Source: Bacillus pumilus
Lineage (GTDB): Bacteria; Bacillota; Bacilli; Bacillales; Bacillaceae
Length of the DNA stretch: 64,000 nucleotides
Direction of reading: 5' to 3'
Assembly (NCBI RefSeq): GCF_003431975.1
Contig: NZ_CP027116.1
Location: forward strand, 3,224,001 to 3,288,000
Within the stretch, counting starts at the first letter, position 1; each line of letters starts with the position of its first letter. The translations under genes were made by a program, and so were the position numbers. Positions 1-64,000 of this stretch are shown here, in pieces. The notes under the pieces were generated by a model that was given only the letters and a program-made list of their open reading frames with translations, had not been told where the DNA came from and ran no database searches.

Positions 1-1045
1 GTTGCAAAAGCATCGCACGGTTTGCAAATTGAAACGCCAAATAATATAAGGAATTATTACTTTTTGTAACCAATGAAATGCCTTCTTCTAGACGTTCGAT
101 TGTATTTTTTACTTTTAAAATATTTTGTTCTGCTTCACTCTTTAAATAATCAGGTAGCTCATTAACTATTTTCGTTTCATGATTCAACCATAATTTATAT
201 GCTGATGGTATAACACTTAATTTTTCTTTTAAAATGTCTACAGGATATTCACTTAAATCCTTCATCTTAAATGACTGATTTTCGATCTTACAATGTTCTA
301 CATTCGGCAATTCAAAACGTGGCATCCATGTTGAATAAATCGCTGTAATATTTTCGACTGTTTTCCAATCAACCCCCACGCCATGACCGATTGCTAATTC
401 TTCTTTGTCACGATAAAGAAGTTCATTTTGGACATGATACTGATCAGCTTTAGATGTAAATTTAGCAACATGAATTGTAGGTATATGTACTTTTAAAGAG
501 CTTTGAAACATCACTTCATCTTGTTCAGGATATTGATTTTCTCTCTTTAAGCTATTCATTAAAAAAATATTTACGTGATATAAGTTATTTCTATAATTAA
601 CGGTATAACGCACTTTTCCATACTTAGATTCATTTAAATTTTCTAATGTGCCTGTTCTCTGATTTGAAAGGTCAATTTTCCAATTTTCCGCTTGTGGTAG
701 ACGCTTATGTTCTTTGTCCTCATAAATAGCCCAAGAAGCTTCAATTTCAACAGTTGTTAATTTTTTAAGTTTAAAACTAATGCCCATAGTAGATGAGCGG
801 AACAGTTTTTTTAATGTAAGTTGTTCATCTATCTTTTCTTCACTGACTTGCACATGCGTTTCTATTGCATTATCACGTTCATTTATAACATCTGATGTTG
901 AACCAAACGGAACTAACTTCCCTGTTAAATAAAATTGCATTGGGCGTATATTCTTTCCAAGAATCTCATCTTGCATTCGTGGACCAATTAAATATGTTTC
1001 TAATTCATGAATTAATCCTTTTCGCAAAACTGTATATTGCTTCAT
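1..1045 (-). CDS. drmA: Probable DISARM helicase DrmA, N-terminal part (gene runs off the window)
   Basis: An open frame of 348 codons from an ATG at 1045 to the window edge, with no stop. The N-terminus carries an L-I-G-P motif near residue 18 and YLTGKLVP near residue 38. The last visible residues are FANRAMLLQ. From memory, this combination is typical of the DrmA family, the large SNF2-like helicase of the DISARM anti-phage system, where such a segment precedes the Walker A helicase core. The core itself would lie outside the window, so no helicase motif is seen. Codons are much more AT-rich than in the neighbouring core genes, and the gene sits directly downstream of tmRNA, a common island site. 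A GGAGGG ribosome site lies 11 bases before the ATG. Family assignment is inference from remembered motifs. Confidence 0.55.
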   Translation of the reverse strand, partial: MKQYTVLRKGLIHELETYLIGPRMQDEILGKNIRPMQFYLTGKLVPFGSTSDVINERDNAIETHVQVSEEKIDEQLTLKKLFRSSTMGISFKLKKLTTVEIEASWAIYEDKEHKRLPQAENWKIDLSNQRTGTLENLNESKYGKVRYTVNYRNNLYHVNIFLMNSLKRENQYPEQDEVMFQSSLKVHIPTIHVAKFTSKADQYHVQNELLYRDKEELAIGHGVGVDWKTVENITAIYSTWMPRFELPNVEHCKIENQSFKMKDLSEYPVDILKEKLSVIPSAYKLWLNHETKIVNELPDYLKSEAEQNILKVKNTIERLEEGISLVTKSNNSLYYLAFQFANRAMLLQ

Positions 1046-1078
1046 TTGAAAATTCACCCTCCCTCTTTAGATAATTTC

Positions 1079-1084
1079 ATTGTA
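1079..1084 (-). promoter_or_regulatory. Candidate extended -10 box of the drmA-like gene
   Basis: On the minus strand TGC-TACAAT lies about 35 bases upstream of the ATG at 1045. No good -35 hexamer is seen at the normal distance, which fits an extended -10 promoter. The rest of the AT-rich stretch 1085-1260 shows nothing else clear. Confidence 0.3.
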
Positions 1085-1261
1085 GCACCTTGCATTTCTG
1101 GATAGGTAATATTTCCCGATAAAATTTTAAGTTTAATCTTAAAATTAATTCATTCCTTTTAATTTCTATTTATTCCCTTAGTTAAACCAACCAAAAGCAA
1201 AAATTAGAATTTTTAATCAATTAAACTTTTACAAAACTATACAAAAACAATTTAAAGACAT

Positions 1262-1301
1262 AAAAAAAGCGCCTAAACGTTGTTATCCAACGTTTATGGC
1301 A
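1262..1301 (-). terminator. Rho-independent terminator of ssrA
   Basis: Inverted repeat TAAACGTTG / CAACGTTTA (1274-1282 and 1288-1296) with a 5-base loop. On the minus strand it is followed by a run of seven T. It closes the tmRNA transcript and separates it from the drmA-like gene. Confidence 0.8.
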
Positions 1302-1330
1302 CTAAGTGAAATGCAAACCATTTCTATGTA

Positions 1331-1689
1331 TGGAGACGGTGGGAGTCGAACCCACGTCCAGAGACATCGATTACTTAAGCGTCTACGAGCGTAGTCAACA
1401 TATTTGGTGTTCACTCATCCTCATGCCTGCTGACGGGCGCTTGGAGAGCTAGTCTGATGGATCTCTTCTTACGTCCTCAGACGAAAACGTAAGCGTAGCC
1501 TACTTCATTGGGCTCCTCACAGACACATAGGCGATGTCAGGAAGAGCTCGCTGCACTTATTAGGCAGCTAGTGCTAAGTTTTGGTTAAAACTTTTAGTTT
1601 TGCCAGTTACATTTAGTGCGTGTTAACGAGATCGCCTCTCGGCTCGCAGCTCAAGCTCGAACCGCCCCTGTCGAATCCGTAACGTCCCC
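1331..1689 (-). ncRNA. ssrA: tmRNA (transfer-messenger RNA)
   Basis: The 5' end GGGGACG (from 1689) pairs with CGTCTCC at the 3' end (1332-1338) to form the tRNA-like acceptor stem. GTTCGACTCCCAC gives the T-arm, and the conserved GGATTCGACAGGGG follows the 5' strand. The discriminator A is at 1331 and CCA is not encoded. The tag reading frame (GGC at 1604 to TAA at 1560-1562) encodes GKTKSFNQNLALAA after the charged alanine, ending in the usual ALAA degradation signal. The RNA rescues stalled ribosomes together with SmpB, which is encoded just upstream. The length of 359 nt fits Bacillus tmRNA. Confidence 0.97.
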
Positions 1690-1746
1690 TTGTAAAAGGG
1701 ATATACGGGATGGAAACGTTCAGCTTAACTGCTTCCGTATATAACT

Positions 1747-1774
1747 ATTATAACAACCTCATCGCCCGAAACAA
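1747..1774 (-). promoter_or_regulatory. Candidate sigma-A promoter of ssrA
   Basis: TTGTTT (1769-1774), a 16-base spacer and TATAAT (1747-1752) on the minus strand. Transcription would start about 50 bases before the mature tmRNA 5' end, which fits a precursor trimmed by RNase P. Confidence 0.5.
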
Positions 1775-1865
1775 CTGGTGGTTTCTGTCAAAATAACGAT
1801 GATTGTTTACTGCATAACATATTGTAGCATAATGCTTCCGCTCTCAGCAAGCCATCTGCATCAGG

Positions 1866-2336
1866 CTAGAATTGCTTTTGACGATCACGGAAGGCACGCT
1901 CGATTTCACGTTTTGCATCTTTTTTCTTCAGATCTTCACGTTTATCGTATTTCTTTTTCCCTTTACCAATTCCGATCAGCACTTTGGCAAAGCCATTTTT
2001 TAAGTAGAGTTTCAGAGGTACGAGTGAGTAGCCTTCTTCCTTTGTCGCACCAATCAATTTGCTGATTTGCTTGCGATGAAGCAGTAGCTTTCTCGTTCTC
2101 AGCGGATCATGGTTATAACGGTTCCCCTGCTCGTATGGGCTTACGTGCATGTTGTGAAGAAACACTTCTCCTCGCTCGATTTTGGCAAAGGAATCTTTTA
2201 AATTCACTTTTCCTGCACGAATCGATTTGATTTCAGTTCCTTGTAACACAAGGCCGGCTTCATATGTTTCTTCTATAAAATAGTCATGATTTGCTTTTTT
2301 GTTTTGGGAAACAACCTTTCCCTCTCCCTTTGGCAT
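1866..2336 (-). CDS. smpB: SsrA-binding protein SmpB
   Basis: 156 residues, the normal family length. It binds the tRNA-like part of tmRNA and delivers it to stalled ribosomes. The start is the ATG at 2336 (MPKGEGK), with AAAGGAGG 11 bases upstream; the open frame extends 35 codons further, but that part overlaps the preceding intergenic region and is not conserved. Family hallmarks visible are [20 protein letters not shown], the [17 protein letters not shown] block, and a basic C-terminal tail ending in RDRQKQF. It lies 139 bases downstream of rnr and upstream of ssrA, so all three act in ribosome rescue and decay of the nonstop message. Confidence 0.97.
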
Positions 2337-2475
2337 TAGCGTACACCCTCCTTTTGACACAAACACGGTCCAAATCGTACGGATTATTTTATCAAACAAT
2401 CCAGCTTTCGACAATGCTGACGCTATGTGGTCAAAAAGCAAATAGAGCGTGATGCCCTATTTGCTTTTTGTCACG

Positions 2476-4818
2476 TTACTTTTTCTTTTTACGCTTTTGT
2501 TTTGGTGCGTTATCAAATACGCGTTTTTTCTTTTTCTTCTTCTTGCGGCCTGTGAACCAGTCACTTCCGCCTTTATCCTCTTTGGCTTTATCTCCAGAGG
2601 CATTTTGACCTCCGCGCCCTTTTTTCGCTGGTGAATCTGTCCGTTTTTTAAACTTAAAATCTTTCGGCGATTTACGGCGGGTGCCTTTCATGCCGACGAT
2701 TTCAAAATCAATCGAGTGCTCATCTTTATTGACATTCACCACTTTGACTGTGATTTCATCACCGATACGGTAGACATTTCCTGTGCGTTCACCGATCATG
2801 GCAAAGTGCTGCTCATCAAAGCGATAATAGTCGTCTGTCATGTAGCTGACATGGACAAGACCTTCAATTGTATTCGGCAGTTCAACGAATAGTCCGAAGT
2901 TCGTCACGGAACTTATCATACCATCAAATTCTTCACCGATTTTATCAAGCATAAACTCTGCTTTCTTCAGGTCATCTGTTTCACGCTCTGCATCAACTGA
3001 GCGGCGCTCCATCGTAGACGCATGATCTGCGATTTCAGGCAGCAGCTGGCCCCACTTTTCAAGAGTTGCTTCGTCTGTCTTTTTCTTAATCAAATACGTT
3101 CGGATCAGTCTATGCACGATTAAATCCGGATAACGGCGGATCGGCGATGTGAAATGTGTATAGAATTCCGTTGATAAACCAAAATGGCCGATGCTTTCTG
3201 GATCATACTTCGCCTGTTTCATAGAACGAAGCATCACAGTTTGTATCACAACTTCTTCTGGTTGATCCCTTACAGCATCAAGTACACTTTGAAGTGCACG
3301 CGGATGAATGTTCGTTGATGTTCCTTTCACAATGTAACCAAACGTCGTCACGAACTCTAAAAAGCGCTGCAACTTTTCAGGATTTGGTTCTTCGTGAATT
3401 CGGTAAATGAACGGAACATTCATCCAATGGAAATGCTCTGCAACGGTTTCGTTTGCAACAAGCATGAATTCTTCAATTAATTTCTCTGCAACAGATCGCT
3501 CGCGAACTACAACGTCTTTTGCTGCTCCTTCATCATCTACAAGCACTTTTGCTTCCTTGAAGTCAAAGTCTACAGCTCCGCGCTCCATCCGTTTTTCACG
3601 AAGAATCTCTGCAAGCTTCTCCATCTCTTGGAACATTGGTACGAGTGGCTCGTATTTATCTAAAAGCTCCTCGTCTTGATCAACTAGAATTTTATTGACA
3701 TCGGAATAGGTCATTCTTTCCGTCGTTTTGATCACACTTTGGAAAATCTCGTGTTTAACGACCTTCCCGCTCCGATCAATGACCATTTCACATGACAGTG
3801 TGAGACGATCGACCTTCGGATTCAATGAGCAAATACCGTTTGACAGGCGGTGCGGAATCATCGGAATGACGCGGTCAACGAGATACACACTCGTTCCACG
3901 CTCATAAGCTTCTTGATCAATCGGGGAGTTCTCTGTCACATAGTGAGAGACGTCCGCAATGTGCACCCCTAGCTTGTATTTGCCATCATCCAGCTTTTGC
4001 ACCGTAACGGCATCATCTAAGTCCTTCGCATCTGCTCCGTCAATCGTCACGATCGTTTCGTTGCGCAGATCCCGTCTTCCTTCTATGTCTTTTTCATCAA
4101 TCGTTTCAGGTGTATCTGCTGCCTGCTGGAGCGCTTCTTCTGGGAACTCACCTGGCAGGCCATGTTTATGAATGATCGATAAAATATCAATACCAGGATC
4201 ATTTTTATGACCAAGAATTTCAGTTACTTCGCCCTCTGCACTCATTCTTCCTTCTGGATAGCTGGTCAGCGTCACAACAACCTTATGGCCTTCGACTGCT
4301 CCGTTTTTAGCAGATTTCGGGATAAAGATATCATTTGTAATTTTTTTATCATCAGGAATGACAAAACCAAAGCTTTTCGTTTCTGTATAGGTACCGACAA
4401 CCGTCTGAGTATTACGCTCCAGGATGCGGATGACAGTTCCCTCTTTTTTTGTTCCATTTGATTTGTGACTGACACGAACCATGACGGTGTCGCCATTCAT
4501 CGCTGTGCCTAGCTCATTTGGCGGAATGAAAATATCATCCTGTCCAAACTCTTCTGGCGTCACAAATGCAAACCCTTTGGCATGAGCAGATAGCTTTCCT
4601 TTTACCAAGTTCATTTTTTCTGGCACACCGTAGCGGTCGCTGCGAGTACGGACAATAAGTCCCTGATCCTCTAATATCACAAGTGCTTTGACGAGCTCTT
4701 TATAATCATCAGGATTGGTAATTTCCATCATGACTTCTAATTCTTGTACCGTTAACGGTTTGTACGCCTCTTCTTGCATAAACGCGAGTAATTCATCCAT
4801 AAATTCTTCTTTTTGCAC
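2476..4818 (-). CDS. rnr: Ribonuclease R
   Basis: 780 residues. A processive 3'-5' exoribonuclease that degrades structured RNA. It has an N-terminal winged helix (about 1-70), cold-shock/OB domains (about 75-210), and an RNB catalytic domain starting near 255. The active-site aspartates lie in [11 protein letters not shown] (260-270), which coordinates magnesium. An S1 domain (about 635-710) has [17 protein letters not shown]. The tail from about 715 is very lysine-rich (several runs of 5-7 Lys), as in the B. subtilis protein, and probably binds RNA. It lies 19 bases downstream of est, so secG-est-rnr-smpB are likely co-transcribed. Confidence 0.97.
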
Positions 4819-4837
4819 ACTCTAACCCCCTATATAT

Positions 4838-5584
4838 TTAAATTGACCAATCAAGTGATTCTAAGAATGCATACACATCCTGATGAACCTTCTCCCGCTC
4901 TTTATCAAGCGTGATGACATGGCCCGATTCTTCATACCACTTTAAATGTTTTTCATCCGTCTCTACTTCGTTATAAATAATGTTCGCACTGTCTGTATTA
5001 ATCATATGATCATGACGCGCCTGCACAACAAAAGTAGGTGAATAAATCATGTCGACATTGTTTCTGACATCTGCAATGAGCTCTTGCAAACCTTTGAGTG
5101 TATTCATTGGTGATTTCTTGAACTCTTTCATTTCTTGCTCAATTTGGTCTTCTGACTTACCCTCGAATTTCTTATAATTTCGGGCATATTCTAGTACACC
5201 CTGGTACATGACTTCTTCACTTTTTATGTACATAGGTGCACACATAGGTACAATTCCCTTTACAGGTACAGTGTAACCTAATTTCAATGAAAAAACTCCT
5301 CCGAGGGATAGTCCACATACGGCAATCTCTTCATAGCCCTCATCTTTTAAAAATTGATAGCCTTCTTCAACGTCTTTCCACCAATCGGCAGGGCCTGTAT
5401 GAACAAGCTCTTCGGGCGGCACACCGTGTCCTTTGTATTGAGGTGCATGGCATGTATACCCTCTTTCATTCAAATAACGGCCAAGCATTCGAACATCGGC
5501 TGTATTTCCAGTAAAACCGTGAAGAAGTAGCACCGCCTTTTCTCCACCTTTAAACGTAAATGGTTTTGGTGTAACAACTTTCAT
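4838..5584 (-). CDS. est: Carboxylesterase (Est30/YvaK type)
   Basis: 248 residues with an alpha/beta hydrolase fold. The catalytic triad can be read as Ser93 in GLSLG, Asp192 in RHDH and His222 in SGHV, with the oxyanion-hole HGFTG motif at 22-26. This matches the thermostable carboxylesterase Est30 of Geobacillus and YvaK of B. subtilis. The start is the ATG at 5584 (MKVVTPKPF) with GGAAAGGAAG upstream; the 21 codons before it are upstream sequence. It hydrolyses short-chain esters in vitro; its natural substrate is not known. Lies in the secG-rnr operon. Confidence 0.93.
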
Positions 5585-5661
5585 GATGTGACTTCCTTTC
5601 CTTCTGTTATGGTTTATATTTTCCACTTGTATGTATGAAGCAAACACAAAAGAGTGCTGAT

Positions 5662-5694
5662 AATAAAAAAAGGTCTGAAAAAAGATCAGACCTT
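5662..5694 (-). terminator. Terminator between secG and est
   Basis: Stem AAGGTCTGA / TCAGACCTT (5670-5678 and 5686-5694) followed on the minus strand by a T-run. It would partly end the secG transcript before est. Confidence 0.7.
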
Positions 5695-5708
5695 CTGTTA
5701 CCCGTGCC

Positions 5709-5942
5709 TTAGACGCCTAAATATGCCAATGCAAGTGTTAAGATGAAGAAAAGCACTGACAAAATAACCGTTAATCGGTGAAGAATCAAGTCAAGGCCTC
5801 TCGCTTTTTGTTTACCGAAAAGCTGCTCGGCTCCACCTGAAATAGCGCCTGACAGTCCAGCACTTTTACTTGATTGTAGTAATACAACGATGATAAGTGC
5901 GATACTGACAATTACGAGTAATGTGATAATAAATGCGTGCAT
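5709..5942 (-). CDS. secG: Preprotein translocase subunit SecG
   Basis: 77 residues with two membrane helices (about 3-23 and 52-74). It is the small subunit of the SecYEG channel. The cytoplasmic loop carries the family signature [23 protein letters not shown]. The start is the ATG at 5942 (MHAFIITLL) with GGAGG 8 bases upstream; the ten codons before it are not SecG sequence. First gene of the secG-est-rnr-smpB run, as in B. subtilis. Confidence 0.96.
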
Positions 5943-6128
5943 GAAAACACCTCCAGACAAACTGGTACACATAACTTTATTTTACATGAAAACAAGGTGC
6001 ATGTCACGAAACATCAAAATAAAGATTTCCTCTATATTGTCGACTTGATTTGTTATTTTGATTCAATTTCGCTCCAAAAAGATGTATGCAGCATTTTTTA
6101 TATGCGTTTTTCAGTTTAAAACACGTTT

Positions 6129-6419
6129 TTAGCGTGTTGCTTCTTTTTTTAATAACTGTTTTAATTCTACTAACAAACGTTCAGCCCCTTCAGGACTCAG
6201 CATTACTTGACCGTTTCCATAGCTTTTGTTGTACTTCGTCACTTGTCCAGTTAACAGGCAGCTCTTATCTGCATCATATTTTTTCAGCATAATGGTTTGA
6301 TCGTCGATAAAAATTTCTAGTAACTGCTCTTCTTTAATATTGAGTACCTTGCGCATTTCTGAAGGCAGAACAATTCTGCCTAGAGAATCAATGTGTCTAA
6401 CCATCCCAGTCCTTTTCAA
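6129..6419 (-). CDS. AbrB/SpoVT-family transition-state-type regulator
   Basis: About 96 residues. The N-terminal swapped-hairpin DNA-binding domain is clear: KRTGMVRHIDSLGRIVLPSE, then LEIFIDDQTIMLKKY. The C-terminal half resembles the AbrB/Abh multimerisation domain (LTGQVTKYN, LSPEGAERLLVEL). The start is probably TTG at 6419, giving (M)KRTG as in AbrB, with AAGGAGG 8 bases upstream; the ATG at 6425 is only two bases from that site. It is a paralogue, not abrB itself. It lies next to Xre-type regulators and has a TTGAC-N4-GTCAA palindrome 30 bases upstream. Its target genes are unknown. Confidence 0.8.
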   Translation of the reverse strand: MKRTGMVRHIDSLGRIVLPSEMRKVLNIKEEQLLEIFIDDQTIMLKKYDADKSCLLTGQVTKYNKSYGNGQVMLSPEGAERLLVELKQLLKKEATR

Positions 6420-6445
6420 TGACATTGCCTCCTTGATGATTTTAT

Positions 6446-6679
6446 TTATTGACTTTTGTCAACGTTTTCATAGTAAAATAAATCTTCAAATTTTTTATCA
6501 AAGTAATGAATCATTTTGCCAATGACAAGCTGTCCTGGTTTCCGATGACCATTTAACACCCTGCTGAGCGTGGCAGGAGAGATGCCAATTTCATCAGCCA
6601 GCTGATTTAAAGACATATCGTTTTCGATCATATACTGCATGACAAAAGCCCGCCTGATCTGAATCTTTTCGACCATCAT
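6446..6679 (-). CDS. Small Xre-family HTH regulator (YvzC-like)
   Basis: 77 residues, almost entirely one Cro/CI-type helix-turn-helix (MSLNQLADEIGISPATLSRVL, residues about 22-43). The C-terminus is FEDLFYYENVDKSQ. B. subtilis has a similar 77-residue protein, YvzC, at this place; the identity is from memory. The gene ends 27 bases before the AbrB-like start, so the two are probably co-transcribed. The codons for its last residues contain a TTGAC-N4-GTCAA palindrome. It is divergent from the rghR-like gene at 6834, and another copy of the palindrome lies between them. Confidence 0.75.
   Translation of the reverse strand: MMVEKIQIRRAFVMQYMIENDMSLNQLADEIGISPATLSRVLNGHRKPGQLVIGKMIHYFDKKFEDLFYYENVDKSQ
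6449..6462. promoter_or_regulatory. Palindrome TTGAC-N4-GTCAA (copy 1)
   Basis: A perfect 5+5 inverted repeat, overlapping the 3' end of the YvzC-like gene and about 30 bases upstream of the AbrB-like start. Same pattern as the copies at 6740 and 7268. Candidate operator of the local Xre/RghR regulators. Confidence 0.45.
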
Positions 6680-6739
6680 TACAACCTCCTATGGAATCAA
6701 TATGTACAACGTGTAAGGCTCTCACATAAAACAGATTCA

Positions 6740-6753
6740 TTAACTTATGTCAA
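6740..6753. promoter_or_regulatory. Palindrome TTAAC-N4-GTCAA (copy 2)
   Basis: In the 154-base divergent region between the YvzC-like gene and the first rghR-like gene, placed to control both. One mismatch to a perfect dyad. Confidence 0.45.
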
Positions 6754-6833
6754 CACTTTTGCCCCTCAGCTATTTCCTTTGGTCAATGATCATACTAAAA
6801 TAAGTCATATACTGAAATGTGAGGTTCGATGTC

Positions 6834-7238
6834 ATGAATCACTTTGGTGAACAATTACGCATTTTAAGAGAAAATAGAAAAATGTCTGTCAATCAACTCG
6901 CCATGTATTCTGGTGTAAGCGCTGCTGGTATTTCTCGTATTGAAAATGGAAAGCGCGGTGTGCCAAAGCCTTTGACGATCAAAAAATTAGCACACGCCTT
7001 GAAGGTGCCTTATGAGGATTTAATGCTACTTGCTGGTCATATTGAACAGGAGCAAGTTCATGAAATGAAACCAAAATATGAATCCATGTTGAAAATCTAT
7101 CAAAAGGCGCTGCAAAAGGATGTAGAACATCTCCCCATTTTTGACGGCGATAAATGGGAAAGGCTCTCCGCACAAGACATCAGCCAGCTGAATGAATACT
7201 TTCTTACGCTCATCAACCAAAAAAAGGCGAACAAATAG
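6834..7238 (+). CDS. rghR: RghR-like Xre-family repressor, copy 1
   Basis: 134 residues. The N-terminal Xre helix-turn-helix (about 5-60) includes VSAAGISRIENGKRGVPKP, nearly identical to the second copy downstream. The C-terminal region (about 75-134) is typical of RghR proteins. In B. subtilis RghR represses rapG and rapH, which encode Rap phosphatases acting on the ComA/DegU/Spo0F pathways; the role here is inferred. The start is the ATG at 6834, with GTGAGG 9 bases upstream. The GTG at 6819 lies inside that ribosome site and is not the start. It forms a tandem pair with the gene at 7369. Confidence 0.8.
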   Translation: MNHFGEQLRILRENRKMSVNQLAMYSGVSAAGISRIENGKRGVPKPLTIKKLAHALKVPYEDLMLLAGHIEQEQVHEMKPKYESMLKIYQKALQKDVEHLPIFDGDKWERLSAQDISQLNEYFLTLINQKKANK

Positions 7239-7267
7239 CGGGGCATAAACCTAATGTACATCCACTA

Positions 7268-7281
7268 TTAACTAATGTCAA
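7268..7281. promoter_or_regulatory. Palindrome TTAAC-N4-GTCAA (copy 3)
   Basis: Between the two rghR-like genes, about 90 bases upstream of the second. The same flanking TTTTCATAG follows it as after copy 1. A degenerate fourth half-match (TTGCC-N4-GTCAA) lies near 7302-7315. Confidence 0.45.
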
Positions 7282-7368
7282 TATTTTCATAGTGTTCTTG
7301 TTGCCAATAGTCAACAAATCGTGTAAAATAGACATATCTAATCTATTACCATGTGAGGTTTTGCGTTG

Positions 7369-7770
7369 ATGAACTTTGGTGCATATTTAAGAGCGTTACG
7401 TGAGGAAAAGAAACTGTCAGTGAATCAATTGGCGATGTATTCAGAGGTCAGCGCTGCTGGCATTTCTCGTATTGAAAATGGGAAACGAGGCGTTCCGAAA
7501 CCTCCTACGATTAAGAAACTGGCCGGAGCATTAAAAGTGCCTTATGAGGAAATGATGCAGGCTGCAGGCTATATTGAGGAAGCCTCTTCTGTCCATCAGT
7601 TGAAGGAAGAAGATTTGGCTTTATCCAAAATAAAGGAAGCTGCAGAGCAATATGAACTTTCTGATCTCGACATATTTAATGGAGACATATGGTCGACCCT
7701 GTCACAAAAAGAAATAGAAGATCTTAACCGCTATCTGTTATTTATATTAAACAGCCGTTCGCCATCATAG
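7369..7770 (+). CDS. rghR: RghR-like Xre-family repressor, copy 2
   Basis: 133 residues, paralogue of the preceding gene. The HTH domain is nearly the same (VNQLAMYSEVSAAGISRIENG) while the C-terminal half has diverged (IFNGDIWSTLSQKEIEDLNRYL against IFDGDKWERLSAQDISQLNEYF). B. subtilis likewise has two such genes (rghRA, rghRB); which is which cannot be said here. The start is the ATG at 7369; a TTG just before it (7366) is also possible, with GTGAGG 7-10 bases upstream. The preceding 130 bases contain the TTAAC-N4-GTCAA palindrome. Confidence 0.78.
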   Translation: MNFGAYLRALREEKKLSVNQLAMYSEVSAAGISRIENGKRGVPKPPTIKKLAGALKVPYEEMMQAAGYIEEASSVHQLKEEDLALSKIKEAAEQYELSDLDIFNGDIWSTLSQKEIEDLNRYLLFILNSRSPS

Positions 7771-7852
7771 AATGTTTTCAGCATTGACAAGCTTTTTACG
7801 CTGATTTATGACAGATTTACGGTATAATGGGTTCAGATTGGAGTGAGGAAAG

Positions 7853-8173
7853 ATGGATCAATCTGATATGTGCCCACGGTTTGAAAAGGCAGTTGAATTA
7901 TTGAGTAAACGCTGGGTTGCACTGATTGTTTTTCAACTTCTCTCAGGTCAGCAGCGCTTTAGTGAAATTGAGGCCGCTCTGACTAATTTGAGCGGAAGAG
8001 TATTATCTGAGAGATTAAAAGAACTGGAAGCAGCAGGCATTGTAAAACGGGAGGTTTTTGCTGAAACACCGGTGCGCATTGAGTATTCTTTAACAGATAT
8101 GGGGCGTTCACTTGCACCTGTTTTTGAGGAAATTTCGAAGTGGTCCTCTGAATGGATCACGCTTGAATCATAG
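7853..8173 (+). CDS. catR: HxlR/DUF24-family redox-sensing repressor, CatR-like
   Basis: 106 residues forming a winged helix of the HxlR family: KRWVALIVFQLLSGQQRFSEIE, then LSERLKELEAAGIVKREV and the wing TPVRIEYSLTDMG. A single cysteine, Cys7 (MDQSDMCPRF), sits at the position used by CatR/YodB repressors to sense quinones and diamide. B. subtilis catR (yvaP) lies at the same place, next to the rghR genes, and represses the catechol dioxygenase genes catDE, which are not in this window. A GAGTGAGGAA ribosome site precedes the ATG. Confidence 0.72.
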   Translation: MDQSDMCPRFEKAVELLSKRWVALIVFQLLSGQQRFSEIEAALTNLSGRVLSERLKELEAAGIVKREVFAETPVRIEYSLTDMGRSLAPVFEEISKWSSEWITLES

Positions 8174-8204
8174 GATCCCCGCATGTGAACTGCCTGATCA
8201 TCAT

Positions 8205-8240
8205 AAAACAACCTCCCTGACAGATTGTAAGGGAGGTTTT
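8205..8240. terminator. Bidirectional terminator between catR and opuC
   Basis: Stem AACCTCCCT / AGGGAGGTT (8210-8218 and 8230-8238), flanked by an A-run on one side and a T-run on the other, between converging genes. Confidence 0.8.
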
Positions 8241-8254
8241 GTCTTTTCAACCAT

Positions 8255-8944
8255 TTAAGCAGATGTCATGTTTTTTTCAGCTAATGCTTTTCTTTCTTTT
8301 TTCTTGTTTGTCGGGCTTAAATAGCGTTCAAGCCAGCCCATTACAAGATCGGCAATAATCGCCATGAGTGCTGTTGGAATCGCACCTGCTAAAATGATGG
8401 CAGTTCCGTTTGTGGCGTTTGATCCTCTGATGATGATATCACCAAGACCTCCCGCTCCAACAAATGTCCCAATCGCTGTTATACCGATGGCGATGACCAG
8501 TGCGGTTCTTAAACCAGCCATAATGACCGATAAAGCAAGCGGTAATTCAACCATTCTGAGCACTTGCCATTTCGTCATGCCCATTGCTTTACCTGATTCT
8601 AAATAGGCATGTTCAATGCTGACAATCCCTGTGTACGTGTTACGGATGATTGGCAGAAGTGAATACAGAAAAAGTGATAGAATAACTGTATTTGCGCCAA
8701 GTCCTAATACAAGCATCAGCACGGATAGCATCGCTAACGCCGGTATGGTTTGAATGACATTGGTAATGGCGAAGACCCAATTGCTCAACTTGCGGTAATG
8801 CGCCACAAAAATGCCTACTGGAATTCCGACAATTGCCGCAAACAGCACCCCATACGCTGACATGAGAAAATGCCGATAAAATTCTTCTAACACATATGAA
8901 CCGTTCTGCTGATAATACGTCCATAATTGCTGCAGTGTGTCCAT
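8255..8944 (-). CDS. opuCD: Osmolyte ABC transporter permease OpuCD
   Basis: 229 residues, integral membrane with about five to six helices. The binding-protein-dependent permease signature (ESGKAMGMTKWQVLRMVELPLALSVIMAGLR split over residues about 118-148) contacts the OpuCA ATPase. It imports glycine betaine, carnitine, choline and related solutes under osmotic stress. The start is the ATG at 8944; the GTG at 8956 lies in the GGGGAGG ribosome site. Last gene of opuCA-CB-CC-CD, 9 bases from opuCC when measured to the upstream GTG. Confidence 0.95.
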   Translation of the reverse strand: MDTLQQLWTYYQQNGSYVLEEFYRHFLMSAYGVLFAAIVGIPVGIFVAHYRKLSNWVFAITNVIQTIPALAMLSVLMLVLGLGANTVILSLFLYSLLPIIRNTYTGIVSIEHAYLESGKAMGMTKWQVLRMVELPLALSVIMAGLRTALVIAIGITAIGTFVGAGGLGDIIIRGSNATNGTAIILAGAIPTALMAIIADLVMGWLERYLSPTNKKKERKALAEKNMTSA

Positions 8945-8965
8945 CAGCCGTGACACCTCCCCATC

Positions 8966-10550
<1,585 letters not shown>

Positions 10551-10563
10551 GTGTCCACCTCCC

Positions 10564-11712
10564 TTAATTCATTTCAGTGACAGCCGCCGGCGTATCGTCT
10601 CCCCAGATGGAGTCGTACACAACATCTACAAGACTTGCACGTGTCACAATGCCTTTTAAATGCCCTTTGGCATCTACAACCGGTACATATTTAATACCGC
10701 GGATTAAAATTTTTCGAACAGTGTCTCTTAGAAGTGCGCCTTCTTGTACGGTATAGAACTCTGTATTTAAAATATCGCCAACAAAGGCTGCTTTTCTGCG
10801 GTTCGCATCGATTGTTTCAATATCGATATAGCCTTTTAGTACATGATGTTCATCGACGACAAGCAAGGAGTCGACCCGTTTTTCTCTCATGATGTAGATG
10901 GCGTCTGTTAATGTTTTTTCGACTGTAATGGTGACTGGTGATGTGTTCATCATTTGTTCTACACGTTCCATATTCGGATTTGATTGAAGCAGGCGTTCTT
11001 TTCCGATGAATTCTTCTACGAACTCGTTGGCAGGGTGACGCAGAATCTCATCTGGTGTGCCTACTTGGACAATCTCTCCATCTTTTAAAATCACAATTCG
11101 GTCAGCGAGTTTAATGGCTTCATCCATGTCATGCGTGACAAATACGATGGTTTTATTTAATGTTTTTTGCAACTTCTTAAATTCTTCTTGCAATGAATCT
11201 CGAGTAATTGGATCAAGTGCACCAAATGGTTCATCCATGAGGATCAGAGGGGGTTCTGCTGCTAGTGCACGAAGCACTCCGATGCGCTGCTGCTGTCCTC
11301 CACTGAGTTCATGAGGATAGCGCTCTAAATATTCCGGACCCATGTCGACGAGCTTCAGCAGTTCACGTGCTCGTTCTTTTCGTTTTTCTTCCGGCCATTT
11401 TAAGAGTTTCGGCACAAGTGAAATGTTTTGCGCGATGGTCATATGGGGGAACAGTCCAATCTGCTGAATCACATAACCGATTTCTCTTCTTAATTGGACT
11501 GGATCTTTTTTCATAATATTTTCTCCCTCGATGAAAATCTTTCCTGAGGAAGGCTCGATGAGTCGGTTGATCATCTTCATCGTTGTTGTCTTACCACAGC
11601 CACTCGGTCCAATAAAACAAATAAATTCTCCTTTTGCTATGTCTAAATCAATATTTTTGACAGCTTTTTTTCCGCCTTTATACGTCTTAGATACATTCTC
11701 TAGTTTCAGCAA
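10564..11712 (-). CDS. opuCA: Osmolyte ABC transporter ATPase OpuCA
   Basis: 382 residues. Walker A GPSGCGKTT (35-43), signature LSGGQ (136-140), Walker B LILMDEP (156-162) and the switch histidine in FVTHD. The C-terminal third has a CBS-domain pair (about 255-375), the regulatory part of the OpuA/OpuC ATPases. The start is TTG at 11712 (MLKLENVSK), placed 8 bases after GGAGG; the TTG at 11727 lies in the ribosome site itself. It energises OpuCB/OpuCD. First gene of the operon, divergent from opcR. Confidence 0.95.
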   Translation of the reverse strand: MLKLENVSKTYKGGKKAVKNIDLDIAKGEFICFIGPSGCGKTTTMKMINRLIEPSSGKIFIEGENIMKKDPVQLRREIGYVIQQIGLFPHMTIAQNISLVPKLLKWPEEKRKERARELLKLVDMGPEYLERYPHELSGGQQQRIGVLRALAAEPPLILMDEPFGALDPITRDSLQEEFKKLQKTLNKTIVFVTHDMDEAIKLADRIVILKDGEIVQVGTPDEILRHPANEFVEEFIGKERLLQSNPNMERVEQMMNTSPVTITVEKTLTDAIYIMREKRVDSLLVVDEHHVLKGYIDIETIDANRRKAAFVGDILNTEFYTVQEGALLRDTVRKILIRGIKYVPVVDAKGHLKGIVTRASLVDVVYDSIWGDDTPAAVTEMN

Positions 11713-11767
11713 ATGAGACACCTCCAATTAGTTGGATCTATATTTTCAGAAAATTTATACCTTATTT

Positions 11768-11773
11768 ATTATA
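11768..11773 (-). promoter_or_regulatory. Candidate -10 box of the opuC promoter
   Basis: TATAAT on the minus strand, 56 bases upstream of the opuCA start. The -35 region is poor (T-rich). The 230 bases between opuCA and opcR would also hold the OpcR operator, which I cannot delimit. Confidence 0.4.
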
Positions 11774-11969
11774 GGGCAAACTTTATAAAATAAAAAGTTT
11801 ATGATGTGTTTGTATTGCATAACATTTATTTAAAATTTTCAATTAACGATGTAATATATAGAGATCTCTCCTTTTTCCTCCGAATTGCTAGCAATTACTC
11901 AATATTTATTGTTTTCATCAACAAACAGGTATATGATATATTGTGTTACAAATTGTCAGTCGTGAAGGG

Positions 11970-12518
11970 ATGAAGCTGGGAGTGGACAAGTTAGCGTTAG
12001 GCGCCATCCAAAAAGCACAGGATCATTATATTGAAAAAGCTGCGGAGAACATGAATGCCTTTGGTCTTTCTTCTACAGTCGGTAGAGTGCTTGGTATCAT
12101 TCACATGAACCGTAAACCAATGACGCTGGGAGAGCTTTCAGAGGCGACCGGCATGAGCAAAACGCGGATGAGTCAAGTCGTTCGAGAAATGCTTGATTTG
12201 AATATTGCAGAAAAGGTTTATGAAAAAGGAATACGTAAAGATCTTTATGACGTTGAGCAAGATCAATACCAAACGTTCATTTCATTGTTTGCAGCCAATT
12301 GGTCACGAGTTGTCAGCAAAAACCGCAAGGCACATAAGAAAACGTGCAAGGAATTGCTGGAGCTGCTTGAACAAGATGACTTACCAGAAGAGACCGAGGA
12401 TAAAATCAATCTGCTTCTTACAGAAATAAAGGAAAGCCTTGATTACTATGATTGGATTAGCCGATTAATTGAATTCTTCGAAAGTGAAGAAGTATTTAAG
12501 CATGTGCCGAAACCTTAA
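11970..12518 (+). CDS. opcR: GbsR-family repressor OpcR
   Basis: About 182 residues. MarR/GbsR-type winged helix (FGLSSTVGRVLGIIHMNRK, then LSEATGMSKTRMSQVVREML, about residues 30-80), followed by a helical C-terminal half. OpcR and GbsR repress choline/betaine uptake genes in Bacillus; opcR is divergent from opuC as in B. subtilis. The start is uncertain: ATG at 11970 has AAGGG directly against it, GTG at 11982 has it 12 bases away, and an upstream GTG at 11943 would add nine residues but sits on the likely -10 region. Confidence 0.85.
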   Translation: MKLGVDKLALGAIQKAQDHYIEKAAENMNAFGLSSTVGRVLGIIHMNRKPMTLGELSEATGMSKTRMSQVVREMLDLNIAEKVYEKGIRKDLYDVEQDQYQTFISLFAANWSRVVSKNRKAHKKTCKELLELLEQDDLPEETEDKINLLLTEIKESLDYYDWISRLIEFFESEEVFKHVPKP

Positions 12519-12566
12519 AAAAAGCTGTTTTATTTTACATCATTGTAGAAAAAAACAGCTTTTTTA
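12517..12566. terminator. Bidirectional terminator between opcR and the marC-family gene
   Basis: AAAAAAGCTGTTTT and AAAACAGCTTTTTT arms around a 20-base loop, placed between converging genes, with A- and T-runs on both sides. Confidence 0.85.
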
Positions 12567-12573
12567 TATACAC

Positions 12574-13206
12574 TTATGATAACAACATGGGAAACATCCC
12601 TTTTATCCCTGCACCGATCATCTCAACTGCCACTACAGCCAAAATTAATCCCATCAAACGCGTCACGACGTTCATCTCTGTTTTCCCCATTTTCCGCATA
12701 ATGAAACTTGAATAATGAAAGGCATAATAGGTCATAGCAAGAACGATGACAATGCCGATTAGAATCATAAACATATGAAGCATCCCTTGACTCCCCGGGG
12801 TTAAACTCATCACTGTAGCGATTGTTCCGGGACCAGCAATGATTGGGATTGCCAGCGGTGTTACGGAGATATCTGCCTTCGCTTTGCTTTCTGCCTTCTC
12901 CTCAGAATGAGGGTTTTGGACGTGTGACTCTTTTGCATTCAGTAAATTGTAAGCGATGCCAAAAATAAAAATACCCCCGGCGATGCGGAGTGCATGAATA
13001 TCGATTCCAAACAATTTGAAGATGAGCCTGCCTGCCAATAAAAAGGCAATCAAAATAATGAAAGAGACTACAATGGCTTTCTTAGCTGTCTGGGCGCGCT
13101 CTTTCTCTGTATAGCCTTCTGTTAAGGTGATGAAAAGCGGCACGTTTCCAATGGGGTTTGATACAGCAAACAATGAGACCACAACATGAATCATAAAGGA
13201 AATCAA
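12574..13206 (-). CDS. yvbG: MarC-family integral membrane protein (YvbG-like)
   Basis: 210 residues with about six membrane helices. MarC/UPF0056 signatures: AVSNPIGNVPLF near the N-terminus and PLAIPIIAGPGTIATVM near residue 110. The function of the family is unknown; the old link to multiple antibiotic resistance in E. coli was not supported. The start is TTG at 13206, 7 bases after GGAGG; upstream in-frame ATG codons precede that ribosome site. In B. subtilis yvbG is also downstream of opcR. Confidence 0.87.
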   Translation of the reverse strand: MISFMIHVVVSLFAVSNPIGNVPLFITLTEGYTEKERAQTAKKAIVVSFIILIAFLLAGRLIFKLFGIDIHALRIAGGIFIFGIAYNLLNAKESHVQNPHSEEKAESKAKADISVTPLAIPIIAGPGTIATVMSLTPGSQGMLHMFMILIGIVIVLAMTYYAFHYSSFIMRKMGKTEMNVVTRLMGLILAVVAVEMIGAGIKGMFPMLLS

Positions 13207-13323
13207 CAGACACCCTCCTTTTTTCATAGTGTCTGCCATTCTGATGTGAATATTCCCTTATGATGTTAAAACATGTATATCTTTAACCGATGATAATAGA
13301 GGTTTAAAGAAAGGGGTTCACTC

Positions 13324-13788
13324 ATGAAGAAAACAATAACGATCATTCTTCTGTCTGTAGCGGTGTTATGCGCAACTGGCTGGATTGTTTGGCAGCAGCA
13401 GACGACCAAAAAAGCAGAGGAAAAACATCAACAAGAAAATAAAACGAAAGATCAGCAGCTCACGCAGTTAAAATCAGATCAAACGGATTTGCAGCATAAA
13501 AATGATGAACAAAAAAAGCAAATATCCACTGTCACAAAAAAGCTCAAAAAAGAAAAGAAAGCCTATGAAAAAGAAGTCAAACAGCGTAAAGCTCTTGAGG
13601 GAAAAGTCGATCAGCTTCAAAAAGAGCTGGCAGCTGCAAAAGCCACTGCTCAAGCGAATAAGCAGACCGCTCAGACTACAAGGAAAACAACTGTCAAAAA
13701 AGAACCGAATGTCACTCATCACCCTCCCTCACAGTGGGTACAGGACCAATATGATTGGGGCGTGAAACAAGGCTATATTAAAGAGTAG
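13324..13788 (+). CDS. Membrane-anchored coiled-coil protein of unknown function
   Basis: 154 residues. A single N-terminal membrane helix (about 4-23) with short positive N-terminus, then a long, very charged coiled coil (about 30-105, rich in K, E and Q with heptads). A Thr/Ala/Gln linker follows, and a short C-terminal motif QWVQDQYDWGVKQGYI. It is predicted to be anchored in the membrane with most of the chain outside. I do not recognise the family. The ATG has AGAAAGGGG upstream. It lies 16 bases before the GNAT gene, so the two are probably co-transcribed. Confidence 0.75.
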   Translation: MKKTITIILLSVAVLCATGWIVWQQQTTKKAEEKHQQENKTKDQQLTQLKSDQTDLQHKNDEQKKQISTVTKKLKKEKKAYEKEVKQRKALEGKVDQLQKELAAAKATAQANKQTAQTTRKTTVKKEPNVTHHPPSQWVQDQYDWGVKQGYIKE

Positions 13789-13803
13789 AAAGGATGAAAA
13801 AAA

Positions 13804-14268
13804 GTGATACAAATACGGCCATTGTCTCATGATCAAGCTCTCCCGATGGATCTTTTACTATTAGCTGATCCTTCAAAGGAAAAGGTTCTCGCTTATGTAC
13901 AATCCGGCTCTTGTTATGCGGCTTTTCATGAACAGGAAGTGATTGGTGTCTATGTTCTGACATCTTTGTCTCAGCATACAGTCGAAATTATGAATGTCGC
14001 CGTGAAGGAGTCATGGCAAGGAAAAGGAATGGGGAAGCAGCTGGTCCGCCATGCGATCGCTGAAGCGAGAGCCGCAGGTTTTCATACGGTTGAAATCGGC
14101 ACAGGCAATTCGAGTATTCAGCAGCTCGCCCTATATCAAAAATGCGGTTTTCGCATGGCGGCCATTGATCACGATTTCTTCCTTAGGCACTATGATGAAC
14201 CGATTTTTGAAAATGGGATTCAATGTAGGGATATGGTACGGCTGTCCCTCACTTTTCAAGCAGACTGA
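13804..14268 (+). CDS. yvbK: GNAT-family N-acetyltransferase (YvbK-like)
   Basis: 154 residues, one GNAT domain. The acetyl-CoA-binding motif A reads VKESWQGKGMGKQLVRHAI (about 68-86), with R/Q-x-x-G-x-G present. The C-terminal half (IEIGTGNSS, LYQKCGF, DHDFFLRHYDEPIFENGIQCRDM) closely follows remembered B. subtilis YvbK. The substrate is unknown. The start is GTG at 13804 after AAAGGATG. Ends in its own terminator. Confidence 0.87.
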   Translation: MIQIRPLSHDQALPMDLLLLADPSKEKVLAYVQSGSCYAAFHEQEVIGVYVLTSLSQHTVEIMNVAVKESWQGKGMGKQLVRHAIAEARAAGFHTVEIGTGNSSIQQLALYQKCGFRMAAIDHDFFLRHYDEPIFENGIQCRDMVRLSLTFQAD

Positions 14269-14286
14269 CTTTTGCTCAGCCTGCTT
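14258..14286 (+). terminator. Terminator after yvbK
   Basis: AAGCAG-A-CTGA / TCAG-C-CTGCTT stem with one mismatch, followed by six or more T on the plus strand. It overlaps the last codons of yvbK. Confidence 0.75.
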
Positions 14287-14289
14287 TTT

Positions 14290-14571
14290 TTATAATTTTC
14301 GCTTTTTCACAGCTTGAATTACATATTGAATCAAAAAGTAAAACACCGCACCAGCTAAAAAGCAGACAACGCATCCAAAAAGCGTCGCTTCTGAGCTGAA
14401 TTGATACTCTTCAATTTTCATGATATAAAATGGCATGCCAAACAGAGTTGGACTTGATTCAATATGATTTACCTCTAGCAGCAATAAAAAGACAGGGGTC
14501 ATAAACACAGCAAATATATACAGCATCGCAAGTGTTAAGCCGCTAGAAAACGAATGAAATACTTTGATCAT
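14290..14571 (-). CDS. Small membrane protein of the peptide/ABC/M50 cluster
   Basis: 93 residues with two likely membrane helices (about 10-35 and 63-85) and a basic C-terminus (AVKKRKL). No family recognised. The start is ATG at 14571, overlapping the stop of the HELGH protein gene by 4 bases (ATGA), with GGAGAG upstream: tight translational coupling. The open frame upstream of this ATG belongs to the other gene. Its position as last gene in the cluster would suit an immunity or accessory role, which is speculation. Confidence 0.7.
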   Translation of the reverse strand: MIKVFHSFSSGLTLAMLYIFAVFMTPVFLLLLEVNHIESSPTLFGMPFYIMKIEEYQFSSEATLFGCVVCFLAGAVFYFLIQYVIQAVKKRKL

Positions 14572-14936
14572 CTCTTTCTCTCCTTCATCTCTTTTAAACT
14601 GGCTGTGATATTTTTTCCGTCTGGACAAGCCGGATGCAGCATCACAGTGTTCAGTAAAGAAAAAAATAGCAGCTGATGACTCACCTGATGCTTCCACATG
14701 AAAAAAAGCACAATCGAGCAAAACACCGGAAACAACGGACCGGCAAGTGCCACCAACAGATTAAAGCTCGGCCTGGCAAATGTCTCATGAACGACCGCCA
14801 CATGCTTCCAATCAATCATTATCACAAAATCAAAAAGGGGTCTTTTTTCGATTTTGTTGCACGCCATAACCATCAGTATATGACCGAGTTCATGCATCAG
14901 CACAACCGCTAGTAAACTAAAGACAAGCCCTATCAT
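14568..14936 (-). CDS. Minimal M50-type (site-2-protease-like) membrane metalloprotease
   Basis: 122 residues. The first membrane helix carries the zinc-binding motif HELGH (residues 15-19) as in M50 intramembrane proteases. A second hydrophobic segment (about 65-85, LVALAGPLFPVFCSIVL) resembles the N/A-x-x-x-G-P region of S2P, and a further hydrophobic stretch follows (about 90-105). No PDZ domain; far shorter than RasP (about 420 residues). The start ATG at 14936 overlaps the permease stop by 4 bases (ATGA). Probably cuts a membrane peptide; the 89-residue protein at 17128-17397 is the obvious candidate. The third zinc ligand is not identified with confidence. Confidence 0.72.
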   Translation of the reverse strand: MIGLVFSLLAVVLMHELGHILMVMACNKIEKRPLFDFVIMIDWKHVAVVHETFARPSFNLLVALAGPLFPVFCSIVLFFMWKHQVSHQLLFFSLLNTVMLHPACPDGKNITASLKEMKERKR

Positions 14937-16330
14937 CGCAATATAGGCCTTTTTAACATCGCAGCATATATACAACTGAAAAAGGCAAGTGAACCAAGCA
15001 GGTAGGCGGTGGCGAGAAGGTACACATCAGATGACAGCCACTCTAATAAAAGCATATCGATGAAGCTGAATACAGCAATCATCAACACGATCACAAACAG
15101 TTTATTAAAATCACTGATCTTCACGACAAACCCCGTACAGGCCGCCATAGCGGTAATCATTAATATGGACAAACTGGCTAAGACATGCCCTTCGCTTTCA
15201 ATACCGATGACCAAATAGACAATTCCAATATACACAAAATATGTAAGCAAATTAATGGTGTAATAAAACAACATTCTCGACATTAAATAAGCGCCCTTTG
15301 ATGTATTTAACATAAAGATGGCCCTTTGATTGATATGATATTCCCTGCCAATCATCAGCGGAAGCATGATCAATATTTCCTTTAACGCAAACTGCACAAT
15401 AAAGGCATACAGCCAGCCAGTTTCTGCCGGTGTAAAAACAAATGGGAGCCCCACCGTCAAACAAATGAGAAAGAGAAATAAAATACCCTGCTCTTTAAAA
15501 ACAGATGATCGGGTGAAATAGACCCATTCCTGCCGAAGATGCGTCAGAAAAGAAGAGCCCGTTCTGATTTTCTGGTAAGAAAACGACTTCACCTCTGTTG
15601 TTAGCTGCAAAAACATTTGATGGACATAGCAAGCCGCTAAACCTTTCACCCATAGCCATCCAGCGCTTAGCATGATCACGAGTAGCATCACATAAACAGC
15701 CGGCCAAATGCGAATCATCTCAACTGCTTTTTGAAAAAGGAGAAAGACCAATACGTGAAGTGCCGCAAAGCCGACCGTTTGCAGCAGCAAATGCTCTTTT
15801 GTTTTTGATATGAAATGGCTCACACCAATCCGTATCAGCATCCATGAAGCTAGCGTATACAGCGCCAATATAAAGCATGTCATGCATACTACGATGATCC
15901 AATACAGAGACGGTGTCACGCCGGTTATGAAAAGGCCTAATACAATCGGCAAATAAAGCAGTCCAGCCATGAGGAAGCAAAAAAGCAACGGAAAGAAATA
16001 CACGCAAAGGATAAATGGTACACTTTGAATCGCACTATTTAAAAAGTAGAATTGATATTCTTGGCGCTTCAACTTATTGCGGGATAACACGATGCCTGCA
16101 CCTACTAGTAAGAGCGACAATTTAATAAACTGGAGGTATAACGCAGCTGGTTCCCTTTCCCCTGCCTGTATGAAAAAGCGCAGGCTGATGACAACGTACA
16201 TCGCATACATCAGCAAGAAAAAAACGGCGGCGGCGAGAAGCTGCAAAGGATACTTTTTTCCAAGCTGTTTTCCTTTCGTCGTCAGCATGCCCCATTCTAT
16301 TTTATGAAGAACGTGTCGTGTCCAAATCAT
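14933..16330 (-). CDS. ABC transporter permease of the peptide cluster
   Basis: 465 residues, very hydrophobic, about ten to twelve membrane helices, no soluble domain except a loop near 240-270. It resembles ABC-2/EcsB-type export permeases in general build; no specific family recognised. The start ATG at 16330 lies 29 bases inside the ATPase gene and has GGTGGAGAGG 7 bases upstream, so the two are translationally coupled. It would pair with the ATPase at 16302-17069 as an exporter. Confidence 0.8.
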   Translation of the reverse strand: MIWTRHVLHKIEWGMLTTKGKQLGKKYPLQLLAAAVFFLLMYAMYVVISLRFFIQAGEREPAALYLQFIKLSLLLVGAGIVLSRNKLKRQEYQFYFLNSAIQSVPFILCVYFFPLLFCFLMAGLLYLPIVLGLFITGVTPSLYWIIVVCMTCFILALYTLASWMLIRIGVSHFISKTKEHLLLQTVGFAALHVLVFLLFQKAVEMIRIWPAVYVMLLVIMLSAGWLWVKGLAACYVHQMFLQLTTEVKSFSYQKIRTGSSFLTHLRQEWVYFTRSSVFKEQGILFLFLICLTVGLPFVFTPAETGWLYAFIVQFALKEILIMLPLMIGREYHINQRAIFMLNTSKGAYLMSRMLFYYTINLLTYFVYIGIVYLVIGIESEGHVLASLSILMITAMAACTGFVVKISDFNKLFVIVLMIAVFSFIDMLLLEWLSSDVYLLATAYLLGSLAFFSCIYAAMLKRPILR

Positions 16331-17069
16331 TGAGTAACCTCTCCACCTGCATATAGTAATCTCGATTCACTTCTTTATAAATCTCTTCAAGTGCCTGATG
16401 AGGATATGTCTGGGTCGTCTCTTGGCGTGACATATCCAGCTTGACGTCACCATTTCTTAAGATCATGAGGTGATCATACAACGTATCACCAAAGCTCAAA
16501 TGATGAGTGGATATAAGAATGCCTGCACCTTGATCTCTCAGCTTCATGAGCACCTTTTTTAAGATGATCATCATATCTGGATCAAGTCCGTTTGTTGGCT
16601 CGTCGAACACATAATAATCACATGGTCTGAGAAGCTGCGAAATGATTTGGGTTTTCTTTTGATTACCGTGGGACAGCTGAGCGATTGGCTGATCCATATA
16701 CGGACTCAGTTCAAACAAATCGGTAAATGTCTCTTCCCTTGTGACATCTTGCTCATTTGGCAGCTGAAGTAATTGAAAGTATTCCCTCGGTGTTAAATAA
16801 TCGAACAACGCATGGTCGTCAGGAATATAGGAAACATGTTTTTTCAAAAGAGAAATATGAGCTGAAGATTGAAGGTTCAGCTGTTCACCATGTAAGGAAA
16901 CGTATCCGGTAAATGGTGTCAGCCCAAACATGGCTTGGATCATCGTTGTCTTTCCTGCCCCATTATGCCCTAAAAGAAGCATCGTCTGGCCTTTCTCCAC
17001 GTTCATTTGAATATGGCGGAGAGAGAAGGTGCGGCTGTACGTTTTTTCTTGTAATTGTAATGTCAGCAT
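16302..17069 (-). CDS. ABC transporter ATPase of the peptide cluster
   Basis: 255 residues. Walker A GHNGAGKTT (34-42), Q-loop region, signature LSHGN (132-136), Walker B YYVFDEP (152-158) and switch histidine in STHH. It is of the single-domain export type (EcsA/ABC-2-like), not an importer type. ATG at 17069 with CGGAGGG 5 bases upstream. Separated from the small peptide gene by a 9-bp inverted repeat at 17095-17118. Confidence 0.9.
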   Translation of the reverse strand: MLTLQLQEKTYSRTFSLRHIQMNVEKGQTMLLLGHNGAGKTTMIQAMFGLTPFTGYVSLHGEQLNLQSSAHISLLKKHVSYIPDDHALFDYLTPREYFQLLQLPNEQDVTREETFTDLFELSPYMDQPIAQLSHGNQKKTQIISQLLRPCDYYVFDEPTNGLDPDMMIILKKVLMKLRDQGAGILISTHHLSFGDTLYDHLMILRNGDVKLDMSRQETTQTYPHQALEEIYKEVNRDYYMQVERLLNDLDTTRSS

Positions 17070-17094
17070 CGTATCCCTCCGTTTGTTTCAGATG

Positions 17095-17118
17095 GAACAG
17101 ATGACCTCGCATCTGTTC
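17095..17118 (-). other. Inverted repeat between peptide gene and ABC genes
   Basis: Perfect GAACAGATG / CATCTGTTC stem with a 6-base loop, 10 bases after the peptide stop codon. There is no T-run, so it may be an RNA-stabilising or leaky read-through hairpin, of the kind often found between an abundant small-peptide gene and its export genes. Confidence 0.55.
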
Positions 17119-17127
17119 TCATCCAAG

Positions 17128-17397
17128 TTAGAAGCCGCATTGGATTTTCACGTACATCCCTAAGAATTTGAACTCACCTAAAAATTTAGAGCCATTTCCA
17201 AAGGTCCTGCATGCCCAAATCAACGCTGCCACTGTCACAATACCTAAAATAGCGGCAAGGACATAAATCCAAAATGCATTTTTCTGTACGTTCTTAGAAG
17301 TTAGAATTCGTTGCTTCCTTTCATCATAAGCCGCCAATAGGTGAAGGACATACATATATACACCTACTGGAAAACGAAGGCTAAAAGGATTCAGCAT
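17128..17397 (-). CDS. 89-residue single-helix membrane peptide, possible exported-peptide precursor
   Basis: The start is ATG at 17397 (MLNPFSLRF) with GGGGGTGATGAG just upstream. An N-terminal part (1-40) includes a hydrophobic stretch and a basic, polar segment (DERKQRILTSKNVQKN). One strong membrane helix follows at about 42-62, then a 27-residue C-terminal tail. The tail has two cysteines overall (Cys63, Cys87), the internal repeat KFLG-EF-KFLG, and aromatic/basic residues. I do not recognise the family. Its place ahead of an export ABC transporter and a HELGH membrane protease suggests a precursor from which the tail is cut and secreted. This is inference; it could also be a transporter accessory. 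Confidence 0.6.
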   Translation of the reverse strand: MLNPFSLRFPVGVYMYVLHLLAAYDERKQRILTSKNVQKNAFWIYVLAAILGIVTVAALIWACRTFGNGSKFLGEFKFLGMYVKIQCGF

Positions 17398-17597
17398 CTC
17401 ATCACCCCCTAATATATGTAAAATGATACCACCCCTTGACAGAAAGCATAAGTTCATTTTAGATCATATTTTTAGTCGGTTTTTCATGATCTATTGCTTA
17501 TAAAGTGGGGTACTGTTGGCTTATCCTCTGACTGAAGGACGAGTTTTTACAAAAATAGGATGAGACGAATGAAACAGCTGATCGATCTTGTTCACAC

Positions 17598-17642
17598 AAA
17601 AAAAACGCTGCGCCCACTCTTATGAAAGAGCGGGACGCAGCG
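17598..17642 (-). terminator. Terminator of the glycolytic operon
   Basis: Long GC-rich stem CGCTGCG...CGCAGCG with inner ACTCT/AGAGT-like pairing (17606-17620 and 17627-17642), followed on the minus strand by eight T. It lies 12 bases after the eno stop. Confidence 0.92.
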
Positions 17643-17653
17643 CGGTGCTGACA

Positions 17654-21296
<3,643 letters not shown>

Positions 21297-22481
21297 TTAT
21301 TTATCGTTTAATGCAGTAACACCTGGAAGTTCTTTGCCTTCCATAAATTCAAGTGAAGCACCGCCGCCTGTAGAAATATGGCTCATCTGATCGGCAAGAC
21401 CAAATTTCTCAACAGCTGCTGCTGAATCTCCACCGCCAATGACAGAATATGTATCTTTCGCTTCTGCCAGTGCTTCTGCGATTGCTTTTGTTCCTTTAGC
21501 GAATGCATCGATTTCAAATACACCCATCGGTCCGTTCCAGACAACAAGTTTGCTGTTTTTAATGACATCAGCATACGTCTCTCTTGTCTCTGTTCCAATA
21601 TCAAGTGCTTCTAAATCACTTGGGATTTCAGAGATTGGCACAATGCTTGTATTTGCATCATTTGAAAAGTCGTCGGCTACCAGAACATCTGTTGGAATCA
21701 GGAAGTTCACGCCTTTTTCTTTTGCACGGTCCATAAAGGATTTCGCTAGATCTACTTTGTCTTCTTCTAATAGAGATTTTCCTACTTCGTGGCCAAGTGC
21801 TTTCACAAATGTGTAAGCAAGTCCGCCGCCGATAATGAGGTTGTCCACTTTATCAAGAAGACTTTCAATCACTCCGATTTTATCCTTTACTTTTGCGCCA
21901 CCGATAATCGCTGTAAATGGGCGATCAGGGTTTGAAATGGCTTTTCCTAGAACCTCAAGCTCTTTTTGCATGAGGAAGCCTGAAACAGCCGGAAGATAAG
22001 CTGCAATACCAGCTGTGGATGCATGTGCACGGTGTGCAGCACCGAATGCATCATTGACATACACATCGGCTAAATCAGCAAATGCTTTTGATAATTCAGG
22101 ATCGTTCTTTTCTTCACCAGGATAGAAACGAACGTTTTCAAGCACTAGCACATCTCCATCTTTTAAGTCAGAGATTTGCTTTTTCACGTTGTCGCCGTAC
22201 GCTTCATCCGCTTTTTTCACTTCTTGTCCAAGAAGCTCTTGCAGACGTTTTGCTACAGGTGTCAGACGCAGTTCTTCAGTAACTTGACCCTTCGGACGAC
22301 CCAAATGACTAGCTAATAGTACCTTTGCGCCTTGTCCTGTTAAATACTCAATCGTTGGTAATGCTGCGCGAATACGAGTATCATCCGTCACTTCTCCGTC
22401 CTTCATTGGAACGTTAAAATCTACGCGGCAGAACACAACTTTACCTTTTACGTCAATGTCTTTTACTGATTTTTTATTCAT
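21297..22481 (-). CDS. pgk: Phosphoglycerate kinase
   Basis: 394 residues. It makes ATP and 3-phosphoglycerate from 1,3-bisphosphoglycerate. N-terminal substrate motif [11 protein letters not shown], the HLGRPKG basic patch, [14 protein letters not shown], and the nucleotide-binding [11 protein letters not shown] and [15 protein letters not shown]. The 213 bases upstream contain the gapA terminator and a separate promoter. Confidence 0.98.
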
Positions 22482-22537
22482 GCTTGTCAGGAGATCCTCC
22501 TTTATTCTGGTTTCCTTACGCAGTGGACAAGTCTCTC

Positions 22538-22567
22538 TTTATCCTTTTCCCATTTTGCCCTCATCAA
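22538..22567 (-). promoter_or_regulatory. Candidate promoter of pgk-tpiA-gpmI-eno
   Basis: TTGATG (22562-22567), an 18-base spacer and GATAAA (22538-22543) on the minus strand, downstream of the gapA terminator. This agrees with the known constitutive promoter ahead of pgk in B. subtilis; exact hexamers are my reading. Confidence 0.4.
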
Positions 22568-22600
22568 AACGAGAAATCGTGCAGAACGGATAAATACAGA

Positions 22601-22632
22601 GAAAAAGGGAAAGGGATGCTTCCCCTTCCCTT
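22601..22632 (-). terminator. Terminator of cggR-gapA
   Basis: Near-perfect 12-bp stem AAGGGAAGGGGA / TCCCTTTCCCTT with loop AGCA, followed on the minus strand by T-rich sequence. It separates regulated gapA from constitutive pgk. Confidence 0.85.
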
Positions 22633-22694
22633 GTCCGTCTTCATTATATCGTGTCTATAGGAAAGAACCAAGTGAGTTCCTTCAGTGTGAGAAA

Positions 22695-23702
22695 TTAAAG
22701 ACCTTGTTTTGCAATGTAAGCTGCAAGGTCAACAACGCGGTGAGAATATCCACTCTCGTTATCGTACCAAGAAATGACTTTCACCATGCTGCCTTCCATC
22801 ACCATTGTAGAAAGAGCATCGATTGTTGAAGAGTTTGCATTACCATTGTAGTCACCAGACACTAATGGCTCTTCGCTGTAGCCAAGGATTCCATTAAGTT
22901 CTCCTTCAGCCGCTTCTTTAAGTGCTGCATTTACATCTTCAGCTGTAACATCTTGGTTTAATTCAGCTACAAGGTCAACTAAAGAAACGTTAGGTGTTGG
23001 AACACGCATAGCGCCACCGTTTAATTTACCTTTAAGTTCAGGCAATACAAGTGAAACAGCTTTCGCAGCACCTGTAGAAGTTGGGATGATGTTTTCCGCA
23101 GCTGCACGAGCACGACGGTAGTCTTTGTGCGGAAGATCAAGAATTTGCTGGTCATTTGTGTATGAGTGAACAGTTGTCATCATACCGCGTTTAATGCCAA
23201 ATTTATCGTTAAGTACTTTTGCAAATGGAGCTAAGCAGTTTGTTGTACAAGATGCATTAGAGATGACATCGTGGCTAGCTGCATCGTATTTGTCTTCGTT
23301 TACACCCATAACGATTGTGATATCTTCTTCGTTAGCAGGAGCAGAAATGATGACTTTTTTAGCGCCAGCTTCTAAGTGTTTTGCAGCGTCTGCACGTTTT
23401 GTGAAGAATCCAGTAGATTCAACAACGATTTCTACGCCTTGTTTACCCCAGCTTAATTTCGCAGGGTCACGTTCAGCTGATACTTCGATTGTTTTACCGT
23501 TCACTACTAAGTTTGTACCGTCTACAGAAACCTCTGCATCTAGTTTTCCGTGAACAGAGTCATATTGTAAAAGGTGTGCAAGCATGTTAGCGTCTGTTAA
23601 ATCGTTAACCGCTACTACCTCAACTTCAGGATTGTTTAATGCTGCACGAAATACGTTACGTCCAATACGTCCAAATCCGTTAATACCGACTTTTACTGCC
23701 AT
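22695..23702 (-). CDS. gapA: Glyceraldehyde-3-phosphate dehydrogenase, glycolytic (NAD)
   Basis: 335 residues. NAD-binding [15 protein letters not shown] (7-21), catalytic Cys152 in [12 protein letters not shown], and the base His in the C-terminal half. Association with cggR upstream identifies it as the glycolytic GapA and not the gluconeogenic GapB. 31 bases after cggR, under its control. Confidence 0.98.
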
Positions 23703-23733
23703 GATGTTTCCTCCTTTTATAGGTCACAATGTT

Positions 23734-24771
23734 TTATATTGAGGGATCAATTGACTCCCTTAATAACTCTTTTGCGGCTCCTTCGTCTGTGACGAGAACC
23801 GTTCGCCGGGGTTTTTTGAAATAAGCTTCAATCGCCCCTGCCTTTGATGATCCACCTGCAACAGCAATAATGTGTGGAATGCTTTCTAAATCATCTAGCT
23901 GCATGCCGACGGAGTGAACTTTGTGCACGACCTCACCATCACGATTAAAGTAATAGCCAAAGGCCTCTGTCACTGCGTCATGCTCATCAATCTTTTTTAA
24001 ATCTTCAGCTGGTGTATTTCGTCTCATCGCCATTGTTTTTGCTTCACCGATCCCATGAATGAGCATCGTGGATGATTTAATCGTTTGAAGCACTTCTTTG
24101 ACTGATGGCTCTTCAATAATAGAAGAGTAAGCACCTTCTGACAGCTGCCCTGGAACAAACAGCAGTTTGTAAGTACCGGAAGCTTTTTCAGCCATGTGGG
24201 CACAAATGGTGTTTGCCTGATTTTTTACATTCTCCCCAAGACCGCCTCTCGCAGGGACAAACAACATGCCTCTGTTTTTGGCATCAGGGGTCATCATTTC
24301 GGCAACAGCTTCCATCGTCGTTCCGCCTGTGACGGCGACGATATTATTTCCAGTAAATCTTTTTTTCATACACTGGACAGCAGCTCTTCCCATTTCTTGC
24401 TTCACCCACGGGGATTCGTCACTGTCACCAGAAACAATGATGACTTCTTCTAGGCCTAACTTCCTCTTTAATGTATTTTCCAAAAAGGTTAAACCTAAAA
24501 CGTCCTTCATCATTCCTTCAAGTATTTCAAGCAAAGCGTGACCTTCACTTGTCAGCATCATGCCGCTCGTTTTGACATCCAGCAGATTTTGTTCTTTTAA
24601 AAACTGAACTTCTGCTCTTAGGATGCGCTCACTGAGACCTAAACTCGTCGCAAGACTTCTGCGGCCGATAGGTTCAGCTAACCTGATGTATTGCAAAATG
24701 TCGTAGCGTTTTTGCATAACGATGAGAAGATCTGGCAATAATTTTTTTTGAGCTTCCAATAAACGATTCAT
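23734..24771 (-). CDS. cggR: Central glycolytic genes regulator CggR
   Basis: 345 residues, SorC/DeoR-type. N-terminal winged helix (about 25-75: IRLAEPIGRRSLATSLGLSERILRAEV as two segments) and a C-terminal sugar-phosphate-binding domain (about 90-345: VVSGDSDE, AVTGGTTMEAVAEM, GGLGENVKNQANT). It represses gapA and the glycolytic operon; fructose-1,6-bisphosphate is the known inducer in B. subtilis. It lies directly behind its own operator. Confidence 0.97.
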   Translation of the reverse strand: MNRLLEAQKKLLPDLLIVMQKRYDILQYIRLAEPIGRRSLATSLGLSERILRAEVQFLKEQNLLDVKTSGMMLTSEGHALLEILEGMMKDVLGLTFLENTLKRKLGLEEVIIVSGDSDESPWVKQEMGRAAVQCMKKRFTGNNIVAVTGGTTMEAVAEMMTPDAKNRGMLFVPARGGLGENVKNQANTICAHMAEKASGTYKLLFVPGQLSEGAYSSIIEEPSVKEVLQTIKSSTMLIHGIGEAKTMAMRRNTPAEDLKKIDEHDAVTEAFGYYFNRDGEVVHKVHSVGMQLDDLESIPHIIAVAGGSSKAGAIEAYFKKPRRTVLVTDEGAAKELLRESIDPSI

Positions 24772-24798
24772 GGCGAACGACCCTTTCTTTTCACGTTG

Positions 24799-24834
24799 GA
24801 CTCAAAACGTCCCACTGTGACAAAAAACGTCCCG
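24799..24834 (-). promoter_or_regulatory. CggR operator
   Basis: Tandem direct repeat on the minus strand: CGGGAC-N6-TGTC, ACAG, TGGGAC-N6-AGTC. This matches the known CggR operator (CGGGAC-N6-TGTC-N4-CGGGAC-N6-TGTC) with two changes in the second repeat. It lies between the promoter and cggR, so bound CggR would block elongation. Confidence 0.9.
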
Positions 24835-24871
24835 CCACAGCCAAAAAAATCAATCCCTGCTTTCTTTAATT

Positions 24872-24900
24872 ATTTTAACAGGAACATCTTGCATTTTCAA
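24872..24900 (-). promoter_or_regulatory. Sigma-A promoter of the cggR operon
   Basis: TTGAAA (24895-24900), 17-base spacer ending in TGT, TAAAAT (24872-24877). The operator lies about 40 bases downstream. Confidence 0.75.
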
Positions 24901-25028
24901 CTCTTACAAACACATTTAGACAAAAAATAGACACATTTTCATCGATAACCTGCTTGTCATCTAGGTTCTCGCTATAATATTTCTTTTCAAAATATTTATT
25001 TTCTTCTATATTCAATGAATTCATCATT

Positions 25029-25066
25029 AAAAATGTGCATGCGTATGAGCTCGCATGCACATTTTT
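25029..25066 (-). terminator. Terminator after rocE
   Basis: 15-bp perfect stem AAAAATGTGCATGCG / CGCATGCACATTTTT (25029-25043 and 25052-25066), immediately after the rocE stop. Confidence 0.9.
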
Positions 25067-26494
25067 TTATGTTTTTTGGATGGTTCCTTCTTCTTCTGAA
25101 AAACGCTTTGCATCTTCCTTCGGTTTGATTTTGAGAAAATAAATGATGTAACAGGCCGCCATGAATGGAACTCCGCAATAAAGCCCAATCCGCTGATCCT
25201 CAATAAAGAATAAGCTGATGAGGACGATGCCAAATGCGATGAAGCCTGCCAATGGCACAAATGGATAGAGCGGTGTACGGAAAACAAGATCCTTTACATC
25301 TCCACCTGCTTTGATGAATTGTTTTCTAAAGAAATACTGAGATAAACAAATGGACATCCACACAACAACAAGGACCATACCAGAAATCGAAATGAGCCAC
25401 ACATATACTGTTTTTGGTGCTACGACACTTGTGAGCAGGGATAGAGCGGATACACCCATTGTCACCAATAATGCATTGATTGGGATTTTACGCTTGGACA
25501 GCTTTTTCGTAAAGTCAGGTCCTTTCCCGTCCTTTGAAAGCGACCAGAGCATACGTGATGATGCATACAATCCAGAGTTTGCTACAGATAATACAGCCGT
25601 GATGATAATAAAATTCATGATATCTGCAGCATATGGGATGCCGACCTTGTCCAGCACGACCACAAACGGACTGTCGACAGCGCCTGCTGTCTGCCAGGGA
25701 AGAAGTGCGGCTAGAACTGCAATCGATAAAACGAAAAAGACCATCGTTCTCCAAATAATATTTCGTATGGAGCGAGGCAATGTTTTTTCAGGGCTTTCAC
25801 TCTCACCCGCTGCGATCCCTACAAGTTCTGTTCCTTGAAAGGAGAAATTGACCGTGACCATGGTTAATAATATAGCAAAAACACCGTTAGGAAATAGTCC
25901 GCCATGATCCGTCAAATGATGAAATAAAGGAGCTGGTTCTCCGTCTTTCAAATGAATCATTCCGAAAATTGCGCCAATTCCGATGATAATAAATAATAGG
26001 ATAGCAGCGACCTTGATGGCTGAAAACCAGAACTCTGTTTCAGCGAAGCTACGAGCTGAAATGGCATTCACGGCAAATAAAATCACGCTAAATGCAAGAC
26101 ACCAGAGCCAAACTGGAATGTCTGGGAACCACCTTTGGAGCAATATGCCTGCCGATGTAAACTCCAGTCCAATCGTACACGCCCAGCTAAACCAATACAG
26201 CCAGCCGATCATAAAGCCTGTAGACGGACCGATATATTTCGTTGCATACTCCTGAAAGGAACCAGCTGTCGGCATTGCCACTGCTAATTCTCCAAGACAA
26301 AGCATGACCAAATACATGAGCAGTCCGCCAATGATAAACGATAGAATGGCTCCCCCGGGTCCTGCTTGATGAATGATCAGTCCTGATCCAAGGAAAAGAC
26401 CTGTGCCGATTACGCCACCTAAGGCAATCATAAAGAGATGTCTGCTTTTCATGGAACGCTCTAGTTCATTATGCTGTTCTTGCTTCAAATTCAC
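25067..26494 (-). CDS. rocE: Amino-acid permease of the arginine/ornithine type (RocE-like)
   Basis: 475 residues, twelve predicted helices, APC superfamily (AAT family). N-terminal MKSRHLFMIALGGVIGTGLFLGSG spans residues 15-38, with the GGVIGTG substrate motif. From memory it aligns throughout with B. subtilis RocE and RocC (LPRSI, GTELVGIAAGESE, YCGVPFM). The place after rocD supports RocE, the arginine/ornithine importer; RocC cannot be excluded. The start is GTG at 26494 by alignment, although its ribosome site fits TTG at 26488 better. There is no rocF (arginase) gene after it. Confidence 0.8.
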   Translation of the reverse strand: MNLKQEQHNELERSMKSRHLFMIALGGVIGTGLFLGSGLIIHQAGPGGAILSFIIGGLLMYLVMLCLGELAVAMPTAGSFQEYATKYIGPSTGFMIGWLYWFSWACTIGLEFTSAGILLQRWFPDIPVWLWCLAFSVILFAVNAISARSFAETEFWFSAIKVAAILLFIIIGIGAIFGMIHLKDGEPAPLFHHLTDHGGLFPNGVFAILLTMVTVNFSFQGTELVGIAAGESESPEKTLPRSIRNIIWRTMVFFVLSIAVLAALLPWQTAGAVDSPFVVVLDKVGIPYAADIMNFIIITAVLSVANSGLYASSRMLWSLSKDGKGPDFTKKLSKRKIPINALLVTMGVSALSLLTSVVAPKTVYVWLISISGMVLVVVWMSICLSQYFFRKQFIKAGGDVKDLVFRTPLYPFVPLAGFIAFGIVLISLFFIEDQRIGLYCGVPFMAACYIIYFLKIKPKEDAKRFSEEEGTIQKT

Positions 26495-26558
26495 TTCCCC
26501 ACTTTCACTCTTCTATTCATCATCCTTTGACAACATTCGCTGTTTGTTGAAAGAGAAA

Positions 26559-26581
26559 GGGAGAAAGTGAAGGTTTCTCCC
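26559..26581 (-). terminator. Hairpin between rocD and rocE
   Basis: GGGAGAAA / TTTCTCCC stem (26559-26566 and 26574-26581) 11 bases after the rocD stop, followed on the minus strand by TTTCTCTTT. A leaky terminator that would lower rocE expression relative to rocD. Confidence 0.55.
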
Positions 26582-26591
26582 CCTTTTTCAT

Positions 26592-27785
26592 TTATGCTTG
26601 AAACAGCGCCTCAATATGCCCAATCGCCCAATCTAAATCTTCTTTTGAAATGGTAAGCGGCGGTGCAAAACGGATGACTGTCTCATGGGTTTCCTTACAT
26701 AACAATCCTGCTTGCTTCAGCTTCTCACAATAAGGTCTAGCTGCCTCTGTCAGCTCCATGCCTATAAATAATCCACGGCCGCGCACTTCCTTTATGACAG
26801 GGCTTTGAATGTGTGACAATTTATCTTTGAAGTATTCGCCCAGCTCCATGGAGCGTGCTGCAAGCTTTTCATCAATTAAGACATCCAATGCAGCAAGCGA
26901 CACCGCACACGCAAGTGGATTCCCGCCGAAGGTAGATCCGTGAGATCCAGGGTTGAACACGCCTAATATATCGCGGTTTGCTACGACACACGAGATTGGA
27001 AAGACGCCGCCGCCTAAAGCTTTCCCAAGGATCAGCATATCTGGCTCGATGTCTTCCCAGTCACACGCAAACATCTTACCAGTTCGCGCTAATCCCACTT
27101 GAATTTCATCCGCAATGAAGAGGACATGTTCTTTCTCACAAAGCATCTTCGCTTCTTTCAAGAAGCCTTCTGGCGGCATAACAATTCCCGCTTCTCCTTG
27201 AATCGGCTCAATGAGGAAAGCCGCTGTTTGCGGCGTGATGGCTTCACGTAACGCATCAATATCTCCGTAAGGAATCAGTTTGATTCCGGGAAGCATCGGA
27301 CCGAAACCTCTTTGGTACTCTGCTTCTGAGGAAAGAGAGACAGCCGTCATCGTTCTGCCGTGGAAATTGCCAACACAAGCAATGATTTCTGCACGATTCT
27401 CTTCAATTCCCTTGACTTCATAGCCCCAGCGCCTTGCTGCTTTTACCGCTGTTTCTACAGCCTCAGCACCAGTATTCATCGGAAGTGCCATGTCTTTATT
27501 CGTTAGTTTGCAAATTTTCTCATACCAAGGGCCAAGCTGATCATTATGAAAGGCTCTCGATGTGAGTGTTACACGGTCTGCCTGTTTTTTGAGCGCTTCA
27601 ATAATGCGCGGATGGCGATGTCCTTGATTGACTGCGGAATACGCACTTAGCATATCCATATATCGATTGCCTTCAGGGTCTGTCACCCACACTCCCTCAG
27701 CCTCTGAAATCACAATTGGCAGCGGATGATAGTTTGCCGCTCCATATTGTTCTGTTTGTTGAATTAATTCATTTGTCTGTGTCAA
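26592..27785 (-). CDS. rocD: Ornithine aminotransferase RocD
   Basis: 397 residues, class III pyridoxal-phosphate aminotransferase. Cofactor lysine Lys255 in [10 protein letters not shown]; Asp226 in IADEIQ; PLP phosphate site [10 protein letters not shown] (104-113). It turns ornithine plus 2-oxoglutarate into glutamate semialdehyde in arginine catabolism. Expressed from a sigma-54 promoter, divergent from its activator rocR. Confidence 0.96.
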
Positions 27786-27845
27786 CGTCTATTCCTCCTT
27801 TAAAAGAGTAGCCACTTTCAATTGGGTTCATCTTCATTCTAAGTT

Positions 27846-27863
27846 ATGCAAGTATCGTGCCAA
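27846..27863 (-). promoter_or_regulatory. Sigma-54 (SigL) promoter of rocD
   Basis: TTGGCACGATACTTGCAT on the minus strand fits the consensus TTGGCAC-N5-TTGCW; the GG (-24) and GC (-12) are both present at correct spacing. 61 bases upstream of rocD. The sigma factor gene sigL and the activator gene rocR are both in this window. Confidence 0.93.
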
Positions 27864-27902
27864 CTTTCTGAACGCTTGATCACAAAGATCTGCTTTATTT
27901 TT

Positions 27903-27923
27903 TGTGCAAAATTTCTTTGCGCA
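27903..27923. promoter_or_regulatory. Candidate RocR upstream activating site
   Basis: Dyad TGTGCAAA-N5-TTTGCGCA with one mismatch, 40 bases upstream of the sigma-54 promoter and 71 bases before rocR. A second degenerate GCAAAA/TTTTCA element lies near 27946-27959. Paired UAS elements of this kind are known for rocDEF in B. subtilis. Confidence 0.55.
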
Positions 27924-27993
27924 TGCCAAACTTTTAAGAGGAAACCGCAAAATTTTTCATGTAAAATAGAGGGAACGTCAGGAGGTGGCGCAA

Positions 27994-29436
27994 GTGAAAA
28001 AAGATCCGTATACAGCAAAGCTCGAAAATGACATTGATCTCTATAAGCAAATGCTCGATTTAATTGATGTCGGCGTTCATGCCATTGACGAGAATGGCCA
28101 TACTGTTGTTTATAATAAAAAAATGATGGAAATTGAGTCTTTGAAACGCTCTGATGTTCTCCATAAAAATGTACTCGACTTCTTCGCCTTTCAAGATGAG
28201 ATGCACAGCACACTTGTGCAAGCACTGCGAAACGGGAAACAAACTGTTCATGCTAAGCAGACGTATCATACTTACAACGGAAAAGAAATCACAACGATTA
28301 ACCATACATACCCGCTCGTTCGAGACGGTCTCATTCATGGGGCGGTTGAAATTTCAAATGATGTCACGAAGCTGGAACGGCTAATTCATCACAATATGAA
28401 GAAAAAAGGAAGCACACGCTTTACCTTTGATTCAATTATCGGTCAAAGCCCTGCATTTTTAGAAGTGATTGAGCATGCAAAACGGGCGACACGCACCTCT
28501 TCTTATGTATTGATTGTTGGCGAAACTGGGACCGGTAAAGAGCTGTTTGCTCAAAGCATTCATAACGGCAGCAGCCGGTCCTCTGAACCATTTATTACAC
28601 AAAATTGTGCGGCATTGCCTGATAACCTGATTGAAAGTCTGCTCTTTGGTACCCAAAAAGGGGCTTTTACGGGGGCAACTGATCAGCCAGGCTTATTCGA
28701 ACAGGCACAGGGAGGAACATTGCTTTTAGATGAAATCAACTCCTTGAATCCTGGTCTTCAAGCGAAACTGCTGCGTGTTTTACAAGAGAAACGCGTAAGA
28801 CGGTTAGGCAGTACAAAAGAAATCGCTGTGGATGTGAGAGTCATTGCCAATATGAATGAGGACCCTGTGGATGCGATCGCAGGTGGCCGCATGCGCAAAG
28901 ATTTATTTTATCGACTCGGTATTGTCACCTTATTTATTCCGCCGCTCTCTGAGCGAAAAGAAGACATTCCGACGTTTGTGAGTCATTTTATTCAAAAATA
29001 TAATGAGCTGTTTCAAATGAAGGTGAAGGCAGCTGACGAAGAGGTACTTTCCCTTTTCCAAACGTATCATTGGCCAGGCAATGTGAGAGAACTGGAGCAT
29101 GTGATTGAGGCGGGGATGAATATGATGATGGATGAGGACTACCTAAGCATGCATCACCTTCCCTATCATTTTAGATTTAAGCACGGGAATGGCCGTCCTA
29201 AGGCGCAATTGCAAACGACTCCCTTGCAGCAAACCGCATCAACTGAAACTTTTGTCTATACTAGCCCAGAACATACGACTGATTTCCAAACCCAAATGGA
29301 ACAATTTGAAAAACAATACATCGTCCATCACTTAGAAAAAATGGACGATAATATTTCACAGACTGCAAAGTTATTGGGCATGAGCAGGCAAAGTCTGCAA
29401 TATCGAATGAAAAAGCTACATATTTCTCGTCAATAA
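27994..29436 (+). CDS. rocR: Sigma-54-dependent activator RocR
   Basis: 480 residues. N-terminal PAS-type sensor domain (about 15-125), then an AAA+ domain: Walker A GETGTGKE (176-183), sigma-54-contacting GAFTGA (223-228), Walker B LLLDEIN. A C-terminal Fis-type HTH (ISQTAKLLGMSRQSLQYRMKK, last 30 residues). It senses ornithine/citrulline and activates roc genes with SigL. The start is GTG at 27994, 8 bases after GGAGG; the GTG at 27985 lies in the ribosome site. Confidence 0.95.
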   Translation: MKKDPYTAKLENDIDLYKQMLDLIDVGVHAIDENGHTVVYNKKMMEIESLKRSDVLHKNVLDFFAFQDEMHSTLVQALRNGKQTVHAKQTYHTYNGKEITTINHTYPLVRDGLIHGAVEISNDVTKLERLIHHNMKKKGSTRFTFDSIIGQSPAFLEVIEHAKRATRTSSYVLIVGETGTGKELFAQSIHNGSSRSSEPFITQNCAALPDNLIESLLFGTQKGAFTGATDQPGLFEQAQGGTLLLDEINSLNPGLQAKLLRVLQEKRVRRLGSTKEIAVDVRVIANMNEDPVDAIAGGRMRKDLFYRLGIVTLFIPPLSERKEDIPTFVSHFIQKYNELFQMKVKAADEEVLSLFQTYHWPGNVRELEHVIEAGMNMMMDEDYLSMHHLPYHFRFKHGNGRPKAQLQTTPLQQTASTETFVYTSPEHTTDFQTQMEQFEKQYIVHHLEKMDDNISQTAKLLGMSRQSLQYRMKKLHISRQ

Positions 29437-29439
29437 TAG

Positions 29440-29464
29440 AGCTGTGCCTTCATTCGGCACAGCT
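29440..29464. terminator. Terminator between rocR and lutR
   Basis: 9-bp perfect stem AGCTGTGCC / GGCACAGCT with a 7-base loop between converging genes. T-runs are weak on both sides, and the right arm touches the lutR stop. Confidence 0.6.
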
Positions 29465-30201
29465 TATTGTGTATCTGACTGTTCTGCTGGTTTTTGCAGC
29501 ACATCTCCTAGTAGTCTTTCTACATTTTTCAAATGCGTGAGCATTGCTTTCTCCGCTTCTTCGGGCTGCCTTGCAATAACGGCTTTGTAAATTTGTTCAT
29601 GTTCTTCGTAGAGCTGCCGAATGGATGCCTTCGTTGAGAATAATACGACTTTTCTCGTTTCACGCATCGTTTCTACTAGCAAGGTTGAAACTTGATTCAT
29701 TAACACCTTTAATACATCATTCTTGGAGGCTTTGGCTAAGGCAAGATGGAAGGTGAGATCTGCCTCTTCACCAATCTCTTCATGTGCTTCTGCCAGTTTC
29801 ATTTGTTCGAGAGCATTACGCAGTTGATGAAGGTCATCGTCCGTTCGAAGCAGTGCCGCCTTTTTGACAGCACCTGTTTCAATGATGGCTCTCACTTCAA
29901 GGAGCTGAGTGACATCATGCTGCTTCATTAAAAATGCCGGAGATAAAGAAAATGCGAGCTGTTCAGGATCGAACTGCTTCACATACGTGCCTTCCCCTTG
30001 CTTCATCTCTATTAATCCGATCGCTTTCAGAGCAGACAGCGCCTCTCTTACAGCGGAACGGCTGACTTGAAAGCTTTCTGAAAGCGCTTGAACCGAATCT
30101 AATTTTTCCCCTGGAAGAAGCTCACCTGTCCGAATGGATTCGATGATTGCGTCCGCAATTTCCTCATATATTTTTTTGGTTTTGATTTGTTTATATTTCA
30201 A
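29464..30201 (-). CDS. lutR: GntR/FadR-family regulator LutR
   Basis: 245 residues. N-terminal GntR winged helix (about 8-75: LDSVQALSESFQVSRSAVREAL, MKQGEGTYVKQF) and a helical FCD ligand domain (about 95-225, with the metal-binding D/H/H pattern around LTFHLALA). From memory it closely follows B. subtilis LutR (YvfI), the lactate-responsive repressor of lutABC, which also lies beside sigL. The start is TTG at 30201, 8 bases after GAGGTGAG. The lactate permease gene lutP, next to lutR in B. subtilis, is absent here. Confidence 0.88.
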   Translation of the reverse strand: MKYKQIKTKKIYEEIADAIIESIRTGELLPGEKLDSVQALSESFQVSRSAVREALSALKAIGLIEMKQGEGTYVKQFDPEQLAFSLSPAFLMKQHDVTQLLEVRAIIETGAVKKAALLRTDDDLHQLRNALEQMKLAEAHEEIGEEADLTFHLALAKASKNDVLKVLMNQVSTLLVETMRETRKVVLFSTKASIRQLYEEHEQIYKAVIARQPEEAEKAMLTHLKNVERLLGDVLQKPAEQSDTQ

Positions 30202-30330
30202 TTGGTCTCACCTCATCACTGTTGTCTATCCTTATAAGCCCATGCCCTATCTTATACTTTACCCCAAAATTTCAGTTCACACGTCTCCCTGATTTGATTT
30301 TCAACAATCTTCTGTGTGCCTTATTTTCAA

Positions 30331-30376
30331 CAAAAAAAGAAGCACGTACCATGTTTCTGGCAAGTACTTCTTTTTT
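30331..30376 (-). terminator. Terminator of sigL
   Basis: AAAAAAGAAG-x-AC / GT-x-CTTCTTTTTT arms, directly after the sigL stop, with a T-run on the minus strand. Confidence 0.75.
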
Positions 30377-31673
30377 AATCATAGCGCTTCCTCAGTGTAG
30401 ACGATGCAAGATTCATTTGTTCACGATATTTCGCAATGGTTCTACGCGACACACAGATGCCAAAGGTTTGCTGAAGGAGCGTCATGATTTGCTGATCTGA
30501 ATACGGTTTTTTCTTATTTTCCGTTTGGATCAGCTCGGCGATGTGCGTTTTCACTGTGTAGCTGGACGCCTCTTCCAGCGAAGGCCCTTCTAGCTTTGCT
30601 TGGAAAAATTGTTTCATTTCCATAAGACCATAGGGGGTTTGCACCATTTTCCCTTTCACCGTTCGGCTGACTGTGGACTCATGCACTTGCAATATATCTG
30701 CAATCTGTTTCATCGTAAGCGGTTTCATTTTATGTTTCCCCGTTAGGAAAAAGTCTGTCTGATGGGAGATAATCTCACGAACGACATGGGTCATCGTTTG
30801 TTTTCTTTGTTTTAATGCTTGGACGAGCCAATTGTACTGATGCTCTTTTTCCTTCAGATACACATATGCTTCATGCCGCTTTTGGTCCTGAATCATTGCG
30901 AAGTATCCTTCATTCATTTCAACGTCTGGAAAAGCGCGCTGATTCAGCTCAAATGTGATGTGGTCCTGCACGACGGTAATCGTCACATCTGGCTCTATAT
31001 ACACATGGTCCTCTTCATATGAAAAATGTATGCCTGGTCTGGGTTCAAACTGCGACACCTCATCCTGAACCGCTTGGAGTGTTCTCATGGAAACGCCCGT
31101 TTTCGCTGTGATTTCCTTCCAAGCCTTTCTTGCAAAAAGAAAGAAATGCTCATCGATAATCAGCTCGGCTTCATACCAGCGCTCCTTTTTTCTTCTCAGC
31201 TGAAGCAGGATGCATTCTTGCAAAGATCTTGCGCCAATACCGGCAGGCTCTAGCGATTGAAGCTGATGAAGAACGGCTTCTACTTCTTCAGCCGGCACCT
31301 CTAAGACAGCTGCCATCTCATCAACCGGTTCATTTAAATAGCCATTAGAATCAATGGACTCGATCATAAAGTGAAAAATCCTTTCATTCTTTTCACTTAA
31401 ATTCAAATCAATGGCTTGTTTCTTTAAATACATTTGCAGGCTTTCTTTTTGATGCGTTCGATACGGCTCGGTCATTCGATCTTGTGATTTTTTATGATAA
31501 ACTGGTTGATAGCTGTCCGTGTCTTTCCGCTCAATCAGAGGGTTCTCAAGCGCTAACTGGTCAAGATACTCGCCAAGCTCAGCGCTATTCAGCTGTAGCA
31601 GTGTAATGGCCTGCCTGAGTTCTTGTGTGAGCACCTGCTTTAATACTTGTTCTTGTTGCAGATTAAGGCTCAT
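30375..31673 (-). CDS. sigL: RNA polymerase sigma-54 factor SigL
   Basis: 432 residues. N-terminal glutamine-rich region I (LNLQQEQVLKQVLTQELRQAI, split here as residues 3-23), core-binding region (about 95-290), HTH near 320-345 (LTMKQIADILQVHESTVSRTV), and the C-terminal RpoN box VSRRTIAKYRE (408-418). It reads -12/-24 promoters such as that of rocD. ATG after GGGAGGGGAG. Confidence 0.97.
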   Translation of the reverse strand: MSLNLQQEQVLKQVLTQELRQAITLLQLNSAELGEYLDQLALENPLIERKDTDSYQPVYHKKSQDRMTEPYRTHQKESLQMYLKKQAIDLNLSEKNERIFHFMIESIDSNGYLNEPVDEMAAVLEVPAEEVEAVLHQLQSLEPAGIGARSLQECILLQLRRKKERWYEAELIIDEHFFLFARKAWKEITAKTGVSMRTLQAVQDEVSQFEPRPGIHFSYEEDHVYIEPDVTITVVQDHITFELNQRAFPDVEMNEGYFAMIQDQKRHEAYVYLKEKEHQYNWLVQALKQRKQTMTHVVREIISHQTDFFLTGKHKMKPLTMKQIADILQVHESTVSRTVKGKMVQTPYGLMEMKQFFQAKLEGPSLEEASSYTVKTHIAELIQTENKKKPYSDQQIMTLLQQTFGICVSRRTIAKYREQMNLASSTLRKRYD

Positions 31674-31743
31674 TGTCTCCCCTCCCTCTCATCATTTTAC
31701 ATGAAGATTGACGGACCGTATATACGAAATAGGAGTGATTCCC

Positions 31744-31959
31744 ATGTCTGAACTTTTTTCCGTTCCATACTTTGTCGACAACTTGAAACAGCACATCGCC
31801 ATGAATCAAAATGAAGACAAGGTTCATGCCATGAATGCCTATTACCGTTCAGTGGTGTCCACGCTTGTACAAGACCAGCTGACCAAAAACGCTGTTGTTT
31901 TGAAACGAATTCAGCACCTTGATGAAGCGTATCAAAAAGTGAAAAAAGAAAGTGAATGA
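31744..31959 (+). CDS. yvfG: Conserved small protein YvfG
   Basis: 71 residues, all-helical, no membrane segment. From memory it is nearly the same as B. subtilis YvfG (MSELFSVPYF, YYRSVVSTLVQDQLTKNAVV, LKRIQHLDEAY), which also lies next to sigL. A structure of YvfG exists but no function is known. The start is ATG at 31744 with AGGAG 9 bases upstream. Confidence 0.9.
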   Translation: MSELFSVPYFVDNLKQHIAMNQNEDKVHAMNAYYRSVVSTLVQDQLTKNAVVLKRIQHLDEAYQKVKKESE

Positions 31960-31962
31960 ACG

Positions 31963-31997
31963 AAAAAAAGCACCCTTTGTCATGATGGCAAAGGGTG
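31963..31997. terminator. Terminator between yvfG and the MATE gene
   Basis: CACCCTTTG / CAAAGGGTG stem (31971-31979 and 31989-31997) with a seven-T run on the minus strand; overlaps the last codons of the MATE gene. Confidence 0.75.
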
Positions 31998-33305
31998 TTT
32001 GTCATTTGCGAAAAGCTTCTGATCCAGCCTTGATTTGTACATCATCAAAAAGCCAGACCGTCCGGTAGTATAAATGATAAAGGCAAACCATAGTCCATGA
32101 TTGTGCCAAATAGGTGTGACCACTGCTTGAACAACGATAAACAAGATCATCGCGAGCAGCATCGAATTTCTGACAGGGGCAATTTCTGTCGCACCTGTAA
32201 ATACGCCGTATATGACCAAACCGAAACAAGCTGCAAACGGATAAAGAACGAGCCAGTCTGCATAGTCCAATGTCACATCAAGCAGGCGGGGAAGATTTGT
32301 AAACAAACCCAAGATCGGCTCTTTTAAGAAGAAATACACCGACGCAATGCCACATGCCATGACAAGTGCCCACTGCCTCGAAAGGGTTAAGGTTCTTTCA
32401 TAAAGGGATCGGTCATTTGCACCAACTGATCTGCCTACAAGAATGCTTGATGCATTGGCAAAACCATCGAACAAATAAGCCATGATGTAGTGAATTTGAA
32501 ATAAGATGGCATTGGCTGCCAGCAGCTCAGTTCCAAAAGAAGCGCCTTTTGCTGTAAACATGTTAATGACCACGAGCAGACAGATCGTCCGAATAAATAA
32601 ATCTTTATTCACATGAAACATTTTCTGCACTGCCTGAGTATCCATCATCTTTTTAACAGAAGGCATCTGGAATCCGTTTGGCGAGTGCTTCATGATGATC
32701 CATACGCCCAGCACAAAGGCAGTTAATTCAGATATCAATGTCGCAGCCGCCACCCCTTTGACTGCAAACGAAAACACATGAACAAGCAGAAAGGCAAGAG
32801 CCATATTCATGACATTGATCAAGATTTGTAAAGAGAGGGCTTCTTTCATTTTTGCCATCCCCATCAGCCAGCCCAATATGACATAATTCATTAAAGTAAA
32901 CGGCGCACCCCAAATACGGATATGAAAATACTCTGCTGCAAATTGCTGAACATCAGCAGCCGGAGAAATCACGAGAAAAGCAGATTGAATAATTGGCCAT
33001 TGCAGGGCAATAAAACAAAGGCCGACAATAATAGCGATTAAAAAGGGTCTTAGAAAAGCAAGCACACCCTGCTCCTCACTTTGCGCCCCATTTGCCTGAG
33101 CAGCAAAAGCAGATGTACTCACCCGCAGAAAACCAAAGAGCCAGTATAATGTACTAAAAATGAGACTGCCAACCGCGACGCCTCCAATATAAGCGGGATT
33201 GGCGAGCTGACCGACAACTGCTGTATCAACAGCTCCAAGTAATGGAGTGGTCATCGTTGAGATAGTTAACGGAATGGCCAAAGCTAAATACGCTCGATGG
33301 TTCAT
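31980..33305 (-). CDS. MATE-family efflux transporter (DinF-like)
   Basis: 441 residues, twelve predicted helices. MATE signatures: N-terminal LAIPLTISTMTTPLLGAVDTAVVGQL read in two halves (residues 9-34), and a second half starting near 225. The DinF branch of cation-coupled drug or metabolite exporters is the best match. The start is ATG at 33305 behind GGCGG; a GTG three codons earlier is possible. It has no counterpart here in B. subtilis. It lies 63 bases after a peptide/metal ABC importer that has its own terminator. Confidence 0.85.
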   Translation of the reverse strand: MNHRAYLALAIPLTISTMTTPLLGAVDTAVVGQLANPAYIGGVAVGSLIFSTLYWLFGFLRVSTSAFAAQANGAQSEEQGVLAFLRPFLIAIIVGLCFIALQWPIIQSAFLVISPAADVQQFAAEYFHIRIWGAPFTLMNYVILGWLMGMAKMKEALSLQILINVMNMALAFLLVHVFSFAVKGVAAATLISELTAFVLGVWIIMKHSPNGFQMPSVKKMMDTQAVQKMFHVNKDLFIRTICLLVVINMFTAKGASFGTELLAANAILFQIHYIMAYLFDGFANASSILVGRSVGANDRSLYERTLTLSRQWALVMACGIASVYFFLKEPILGLFTNLPRLLDVTLDYADWLVLYPFAACFGLVIYGVFTGATEIAPVRNSMLLAMILFIVVQAVVTPIWHNHGLWFAFIIYTTGRSGFLMMYKSRLDQKLFANDKHPLPS

Positions 33306-33325
33306 CGATGCCACCGCCTTTCATG

Positions 33326-33350
33326 AAAAATAGCCTCTTCTAAAAGAGGC
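33326..33350 (-). terminator. Terminator of the NikA-type ABC operon
   Basis: GCCTCTT / AAGAGGC stem with a CTAA loop (33333-33350), followed on the minus strand by TATTTTT; 18 bases after the ATPase stop. Confidence 0.75.
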
Positions 33351-33367
33351 GTTGATGAACTGAAAAT

Positions 33368-34183
33368 TTACCGAACTGGTCTGCCAATCGTTCGGGACAA
33401 AGGATGGTCTGCAAGTATTGCCTCTCTCATCCTCTGCACCGCTTTCTCTTCTGATGAAAAGAAATCATCCTTTGATTGGAATTGAGCAACAAGTTCACCT
33501 TGGTCCAATATGGCCAATTGATCACTCAAATGATAGGCTGCCGTCATATCATGTGTGATAAATAAGTAAGCTACACCCAGTTCCTTCTTTAATTCTACTA
33601 ATAAATCTAAAATAACAGCCTGTGTGACCATGTCTAAGCTGCTGACGGATTCATCAAGCACGACGAGCTTTGGCTGTAGCAATAAGGCTCTTGCAATGTT
33701 GATCCTTTGTAGCTGGCCGCCGCTGAATTGATGCGGATATTTAGATAAATCCTGTTCACTGAGCCCGACTCTTTCCAGCCAATGGATCAGTACGTTTTTG
33801 CGTTCTTTCCGGCTCATGGTTTCATAGTTTTCAAGCGGCTCGGATAGAATTTGTTCAACGGTCCACCTTGGATTCACCGCCGAATATGAATCTTGAAACA
33901 CCGCTTGTACATGCCGGCGATAATGTTTGCGTGTTCGCTGATCTGCACGATAGATATCCTGCCCTTCAAAAAGGACTTGACCGGCTATTGGTTGTTCTAG
34001 TCCAAGTATAATACGGCCGAGTGTACTTTTCCCTGCACCGCTTTGGCCTAGCAATCCGAGACATGTGCCTTCTTCAATGAGTAAATCGACACCGTTTAAG
34101 ACTTGGTCTGAGCCTTTCTTTCTCATCAAAAATGACCGGCTTTTGTATGCATGACTAACGGCTTTCACTTCTAATAAATGCAA
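33368..34183 (-). CDS. ABC importer ATPase, NikE/OppF type (Fur-box operon)
   Basis: About 271 residues. Walker A GQSGAGKST (near 45), signature FSGGQLQR, Walker B LVVLDES (with Ser in place of the common Pro), switch FITHD. The start is probably TTG at 34183, 9 bases after GAGGTG; the GTG at 34195 lies in that ribosome site. Last gene of the five-gene importer. Confidence 0.85.
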   Translation of the reverse strand: MHLLEVKAVSHAYKSRSFLMRKKGSDQVLNGVDLLIEEGTCLGLLGQSGAGKSTLGRIILGLEQPIAGQVLFEGQDIYRADQRTRKHYRRHVQAVFQDSYSAVNPRWTVEQILSEPLENYETMSRKERKNVLIHWLERVGLSEQDLSKYPHQFSGGQLQRINIARALLLQPKLVVLDESVSSLDMVTQAVILDLLVELKKELGVAYLFITHDMTAAYHLSDQLAILDQGELVAQFQSKDDFFSSEEKAVQRMREAILADHPLSRTIGRPVR

Positions 34184-34196
34184 GGGTTTTCTCACC

Positions 34197-35003
34197 TCAA
34201 ATCGGGCAAACAGCTGGGATGGACGGACGAGCTGCTAATAGTTTCTTTGTATAATCATGCTTGGGGTTTTCAAAAAGCTCAAGGACTTTTGCCTTTTCAA
34301 CCATTTCTCCTTGTCTCATGACAACAACCTGATCTGCCATTTCTGCAATGACACCAAGATCGTGAGTAATGAGCAAAATGGCTGTTCCATACTCATGACG
34401 AATTTGGTTCAGATGCTCAAGTACCAGCTTCTGCGTGTGTACATCTAAAGCAGTTGTCGGTTCATCTGCTATGATGAGAGGCGGATGCATACAGGCAGCC
34501 ATGGCGATCATGACACGCTGTAGCATGCCGCCGCTTAATTCAAAGGGATACTTGTTTAACAATTTGTCTGGGTGCGGCAGATTCATTTGCGCTAACGCAT
34601 CCATCGCATGCGCATGTGCCTGTCTTTTACTGACAGGGGTATGCCTGCGGATGGTTTCAATCAGCTGATGGCCAATCGTCCACACTGGTGTAAAGCTGTT
34701 CATTGGATTTTGCATAATATATGAGATGTTTTTGCCTCGAATAGAGCGCATCTCCTTTTCACTTAAACCGATCAATTCTCGTCCTTGTAAGGTGATGCTG
34801 CCAGTGACATCAGTTGTTTTCGGGTCAAGCATATGTAAGATCGACATACTTGTCACCGTTTTCCCGCAGCCGCTCTCACCAATTAATCCAACGATTTCAC
34901 CACGCCCTACTTCAAACGATACGTCCTGAATAAGAGGGGTTGTCCCATGAGGCGTTTTCGTCTGCACATGCAGGTTCTCTATTTGTAAAATGGACTCTTG
35001 CAC
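34197..35003 (-). CDS. ABC importer ATPase, NikD/OppD type (Fur-box operon)
   Basis: About 268 residues. Walker A GESGCGKTV, signature LSGGMLQRV, Walker B LIIADEPT, LLITHD. The best start is GTG at 35003, 9 bases after AAAGGA; an in-frame ATG at 35012 abuts that site. Slightly short for an OppD, and ends without the usual cysteine-containing C-terminal extension except AVCPI. Confidence 0.85.
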   Translation of the reverse strand: MQESILQIENLHVQTKTPHGTTPLIQDVSFEVGRGEIVGLIGESGCGKTVTSMSILHMLDPKTTDVTGSITLQGRELIGLSEKEMRSIRGKNISYIMQNPMNSFTPVWTIGHQLIETIRRHTPVSKRQAHAHAMDALAQMNLPHPDKLLNKYPFELSGGMLQRVMIAMAACMHPPLIIADEPTTALDVHTQKLVLEHLNQIRHEYGTAILLITHDLGVIAEMADQVVVMRQGEMVEKAKVLELFENPKHDYTKKLLAARPSIPAVCPI

Positions 35004-35016
35004 ATTGATCATTCCT

Positions 35017-35850
35017 TTACACACGGCGTTTGATACCATACTTCTCTGAAAGGGCTTCTCCTAGTAAATTAAAGAGAACCACGACAGCCATGATCACAAG
35101 GCCTGGGTAGAGCATCAACTGAGGATTCGTTTGAATGTACGACTTTCCTTCATGGATCATCGCTCCCCATTCAGGCATAGGAGGCTGAACGCCTAATCCG
35201 AGAAAGGACATTGCAGAAATGTCCATAATCGCCCAGCCCATTTCGAGTGTGCCAATGACCGCGAGTGGCGGCAGAACATTTGGAATCATATGTTTTCTCA
35301 TGATGTTCCAGTGGGACGTCCCACTGATTTTTGCGGCAGCAATAAAATTCTGTTCTTTTAAACTTAGCACCATTCCTCGAAAAACGCGAGCATAGTATAC
35401 CCATTGTACAAGCATCAAGGCAAGCACTACTTGAGGAAGTCCAGGTCCGAAGATGCCGACTAACCCTAGGATCAGCACTAAGTTCGGAAATGCCATGATC
35501 CCGTCACAGATTCTCATCAAGACATGATCGATCCAGCCGCCTTTGTAACCTGACAACAAACCAACGATTAATCCGATCAATAAAGAAGAGAGAAAGATTA
35601 ATAACGCACAGCCTAGCGAAACACGTGCACCATATAAAATACGAGATAAATTGCACCGTCCTAATTGATCGGTCCCAAGAGGATATTCCCACGAAGACCC
35701 TTTTAGCTTCATCGCTAGATTGACAGCTGCTGGATCATGCGGAGCGATCAACGGTGCACATATGGTCACAATCAGCAGGAGACCGAGGAGCACCAAGCAG
35801 ATCGAAATCATCTTTTGATGAGAGAAGAGATATTTTCCTTTTGTCATCAT
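35017..35850 (-). CDS. ABC importer permease, NikC/OppC type (Fur-box operon)
   Basis: 277 residues, five to six helices; N-terminal APHDPAAVNLAMKLKGSS region and LGTDQLGRCNLSRILYGAR (read in parts) typical of the OppC/NikC branch. EAA loop near 165-185 (AAAKISGTSHWNIMRKHMIPN). ATG overlaps the preceding stop by 4 bases. Confidence 0.88.
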   Translation of the reverse strand: MMTKGKYLFSHQKMISICLVLLGLLLIVTICAPLIAPHDPAAVNLAMKLKGSSWEYPLGTDQLGRCNLSRILYGARVSLGCALLIFLSSLLIGLIVGLLSGYKGGWIDHVLMRICDGIMAFPNLVLILGLVGIFGPGLPQVVLALMLVQWVYYARVFRGMVLSLKEQNFIAAAKISGTSHWNIMRKHMIPNVLPPLAVIGTLEMGWAIMDISAMSFLGLGVQPPMPEWGAMIHEGKSYIQTNPQLMLYPGLVIMAVVVLFNLLGEALSEKYGIKRRV

Positions 35851-36791
35851 GGCTGGCGGCCTTCCTTTCTGGAAATACGAGGGTCAATGATGAGCTGGAA
35901 CAAGTCCACAATCAAGCTGCTCAAAATAAAAATACATGCTGCCATGAGGACATAAAATTGGATGACCGGCAGATCCCGGTTAAAGATCGCTTCAATAAAA
36001 AAACGCCCAAACCCTGGCCATGAAAAAACGGCCTCTACAATAATCGTTCCTGTCAGCAGTTTGCCAAGATTCACCCCAAGCCCTGTCAGCATTGGCGATA
36101 TCGCGATTCTCAATACATGCTTGAACATGATCGACCGTTCCTTTAATCCTCTGATTCTCGCATATTGAACAAACGGCTCTTGAAGCGCCTCACTCACACT
36201 CGACCGTAACAGCCTTGTATACATCGCAATTAAAGGGACGGCCAGTGTGATCGAAGGCAGGATGAGATGCTCCCATGTTCCAATCCCTTCTACCGGTAAA
36301 AGATCGAGCTTTACTGAAAAAAAGAAGATGAGCAAATACCCCAAGACAAACGTTGGGATAGATGCTCCTAAGAACGAAATAAGCCGGCTCATATGGTCAA
36401 CGACGCCATTTTTCCTCATGCCGCTGAAAAAGCCGAGTGGAATGCTGACACAAATCGCAATCAGTAGACTAGCCAGCGCCAATTGAATTGTCGCTGGTAT
36501 TCTATAAATGACCTCATCAAGCACGGGCTGGTTCGACATATACGACCGGCCAAAATCAAGGTGAATGACTTTTTCAATGGTATGAAGATACTGCATATAA
36601 AATGGTTGATCTAACCCGAATTCGCTTCGTTTTTGCGCTAATACTTCATCCGTAGGCTGGATATGAGCCGCTGCTAAATATGCCTCAGCCGGGTCCACTG
36701 GCGAAAGGTGAATCATGCCAGTGGTAAAAAGTGTGGCTAATAAAAATACAGGGATGATTGATAGCATTCTTCTGATGATATAGCGGCCCAT
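35847..36791 (-). CDS. ABC importer permease, NikB/OppB type (Fur-box operon)
   Basis: 314 residues, six helices. N-terminal RRMLSIIPVFLLATLF, the family segment LGLDQPFYMQYLHTI-like at about 56-72, EAA loop YARIRGLKERSIMFKHVLR (about 213-231). ATG after AAGGAAGGTAAGG. 18 bases after the binding-protein gene. Confidence 0.88.
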   Translation of the reverse strand: MGRYIIRRMLSIIPVFLLATLFTTGMIHLSPVDPAEAYLAAAHIQPTDEVLAQKRSEFGLDQPFYMQYLHTIEKVIHLDFGRSYMSNQPVLDEVIYRIPATIQLALASLLIAICVSIPLGFFSGMRKNGVVDHMSRLISFLGASIPTFVLGYLLIFFFSVKLDLLPVEGIGTWEHLILPSITLAVPLIAMYTRLLRSSVSEALQEPFVQYARIRGLKERSIMFKHVLRIAISPMLTGLGVNLGKLLTGTIIVEAVFSWPGFGRFFIEAIFNRDLPVIQFYVLMAACIFILSSLIVDLFQLIIDPRISRKEGRQP

Positions 36792-36809
36792 TTCCTTACC
36801 TTCCTTCTA

Positions 36810-38432
36810 TTACTTCAGCTTTATACCTGTGAATGGATGTTCATCTCGATTAGCAGGGAATTCAAAGTCCTTCACAGCTTTTTGATAAACGGCTGTCTTT
36901 TTAAAATAAGAGATTGGCACAATCGCCCCTTGATCCTGCAATGAAGATAAGACAGACGAGTAAAGTGCTTTTCGTTTTGTTTCATTAGTTGTAGATGGTA
37001 TTTCTTTCATTTCTTTGATCAGCTTGTCCTTATTTGGATAGGCTGAGATGCTTTCTTTAAATCCAAAACCATCTGATGAGACGACGTTCATAAATGTATG
37101 CGGATCATAAGGCGCTCCGTAGTTGCTAAAGAAGTTCATATCAAACTTATTTGCTTTAAAGCGCTGCACCTGCGTTGCAAGCTCGACGCCTTCAAGCTTA
37201 ACGTCAACGCCAATGGCGCCCCATTCTGCTTGCAACGTCTCAGCCATCGCTTTTTGAATTGATTCTGCTGAGTCATACATCATACTAAATTCAAGCCTTT
37301 TTCCATCTTTCTCACGAACAGTTTTTCCTTTTGGAAGTGTCCAGCCTGCTTCATCCAGCAATGCTGTCGCTTTGTCTGCATCATATTGGAAAGACTTCAC
37401 CTTAATATCGGATGTGTACGGCATGTTTGTCGGTAAGATGTGATCTGCTTCATCCTCTAACCCAGAGGTGACACCTTCTACCATTGCTTTCTTATTCATC
37501 GCATATTGAAGGGCATGACGCACTTTTTCATCTGACAGCTGATCCACTTTTGTGTTCATGACAAGCTGTCTCGTTGCAATTGGCTCTGACATTTTGGTTT
37601 CGTACTTACCGCTCGCCTCTAGCTGTTTATAGGCATCAAGGCTAATGGTTCCTTCTCCATAAAGGACATCTACATCGCCTTTTTCAAATGCCATGACTCT
37701 CGTTTCCGCATCTGGGATCACCTTGACTTTGATTTCTTTCACCTTTGGTTTTTCGCCCCAGTAATGATCATTTCGTTCGAAAATGGCATAGTCATCTTTT
37801 TGATATGTTTTTAAAACCCAAGGGCCTGTCCCTACTGGTTTTTCAATTCCTTTTGACGTATCTCCGTTTTTCGGGAAGCCTGCCTCGCCTAAGAAGCGAA
37901 CTGGACGGACAACGGCTAATTCTTGAACTGTTGGATAATACGGCTCTGTTAATGTAAGTTTAAATGTTTTCTTGTCTACTGCTTCTGTCTTTTTGATTTT
38001 TTTAATAACACCTAACCAGCTATGTACATCTTTGTTTTTTAAGATGGAATCAAAGTTCTTTTTCACAATGTTTGCATTAAAATCAGATCCATCTGAGAAT
38101 GTCACATTGTCTCTTAGATGGAATGTGTACACCTTGCCATCCTTTGAAACATCCCAAGACTTCGCTAATTCAGGTTTTAGCTTCCCATTCTTTTGATAGC
38201 TTACCAGTGGCTCATAAATCATTGATTGCGCAAATAATTGTGATGGGTTGTAGATGTGAGGATTCATTTCGCCAATATCTCTCGGCCAAGCCATCGTGAT
38301 CATGTCAGGATGATCCTTATTTCCATCTGCTCCATTGTTTGCTTGAGAGCAGCCTACTAATAAAAAGATAAGTAAAAATGTAAACACAGTATTTATTTTA
38401 ATTTTCGAAAAAAAATGGCTCCAAATAGACAT
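36810..38432 (-). CDS. NikA/CntA-type substrate-binding lipoprotein (Fur-box operon)
   Basis: 540 residues, SBP family 5. Signal peptide with lipobox LVGC, so Cys28 is lipidated. The mature N-terminus (AWPRDIGEMNPHIYNPSQLF, FAQSMIYEPLV) is like E. coli NikA and S. aureus CntA, which bind nickel or metal-opine complexes, more than like OppA. A Fur box 24 bases upstream of the ATG indicates iron control, so the ligand may be a metallophore-metal complex; an oligopeptide is not excluded. Confidence 0.82.
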   Translation of the reverse strand: MSIWSHFFSKIKINTVFTFLLIFLLVGCSQANNGADGNKDHPDMITMAWPRDIGEMNPHIYNPSQLFAQSMIYEPLVSYQKNGKLKPELAKSWDVSKDGKVYTFHLRDNVTFSDGSDFNANIVKKNFDSILKNKDVHSWLGVIKKIKKTEAVDKKTFKLTLTEPYYPTVQELAVVRPVRFLGEAGFPKNGDTSKGIEKPVGTGPWVLKTYQKDDYAIFERNDHYWGEKPKVKEIKVKVIPDAETRVMAFEKGDVDVLYGEGTISLDAYKQLEASGKYETKMSEPIATRQLVMNTKVDQLSDEKVRHALQYAMNKKAMVEGVTSGLEDEADHILPTNMPYTSDIKVKSFQYDADKATALLDEAGWTLPKGKTVREKDGKRLEFSMMYDSAESIQKAMAETLQAEWGAIGVDVKLEGVELATQVQRFKANKFDMNFFSNYGAPYDPHTFMNVVSSDGFGFKESISAYPNKDKLIKEMKEIPSTTNETKRKALYSSVLSSLQDQGAIVPISYFKKTAVYQKAVKDFEFPANRDEHPFTGIKLK

Positions 38433-38455
38433 ACGTTGCTCCTCCTAATTGATGC

Positions 38456-38470
38456 TGATAATCATTTTCA
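38456..38470 (-). promoter_or_regulatory. Fur box upstream of the NikA-type operon
   Basis: TGATAAT-C-ATTTTCA read on the plus strand: 14 of 15 matches to the Bacillus 7-1-7 consensus TGATAAT-N-ATTATCA (the N is free). It sits just before the ribosome site, where bound Fur would block transcription. Confidence 0.75.
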
Positions 38471-38562
38471 TTGTAAGGAGGAACAACCCCGTTGTCAATA
38501 ACATATTAAAAACGATATGACAACAAACAATCCTAATTATTCCATTAATTGATGAATTTGAT

Positions 38563-38599
38563 AAAAAGAGAGGCAGGCTGCTTACGAGTGAGCAGCCTG
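38563..38599 (-). terminator. Terminator of the eps operon
   Basis: CAGGCTGCT / AGCAGCCTG stem with an 8-base loop (38574-38582 and 38591-38599), followed on the minus strand by CTCTCTTTTT. It overlaps the epsN stop and marks the operon end after epsN. Confidence 0.85.
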
Positions 38600-39763
38600 T
38601 GAAGAGGTGAATGTTTTTTTTCGCAGGGCATGACGAAGTGTGTCAATAATACGATCCTGTTCTGCATTTGTCATGATTGTTCCAGAGGGGAGACAAAGGC
38701 CTGTTTCAAATAAACACTCAGAAACGGGCGTTCCTTTCGCCGCTGTATAAAAAGAGCAATCACGAAAGACCGGCTGCTGGTGTAGCGGCTTCCATACACG
38801 CCTTGCTTCGATCTGTTCATTTTCTAGTGCAGCAACGACGTCCACTGGAGACATTTGCATATCACGATCAATGGTCAATGTCGTCAGCCAGCGGTTTGAC
38901 TTGGTGTTTGGATGTTCTGGCATCAATTGAATACTTTCTATTTCTGACATAGCGTCCTGATAGCGATTGAAAATGCGGCGTTTTTGTTCAACACGCTCGT
39001 CCAATACTTCCATTTGAGCAATCCCAACTCCCGCTAGCAGGTTGCTCATGCGGTAATTGTACCCCATCTCTTGATGCTCATAATGCATGGCGCGCTCTCT
39101 TGCCTGTGAAGCGAGAAAGCGGCAGCGCTCGATCGCTTCTTCATCATCACTCACAAGCATTCCGCCTCCTGACGTTGTAATGATCTTATTGCCATTAAAT
39201 GAATAGACGCCGAACCTGCCCATTGAGCCGCTTTTCTTTCCTTTATAGAGTGCACCTAACGATTCTGCCGCATCCTCAATGACCGGGACATCATATGCTT
39301 CACACAATGCCATGATCTCGTCCATTTTTGCGCTTTGTCCATATAAATGTACGACAATGACTGCACGGGGTCTTTTTCCAAGCCGTTTTGATTCAACAAA
39401 GGCCTTCTCTAAAGCAAGCGGGCACATATTCCATGTATCCCTTTCAGAATCAATAAAAACGGGTGTGGCTTGTTCATATAAAATTGGATTTGCAGTTGCA
39501 ACAAACGTAAGAGTGGAACAAAAGACAACGTCCCCTTTTTGAACACCTATCAGCTTTAAGGCGAGGTGAATGGCTGCTGTTCCAGAAGATAAAGCCGCTC
39601 CTGCATTCACTCCTGCATAGCCCGCAACTGCCTGCTCAAATTCATTCACAAGAGGTCCAAGCGGTGCAATCCAGTTGCTCTTGAAGGCTTCCTCTATTTT
39701 CAAATACTCTTTTCCGCTCATATGCGGGGGCGATAAGTAAATTCGTTTCCTTTCTTGCATCAT
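38582..39763 (-). CDS. epsN: PLP-dependent aminotransferase EpsN
   Basis: 393 residues, DegT/DnrJ/EryC1 family. Internal-aldimine lysine in FNGNKIITTSGGGM, PLP region VIEDAAESLGALY. Closely follows B. subtilis EpsN (IYLSPPHMSG, EAFKSNWIAPLGPLVNEFE). Makes an amino sugar from the 4-keto product of EpsC. The ATG overlaps the epsM stop by 4 bases. Last gene of this operon: epsO is missing. Confidence 0.96.
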   Translation of the reverse strand: MMQERKRIYLSPPHMSGKEYLKIEEAFKSNWIAPLGPLVNEFEQAVAGYAGVNAGAALSSGTAAIHLALKLIGVQKGDVVFCSTLTFVATANPILYEQATPVFIDSERDTWNMCPLALEKAFVESKRLGKRPRAVIVVHLYGQSAKMDEIMALCEAYDVPVIEDAAESLGALYKGKKSGSMGRFGVYSFNGNKIITTSGGGMLVSDDEEAIERCRFLASQARERAMHYEHQEMGYNYRMSNLLAGVGIAQMEVLDERVEQKRRIFNRYQDAMSEIESIQLMPEHPNTKSNRWLTTLTIDRDMQMSPVDVVAALENEQIEARRVWKPLHQQPVFRDCSFYTAAKGTPVSECLFETGLCLPSGTIMTNAEQDRIIDTLRHALRKKTFTSSQAAHS

Positions 39764-40446
39764 TTCCCACCCTCTCTCCGATCTTTTATTTCCATCGCAG
39801 GAATGCCTACAGCGACTTTCTGATCGTGTATCTCTCGTGTCACTGCCGCCCCTGCCCCAATGATTGTCCAGCTTCCAATCGGTGTCCCAGGTATCACAAC
39901 AGCACCTGCCCCGATATGGGCACCCTCCCGTACAGACACACAGCCAGTTAACACTGCTCCCGGTGACAGGTGCACAAACGATTCGAGTATACAGTCATGT
40001 TCTACGATAGATCCTGTATTGATAATCACATGTTCACCGATTGCGGCATCTGCTTGAACGACTGCCCTTGCCATCACGACAGTCCCCTTTCCAATCACCG
40101 CTGATGGACTTATCACCGACTCGGGATGGATGAGTGTGGCAAACGCGGTGTTTTCAAATGAGAGACGTTCCTTTACTAGCTGTCTGATCTCATTTTGTCC
40201 AATGGCAATCAGCCACTTCATATGAGGCATTGTTTTTCTCAGCTGTTCACTCATGGAAATCGGTCCATACAAAATACCGCTTTGAGTCACAGCTTCTTCA
40301 AATTGATCATCTAATACGGCACATAATGAGTATTCAGGGTGTGCAAAAATCACATCTTGAATGACTTTGCTATGTCCGCCAGCCCCAATTAAACCAATCG
40401 GCTGCTCTTTACATATCGGTTCCTTTGAATTTTTCAGCTGTGGCAT
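39760..40446 (-). CDS. epsM: Sugar O/N-acetyltransferase EpsM
   Basis: 228 residues. N-terminal Rossmann-like part (GLIGAGGHSKVIQDV, about 18-33) and a C-terminal left-handed beta-helix of hexapeptide repeats (VIGKGTVVMARAVVQ, HIGAGAVVIPG), as in PglD-type acetyltransferases. Acetylates the amino sugar made by EpsC/EpsN. The ATG at 40446 lies 38 bases inside epsL and has no good ribosome site, so the exact start is uncertain. Confidence 0.92.
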   Translation of the reverse strand: MPQLKNSKEPICKEQPIGLIGAGGHSKVIQDVIFAHPEYSLCAVLDDQFEEAVTQSGILYGPISMSEQLRKTMPHMKWLIAIGQNEIRQLVKERLSFENTAFATLIHPESVISPSAVIGKGTVVMARAVVQADAAIGEHVIINTGSIVEHDCILESFVHLSPGAVLTGCVSVREGAHIGAGAVVIPGTPIGSWTIIGAGAAVTREIHDQKVAVGIPAMEIKDRREGGK

Positions 40447-41002
40447 GATGCGGCTGCTGCACCCCCTCTGTTTTGATCACTTTCAACAAGGTCATCCATA
40501 AAATTTTCATATCAAGCCAAAACGATTGATGCTCGACATACCAGAGGTCATAGGTGAATTTCTCCTCCCAGGAAATCGTGTTCCTGCCATTCACCTGTGC
40601 CCATCCCGTGATGCCCGGCTTCACAAGATGACGTCTTGCTTGTTCCTCTGTATACATCGGCAAATACTCCATCAAAAGCGGTCTTGGTCCAACGAGACTG
40701 AGCTCTCCTTTCAGGACATTGATTAGCTGGGGCAATTCATCAAGACTGAGCTTACGAATTAAGGCGCCGGTTTTTGTTAATCGCAGATGATCTGGCAGCA
40801 GCTCCCCATGTTCGTCTCGTTCATCGGTCATCGTCCGAAATTTATACAGCATAAATGGCTGGCCATACAGACCAGGGCGCTTCTGCCGAAACAACACAGG
40901 CGAGCCAATTTTCCACCGAATCAGTCCATAAATCAGAAGAAAAAGAAGGCTGCCTGCGATGAGCAGCGTCAATGACACCGCCACATCTATCATTCTTTTC
41001 AT
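40409..41002 (-). CDS. epsL: Priming glycosyl-1-phosphate transferase EpsL
   Basis: 197 residues, bacterial sugar transferase (WbaP/PglC-type). One N-terminal membrane segment (about 6-28), then KFRTMTDERDEHGELLP and KLSLDELPQLINVLKGELSLVGPRP (read in parts), KPGITGWAQVNGR. Transfers a sugar phosphate to undecaprenyl phosphate to start the exopolysaccharide repeat. The start is ATG at 41002 behind AAGGAGG. Confidence 0.95.
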   Translation of the reverse strand: MKRMIDVAVSLTLLIAGSLLFLLIYGLIRWKIGSPVLFRQKRPGLYGQPFMLYKFRTMTDERDEHGELLPDHLRLTKTGALIRKLSLDELPQLINVLKGELSLVGPRPLLMEYLPMYTEEQARRHLVKPGITGWAQVNGRNTISWEEKFTYDLWYVEHQSFWLDMKILWMTLLKVIKTEGVQQPHHATAEKFKGTDM

Positions 41003-41022
41003 TATTAAACCTCCTTGTCTCA

Positions 41023-42537
41023 CTAGCGGGAGACCGCTTGTTTTACCTTATGCACCAGCTGCTTCCGCTCTCGTTTTGTTCCTGCAAATTGATATAAATA
41101 GCCCAGATAGAGAATGAAACAAAACCCACTGATACAAAACAGCTCCCACCACGAAGTCACGTCATAAAGCGCCTGAATCCCTGTACAGACGCCCCAAATC
41201 ATGAGCGCTCCTGCAAGTGGAACCAATGTATGCTTATAAAAGATGGTGCGTTTCTGATTCGTGATAGCGGCTGTATAAAATGGCAGAAACACGATATTTT
41301 TCATTAATAAAACAATCGCTCCTGCTGATGCAATGCCATATAAACCAAGCTGAAGCAGATGAGTCAATCCATAGGCAAAAAGCACGTTGGATACACCTAA
41401 TATGAGCGTGACCACCGCTGGAACCTTCAATCGATTAAAAGCGGTCGGCACATATGTCAGCGGTAAAAACATCAAGGTTAAGCATAAATAAGCGGCATGT
41501 ATCACGAGAAGCCACTTTAGCTCTTCAAAGGCAGGTCCAAGCCATAGAAGCATGAGCGGACCAGCGAGCCCTCCTAGTAGCGCGGCTGGGAATGCGACAA
41601 ATAAGCCGCTCCACTTAATGGCGCTGGCTGCATATTGAATGAGTCCTTCCTTGTCCTGATTCGAGTAAAATTTCGTGATCGTTGGCGCAAATACAACCGC
41701 CAGTGTCCCTGCCAGTGTGCGTAATAATAATGGAAATTGTAATATGGCCGCATACTGTCCCGTCGCTTCCGCTCCAATAAGCAAGTTGGTCATCAATAAA
41801 TCAATCTGCAAAAACAACAAAATCCCCATTTGCTCAAATGAATGCCAGACACCTGATCGAACAAGTGTGAGACTAGAAGATAACGAGACATGCCGCCACT
41901 TAAACGAAAACCAAGGGATGAGTTTTTTAAAATAATAGATACCCATTCCCACCGCCGCTAAGCTCCCTATCACGGCTGCAAGCGGAATATGCCAGATGGC
42001 GGGTGCTGTCCATGTAAACAGCATCACAATCATCAGCGCCCTCAAAAACATCTGAATGGCCTGACCAACACTAGATACATATAACTTATTCGCATAAAAT
42101 GGTGCAGCCCCAATGCCGGACATCACAAAATTGAGCATAAATAAAAGACCTCCTAATATAAAGGCGGTCTGTGTATCCTGTGCAAGATGATCAGGCACAT
42201 GAAGCCACTCAACCAGCTGGCGAGACATGAACAGACAAAGCAAAAAGAGACTAATCGATAAAAAAATGGAACTGACAAAATAAGATGAGAGATAGCGCTG
42301 CGCCTTCTCTATTTCCCCTTTATGAGCCGCCACAGAAAAAAAACGGACCACAACAGCACTTAACGAAGCCGTAATGACCGATAAGTAGTTGATCATATTT
42401 TGCGTCAGATGGATTAAGCCAAATGCTTCCACTCCAAGTGTATGAACGATGTATGGTGTTAAACAAACAGACATGAGCATCATCAAGACAAACGTCATGA
42501 GGTTTGCACTGGCATTGTAAACAAACGCTCGATTCAT
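41023..42537 (-). CDS. epsK: Polysaccharide flippase EpsK
   Basis: 504 residues, about fourteen membrane helices, Wzx/MOP superfamily. Translocates lipid-linked repeats across the membrane. Directly follows epsI with a 28-base gap: the glycosyltransferase epsJ found between them in B. subtilis is not here. Confidence 0.93.
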   Translation of the reverse strand: MNRAFVYNASANLMTFVLMMLMSVCLTPYIVHTLGVEAFGLIHLTQNMINYLSVITASLSAVVVRFFSVAAHKGEIEKAQRYLSSYFVSSIFLSISLFLLCLFMSRQLVEWLHVPDHLAQDTQTAFILGGLLFMLNFVMSGIGAAPFYANKLYVSSVGQAIQMFLRALMIVMLFTWTAPAIWHIPLAAVIGSLAAVGMGIYYFKKLIPWFSFKWRHVSLSSSLTLVRSGVWHSFEQMGILLFLQIDLLMTNLLIGAEATGQYAAILQFPLLLRTLAGTLAVVFAPTITKFYSNQDKEGLIQYAASAIKWSGLFVAFPAALLGGLAGPLMLLWLGPAFEELKWLLVIHAAYLCLTLMFLPLTYVPTAFNRLKVPAVVTLILGVSNVLFAYGLTHLLQLGLYGIASAGAIVLLMKNIVFLPFYTAAITNQKRTIFYKHTLVPLAGALMIWGVCTGIQALYDVTSWWELFCISGFCFILYLGYLYQFAGTKRERKQLVHKVKQAVSR

Positions 42538-42565
42538 TGTATTTTCACGCAGCGTCTAAAAGCCT

Positions 42566-43594
42566 TCATCCAGCTTCCTCTCCCTTTTGACCGCTCGTTT
42601 TCATCAGCTGATCAATCGCTTTTTTTACAGCCGTCTCATTGGGTTCTGTTACTAGCGTCAAAAACGGAAGATCCGTGACCCATTCATACCCTTCCATCAC
42701 CTTATGATCAAACGACCTGAGGACAACACATGGTGTATGTGTAATCGCGCAAAAGATCATGCCATGAAGCCGGTCTGTCACGACGACCTGCGCCTTCCTT
42801 AGCTCTGTCCATAAGGCAGATAATTCATCTAAACGGGTCGTTCGATCAACTCGTTTGCCAATTGTCGTTGTGATGAAACCGACTTGATCATACGACTCTT
42901 GAATATGCTGCTGCAGCTGCTGGCGCTTCTCCTTGGTGAGATAGGCTTCCTTATCCTCACGCAGACAAAGCAGAACCCCTTCACGTTTTTGTTCCTTTGA
43001 TGATTCGTCTAATGTCAGCACCATATCAGGCTGTTTCCACACATGTTGATTAGGAAAGTGCTGCTTCATCCATGCATAGGTTGTTTGATCTCTTGCCATG
43101 AGAAGCAGTCTCGGATGGTGTTTGTATGTTTGAATGGCGCGGCGTTCCTCTCTTTTTCCCCTCTTCGTTTCTGTGAAATGGGCAGTGGCCGGCAGTTGAA
43201 TGATCGGATAGGACTTGAAGGTCTTCATGATAAATTGTCTCGTCCATTCTTCATAACGGTATAAGTCCCCCATATTGCCCCCACCGATGATACAGACGAT
43301 GTCTTCTGGGTGCCGCATACGCTTTAACGGACGGGCGAGGCGATAGATTTCTTTCATGTCCACTTCCATGATGTCATAGGCGGGAAAGTGCTTTTTAAAA
43401 AAACAATAACTCGCATACGCAATCGCATGATCCCCCAAATTATCATGCCCTGGCAGTAGCGTGAGAATGATTTTCTTCTGATGACTCAGCTCTGGCAGGC
43501 TTTGGCGGCTCATGCGATATTCAAGCGGATATTTGACCTTTAAGAGGAGCCACTCTGCGGCGTGCGCCTTCAATTGCTGTAATGTCAATCTCAT
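42566..43594 (-). CDS. epsI: Polysaccharide pyruvyltransferase EpsI
   Basis: 342 residues, pyruvyl-transferase family (PF04230). Characteristic LLPGHDNLGDHAIAYAS, IIGGGNMGDLYRYEEWTRQF, QLPATAHF, and VVTDRLHGMIFCAI. It probably adds ketal-linked pyruvate to the polymer. The start is ATG at 43594 or TTG at 43588 (6 bases after GGGGTG); it overlaps nothing and lies 5 bases beyond the epsH stop region. Since epsO is absent it is the only pyruvyltransferase of the operon. Confidence 0.93.
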   Translation of the reverse strand: MRLTLQQLKAHAAEWLLLKVKYPLEYRMSRQSLPELSHQKKIILTLLPGHDNLGDHAIAYASYCFFKKHFPAYDIMEVDMKEIYRLARPLKRMRHPEDIVCIIGGGNMGDLYRYEEWTRQFIMKTFKSYPIIQLPATAHFTETKRGKREERRAIQTYKHHPRLLLMARDQTTYAWMKQHFPNQHVWKQPDMVLTLDESSKEQKREGVLLCLREDKEAYLTKEKRQQLQQHIQESYDQVGFITTTIGKRVDRTTRLDELSALWTELRKAQVVVTDRLHGMIFCAITHTPCVVLRSFDHKVMEGYEWVTDLPFLTLVTEPNETAVKKAIDQLMKTSGQKGEEAG

Positions 43595-43599
43595 CACCC

Positions 43600-44622
43600 C
43601 TATTTCCTTGTTTGATATTCGATCCATTTTTGATAGCTTGAAGCGGCGGCAGAAAGCGGATAAACCAGCCGACACTTCGCAAGGAATAAAATCATTCGCT
43701 TTCGAGCGGTGAGCCTCGATGACTCCACTTGTTTGACGGCATGCTGAAAAGCCTCGTGTGTCACCATTTCACGCATGTGATCAAGCTTTTCCTGAATAGA
43801 GAGGGCATTTTGGCTCTTCCATTCGTTGAGCATACAATGAAGCGTATGATTGACAATAAAAAAATCAAGTGCCTTCTCATACAAAGAGATGTCATCATAT
43901 TCATTCAAAAATAAGCGCTGCGCATGATAAAAGGTCAGCCCATGATGAAAATACTGCTTCTGATAGCGCTGCACAATGGATGCAAGATGAACTCGGTAGT
44001 AATAAAGAGGTTCATGAACAAAGGCCATGCGGCGTGATAAAGAAAAACAGCGCAGCGTCACATATTGATCTTCTATGTTCTCAAGTTCACCCCGCAGTGG
44101 AAATCGAATATCGTGTTCCTCCATAAAGGCACGCCGATACAGCTTATTCCATGAAAATCCCGTGATCTCTCCGTGCAATAACGCTTTGATTAAGCTCGTT
44201 TTTTCGGCTGATCGCTCGGCTAACAGCTTCGTTGGAATCGTTCGTTTTGACTGTTCAAATTGAATCCAGTACTCACTGATCACAAGATCTGCGCCGGTCA
44301 TTTCAGCTTTTTCATATAAGGCTTTGCAGTAATGAGGCGAGAGAATATCATCTGAATCAATAAAGGCGAGATACGTCCCTTTTGCTTCTTCGATGCCCCG
44401 GTTCCTCACTGCGCCTAACCCTTGATTGGTTTGATGAATCACCCGAAAGCGCTGATCTCTTGCAGCAAATGTCTCAAGCCATTCTCCACTGTGATCTGTA
44501 GATCCATCATTGATAAGAATGACCTCTATATCTGCAAAACTTTGATTTTCAATTGATTGAAGGCATTGCTCCACATATTGACTCGTATTGTAGACTGCGA
44601 CCAATAGACTGATAGCTGGCAT
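43600..44622 (-). CDS. epsH: Glycosyltransferase family 2 protein EpsH
   Basis: 340 residues. GT-A fold: SLLVAVYNTSQYVEQCL, VILINDGSTDHSGEW, and the metal-binding DSDD (IDSDDILSPHY). EpsH-like, with the first 120 residues closest. The start is ATG at 44622, 9 bases after GGTGGGG. In B. subtilis EpsH and EpsJ are the two GT2 enzymes for N-acetylglucosamine polymer; only one is present here. Confidence 0.92.
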   Translation of the reverse strand: MPAISLLVAVYNTSQYVEQCLQSIENQSFADIEVILINDGSTDHSGEWLETFAARDQRFRVIHQTNQGLGAVRNRGIEEAKGTYLAFIDSDDILSPHYCKALYEKAEMTGADLVISEYWIQFEQSKRTIPTKLLAERSAEKTSLIKALLHGEITGFSWNKLYRRAFMEEHDIRFPLRGELENIEDQYVTLRCFSLSRRMAFVHEPLYYYRVHLASIVQRYQKQYFHHGLTFYHAQRLFLNEYDDISLYEKALDFFIVNHTLHCMLNEWKSQNALSIQEKLDHMREMVTHEAFQHAVKQVESSRLTARKRMILFLAKCRLVYPLSAAASSYQKWIEYQTRK

Positions 44623-44649
44623 TACAACATGCCCCACCTTTCTCCAAAT

Positions 44650-45753
44650 CTACTTTGTAAATATCGTCCTGTACGGTAAAACAGATGAATCGAATGGCAT
44701 TAGCATGATGCTGTACAGAATATAGCAAACAGCAATCCCTACATAGATAAAAACATTAGACCGCTGATCAAAAATACGTGTGAAATATGGCAGTAAAATG
44801 AGCTGATACAAGCCAAAATAAATATGAAATCTTGCATAAATGACATCCTTTGTTGCCAGAATGCCAAACAAGAAACCGAGCAAACAAAAATTCACCACAT
44901 AATCACTCTCAGGCGTCAGCTCACGAAGTCGTTTTCGATAAAGGAAAGCTAGCAAAAGCGGCAAAATCAACACACCGATTTTTGTCACATTCATTCCATT
45001 TGTATTCGTTGTGAGCCATTCCTCATAATGTCCATATGAGCTTCCTTGCAGCATCACGACAAACACGGAAACAAAGCGGTCATAAAGAGCGGTAAGCCCT
45101 AAGAAGATCATGCATAAAAACATCATCATCCAAGACCAAGCCTTTGTTCTCACGATAAAGTACACAGGAATCATGATGAGAGCCGATGAATGAAACAATG
45201 AACACACGAGAACGAGCGGAAAATACAATTTCCACTGACCATTGATCACAAGACGGATGGCATAAAAGAGAATCGCCGCCACCATATACTGACGCATGCC
45301 ATTAAACGAAGCGTAATAATGAAAAGTGCCGAGAAAAAGCAGCATACTCAGCTCAAAGGGGCGTCCGTATTGAATGAGCGTCTTGATGATAAAAAAATAG
45401 GTGATCGCCCCAACCGAGATATACATGATTTGCGGATCATGGGACAGTTGATTAAGCATCCATAAAATAAACGTAAACCCTGGATCGGTAGCGGCTTTCT
45501 CCACTCCAAATCCGAAGATATGCCAAGGTTTTTCATAATTGACGGAGAACTCATACATCTGTCCATATGTGACAAAATCGGTTCCTACTTTGTACCGAAT
45601 ACCAGCGACAATACAAAGAAACAAAAACGGAAAAAACACGAGAATCTTGTTTGGTCGCCATCCGCTTTGAATGGTATCATCACGCCTGCCGTAAAATGCA
45701 GCAAAGCTCGACCATAAATAGACCATGATCATGTTCACCAAATAAACCGCCAT
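44650..45753 (-). CDS. epsG: Polysaccharide polymerase EpsG
   Basis: 367 residues, the same length as in B. subtilis; ten or more membrane helices, EpsG/Wzy family. Contains [18 protein letters not shown] and [18 protein letters not shown], typical of the family. Polymerises lipid-linked repeats at the outer membrane face. Confidence 0.94.
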
Positions 45754-45767
45754 CTGCTATTCCTTCC

Positions 45768-46898
45768 TTAAAGTCCATATCCATTCATCACACGTGTGAT
45801 GTTCTGTTTCACATCAAATCCTCTTTGCTCAAGCTGGGACGTAATGGTCTCTTGACGTGGCGGTTCTGCATGATACGCTTCAAGAACTGCCTTCATCCAT
45901 TCATGCGCAGAGTCCCGGAGTGACATTCTTTTCACAAGCCCGCAGCCTAAATCCACTTCCTCTGTAATATGATCTGAAATCACACAAGGCAGCCCAGATG
46001 CCTGTGCTTCCACTAATACAAGCGGAAGACCTTCAAACAAGGAAGGCATCACAAATACGTCAAATGCTTTCATATACTTTGGTACGTCTGATACGACGCC
46101 TGTAAAGACGATATCCTCTAACAACCCTGCCTTCTCCGCATACGATTCAACCAACTGCCTCAGCGGTCCATCCCCAACGAGAACTAGTTGAAATGACACT
46201 CCCTGCTTCTTTAATGTCTGTGCTAGCTCCATAAAAAAGACGTGATTTTTTTGCTCATGAAACCGCCCAATATGACCAATGATCATTTTCTTTTCGTGAA
46301 GACCTAGCTGCTTTTTGATCTCCATTTTTTCGTCTGGATCAGGCTGAAAGAAAAGGGATAGATCAATCCCATTCGGAAGCAGCTCAACTTGTCCATTCTG
46401 CATTTTTTTCTGTCCAAATAAAAAAGCACCGGCATCCTCGCCGCATGCAACAAGCTGTGTAGAAAACGCAAAGATCAGCTGCCTAAACCCTTTGAGCATC
46501 ATATGATCAACCCAGTTGGGCGACTGTTTCCAAGCTGTATTATGCGAATGACAAATGCGCACCTTCACACCCGCCAGTTTCGCAGCAACTGCACAGAAGC
46601 CTGTTTGAAAATCTGTATGAGCATGCACTGCTTGATAGGGTCCCGTTCGCTTGATCGTCTTTGTCAGATTTTTCACAAAAGCCAAAGGAGAGGACGTTCC
46701 AATGCTTGGGACGTAAAAGATTCGTCCACCTAGCCTCTGAATCTCCTCATCATAATCACAGACATCCTCGCGGTGGGAAATGAAATCAAATTGAAGGACA
46801 TTTCGATCGAGTGCACGATAAATGTTCATGATCATCGTTTCAGCTCCGCCGCGGTTCATCCCGCCTACAATATGGAGTACACGCTTTGGCTCACTCAT
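45768..46898 (-). CDS. epsF: Glycosyltransferase family 4 protein EpsF
   Basis: 376 residues, GT-B fold. N-terminal HIVGGMNRGGAETMIMNIY, middle HAHTDFQTGF and HSHNTAWK, C-terminal donor-site FVMPSLFEGLPLVLVEAQASG (split at 20). Matches B. subtilis EpsF. The ATG lies 8 bases inside epsE's end. Confidence 0.94.
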   Translation of the reverse strand: MSEPKRVLHIVGGMNRGGAETMIMNIYRALDRNVLQFDFISHREDVCDYDEEIQRLGGRIFYVPSIGTSSPLAFVKNLTKTIKRTGPYQAVHAHTDFQTGFCAVAAKLAGVKVRICHSHNTAWKQSPNWVDHMMLKGFRQLIFAFSTQLVACGEDAGAFLFGQKKMQNGQVELLPNGIDLSLFFQPDPDEKMEIKKQLGLHEKKMIIGHIGRFHEQKNHVFFMELAQTLKKQGVSFQLVLVGDGPLRQLVESYAEKAGLLEDIVFTGVVSDVPKYMKAFDVFVMPSLFEGLPLVLVEAQASGLPCVISDHITEEVDLGCGLVKRMSLRDSAHEWMKAVLEAYHAEPPRQETITSQLEQRGFDVKQNITRVMNGYGL

Positions 46899-47730
46899 CC
46901 CGTATCGTCCTCCTTTTCAACAAAGACGTCTCCAGCTTTCGGCGATGATAAAATTTCATGACCTTCGGTGATAAACAGGCACGGATGACCGGTTTTATTG
47001 CAAATAGATAATCAACCGGCGACAATTTTAATAACCAGCATGCTTTTAAAACGAGCCAGGCATTATCTATGGAATATTGAAACTTACGGCGCTGAAAAGC
47101 AGCTTCATCCTCTCTCACAAGGTATAACGGCTCTTGTAAATTAAAGCCTTTCTTCCCTGCCGCAAAAAAGCGGATCCAAAGATCGATATCCTCCATCCGC
47201 CTCGTTGCTTTCACAGAGCGATATCCATTTAACGCCTTGTATGAAGCAGCTCTCATCATAATGGTTCCATGACAAAAAGGAGTCCCTCTTGCCAGCACCT
47301 TCCGATCAGGCTCTGACATCAGTGCACGTATCCCTTTTGTTCCCGTTTCATCAAACACCGTCATCGCCGTACCGACCACATCATATTCCGGATATGATTC
47401 AAGGAAATGCACCTGTTTTTCTAAACGAACAGGCACTGATATATCGTCGCCATCCTGCCTTGCAATCAAGTCTCCCTTCGCTTCAGCTAGACAGCGATTC
47501 AGACTGGCAGCGAGCCTTTGATTTTGCTCATTACGGATAAGTCGAATTCTTTCAGGCGCTCGCTCGGTATAAGACAGCACTTTTTCATAGGTGCCGTCTG
47601 TTGATGCATCATCACATATGATGAGCTCCCAATTTTCATACGTTTGATGAAGAATGGATTCAATGCTTTCTTCTACTGTATCTTGGCAATTGTAGACACC
47701 CATGATGATAGACACCTTTGGCTTACGCAT
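46891..47730 (-). CDS. epsE: Bifunctional glycosyltransferase/flagellar clutch EpsE
   Basis: 279 residues, GT2: VSIIMGVYNCQDTVEESI, ICDDASTDGTYE, ARQDGDDIS (metal-binding DGDD). In B. subtilis EpsE also binds FliG and stops flagellar rotation during biofilm formation; sequence similarity suggests the same here. The start is ATG at 47730, 8 bases after AAGGTG. Confidence 0.94.
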   Translation of the reverse strand: MRKPKVSIIMGVYNCQDTVEESIESILHQTYENWELIICDDASTDGTYEKVLSYTERAPERIRLIRNEQNQRLAASLNRCLAEAKGDLIARQDGDDISVPVRLEKQVHFLESYPEYDVVGTAMTVFDETGTKGIRALMSEPDRKVLARGTPFCHGTIMMRAASYKALNGYRSVKATRRMEDIDLWIRFFAAGKKGFNLQEPLYLVREDEAAFQRRKFQYSIDNAWLVLKACWLLKLSPVDYLFAIKPVIRACLSPKVMKFYHRRKLETSLLKRRTIRDE

Positions 47731-47732
47731 GC

Positions 47733-48872
47733 TCACATCACCTTCTCTGCTTGATCCATATAGATTGTATAAATTTCTTCCATCGCACTCATCGTCTGCT
47801 CCTGTGCAAATGCATGCGCCATGGAGCGGCCCGATTTTCCCATGAGGGGCAGCTGGTTCTTTTTGTGATAGAGCTGATGCAAATAGTCAGCCAAGCCATT
47901 CACATCATGCGGTTTGACTAAAAAACCATTGATGCCATGTTTGATCAACTCACAGTGTCCTCTATTCTCCGTTGCAATGACTGGCTTCTCCGCTGACATT
48001 GCTTCAAGCAAATTCATACCGAGCCCTTCTCTCAGACTAGTGGACACACATACATCACTCATATGCATCCATTCTTCAATTTGTTTGCAAAAACCAGCAA
48101 AGTGGACATGCTTTTCAAGATCGAGCCCGTAAACCAGCTTTTCATACATCGGCCTCATTGTTCCCTCCCCGGCAAACACGATCTTCACATTCGGTATTTT
48201 CCTATACAGCTGTGCACATGCTTTGATGAGCATCCCTTGGTTTTTATTCGTATTTAATTCGCCAGCACACAGCACAATAAAATCTTTTTTAGAAAAGCCA
48301 TAGACTGTGCGAAGACGCTGTTTCTCTTTCTCATCAACCGGTGCAAATCGGTTCATATCCACACCCATACCGGGGACATAATAGACAGATGCCCGTTCTT
48401 TTGATAGACGATCTGCTCTTTTAAAATCCTCTCCATTAATAGTGATCAGAGCGTCTGTATGGCGGGCGAGCCATCGCTCAATTGGATAATAGAGCAGCCA
48501 GTTTTGAAGCGGTGCCCCACGCCAAAAGTGAAAGCCATGTGCCGTGTAAAGAACCTTCGTCCCTTTTTTGCGCGCGCTTTTGGCGGCAAGCCTGCCGATG
48601 ACACTTCCCATTGGTGTGTGACAATGGATGAAGTCATAGTGCTCTTTCGCTAGCAGCTTCTTCAGCTCGACATATGCAAACCGGTTGTGCATATGAAAAG
48701 GAGAGCGCTGAATCGGAATCGAATGTGCTTGATCCACATAGGGCAGCTCAATCTGACCATTTGCCGCTGTATGCACTTCCCATCCTTGTTCCTGAAACCA
48801 CCGGAAATACGGAAGGTGAAATGCCTTAAAATGATAGTCAACCGTTGCGCAAAACAAGACTTTTTTCTTCAT
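47733..48872 (-). CDS. epsD: Glycosyltransferase family 4 protein EpsD
   Basis: 379 residues, GT-B. VDYHFKAFHLPYFRWFQEQGW at the N-terminus (read as family motif, 21 residues split around F16), HCHTPMGSVIGRLAA, and the donor site VSTSLREGLGMNLLEAMSA. Closely follows B. subtilis EpsD. The start is ATG at 48872, overlapping epsC by 35 bases. Confidence 0.94.
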   Translation of the reverse strand: MKKKVLFCATVDYHFKAFHLPYFRWFQEQGWEVHTAANGQIELPYVDQAHSIPIQRSPFHMHNRFAYVELKKLLAKEHYDFIHCHTPMGSVIGRLAAKSARKKGTKVLYTAHGFHFWRGAPLQNWLLYYPIERWLARHTDALITINGEDFKRADRLSKERASVYYVPGMGVDMNRFAPVDEKEKQRLRTVYGFSKKDFIVLCAGELNTNKNQGMLIKACAQLYRKIPNVKIVFAGEGTMRPMYEKLVYGLDLEKHVHFAGFCKQIEEWMHMSDVCVSTSLREGLGMNLLEAMSAEKPVIATENRGHCELIKHGINGFLVKPHDVNGLADYLHQLYHKKNQLPLMGKSGRSMAHAFAQEQTMSAMEEIYTIYMDQAEKVM

Positions 48873-50712
48873 TGGCAAGTGCTTCCCCCTCTCTGGTCAT
48901 CTGTTCAGGTAACAAATCATGCGACTCAATGGCAGCAAACAAAGCCTCTCTCATTTGCTCTTCACTCATCATGTCAAATTCATGGATAAAGCGGTTCAGC
49001 ACATATGGATCACCATCCAGCGCGTGCCCGATATGAATTTTCGGGAAAATTTGCTCCTGTGCTTTTTCATGTTGATTGAGTAATTCCTCATACATTTTCT
49101 CTCCAGGACGAATGCCTGTGAATGTGATTGGAATTTGGTCTGTGGTGTAGCCTGAGAGGTGAATGAGGTTTTCTGCGAGGTCAACAATTTTCACTGGTTC
49201 CCCCATATCTAATACAAAAATCTGTCTTCCTTCTGCCAGTGCACCCGCCTGAATCACAAGCCTTGATGCTTCCGGGATGGTCATAAAATACCTTGTCATG
49301 GCTGGATGTGTAACCGTCACCGGTCCCCCTTGTTCAATCTGCTTCTTAAAAATAGGGATGACGCTTCCCCTGCTTCCGAGTACATTTCCAAATCGAACCG
49401 CGACAAATTTTGTTTCACTGCTTGCCCCCATTTGCATGATCAGCATTTCAGCAAACCGTTTTGTTGCGCCCATCACATTAGCAGGATTGACCGCTTTGTC
49501 AGATGAAATGAGGACGAATGTTTCAATGCTATGCTCATGGGCAGCCTCTGCGACATTTTTCGTCCCAATAATATTGTTCTTCACTGCTTCTTTTGGACTA
49601 ATCTCCATGAGCGGAACATGCTTATGTGCCGCAGCATGATAAATCATATCCGGCTGAAACTGACCGACGATTTCACTCATTTTTTGTTTATCTTGGATAT
49701 CCGCAATTTGTGGATAGAGACTGATGCTGTCTCCATACGCTTCTTTCAGCTCTAGTAAAATAGAATGAATGCTAAATTCCCCATGTCCCACAAGCACAAT
49801 TGCTTGAGGCGCAAACACACAAATTTGACGACAGATTTCTGACCCAATCGATCCGCCTGCTCCTGTGACCATGATCGTTTTCCCCTTTAAATGGACAGAT
49901 AGACGGCTTGAATCTAATTGAATCGGTTCTCTTCCTAGTAAATCCTCTGGCTGTACATCACGTAATTGATTCAGCGCATGGGTTCCTTTTAAAATCTGTT
50001 CCATCTCCGGCATGATCTGTGTTTTGACCCCAGTCGCTACACATTCCTTATACAGCCCTTTTAACGTATGGCTGCTTTTAGACGGAATGGCGATGATGAT
50101 CTTTTGAATATCCATCATCACAACAGCTGTTTGAATCTGTTCTTTTCCCCCTAGAACTGGCAATCCCATGATTTCAAGCTTGTGCTTCGTCTTGTCATCA
50201 TCTATGAAGGCGACTGGCTCAATATGTATATCAGTCGATTGCTGAAGCTGACGTACGATGATCGTCCCCGCCGATCCTGCGCCAATGATTAAGGCACGCT
50301 CCTTTTCTACCTGCAGCCGCTTTGCTCCATCATGGAATAGCCGAGATGCCATTCGAGATGCACCGATGAATAATACATGAAAAAGCCACACGATGAACAA
50401 AAACCGAAAGGGCCATGTCTGCACGAAAAAGTACAGCATTGCCATTGAAAATAAAAAAGAACACACAAAGGTCTTCATTAAAGAAAATAGCTCTCTTACC
50501 CCTGTATAAGCCCATACTTGCTTGTACACATGAAAAATATACGAAAACAAATGGTGCCCAATGAGCAAACTGAGCGAAGAAATGACGAGCATTTCAAATG
50601 TATAGACAGTTAACGCCGCTTCTTGGACAAATTGAAAGCCAAAAAAGACAGCTACTAAAATGAGATATGAATCTAGTGCCACGATGATTGATAATCTTTG
50701 GGCGTAAGTCAA
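48838..50712 (-). CDS. epsC: UDP-sugar 4,6-dehydratase EpsC
   Basis: 624 residues. Four N-terminal membrane helices (about 8-130), an NAD-type Rossmann domain (ALIIGAGSAGTIIVRQL, about 150), then an extended SDR dehydratase domain (TGAGGSIGSEICRQ near 285; active-site region HVPLMEISPKEAVKNN). Like B. subtilis EpsC and Campylobacter PglF. Supplies the 4-keto sugar for EpsN/EpsM. The start is TTG at 50712 behind GGGGGAGGAG. Confidence 0.95.
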   Translation of the reverse strand: MTYAQRLSIIVALDSYLILVAVFFGFQFVQEAALTVYTFEMLVISSLSLLIGHHLFSYIFHVYKQVWAYTGVRELFSLMKTFVCSFLFSMAMLYFFVQTWPFRFLFIVWLFHVLFIGASRMASRLFHDGAKRLQVEKERALIIGAGSAGTIIVRQLQQSTDIHIEPVAFIDDDKTKHKLEIMGLPVLGGKEQIQTAVVMMDIQKIIIAIPSKSSHTLKGLYKECVATGVKTQIMPEMEQILKGTHALNQLRDVQPEDLLGREPIQLDSSRLSVHLKGKTIMVTGAGGSIGSEICRQICVFAPQAIVLVGHGEFSIHSILLELKEAYGDSISLYPQIADIQDKQKMSEIVGQFQPDMIYHAAAHKHVPLMEISPKEAVKNNIIGTKNVAEAAHEHSIETFVLISSDKAVNPANVMGATKRFAEMLIMQMGASSETKFVAVRFGNVLGSRGSVIPIFKKQIEQGGPVTVTHPAMTRYFMTIPEASRLVIQAGALAEGRQIFVLDMGEPVKIVDLAENLIHLSGYTTDQIPITFTGIRPGEKMYEELLNQHEKAQEQIFPKIHIGHALDGDPYVLNRFIHEFDMMSEEQMREALFAAIESHDLLPEQMTREGEALANEEKSLVLRNG

Positions 50713-50715
50713 CGC

Positions 50716-50870
50716 TCCTCCCCCTTTTTAAAGCATCACTATTCTTACGTAAAATGGGCATCAAACCCGTCCTCACATCCCACTATTGATGACGCGCATC
50801 TAAGGCATTTGTCATGCCCACAGCAGGATCGAGTGCCTCCATTGTTAAAGATTAGGAGACATCACCTATC
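50716..50870 (-). ncRNA. EAR-like processive antitermination element
   Basis: A 165-base non-coding gap exactly between epsB and epsC, where B. subtilis has the EAR (eps-associated RNA) element. The minus strand carries several local stems, for example GGGCAT-GACAA-ATGCC, and a downstream ATGCCC able to pair with the same GGGCAT, which suggests a pseudoknot. EAR lets RNA polymerase read through terminators in the long operon. Assigned by position and structure; I did not fold it. Confidence 0.65.
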
Positions 50871-50877
50871 AATCTTT

Positions 50878-51561
50878 TTAATACATATACAGCCTTCCTT
50901 TTTTCTCTTTCTTGCCATTCAGCATAGCCCCTAGCAGTTTACCTGTTGTCCCTTCTAACACTTCTTTTGATTTCTTCACAGCCGCTATCTTTGTTTTGCC
51001 GCTTAAAACCACAAGAATGCTTCCATCTGTCCGGTTCGCCAAGATCTTTGCATCAGCCACTGGCAGAAGCGGCGTAGAATCAACAATCACCATGTCGTAT
51101 TGCTGTTCAATCTCGTAAAATAGCTGCTTCATGACAGAAGAGGAAAGCAGCTCAGCCGGATTCGGCGGAATGGTGCCGCTCGGAAGCAGCTCTAAATGCT
51201 CAATGGGTGTAGGTAAGATCGCTTCCTCCAAGCTGCAATTATTTAAGAGCACATTGGTCAAGCCCGTATGAGGACTCAGGTCAAAATATTCATGAACAGC
51301 CGGCTTTCGCAAATCAGCATCCATGAGCAGCACTCGCTTTTTCTGCTGTGCAAAAACAGCTGCTAAGTTTGCAGCCGTAAACGATTTCCCTTCCTTTGGC
51401 AAAGAGGATGTCACCAATATAGATTTCAGCCTCGTTTGAATCGACGTGAATTCAATGTTTGTTCGGATGGTACGGAATTGTTCTGCAATGACAGAGTGAG
51501 GATTTAATACAGAAATACAGGATAAATCTCTCTTTTCTCTTTTCTTCCTCTTAAAGATCAA
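50878..51561 (-). CDS. epsB: Bacterial tyrosine kinase EpsB
   Basis: 227 residues, BY-kinase cytoplasmic part. Walker [10 protein letters not shown], Walker A' [10 protein letters not shown], Walker B MVIVDSTP, and a tyrosine-containing C-terminus (RLYMY) for autophosphorylation. It needs EpsA as membrane activator. The start is TTG at 51561 behind GGGAGG, overlapping epsA by 11 bases. Confidence 0.95.
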
Positions 51562-52282
51562 TGTTCTGTCCTCCCGTTATGACGGACTGCTTGTCTTTTT
51601 TGGCCCTCCTATCTGCCTGCATTTGATAGACACTGCCTAGCGACGGCAATCCGATCTCTTCTCTTATTTGATGTGTTCGTTTTACAGTATCATCGAGTAA
51701 ATTCATTAAGAAAATGAGTGTCATTCCTCCTAATAAAGAGGCGCCTAATGCCAGAACGATATGAACGAATTTCCTTGAATTCATGAGAATCGTATTAGAC
51801 AGCTTGGCTTCAGACAAAACATTAATGCGATCCATATTCATCGTTTTTTTGATTTCTTCTTGCAGTACCTCTGTTGCGGTATTTGCAATTGCGACTGCCT
51901 TTGCGCGATCCTCATCTTGTACAGAAATATTGATGACCTCAGACTCATTTTCTGTACTTGTGGCAATTTTGTGTTTTAATCCTTCAGCTGATTCTGTGAG
52001 GTTGAGTGTTTCCTTTACTTTTTCAATGACGATCGGACTTTTTAATAGAACTTGAAAGGTACGTGTATATTGAAGGTTCATCTGAATATCGTTTAAATTC
52101 GCTTGTGCGTCATTGCTGCGTTTATGAACAAGAATTTGAGTGGTTGCCTGATATACAGGAGTCGAGACATAGAACTGATAGTAGGCTGAAATGCCCGTTA
52201 CGATCAGGACAATCAGGATCAGAAGGGCCATTTTCTCTTTAATAACAGAAAATAGCTGCTTAAAACCTATATTCTCATTCAT
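51551..52282 (-). CDS. epsA: Tyrosine-kinase modulator and chain-length protein EpsA
   Basis: 243 residues, Wzz family. Two membrane helices (about 14-34 and 172-194) enclose an extracellular helical domain; the short C-terminal tail ([15 protein letters not shown]) contacts EpsB. First gene of the operon, divergent from slrR, with palindromic GTTCTTT-type sites about 110 bases upstream. Confidence 0.95.
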
Positions 52283-52391
52283 AGATACCTCCCGATTTCA
52301 TTATAAAAAGGTTATATATGGTTTCTTTTTGTTAATGATTGGATTATAAAAGATAATACCCGCAAAGAAAAATGTCATAATAGGTCTTATA

Positions 52392-52417
52392 GTTCTTTTT
52401 AAAGAACGAAATCGTTC
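52392..52417. promoter_or_regulatory. SinR/SlrR-type operator palindromes between epsA and slrR
   Basis: GTTCTTT-TT-AAAGAAC (52392-52407), a perfect inverted pair of the SinR consensus GTTCTYT, overlapping GAACGA-AA-TCGTTC (52404-52417). Further single sites: AAAGAAC at 52463-52469 and GAACGAAA near 52488. A TATAAT at 52481-52486 is the likely slrR -10 box. The region would let SinR repress both epsA and slrR. Confidence 0.8.
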
Positions 52418-52539
52418 GTTTTCTTTTGTTTACTTCCTGTTTCTTACGTTTTTGAATTTTATAAAGAACAATTTATTTCTTATAATGAACGAAAAAGTCA
52501 CAGTACGATTCGCCAGGGAGAAGGGAGATTATTGATCGA

Positions 52540-53010
52540 ATGATAGGCAAGGTGATACGCATTTACCGAAAGAGGAAAGGATACTCCATTCAGCAGCTGG
52601 CTGAAGATGCCCATGTCTCTAAGTCATATTTGAGTAAAATTGAGCGTGGTGTCCATAGAAATCCATCTGTCCAGTTTTTAAAAAAGGTATCCTCTTCGCT
52701 AGAGATTGATTTACAAGAGCTATTTGATGCAGAGACGATGATGTTTCATGACGCTGAGGGTGGTGAACACGAATGGCGGGAGCATATCGTCAATGCCGTC
52801 CAATCCGGCATGCCGAAAGAAGAACTCTATCAGCTGCTCCAAACCTACCGAAAGGAGCAGGAAGAAAAGACAACACATGTCACCCATAGAAAGCTGACCG
52901 ATTCAAATATATCAGAGTGGAAGCGTCTGATGAGTGAAGCGAAGGCGATCGGCTTAAGCATTGAGGAAGTAAAAGCCTTCCTCACCAACATGGGAGATCG
53001 GCGGGCGTAA
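52540..53010 (+). CDS. slrR: Biofilm regulator SlrR
   Basis: 156 residues. N-terminal Xre HTH (about 5-62, QQLAEDAHVSKSYLSKIERG) and a C-terminal SinI/SinR-type dimerisation helix pair (about 118-150, EWKRLMSEAKAIGLSIEEVKAF read in parts). Follows B. subtilis SlrR in length and order. It forms a complex with SinR and switches cells between motile and chaining/biofilm states. ATG, with AAGGGAG 12 bases upstream. Confidence 0.95.
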   Translation: MIGKVIRIYRKRKGYSIQQLAEDAHVSKSYLSKIERGVHRNPSVQFLKKVSSSLEIDLQELFDAETMMFHDAEGGEHEWREHIVNAVQSGMPKEELYQLLQTYRKEQEEKTTHVTHRKLTDSNISEWKRLMSEAKAIGLSIEEVKAFLTNMGDRRA

Positions 53011-53058
53011 GCCTTTCAGGAAGAATCAAATTGCGGGGAGAGGCTTTGACGCTTCGAT

Positions 53059-53094
53059 GAAAAAGAGCCTTTTATCATGAAAAGGCTCTTTTTC
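53059..53094. terminator. Bidirectional terminator between slrR and the holin-like gene
   Basis: AAAAAGAGCCTTT / AAAGGCTCTTTTT perfect stem (53060-53072 and 53081-53093) between converging genes. Confidence 0.9.
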
Positions 53095-53095
53095 C

Positions 53096-53320
53096 TTATT
53101 CCGCTTTTTTTGTTCGTGCTTTTTTCGTTATATCATTGTTTTTCCAATAGGCCCACAGTGATGTAATTCCAAGAAAGGCTAACGTGATGAATTGCTGAAT
53201 ACCTTCTTCATCAATAGGAATTGGGCTTTTCCCCGCAGCGGTTAGAGCACTGTTCACAAGCGCTAGCAAAAGCAACACAAGCCTTGCGATCGTACCTGCA
53301 CTAATTTTTTGAACTTCCAA
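53096..53320 (-). CDS. Phage holin-like protein (SPP1 family)
   Basis: 74 residues. Two short hydrophobic segments (about 10-28 and 42-60) around a conserved loop with SPIPIDEEGIQQF, then a positively charged tail (ITKKARTKKAE). This is the pattern of SPP1/XhlB-type phage holins. TTG start at 53320 behind GGAGGGG. No endolysin or other phage gene is next to it, so it is a domesticated remnant or a stand-alone membrane-permeabilising protein. Confidence 0.7.
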   Translation of the reverse strand: MEVQKISAGTIARLVLLLLALVNSALTAAGKSPIPIDEEGIQQFITLAFLGITSLWAYWKNNDITKKARTKKAE

Positions 53321-53411
53321 CTGTAACCCCTCCCTTTCTTTCCCTTCACGGGCAGTACTGCTCGTTCTCTCTCATATGTATGCAAAAACCGAATGAATAG
53401 AAGGATGGATC

Positions 53412-53447
53412 AAAAAAAGAGACATCATTCCTATATGCGGAATGATG
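53412..53447 (-). terminator. Terminator of the siderophore transport operon
   Basis: CATCATTCC / GGAATGATG stem (53423-53431 and 53439-53447), followed on the minus strand by seven T. Confidence 0.88.
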
Positions 53448-53459
53448 CCTGAATTCATC

Positions 53460-54362
53460 TTATTTTGATTGAGAAAACATCTCTTTTGCTTCGTCCAATG
53501 CCATTTTATTGCCTAGTGCTGAATAATCGAGCCAAGGCTGATCGGCAATCGGATAGACGTGATTGTTTTTCACAGCTTTTAGACCTTTCCAAATCGGGGT
53601 TTTTTCTAATTGCTTGAATGCCTGCTGCGCTTTATCATCACGATTCACGACAACAAAAATAGCATCTGCATCATAGTCAGGAAGGACCTCTTGAGAAATC
53701 ACTTCAAATGGCCGCTTGCTGTCCAGCTTCTTCACACCATCGACAGGTGTCAGACCTAAATCCTCGTATAAAATAGGACCCATTGGGCGCTTCATGCTAA
53801 ATACTCGAAGCTCCTTAGCCGTCACACGAATCGCCATCACTTTGCCGTTTCCAATCTTTTGTTTAATAAGCGATTTGACTTCTTTTGCTTCTTCATTGTA
53901 ATCCTGAATATATTGATCGGCTTCTTTTTCTTTATTGACGAGCTTGCCGATTTTTTTCAAATGATCACGCCATGTGCCGTCATTTAAATTAAATACTTCC
54001 GTTTTGGCGATTTTCTTATATTTTGATAAGTCTTGTCCAGCTAGTTCTTCATCGATATAAATGACATCTGGTTCTAATGCCAGCAGTGACTCCATATCTG
54101 GATCGGCTGCAATGCCAAGCTTCTTCGTTTCACTCAGTTGTTTTTTCGCATGCGGAAGAAAATCTTTTAAGCCCCCTCCTACAACAGAGCCCGCTGGCTT
54201 AATACCAAGCGCTAATAAGTCATTCGTTAAATGAATAGACAAGGAAGCAATTTTCGGTGTTCCATGATCATTTTGAGTTGTTGTATTCTTTGTTTCCTGT
54301 TGACCACAAGCAGCAAGCAGCAAGAAACAGAGCGTTATACCAAGCACAAGTAATTTTTTCAT
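53460..54362 (-). CDS. Iron-siderophore-binding lipoprotein
   Basis: 300 residues, FecB/FhuD-like type III binding protein. Lipobox LAAC, lipidated Cys19. Two lobes joined by a long helix (about 160-185). Closest remembered relatives are B. subtilis YfiY/YxeB/FeuA; the specific siderophore cannot be given. Last gene of a three-gene operon with a Fur box in front; there is no ATPase gene, so it probably shares a common ATPase such as YusV. Confidence 0.88.
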   Translation of the reverse strand: MKKLLVLGITLCFLLLAACGQQETKNTTTQNDHGTPKIASLSIHLTNDLLALGIKPAGSVVGGGLKDFLPHAKKQLSETKKLGIAADPDMESLLALEPDVIYIDEELAGQDLSKYKKIAKTEVFNLNDGTWRDHLKKIGKLVNKEKEADQYIQDYNEEAKEVKSLIKQKIGNGKVMAIRVTAKELRVFSMKRPMGPILYEDLGLTPVDGVKKLDSKRPFEVISQEVLPDYDADAIFVVVNRDDKAQQAFKQLEKTPIWKGLKAVKNNHVYPIADQPWLDYSALGNKMALDEAKEMFSQSK

Positions 54363-54382
54363 GATGAGTTCCTCTTTCTTGT

Positions 54383-55384
54383 TTATTTCGTTTTTGCTAA
54401 TAAATAGAGAAAATAAGGAGCGCCGATAAAAGCCACAACCACACCCGCTGGTATGGCATTTGGGGCAAAGACGGAACGTCCGATTGTATCGGCGCTGACC
54501 AAAATCAACAAGCCAAGCAGCGCGCTAACCGGTAGAAAATACTGATGCAATGAGCCGACAAGCCTTCTGGCCAAATGCGGAGCGACAAGACCGATAAAAC
54601 CAATGCCGCCTGTCATCGAAACACTTGCACTTGCTAGACCAACAGCTAAAGTCAGCAAAAGGAGGCGTTTACGCTGAACACGTACACCTACACTTGAGGC
54701 GACAGCATCTCCTAATGTCAATGCATTGAGTGTGCTTGACTGTATGAGCGAAAGCAGCACAAGGCATACAATCCAAGGTAGAAGCGCTAATACATGAATC
54801 CAGTCTCTCCCCCAGACATTGCCAACGAGCCATCTTGAAGCAAATGTGTATGTATCTTCATCCAGCTTCAATGACAAATATAACGTCAAAGCACTAAACC
54901 CCGCCGCAACCGCAATTCCTACTAGGATCAGCCGAATAGGAACAAGCCCTTCATGCCGGTCATACGCAAGAAGCACGATGACCGCTGCCGCAAGAAGTCC
55001 GCCGCCAAATGTAAAGAGCGGAATCAGAAGAGATGGATTGCCTTCTAATGCGTGAAAATAAGTCACAAACACAATTAAGCCAAATGCGGCGCCTGCATTC
55101 AGTCCAATAATTCCAGGATCGGCAAGTGGATTGCGGGATAAGCTCTGCAAAATGCCGCCCGCAATGCCAAGACCGATTCCCGCCAGCATCGTCACGACAA
55201 TTCGAGGCAGTCGATAATCAAACAACACCGTCTCACTTTGGAAATCCCCAAAGCCGAATAACGTTTTGACGACCACAATCGGGTTTAGTTTCAGCGTACC
55301 CGTATTTAAACTATATAGCACAACAGCCGCACTCAAACAAAGCAAAACGACTGTCACGACAAGAGCCCGCTGTTTCTCTCTCAT
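54383..55384 (-). CDS. Siderophore ABC permease, FecCD family (second subunit)
   Basis: 333 residues, about nine to ten helices. FecCD signatures: RLPRIVVTMLAGIGLGIAGG, SRNPLADPGIIGLNAGAAFG, GGIGFIGLVAPHLARRLVG. YfhA/FeuC-like. ATG overlaps the preceding gene's stop by 4 bases. Confidence 0.92.
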   Translation of the reverse strand: MREKQRALVVTVVLLCLSAAVVLYSLNTGTLKLNPIVVVKTLFGFGDFQSETVLFDYRLPRIVVTMLAGIGLGIAGGILQSLSRNPLADPGIIGLNAGAAFGLIVFVTYFHALEGNPSLLIPLFTFGGGLLAAAVIVLLAYDRHEGLVPIRLILVGIAVAAGFSALTLYLSLKLDEDTYTFASRWLVGNVWGRDWIHVLALLPWIVCLVLLSLIQSSTLNALTLGDAVASSVGVRVQRKRLLLLTLAVGLASASVSMTGGIGFIGLVAPHLARRLVGSLHQYFLPVSALLGLLILVSADTIGRSVFAPNAIPAGVVVAFIGAPYFLYLLAKTK

Positions 55385-56433
55385 GACAGGTTCCTCCCTT
55401 CTTTTCTGGCAATATATAAGAAGAAAGGAACACCGACGAGTGCCACCATCACGCCAATGGCAAGCTCTCGCGGCGGATTAACGGTGCGGCTGGCAAGATC
55501 TGCAAAGACTAGCAGCATTGCGCCTAATGTCGCTGACATCGGAATGACGAACCGATAATTTACACCAACCAGCTTTCGTGCAATATGTGGGATGACAAGA
55601 CCGACAAATCCAATGGACCCGACAGCTGATACAGATACTCCTGCTAATAACACAGCAGCTGTCATTCCTAGTATTCGCACTTGTCGTGTTTTCACCCCTA
55701 AATTTGCTGCTACATCTTCCCCGAGCGACAGTAACGACAATGACCGCCCTAATAGCATCGCCCATACGATCACCAACAGAATGACTGGAGCAAGAATTGT
55801 GAGCTGTGACCATTTCACACCAGCCACCCCGCCTGCATACCAAAACGCAAGATCCTGACTCAAGTCAAAATAAATGGCGATCCCAGAGCTAAGCGCATGA
55901 AGCAAGGCGGCCACAACGGCCCCTGCTACGGTTAAACGCAGCGGTGTCAACACGCCGCCAGCCGCCCCGATCGCAAAGATCAGTAGCGTACTAAGCACTG
56001 CACCGATAAAAGAAAAGAGCATCAGTGCCGAATATGGCATTCCCGGGAAAAAGGCAAAGCAGAGTGCGACAACAAACATGGCACCGCCATTAATTCCCAA
56101 AATTCCCGCATCTGCCAATGGGTTTCTTGTGATGCCCTGCATGAGTGCACCCGCTACGGCAAATGCTGCTCCAACAAGAGCTGCCCCTAAAACACGAGGA
56201 AGTCTCAATTCATGGATAATTTGCTGCTCTGTGACATCGGACTGATAGTCAAATACGGCTGTCCAAACCGTTTGCAGAGACAATGTTTTAGCACCGTATG
56301 ACACAGCCAAAAACATGGCAGCCGCCAAACCCATGACGGCGAGAAAAAATATCAAAAAGAACAGAATATGTGATGATCGCTTTTGTTGATGTGTTCGCTT
56401 ATCCTGCAAAATCGGTGTCATCCTTTTCTTCAT
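55381..56433 (-). CDS. Siderophore ABC permease, FecCD family (first subunit)
   Basis: 350 residues, about nine to ten helices after a basic cytoplasmic N-terminus. RLPRVLGAALVGAAFAVAG, TRNPLADAGILGINGGAMF, GSIGFVGLVIPHIARKLVG. YfiZ/FeuB-like. The ATG at 56433 has no clear ribosome site, so the first residues are uncertain. 14 bases after a Fur box. Confidence 0.9.
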   Translation of the reverse strand: MKKRMTPILQDKRTHQQKRSSHILFFLIFFLAVMGLAAAMFLAVSYGAKTLSLQTVWTAVFDYQSDVTEQQIIHELRLPRVLGAALVGAAFAVAGALMQGITRNPLADAGILGINGGAMFVVALCFAFFPGMPYSALMLFSFIGAVLSTLLIFAIGAAGGVLTPLRLTVAGAVVAALLHALSSGIAIYFDLSQDLAFWYAGGVAGVKWSQLTILAPVILLVIVWAMLLGRSLSLLSLGEDVAANLGVKTRQVRILGMTAAVLLAGVSVSAVGSIGFVGLVIPHIARKLVGVNYRFVIPMSATLGAMLLVFADLASRTVNPPRELAIGVMVALVGVPFFLYIARKEGRNLS

Positions 56434-56446
56434 TAAAAGTCAGTTT

Positions 56447-56465
56447 GAAAATGAGAATCATAATC
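56447..56465 (-). promoter_or_regulatory. Fur box upstream of the siderophore permease
   Basis: Minus strand GATTATGATTCTCATTTTC: 16 of 19 matches to GATAATGATTATCATTATC. Located immediately in front of the first permease gene; supports iron-starvation expression. Confidence 0.85.
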
Positions 56466-56731
56466 ATCAAAATTATAGCCGTCTGCCTCTAAAAAATCAA
56501 TGTACGCCTGATTATTTAATTAATGAAGGTATGCGGGTGACAATGTCATAAGGTGTGTTTTTCTCGCATAGAGCGACCTATCATTTTTTCTCATAGTTTA
56601 ATAGGAAAATAGTTGACATTCCGCCTGAACATCCTCTAAAATTACAAAAGTAAGTCAAATGTTATAAAAATATTACAAAGAGATGTCAAACTGATAAAGA
56701 ATGGCCCGTCATGAGAGGAGATTTGAACGTT

Positions 56732-58141
56732 GTGTCATTAAAGGGAAAATGGAGTATCGGCCTATTTGCACTTGCGCTCGTCATTGGAGTCGTTGCTTTC
56801 TTTCAGAATCAACAAGCAAGCGGTACAGAGAAGAAAAATATAAAGCAGGATACGAACTATAAAAACGTGGAAATCGTCACTCTCGTAAATGACGGGAAAT
56901 TTATGAGATATGCAGTCAACTATCCTCTTTTTCATCAAAAAGAGCTAGATGACAAGATTCAAAGCTATGCCAATTCAGCGTTAGAGCATTTCAAAAAGAC
57001 GTTTAGTGAAGCCAAGGATATCGATGAAAACAAACGCTTTGAGCTAAATATTGATTATGATATGGTGCATTATGCGAAGCAGTCTGCTGCTATTCGTTTT
57101 ACAACTTATACCTATACAGGTCAGCAACATGGGACCACCAATCATCTCACAATCAACTATGATTTTCAGAAAAAAACCTTTCTTGACACACATGATTTAT
57201 TTCTGCCTAAAACCAACTTTTTGAAGAAATTATCCTATATTACATATTCAGAGCTTTTGAAGGACAAAACCTTATCTAAGGATCAGCCTCTCCTTCAGAA
57301 AGGAACAGCCCCTACTGCTCAAAACTTCAGTCAATTTGCGTTGAAAGAGAAATATGTAGAATTTTATTTCCCAGCATCTCAAGTAGCCGCAGAGGATCTT
57401 GGTCCGCAAACACTTGCGATTAAAAAGACGCTGCTGAAAGATATATTAAAGCCAGAATATATGAATAAAACCAAAAATCAAAATGAAATGAAAGAACCGA
57501 ATCCGAAAAGAAAAGCCGTCAAGCTGCCGCAAAAATCAAAGCTTGATCCAAATAAAAAAGCCATTGCCCTTACATTTGATGATGGTCCAAACCCAGCGAC
57601 CACCTCAAAAATTTTAGATGCACTGAAGGCAAATAAAGGACACGCGACCTTTTTCGTGTTAGGCAGCAGAGTGCAGTATTATCCTAGTATGCTTGCAGAC
57701 ATTCTAAAAGGCGGGAATGAAATCGGAAATCATTCTTACAGTCATCCTTTATTAACAAGACTGCCTCTAAAGCAAGCAGTGAAACAAGTGAAGGACACAC
57801 AGCAGCTGATTGAGAAAGCGAGCGGATATACGCCAACGCACTTCAGACCGCCATATGGTGGAACAAATCAAGACATCAATCAAGCGGTTGGGATGAAAGT
57901 CTCTTTATGGGATGTTGATCCAGAGGATTGGAAAATTCGTAACAGCCAGCTGATTACAAATCATGTTCTCTCACATGCAGCAGATGGCAGAACGGTGTTA
58001 ATGCATGATATTTATGACAGCTCAGCTCAAGCAGCTGTAAAGATCATCCATGAGCTCACCAAACAAGGCTACCAGCTCGTCACAGTCAGTGAACTTGACC
58101 AATTAAAAAAAGAACGCCATGAACAACCCCCTGTGCAGTAA
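56732..58141 (+). CDS. pdaC: Membrane-anchored peptidoglycan deacetylase, PdaC-like
   Basis: About 469 residues. One N-terminal membrane helix (about 8-25), a DUF4163/DUF3298 region (about 45-240), and a NodB polysaccharide-deacetylase domain (about 270-460). Catalytic motifs are complete: TFDDGPNP, HSYSHP, RPPYGGTN, DVDPEDW, LMHD. B. subtilis PdaC (YjeA) deacetylates N-acetylmuramic acid and confers lysozyme resistance; same architecture here. The start is likely GTG at 56732, 11 bases after GAGGAG; the ATG at 56711 comes before that site and would add seven residues. Confidence 0.88.
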   Translation: MSLKGKWSIGLFALALVIGVVAFFQNQQASGTEKKNIKQDTNYKNVEIVTLVNDGKFMRYAVNYPLFHQKELDDKIQSYANSALEHFKKTFSEAKDIDENKRFELNIDYDMVHYAKQSAAIRFTTYTYTGQQHGTTNHLTINYDFQKKTFLDTHDLFLPKTNFLKKLSYITYSELLKDKTLSKDQPLLQKGTAPTAQNFSQFALKEKYVEFYFPASQVAAEDLGPQTLAIKKTLLKDILKPEYMNKTKNQNEMKEPNPKRKAVKLPQKSKLDPNKKAIALTFDDGPNPATTSKILDALKANKGHATFFVLGSRVQYYPSMLADILKGGNEIGNHSYSHPLLTRLPLKQAVKQVKDTQQLIEKASGYTPTHFRPPYGGTNQDINQAVGMKVSLWDVDPEDWKIRNSQLITNHVLSHAADGRTVLMHDIYDSSAQAAVKIIHELTKQGYQLVTVSELDQLKKERHEQPPVQ

Positions 58142-58160
58142 TTACAGGGGGTTTTCTTTT
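58126..58160 (+). terminator. Terminator of pdaC
   Basis: ACCCCCTGT / ACAGGGGGT stem (58126-58134 and 58144-58152) followed by TTTCTTTT. Confidence 0.9.
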
Positions 58161-59718
58161 ATGACTCCAAAGACTTCTTTTGTTTCAATAATGCTTGGAA
58201 CGTCTCTTCCAGCTCCTGAGTCGGCTCAATACTTAAACGGCTGAGCACCTCTGACAGCTGCATATCAATTATCAGAAGCTCTTCTTCTCTTTGTGTAGCA
58301 GCTGGTTTGTCTTCCTTTTGTTTATACGCTTCATATGTGCCGTCAAATGCTTCAATGCGTTTTTCGTGTACATGGAAAATGCGAGTGGCCACCTCTTCGA
58401 TCAGTCTGCGATCATGGGAAACAAACACAACAGTTCCTGGGTAATCCTTCAATAGCCCTTCAAGCGCTTCGACTGCCGCCAGATCTAGAAAATTCGTCGG
58501 TTCATCCAGCATGAGGACATTGGCATCGCTGACAAGTAAGGATGCAAGCATGGTCTTCACCCGTTCCCCCCCGCTTAACACCCCTACAGGTTTATATACA
58601 TCATCCCCTCGAAACCCAAGACGCGCCAAAACTGTTCGAACCACTGTCTCATCTTGAACAGCCTCTTTCAGTGCATTTTGTAAAATCGATTCATCTACCT
58701 TCAGTCCAGAAAGATCCTGACGAAAATAGCCAAGCTTGACGGCTTCTGAACGAAAAACTCCACGATGTCCATTCACAAGCATTCGGAGAAATGTCGTTTT
58801 GCCGCTCCCATTTTTTCCGATAATGGCGACTTTGTCCCCGCCTCTCACTTCCACATTTGCCTGCTTCCAAAGCAATCGATCGCCCGCTTTGCCATCTACA
58901 TGTTCTACCCGCAAAACGGTACGACTCGCTACTTCCTTCATTGTATGCTGAGTCATTTGAATGGGCTGAATGTCCTTTACTCTCTCAACCTTTTCTAATT
59001 TCTCCATCCTTGTTTCAATGGATTTGGCTGTTTTTTGCAGCTTTTTTTGCTTATTTGCATAGTAGGGTTTTGCCATTTTTGGCCCTGAAGATTTTAGTTT
59101 TTGAGATGGCTTTGTTGCTTTGTCAGCTTTTTTCTTCTTTTTTTCCAGCGCATGCTCTAACTGTTTTTTCTTTTGTGTGTAAGCTTCGAATGCTTCCTTC
59201 TGCTGACGATGGGCCAGCTCTTTTTGCTGTGCAAAATACGTGTAGTTGCCTTTGTATTGATTGAGCCGTCCATCATCCAGCTCCCAAATCTCCGTACATA
59301 CGGCATCTAAAAAAGCACGATCATGTGAAACGACAATGAGTGCCCCTTGGTAATGATGTAGCTTCTCTTCCAGCCACTCAATGTGCTCTGTATCCAAATG
59401 AGTCGTCGGTTCATCTGCTAATAAAAGCGCAGACGGGCGGTTTAACGCACTTTCAATATAAGTCTGGGTCATCTCACCACCACTCTGTGTGCCCTCCGCT
59501 TGCTTCAGCTGAGGAAGGAGTGTACAAGTCGTTGTGGCAGCAAATGTGCCACTGTCTGGTTTCTCTTGCCCTGCCAGCACATGCAATAAAGTCGTTTTCC
59601 CGCTGCCATTTATCCCGACAAGGCCGATGCGGTCTCCTTGATGGATGGCAAGCTCCTCAATATTAAATAACAAGCGATCTTTTCGAAACACCTTTAACTG
59701 ATTGGCTTTGACTAACAT
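58159..59718 (-). CDS. ABC-F family ATPase, probable ribosome-protection (antibiotic resistance) protein
   Basis: 519 residues, two ABC domains and no membrane segment. First Walker A GINGSGKTT (35-43), second GKNGSGKTT (near 330); second signature LSGGERVK; Walker B LLLADEPTTHLD and LMLDEPTNFLD. The first signature is SGGEM. A long lysine-rich linker (about 190-270) between the domains reaches the ribosomal P site in this family. It resembles the Vga/Lsa/VmlR group that removes lincosamides, streptogramins and pleuromutilins; subgroup not settled. The start is ATG at 59718 with AAAGGAG upstream. A leader peptide and attenuator precede it. Confidence 0.88.
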   Translation of the reverse strand: MLVKANQLKVFRKDRLLFNIEELAIHQGDRIGLVGINGSGKTTLLHVLAGQEKPDSGTFAATTTCTLLPQLKQAEGTQSGGEMTQTYIESALNRPSALLLADEPTTHLDTEHIEWLEEKLHHYQGALIVVSHDRAFLDAVCTEIWELDDGRLNQYKGNYTYFAQQKELAHRQQKEAFEAYTQKKKQLEHALEKKKKKADKATKPSQKLKSSGPKMAKPYYANKQKKLQKTAKSIETRMEKLEKVERVKDIQPIQMTQHTMKEVASRTVLRVEHVDGKAGDRLLWKQANVEVRGGDKVAIIGKNGSGKTTFLRMLVNGHRGVFRSEAVKLGYFRQDLSGLKVDESILQNALKEAVQDETVVRTVLARLGFRGDDVYKPVGVLSGGERVKTMLASLLVSDANVLMLDEPTNFLDLAAVEALEGLLKDYPGTVVFVSHDRRLIEEVATRIFHVHEKRIEAFDGTYEAYKQKEDKPAATQREEELLIIDMQLSEVLSRLSIEPTQELEETFQALLKQKKSLES

Positions 59719-59749
59719 CCAACCCTCTCCTTTCGTATCAGGAGACATG

Positions 59750-59779
59750 AAAAAGCCTCCTATTCTCAGAATAGGAGGC
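59750..59779 (-). terminator. Attenuator hairpin in the ABC-F leader
   Basis: GCCTCCTATT / AATAGGAGGC perfect stem with a 5-base loop, followed on the minus strand by TTTTT, 32 bases before the gene's start codon and 26 bases after the leader peptide stop. An intrinsic terminator inside the leader. Confidence 0.85.
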
Positions 59780-59804
59780 AAAATGGTGTACAAAAATAAG
59801 CGGA

Positions 59805-59840
59805 TCAATCCAAGGTGACGTGCCGTTCAAATTTGAACAT
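59805..59840 (-). CDS. Leader peptide MFKFERHVTLD of the ABC-F gene
   Basis: 11 codons and TGA, with GGGGG 6 bases before the ATG. It ends 26 bases before the attenuator stem. The layout (short translated leader, then terminator, then ABC-F gene) is that of drug-induced transcription attenuation: a ribosome stalled by antibiotic on the leader would free the downstream gene. Known in principle for vmlR and related genes; inferred here. Confidence 0.6.
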   Translation of the reverse strand: MFKFERHVTLD

Positions 59841-59904
59841 ACACATCCCCCGACTCAATCATCTCATTCTTTGATTCCCAAGCTGTACCATCCTATTCCG
59901 AAGC

Positions 59905-59971
59905 TAAAAAATGAAAACGTAGCAAACATGGCAAACCAATGGTTTGCTCAATGCCTTCGTTTTTTCATTTT
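59905..59971 (-). terminator. Long imperfect hairpin downstream of the nik operon
   Basis: Outer arms AAAAATGAAAACG / CGTTTTTTCATTTT and inner AGCAAAC / GTTTGCT (59921-59927 and 59942-59948). On the minus strand it ends in ATTTTTT. Placed 80 bases after the nikE stop; probable terminator of that operon. The stretch 59841-59904 then has room for the ABC-F promoter, which I cannot define. Confidence 0.5.
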
Positions 59972-60050
59972 GCTTACAGGTCATAGGATTAGTACTTCAT
60001 TGCATTGGGTCACCCTTCCGTCGTTTGTTACGTATACGATAAAAGATTGG

Positions 60051-60821
60051 TTATTTTTTGTCAAGCTGAAATGGCATGAGTGAATCCATTAATTTCAGTG
60101 TAAATGGATGAGACACATCAAATAGATCGTCCTTTTTGCATTCTTCCACTACATTTCCTTCATGTAAAAATAGGAGACGGTCACATAGATACACCGCTGC
60201 TTCTACATCATGGGTAATGAGAAGGATGGTCATGTCTAGCTCTTGTTTTAATGTCTCAAGCAACTCCAAAATTTGCACCTGAACAGAGACATCCAGTGAG
60301 CTGAGAATTTCATCTAGTATAAGAATGGCTGGATGCGTTGATATGGCTCGGGCGATGCACACTCGCTGGAGCTGACCGCCGCTTAGCTGATGAGCATACT
60401 GGTTTAGTAAAGAAGAGGGCAGTCTGACTTGTTCAAGCAACGATAAAACCTTCTGATCCACATTCTTTTCCTGCTTTAACAAGCGCAGAGGCTCAGCAAT
60501 GATCTCTTTCACCGTAAAGGAAGGATGAACAGAAGATCGATAATCCTGAAAGACTACACTCATTTTTCCTCGGTTCATCTTCCGCCACGCGTCAACTGGC
60601 TTCCCATCAATCTTTACTTCGCCGCTGTCTATTTTTTCTAAACCGAGCAGGATACGTGCCAATGTACTTTTGCCGCTGCCGCTCTCACCGACTAACCCAG
60701 CACATTGTCCTTTTTCGATTTGAAATGAGACGTTTGATATGCGTGGTTTTGACCGCATTTGCCTGGAAAAAAAACCTTTCTTCTCTCCATGTTTGATGAG
60801 CCCATCGGCTGTGATCAACAT
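60051..60821 (-). CDS. nikE: Nickel-type ABC importer ATPase, NikE-like
   Basis: 256 residues. Walker A GESGSGKST, signature LSGGQLQRV, Walker B LILDEIL, LLITHD. Shorter than OppF, as NikE is. The ATG overlaps the preceding ATPase gene by 7 bases. Assigned to nickel because the binding protein of this operon resembles NikA; another metal complex is possible. Confidence 0.8.
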   Translation of the reverse strand: MLITADGLIKHGEKKGFFSRQMRSKPRISNVSFQIEKGQCAGLVGESGSGKSTLARILLGLEKIDSGEVKIDGKPVDAWRKMNRGKMSVVFQDYRSSVHPSFTVKEIIAEPLRLLKQEKNVDQKVLSLLEQVRLPSSLLNQYAHQLSGGQLQRVCIARAISTHPAILILDEILSSLDVSVQVQILELLETLKQELDMTILLITHDVEAAVYLCDRLLFLHEGNVVEECKKDDLFDVSHPFTLKLMDSLMPFQLDKK

Positions 60822-61630
60822 GGGAAAGCCCTCACTCTCTGCTGCCGCAATGCGTCAAGAGGCGCAGATAATCGATGTCTCGTCTCAATTAAATGCTTTG
60901 TTTGAGGATGCTCAGGCGATGTGAATAGCTTTTCAGCTGGGCGATGCTCAAGCCTCTCGCCTTGATGCATCACCATCACCTCGTCAGCGATCGCCTGAAC
61001 AACGCCTAAATCATGCGAAATGATGATCAAGGCGGCACCTGTTTCTTCTTTCAGCCTCTGTAATTGCATGATGACTTCACGCCGATTATATGCATCGAGC
61101 GACGCAGTTGGTTCATCGGCAATGATCACATGAGGAGAAAGCATCATCGTGATCGCAATCATCACTCGTTGAAGCATACCGCCAGATAATTCGTAAGGAT
61201 ATTGTTTCAGCAATTCATTTGGATTTTTCAAATGAACACGCTCCAGTCCAGCGATGGCATGTGCTTTTCCCTCATTTCCACGTAAGCCCAAATGCCGCTG
61301 GAACGTTTCCATCATTTGATGACCAATGGTTTCGATAGGATTGAACGCATTCATCGCATCCTGTGAGATGAAGCCAATCCGCTTGCCTCTCCACTGCTCA
61401 GCTGTCTGAGTTGTCAATAACTCGCCATCCAACATGATCGCTCCCTCCACTTCTAACGAAGGTGGAACCAAGCCAATTAACGCTTTTGCGACGGTGGATT
61501 TTCCGCTTCCACTTTCTCCAATTACCGCTAAACAGCTTTGTTGTTGTAAGGAGAACGTCATGTTCGCCACGATATCCTTTTGCTGCACTGGATCATGTAC
61601 GGACAGATTTTTTACGTCGATAAAAGGCAA
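60815..61630 (-). CDS. nikD: Nickel-type ABC importer ATPase, NikD-like
   Basis: 271 residues. Walker A GESGSGKST, signature LSGGMLQRV, Walker B VIIADEPT, IISHD. The start is TTG at 61630, 9 bases after GGGAG, located 38 bases inside the nikC-like gene. No ATG alternative near. Confidence 0.8.
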   Translation of the reverse strand: MPFIDVKNLSVHDPVQQKDIVANMTFSLQQQSCLAVIGESGSGKSTVAKALIGLVPPSLEVEGAIMLDGELLTTQTAEQWRGKRIGFISQDAMNAFNPIETIGHQMMETFQRHLGLRGNEGKAHAIAGLERVHLKNPNELLKQYPYELSGGMLQRVMIAITMMLSPHVIIADEPTASLDAYNRREVIMQLQRLKEETGAALIIISHDLGVVQAIADEVMVMHQGERLEHRPAEKLFTSPEHPQTKHLIETRHRLSAPLDALRQQRVRAFPC

Positions 61631-62480
61631 ATGGTCTCGCTCCCTTCTTATTGAAATGATACATGGCAGGGGTCGTGGCCTGCTGCAGGCTGTCTCCTAA
61701 AAAGTTCAGCGCCATGACCACAAATAAGATCGCGAGTCCAGGCGCAAGCATATGGGCTGGATGGGTCACCATCACATTCTTCGCTTCGTTTAGCATCATG
61801 CCCCATTCCGGTGTAGGTGCGCTCACACCTAACCCGAGAAAAGACAGAGCAGATATATTTAAGATGACCCAGCCCGCATCAAGCGTGGCAAAGACAGCAA
61901 TTTCTCCAGATATGCGAGGGAATAGATGCTTCCTTAGTATATAAAAGGAGGAGCCGCCAGACACTTTTACAAACTGAACAGATGGTTCATTCGCATATTG
62001 TAAAACAGACGAACGAATCATCCTTGTATACCAGGCCCATTTCGCTAGAACATTTGCCAAAATAATATTGAACAGTCCAGGCCCAAGTATCCCCACAACA
62101 GCTAGAATCATCACTTCTGCTGGGAAGGAGAGCATGACATCACACAGCCTCATCAACATTCCGTCCACCTTTCCTCGGAAAAAGCCCGCCATGAGTCCAA
62201 GTGAGGTGCCAATGAGCATCGTCAGACACATTGTCAGCATGGCCGCAAGCATTGTGGTCCGAATCCCATATAAAAGCCGTGATAATACGCATCTTCCGAG
62301 CTGATCCGTTCCGAGCGGATAAGTAAGGCTGATGCCGGCATATTTTTGAAGAATGTTTGTTTCTGTTGGATCATGTGGTGCTAATACTGGTGCAAACAGT
62401 CCTGCTAAAGCGACAAGTACTAACAGCCAGATAGAAAGAACCGCCATGCGGTCTTTTTTTAATTGACTCCACCCTATCAT
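61593..62480 (-). CDS. nikC: Nickel-type ABC importer permease, NikC-like
   Basis: 295 residues, five to six helices. LAPHDPTETNILQKY and LGTDQLGRCVLSRLLYGIR (in parts), EAA loop with VSGGSSFYILRKHLFPR. The C-terminal tail (FNKKGARPFAFYRRKKSVRT) is basic and encoded over the start of the next gene. Confidence 0.83.
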   Translation of the reverse strand: MIGWSQLKKDRMAVLSIWLLVLVALAGLFAPVLAPHDPTETNILQKYAGISLTYPLGTDQLGRCVLSRLLYGIRTTMLAAMLTMCLTMLIGTSLGLMAGFFRGKVDGMLMRLCDVMLSFPAEVMILAVVGILGPGLFNIILANVLAKWAWYTRMIRSSVLQYANEPSVQFVKVSGGSSFYILRKHLFPRISGEIAVFATLDAGWVILNISALSFLGLGVSAPTPEWGMMLNEAKNVMVTHPAHMLAPGLAILFVVMALNFLGDSLQQATTPAMYHFNKKGARPFAFYRRKKSVRT

Positions 62481-62485
62481 CGTTC

Positions 62486-63415
62486 TCAGGCCTCCTTTCG
62501 CAGCTGCGGATTCATGGTCATTTGCACAACATCAGCCATGAGGTTACACACAACAAAAAGGAACCCCATCACAAATAAATAGGCTTGAATAATAGGGAAA
62601 TCGGCATGGAAAATAGCTGTTACACACAACCGGCCAACCCCTGGCCAAGCAAAAAGATTTTCAATAATAACCGTGCCAGCAATGAGTTTCGGGATAGACA
62701 TACCAAGTGCTGTCACCGCTAATTGAAGCGCATGTCTCATCACTTTCAATTGAACAGCCCGTTCCTTTAATCCGCGAGCTCTTGCATAAAAAACAAATGG
62801 CTCATGCTGAAATTTCAGAATTTGATTGCGAATGAGTCTCACATAGGTCGATAAGTAGCCCAGCGATAGTGTGACAGCTGGGAGAATAATGGATTTGAAC
62901 CCTTCCATTCCACTCGTATTGACCCAATTGAATTTGACAGAAAAAAGCCAAATAAACAAAATCCCTAACCAAAAACTAGGCATTGAAGCAGCGATAAATA
63001 CAAAAGCGCGCAGTACTCGATCCACCCATGTATGCGCAGCATATGCACAGATCACTCCGAGTAACAAACTCAGTACAATGATGAAAAAGAGCGCTGCTCC
63101 TGCAAGCTGCAATGTGGCAGGCAGCGCCTCCATGATAAGATCAAAAACTGGCTCCTGTGTAACATAACTCCTACCAAAATCCCCTGTTAGTCCATCTTTG
63201 AGCCATGTGACATATCGTATAAGAAATGGCTGATCTAAGCCTAGCTCCTGCCGCATCGATTCAATCATGGCTTCTGTTGGCGTCACTTGATTCACCCGCA
63301 AAGCAACCTCAGCTGGATCATTTGCCCGCATCGTCAGCAGGACAAAGGCAAAGAAAGTAATGAACATCATGAGCGGAAAAAGCAGCAATATTCGTTTTAA
63401 GAGATAGCGTGTCAT
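62486..63415 (-). CDS. nikB: Nickel-type ABC importer permease, NikB-like
   Basis: 309 residues, six helices. N-terminal LLKRILLLFPLMMFITFF, LGLDQPFLIRYVTWLKDGL, EAA loop YARARGLKERAVQLKVMRHAL (split at 20). 15 bases after the binding-protein gene. Confidence 0.83.
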   Translation of the reverse strand: MTRYLLKRILLLFPLMMFITFFAFVLLTMRANDPAEVALRVNQVTPTEAMIESMRQELGLDQPFLIRYVTWLKDGLTGDFGRSYVTQEPVFDLIMEALPATLQLAGAALFFIIVLSLLLGVICAYAAHTWVDRVLRAFVFIAASMPSFWLGILFIWLFSVKFNWVNTSGMEGFKSIILPAVTLSLGYLSTYVRLIRNQILKFQHEPFVFYARARGLKERAVQLKVMRHALQLAVTALGMSIPKLIAGTVIIENLFAWPGVGRLCVTAIFHADFPIIQAYLFVMGFLFVVCNLMADVVQMTMNPQLRKEA

Positions 63416-63430
63416 GTCTCCGCCCCCTCT

Positions 63431-64000
63431 TTATGACGAAAAATACATACGGTCAAAGGGAATTTCATACTGTGACACATGAAAACCAATACCTTTCAGG
63501 CGCTTATTATAGACGGCCTTTGTCACAGAATAAGAGATTGGGATATAGATATTTTCATCATGAATATACGTCAAGATGTCTCGATACATTTGTTTCCGCT
63601 TTTGCTCATCTCGTTCTACCAATACTTTCGTAATCGTCTCGTCCAGCCACTTTTTCTTCTTCAACCCTAGTTGAGCTTGATAATCAGCATGTGATGCGAC
63701 GCGGAACGAAGAAACATAGGTTTGTGGATCATAAGGAAGTCCCCACGATAGCGAGTACATCAGATCGAATTTCCCTGTTTTCTGGCGGTCTAAAAATGCC
63801 TGTTTTTCTTCTCCTCTAATATCCAGTTTGATCCCAACTTGCTTGAAATCTTGTTGGATCGATTCACTTATCGTTCTTTCGCCTGCATTATCGGAATTAT
63901 AGTAAATGGCGACACTCAGCCTTTTGCCATTTTGATAGCGGTAGCCGTCTTCTTTCAGCTTCCAGCCTGCCTCATCCAGTAATGCCTCTGCTTTCTCTTT
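63431..64000 (-). CDS. nikA: NikA-like nickel-binding protein, C-terminal part (runs off the window)
   Basis: 189 residues plus stop; the frame is open to the window edge. Very like the end of E. coli NikA: LSWGLPYDPQTYVSSFRVASHADYQAQLG against its WGAPYDPHAFLSSMRVPSHADFQAQ, then YRDILTYIHDENIYIPISY and EIPFDRM. Closer to NikA than the protein at 36810. The N-terminus with signal peptide lies outside, as does any NikR or Fur site. Confidence 0.85.
   Translation of the reverse strand, partial: KEKAEALLDEAGWKLKEDGYRYQNGKRLSVAIYYNSDNAGERTISESIQQDFKQVGIKLDIRGEEKQAFLDRQKTGKFDLMYSLSWGLPYDPQTYVSSFRVASHADYQAQLGLKKKKWLDETITKVLVERDEQKRKQMYRDILTYIHDENIYIPISYSVTKAVYNKRLKGIGFHVSQYEIPFDRMYFSS

Follow-up and report, generated by a model that had tools for sequence, protein, structure and literature searches.

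The five genes encoded on the minus strand between positions 14,290 and 17,397 of the window, the 64,000-nucleotide stretch of the Bacillus pumilus chromosome analysed here, are best read as a chromosomal TMcin-type biosynthetic gene cluster of the B. pumilus group, tmcA-B-C-P-E, a reading to which we assign a probability of roughly 0.86. TMcins are membrane-spanning peptides that are trimmed, closed by a disulfide and exported, and their clusters were described in 2025-2026 (PMC12328743, 2025; PMC13252029, 2026). The initial annotation had proposed a possible new system; given those descriptions, the system is not new. Its outline, in which a precursor in the membrane, a protease of the site-2 type, a dedicated ABC exporter and an accessory membrane protein would jointly make a secreted peptide, is upheld by the sequence. 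Of the two products it had offered, bacteriocin or pheromone, the bacteriocin fits the characterised relatives.

Organization of the cluster and its machinery

The peptide gene (tmcA-like, 89 codons, 17128..17397) comes first and is followed, after a gap of 58 bases, by a tmcB-like ABC ATPase gene (255 aa, 16302..17069), a tmcC-like permease gene (465 aa, 14933..16330, assigned mainly on position and size), a gene for a tmcP-like site-2-type protease (122 aa, 14568..14936) and, last, a gene for a tmcE-like two-helix protein (93 aa, 14290..14571, assigned on position, size and topology). Overlaps of 29, 4 and 4 bases couple the last four genes. The gene set, sizes, overlaps and hairpin lacking a T-run after the peptide gene are all as first annotated. 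Purifying selection acts on all five genes (pooled NG86 dN/dS 0.10-0.20 each, 10 loci), and all five keep their order in 13 of 14 distinct loci from this branch, a contig end cutting the remaining one. A chance grouping, in which a small membrane protein happens to lie beside a general ABC transporter and a stray protease to which it has no relation, is hardly credible: the lack of any Pfam family above cut-off for four of the five products would fit such a reading, but the genes are coupled by overlaps, the same five parts recur in the same order across genera, and tmcABCP are jointly absent from both clade genomes without the peptide.

The closest characterised comparison is the TMcin of Staphylococcus aureus G1905, whose plasmid pCT545 is described as carrying the same five core parts (peptide, ABC ATPase, large permease, HExxH S2P-type protease and two-helix protein). 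The two systems also share a leader, a helix between two Trp, two Cys 23-24 residues apart and a Gram-positive host. They differ in that the present cluster is chromosomal, adjoins eno, occupies one site in the clade, has the order A-B-C-P-E, encodes a TmcP of 122 residues, and has neither tmcD nor regulator genes beside it; its TmcC and TmcE are too diverged for a sequence match. S. epidermidis plasmid pHOB2 (L107) carries the same set, annotated as hypothetical, ABC ATPase and metalloprotease family. Its TmcP aligns with that of this branch, whereas its gene order (tmcB-C-E-P-A), plasmid location and adjoining HTH regulator gene are different, and its TmcC and TmcE do not match.

ABC genes are also found in the epipeptide EpeX/YydF locus. 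That product is likewise a RiPP with an M50 protease (PMC10885120), but the peptide here is different and a radical SAM epimerase was found neither among the ORFs between eno and the GNAT gene nor in Pfam and NCBIfam scans of the five products. Circular bacteriocins, lanthipeptides and sactipeptides were rejected as classes, since ORF, Pfam and NCBIfam analysis identified no modifying enzyme among these products.

The ATPase contains complete motifs (GHNGAGKTT, LSHGN and YVFDEP), in agreement with the initial annotation, and matches Pfam ABC_tran with an E value of 2.9e-22. The permease, described in TMcin systems as a single chain of 12 helices, is here a hydrophobic protein with no Pfam or NCBIfam family. 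Compared with single other groups by hhalign it scored 0.1-0.6%, like the controls; against all 11 others combined it gave a weak match (39%, E 3e-4, 137 columns). TmcE of this branch likewise found no sequence match in other groups (hhalign 0.5-1.3%), so that both proteins have diverged beyond the point at which sequence could prove homology. TmcE of TMcin systems is described as a three-stranded sheet between two helices; a low-confidence AlphaFold2 model of the present protein has two helices and a middle with pLDDT <50.

The assignment of the protease is firmer. TmcP is characterised by an HExxH motif plus distal Asp and Pro (PMC13252029), and the 122-residue protein, counted from ATG (an upstream TTG start would give 135), carries this S2P-clan signature as HELGH and P-x2-PDG; all 11 TmcP sequences compared, which represent every branch, share H15, E16, H19, P102, D106 and G107. 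By hhalign this TmcP group matches the PqqD-fused group at 97% (E 9e-12), the Exiguobacterium group at 86%, pHOB2 at 54% (E 1.3e-4) and L091 at 36%, with controls <1%. PF11667 (DUF3267) falls below cut-off for this protein (19.2 versus 27.1 bits) and above it in the TmcP of the relatives L077 and L090; the pHOB2 protein has no Pfam match at all.

The precursor peptide and its surrounding signals

The precursor consists of a leader (residues ~1-40), one transmembrane helix (~41-62) and a C-terminal loop (C63-F89) that two cysteines would close by a predicted disulfide. Its single hydrophobic stretch reaches the Kyte-Doolittle maximum at residues 42-60, W43 and W61 flank the helix, and the tail of 27 residues begins at Cys63. 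C63 and C87, here with 23 residues between them, are invariant in 36 of 36 peptides, as is F72; no residue outside the tail is. The dN/dS ratio of tmcA is likewise lowest in the tail (0.107), against 0.127 in the leader and 0.231 in the helix; the variable tail that had been anticipated is not seen. An AlphaFold2 model of the tail is of low confidence (pLDDT near 55, single bridges only); the mature TMcin is described as having a two-stranded amphipathic beta-sheet after the helix.

The border between leader and mature peptide was placed by alignment to TMcin-G1905 and is thus a prediction. The residues before the helix (QKN|AFW) align with the AWF N-terminus of mature TMcin-G1905, as do FN|GWF in S. 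epidermidis pHOB2 and DD|AWF in L091. Relative to the first Cys, the Trp residues lie at -20 and -2 here; TMcin-G1905 has W2, W24, C25 and C50, that is, Trp at -23 and -1 and 24 residues between the Cys. The second flanking Trp is missing in the PqqD branch (except L091), in G064 and in most of the Exiguobacterium branch. A profile of the 36 peptides matched TMcin-G1905 with 21.6 bits (E 2.2e-5, set of 2513), whereas 200 shuffles of TMcin-G1905 gave at most 8.5 bits and unrelated background ORFs at most 10.3 (L079 and L103, TMcin peptides among the background ORFs, were not counted as background). Homology to TMcin-G1905 was detected with this profile only: the HMM of this branch alone reaches neither TMcin-G1905 nor the Exiguobacterium branch, and the connection is made by way of G064 and the combined profile. 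Weak scores of single-branch HMMs are not trustworthy, since the Exiguobacterium HMM gave an unrelated ORF (L104:4106-4252) an E value of 0.0017.

In the general route formed by EcsAB with RasP/Eep, which has no peptide gene of its own, a site-2 protease and an ABC transporter handle membrane peptides. The cluster had initially been seen as a miniature of that route, in which a cut inside the helix would release the ~27-residue tail alone to act as a bacteriocin or pheromone. The cluster does encode a membrane protease with HExxH and an ABC exporter, and the likeness is a functional one; Pfam and NCBIfam scans found no EcsB-type family in the permease. The residues flanking the helix are conserved as well as the tail, and the characterised mature peptide is described as beginning before its helix and keeping it; we regard such a cut as very improbable. 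Since the N-terminus of mature TMcin-G1905 lies immediately ahead of its helix, the TMcin reading predicts a product that retains the helix.

The tmcA start codon is preceded by AGGGGGTGATGAG, and a conserved stretch upstream (17398..17431, minus strand; alignment of 11 pumilus-group upstream regions) holds TGGTATCATTTTACATATAT and TAGGGGGTGATGAG with a ribosome-binding site. This site is the basis on which the peptide was described as strongly translated. The TATCAT of the stretch, which differs in L084, L085 and L018, may belong to an extended -10-like element, one that a promoter consensus scan did not list. Between tmcA and tmcB an RNA hairpin is predicted at 17088..17126 on the minus strand (-19.1 kcal/mol, z -3.85, none of 200 shuffles as good). 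Similar stems form in the four other pumilus-group intergenes folded (z -2.39 to -4.15) and in that of Peribacillus simplex (z -4.45), and no such stem was obtained in five folded loci of other branches (z -0.94 to 1.39). Loss of the hairpin in three species, read from the upstream alignment, was rejected, as folding forms it in L084, L085 and L018. Rfam gave no match at gathering score over positions 9000-24000 of the window.

Distribution, possible maturation modes and TmcE

The peptide gene occurs at one site in 15 of 17 B. pumilus-group genomes, with tmcE 2.83-2.85 kb away in all 15. Wherever the flanks of a locus of this branch were read and the contig extends far enough, the protease and transporter genes are present, so the pattern that would speak against a linked system, the peptide without them, was not seen at intact loci of this branch. 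Reading by eye also recognized the same five parts at nine loci from other Bacilli (L051, L072-L077, L090 and L091). With the window proteins as queries, phmmer found the ATPase in seven and the protease in three of seven other-branch loci, and the peptide, permease and TmcE in none. A Peribacillus muralis plasmid locus of another branch (L105) has the peptide, ATPase and permease, with no intact protease or TmcE seen. Plasmid carriage of this branch was not detected by tblastn with its permease and peptide, nor were plasmid matches found with two permeases and one peptide of other branches; a search with TMcin-G1905 gave six plasmid records.

Of 35 places listed by one search, G064 (C4), G222, G092 and the pumilus group were followed, the others being weak matches. 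Another search gave 14 members among 20 matches; eight neighbourhoods were read, leaving six Exiguobacterium-type loci, and the six non-members (L065, L066, L068-L071) were dropped on translation, G781 also on its neighbourhood. Four of six further matches (L096-L099) were dropped as weak hits.

The same machinery could instead produce a signal or self-directed membrane peptide. Weapons tend to diversify, so that purifying selection as strong as that on the tail (0.107) is less usual for them; the presence of the peptide at one site in most of the clade also suits a signal. No receptor or regulator gene lies within the cluster. Against a signal, two clade genomes carry a second, different TMcin-type cluster, as suits a weapon set, the two-Trp, two-Cys anatomy is common to the characterised homologue, and that homologue is reported to kill Gram-positive bacteria by pores (PMC12328743). 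We consider a signal unlikely.

A TMcin-like branch comprising Hazenella, Bacillus carboniphilus and four further genomes has a protease with a PqqD-type domain. YxxP occurs in the leaders of all six of its peptides, as YVKP in Hazenella, and in none of the 30 others. The main texts consulted (PMC12328743; PMC13252029) mention neither this branch nor YxxP leaders.

The last gene, first annotated as immunity or accessory, matches the escort TmcE in place, size and topology; it may serve immunity. The two pumilus-group genomes without tmcA also lack tmcBCP, yet keep tmcE, full-length in one, where it follows the operon's former start region. The orphan tmcE of G008 has a dN/dS of 0.17-0.32 to ten intact copies, compared with 0.07-0.14 when the window tmcE is set against the other nine copies; the GNAT gene next to the orphan in G008 gives 0.108. 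Constraint on the orphan is relaxed, so it supports immunity only weakly. PMC13252029 states that self-immunity was not investigated there. Tentatively, and at slightly less than even odds, we propose jointly that TMcins have two maturation modes and that TmcE gives immunity. In one mode the N-terminal PqqD-type RiPP recognition element of TmcP would read the YxxP of a short leader; the other mode, to which the window would belong, combines a longer leader with a protease that has no PqqD-type domain.

Proposed pathway and significance

By analogy with the characterised staphylococcal system, the 89-residue precursor would insert in the producer membrane with its N-terminus inside, escorted by the two-helix TmcE. 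TmcP would remove the leader, most likely at N40|A41, and C63 and C87 would be joined by a disulfide; as the cluster has no tmcD, host oxidoreductases would form this bond, and the genome encodes a DsbB-family protein (37.3 bits, cut-off 22.1). TmcBC would then extract the helix-plus-tail peptide of ~49 residues from the membrane (computed monoisotopic mass 5429.87 Da with the disulfide; a cut at Q38|K39 would give 5672.01 Da). Outside, it would enter the membranes of competing Gram-positive bacteria, where tail-driven oligomerisation would lead to pores. The product is probably a secreted, helix-containing, disulfide-bonded pore former directed against competitors.

This reading would explain an unannotated operon carried by 15 of 17 B. 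pumilus-group genomes. Annotation can easily overlook such clusters, since none of the four proteins other than the ATPase (peptide, permease, protease and TmcE) scores above a Pfam or NCBIfam cut-off here. The PqqD-fused branch bears on leader recognition, a point not treated in the TMcin texts consulted, and the orphan tmcE on the source of self-immunity. The cluster would also offer a chromosomal, non-staphylococcal system for studying peptide maturation inside the membrane.

A TMcin-type cluster between eno and a GNAT gene

The five-gene cluster occupies positions 14290-17397 on the minus strand, flanked on one side by eno (17654-18946) and on the other by a convergent GNAT gene (13804-14268). 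It encodes a peptide of 89 aa with one helix, an ABC ATPase, a permease of 465 aa, a HELGH membrane protein of 122 aa and a further protein of 93 aa; the overlaps of 29, 4 and 4 bases between genes are exactly those given in the initial annotation. On the basis of sequence comparison we assign the cluster to the TMcin type (tmcA, B, C, P and E). Membership is well supported for the peptide, the protease and the operon; the permease and the small escort protein would fill the remaining roles, and the function of the cluster as a whole is a prediction.

TMcins were found in S. aureus G1905 (PMC12328743), and their biosynthesis is treated in PMC13252029. In that system the tmcA precursor comprises a leader, a helix and a Cys-closed hairpin; TmcP, an HExxH protease of the DUF3267/S2P clan, removes the leader, TmcBC carries out export, and the two-helix TmcE acts as escort (PMC12328743, PMC13252029). 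In staphylococci the disulfide is made by TmcD, and TMcin-G1905 forms large pores that have been modelled as beta-barrels (PMC12328743, PMC13252029). The main texts searched contain no description of a B. pumilus TMcin cluster; the family tree of the 2025 paper may include one.

Homology of the individual parts

A profile built from the mature-like parts of 36 peptides and searched against 2513 sequences matched TMcin-G1905 with 21.6 bits (E 2.2e-5), compared with 8.5 bits for the best of 200 shuffles of that peptide, 10.0 for the best shuffle of any peptide and 10.3 for the best unrelated ORF. C63, F72 and C87 are invariant in all 36 peptides. The HMM of the window's branch alone gave no match to TMcin-G1905; it did match genome G064 (E 1.7e-6), and the G064 HMM in turn recovered the window's branch (to E 1e-6) as well as B. 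carboniphilus (E 4e-4). The Exiguobacterium HMM matched one unrelated ORF (L104:4106-4252) at E 0.0017; moderate scores can therefore arise from helix composition alone. Relative to the first Cys, the Trp pair lies at -20/-2 in the window peptide and at -23/-1 in TMcin-G1905 and in the peptide of S. epidermidis plasmid pHOB2. Alignment with the mature N-terminus of TMcin-G1905 predicts leader cleavage of the window precursor at N40|A41.

The H, E and H together with the P, D and G of the two TmcP motifs are invariant in 11 TmcP sequences from all branches. With hhalign, TmcP of the window's branch matched the PqqD-fused group at 97%, the Exiguobacterium group at 86%, pHOB2 at 54% and L091 at 36% (controls <1%), and homology of the protease across branches is thus supported at the sequence level. 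TmcC of the same branch scored no better than controls against each single other group and weakly against all 11 others combined (39%, E 3e-4); TmcE had no hhalign match to any other group. We infer the identities of TmcC and TmcE from position, size and topology. AlphaFold2 gave weak models of both the peptide (pLDDT 63; helices 5-32 and 37-66, tail of low confidence) and TmcE (pLDDT 57; helices 2-31 and 60-92, middle without resolved structure), and these neither prove nor refute the peptide hairpin and the TmcE sheet.

Other branches and plasmid-borne clusters

Of 22 loci scanned with the five window proteins, 15 belong to the window's branch, representing 14 distinct loci (L019 and L085 are one contig). 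The five genes occur in order in 13 of these 14; L089, the remaining one, is truncated where its contig ends. Among the 13 is G064, which belongs to another family of the same order and shares 26% identity in the permease, 29% in the protease and 37% in the small protein. In the seven other-branch loci the window proteins detected the ATPase in all seven and the protease in three, and nothing else at that sensitivity. By eye, the same five kinds of part are seen, sometimes in a different order, at nine loci of other Bacilli: L051 (Bacillus carboniphilus), L072 (Hazenella), L073, L074, L075, L076, L077 (Sporosarcina sp. 6E9), L090 (Exiguobacterium type) and L091. The B. carboniphilus cluster also contains a gene for a LytTR-type DNA-binding protein (L051:10781-11134), a possible regulator, between the gene for a 91-aa protein and the ATPase gene, which is on the other strand.

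TmcP carries an N-terminal PqqD-type domain in six loci (L051:9481-10377, L072:9611-10600, L073:9826-10740, L074:4155-5192, L075:4595-5515 and L091:4306-5289). PF05402 scores were 27.8-37.3 bits in five of them and 23.2 in L051, just under the 23.4 cut-off. A YxxP motif lies near the precursor N-terminus in 6/6 PqqD-branch peptides versus 0/30 other peptides of alignment A8; for some of these 30, known from protein databases only, the comparison covers the precursor alone. Recognition elements of lasso peptides read the motif [Y/W]xxPx[L/V/I/F/A] (PMC13381572). 'PqqD' is absent from the main texts of PMC12328743 and PMC13252029, though the fusion may already be published, and 'M50' and 'TMcin' are absent from those of PMC12710340 and PMC13381572; hardly any literature match joined PqqD or a recognition element with M50 and a transporter.

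In two pumilus-group genomes (G017 and G035), other contigs carry an additional complete cluster, of Exiguobacterium type (L102:3490-6542 and L103:6524-9579); this type had no match in the window's genome. The TMcin-G1905 query returned six plasmid records. All five parts are present on pHOB2. Peribacillus muralis pG25-68 (L105:5944-8657) encodes a TMcin-type peptide with a YxxP leader, unannotated as a gene, then ATPase, permease and a 78-aa ORF that has no Pfam match and by eye resembles the beginning of a PqqD domain; neither an intact protease nor TmcE was seen at this locus, and the cluster looks broken. On a clostridial plasmid of Roseburia sp. 831b (L106:5917-8926), a TMcin-like peptide is encoded in the vicinity of a metalloprotease and a hypothetical protein of 502 aa; the closest annotated ATPase is on the far side of a transposase gene.

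Distribution, constraint and loss in the B. pumilus group

The genome that contains the window is a member of the Bacillus pumilus group. Among 11 loci, the close cluster relatives are from B. zhangzhouensis, safensis, pumilus, australimaris, xiamenensis, altitudinis and Bacillus sp. 28A-2, and the more distant ones from Peribacillus simplex, Peribacillus sp. SI8-4 and Neobacillus jeddahensis. With the clade limited by phosphoglycerate kinase identity of at least 96%, 17 of 44 genus genomes fall inside it; tmcA is found in 15 of the 17 and tmcE in all 17, and neither in the other 27. All 15 genomes with tmcA place tmcE 2.83-2.85 kb from it.

Folding placed an RNA hairpin at 17088-17126, between the peptide and ATPase genes (-19.1 kcal/mol, z -3.85, 0/200 shuffles equally good). 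Like stems occur in four other folded pumilus-group intergenes (z -3.46 in L084, -4.15 in L018, -2.39 in L079 and -2.80 in L085), and Peribacillus simplex has one whose arms differ in sequence (L087:10253-10335, z -4.45). Five folded loci of other branches (L017, L072, L073, L074 and L076) have no such stem (z -0.94 to 1.39), and the hairpin is therefore a property of the window's branch rather than of the whole family.

Pooled NG86 dN/dS over 10 pumilus-group loci, which ignores shared ancestry and is descriptive, was 0.145 for tmcA (leader 0.127, helix 0.231, tail 0.107), 0.10 for tmcB, 0.18 for tmcC, 0.20 for tmcP and 0.11 for tmcE. The variable peptide tail anticipated from the initial annotation is thus not borne out.

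Two genomes inside the clade, G043 and G008, lack tmcABCP at the same eno-GNAT site. In G043 the tmcE match (L100:2679-2891) is truncated, starting at residue 22 with a stop within the frame. G008 keeps a full-length tmcE ORF (L101:3357-3680) behind a deletion scar, in which the region preceding tmcA (94% to L085 across 18 bases) and the final part of tmcP (93% to L085 across 30 bases) are preserved. Its dN/dS against the ten intact copies is 0.17-0.32, versus 0.07-0.14 when the window copy is compared with its nine counterparts; constraint is relaxed and the frame is open. This pattern could reflect early decay, and could also be that of a retained immunity gene.
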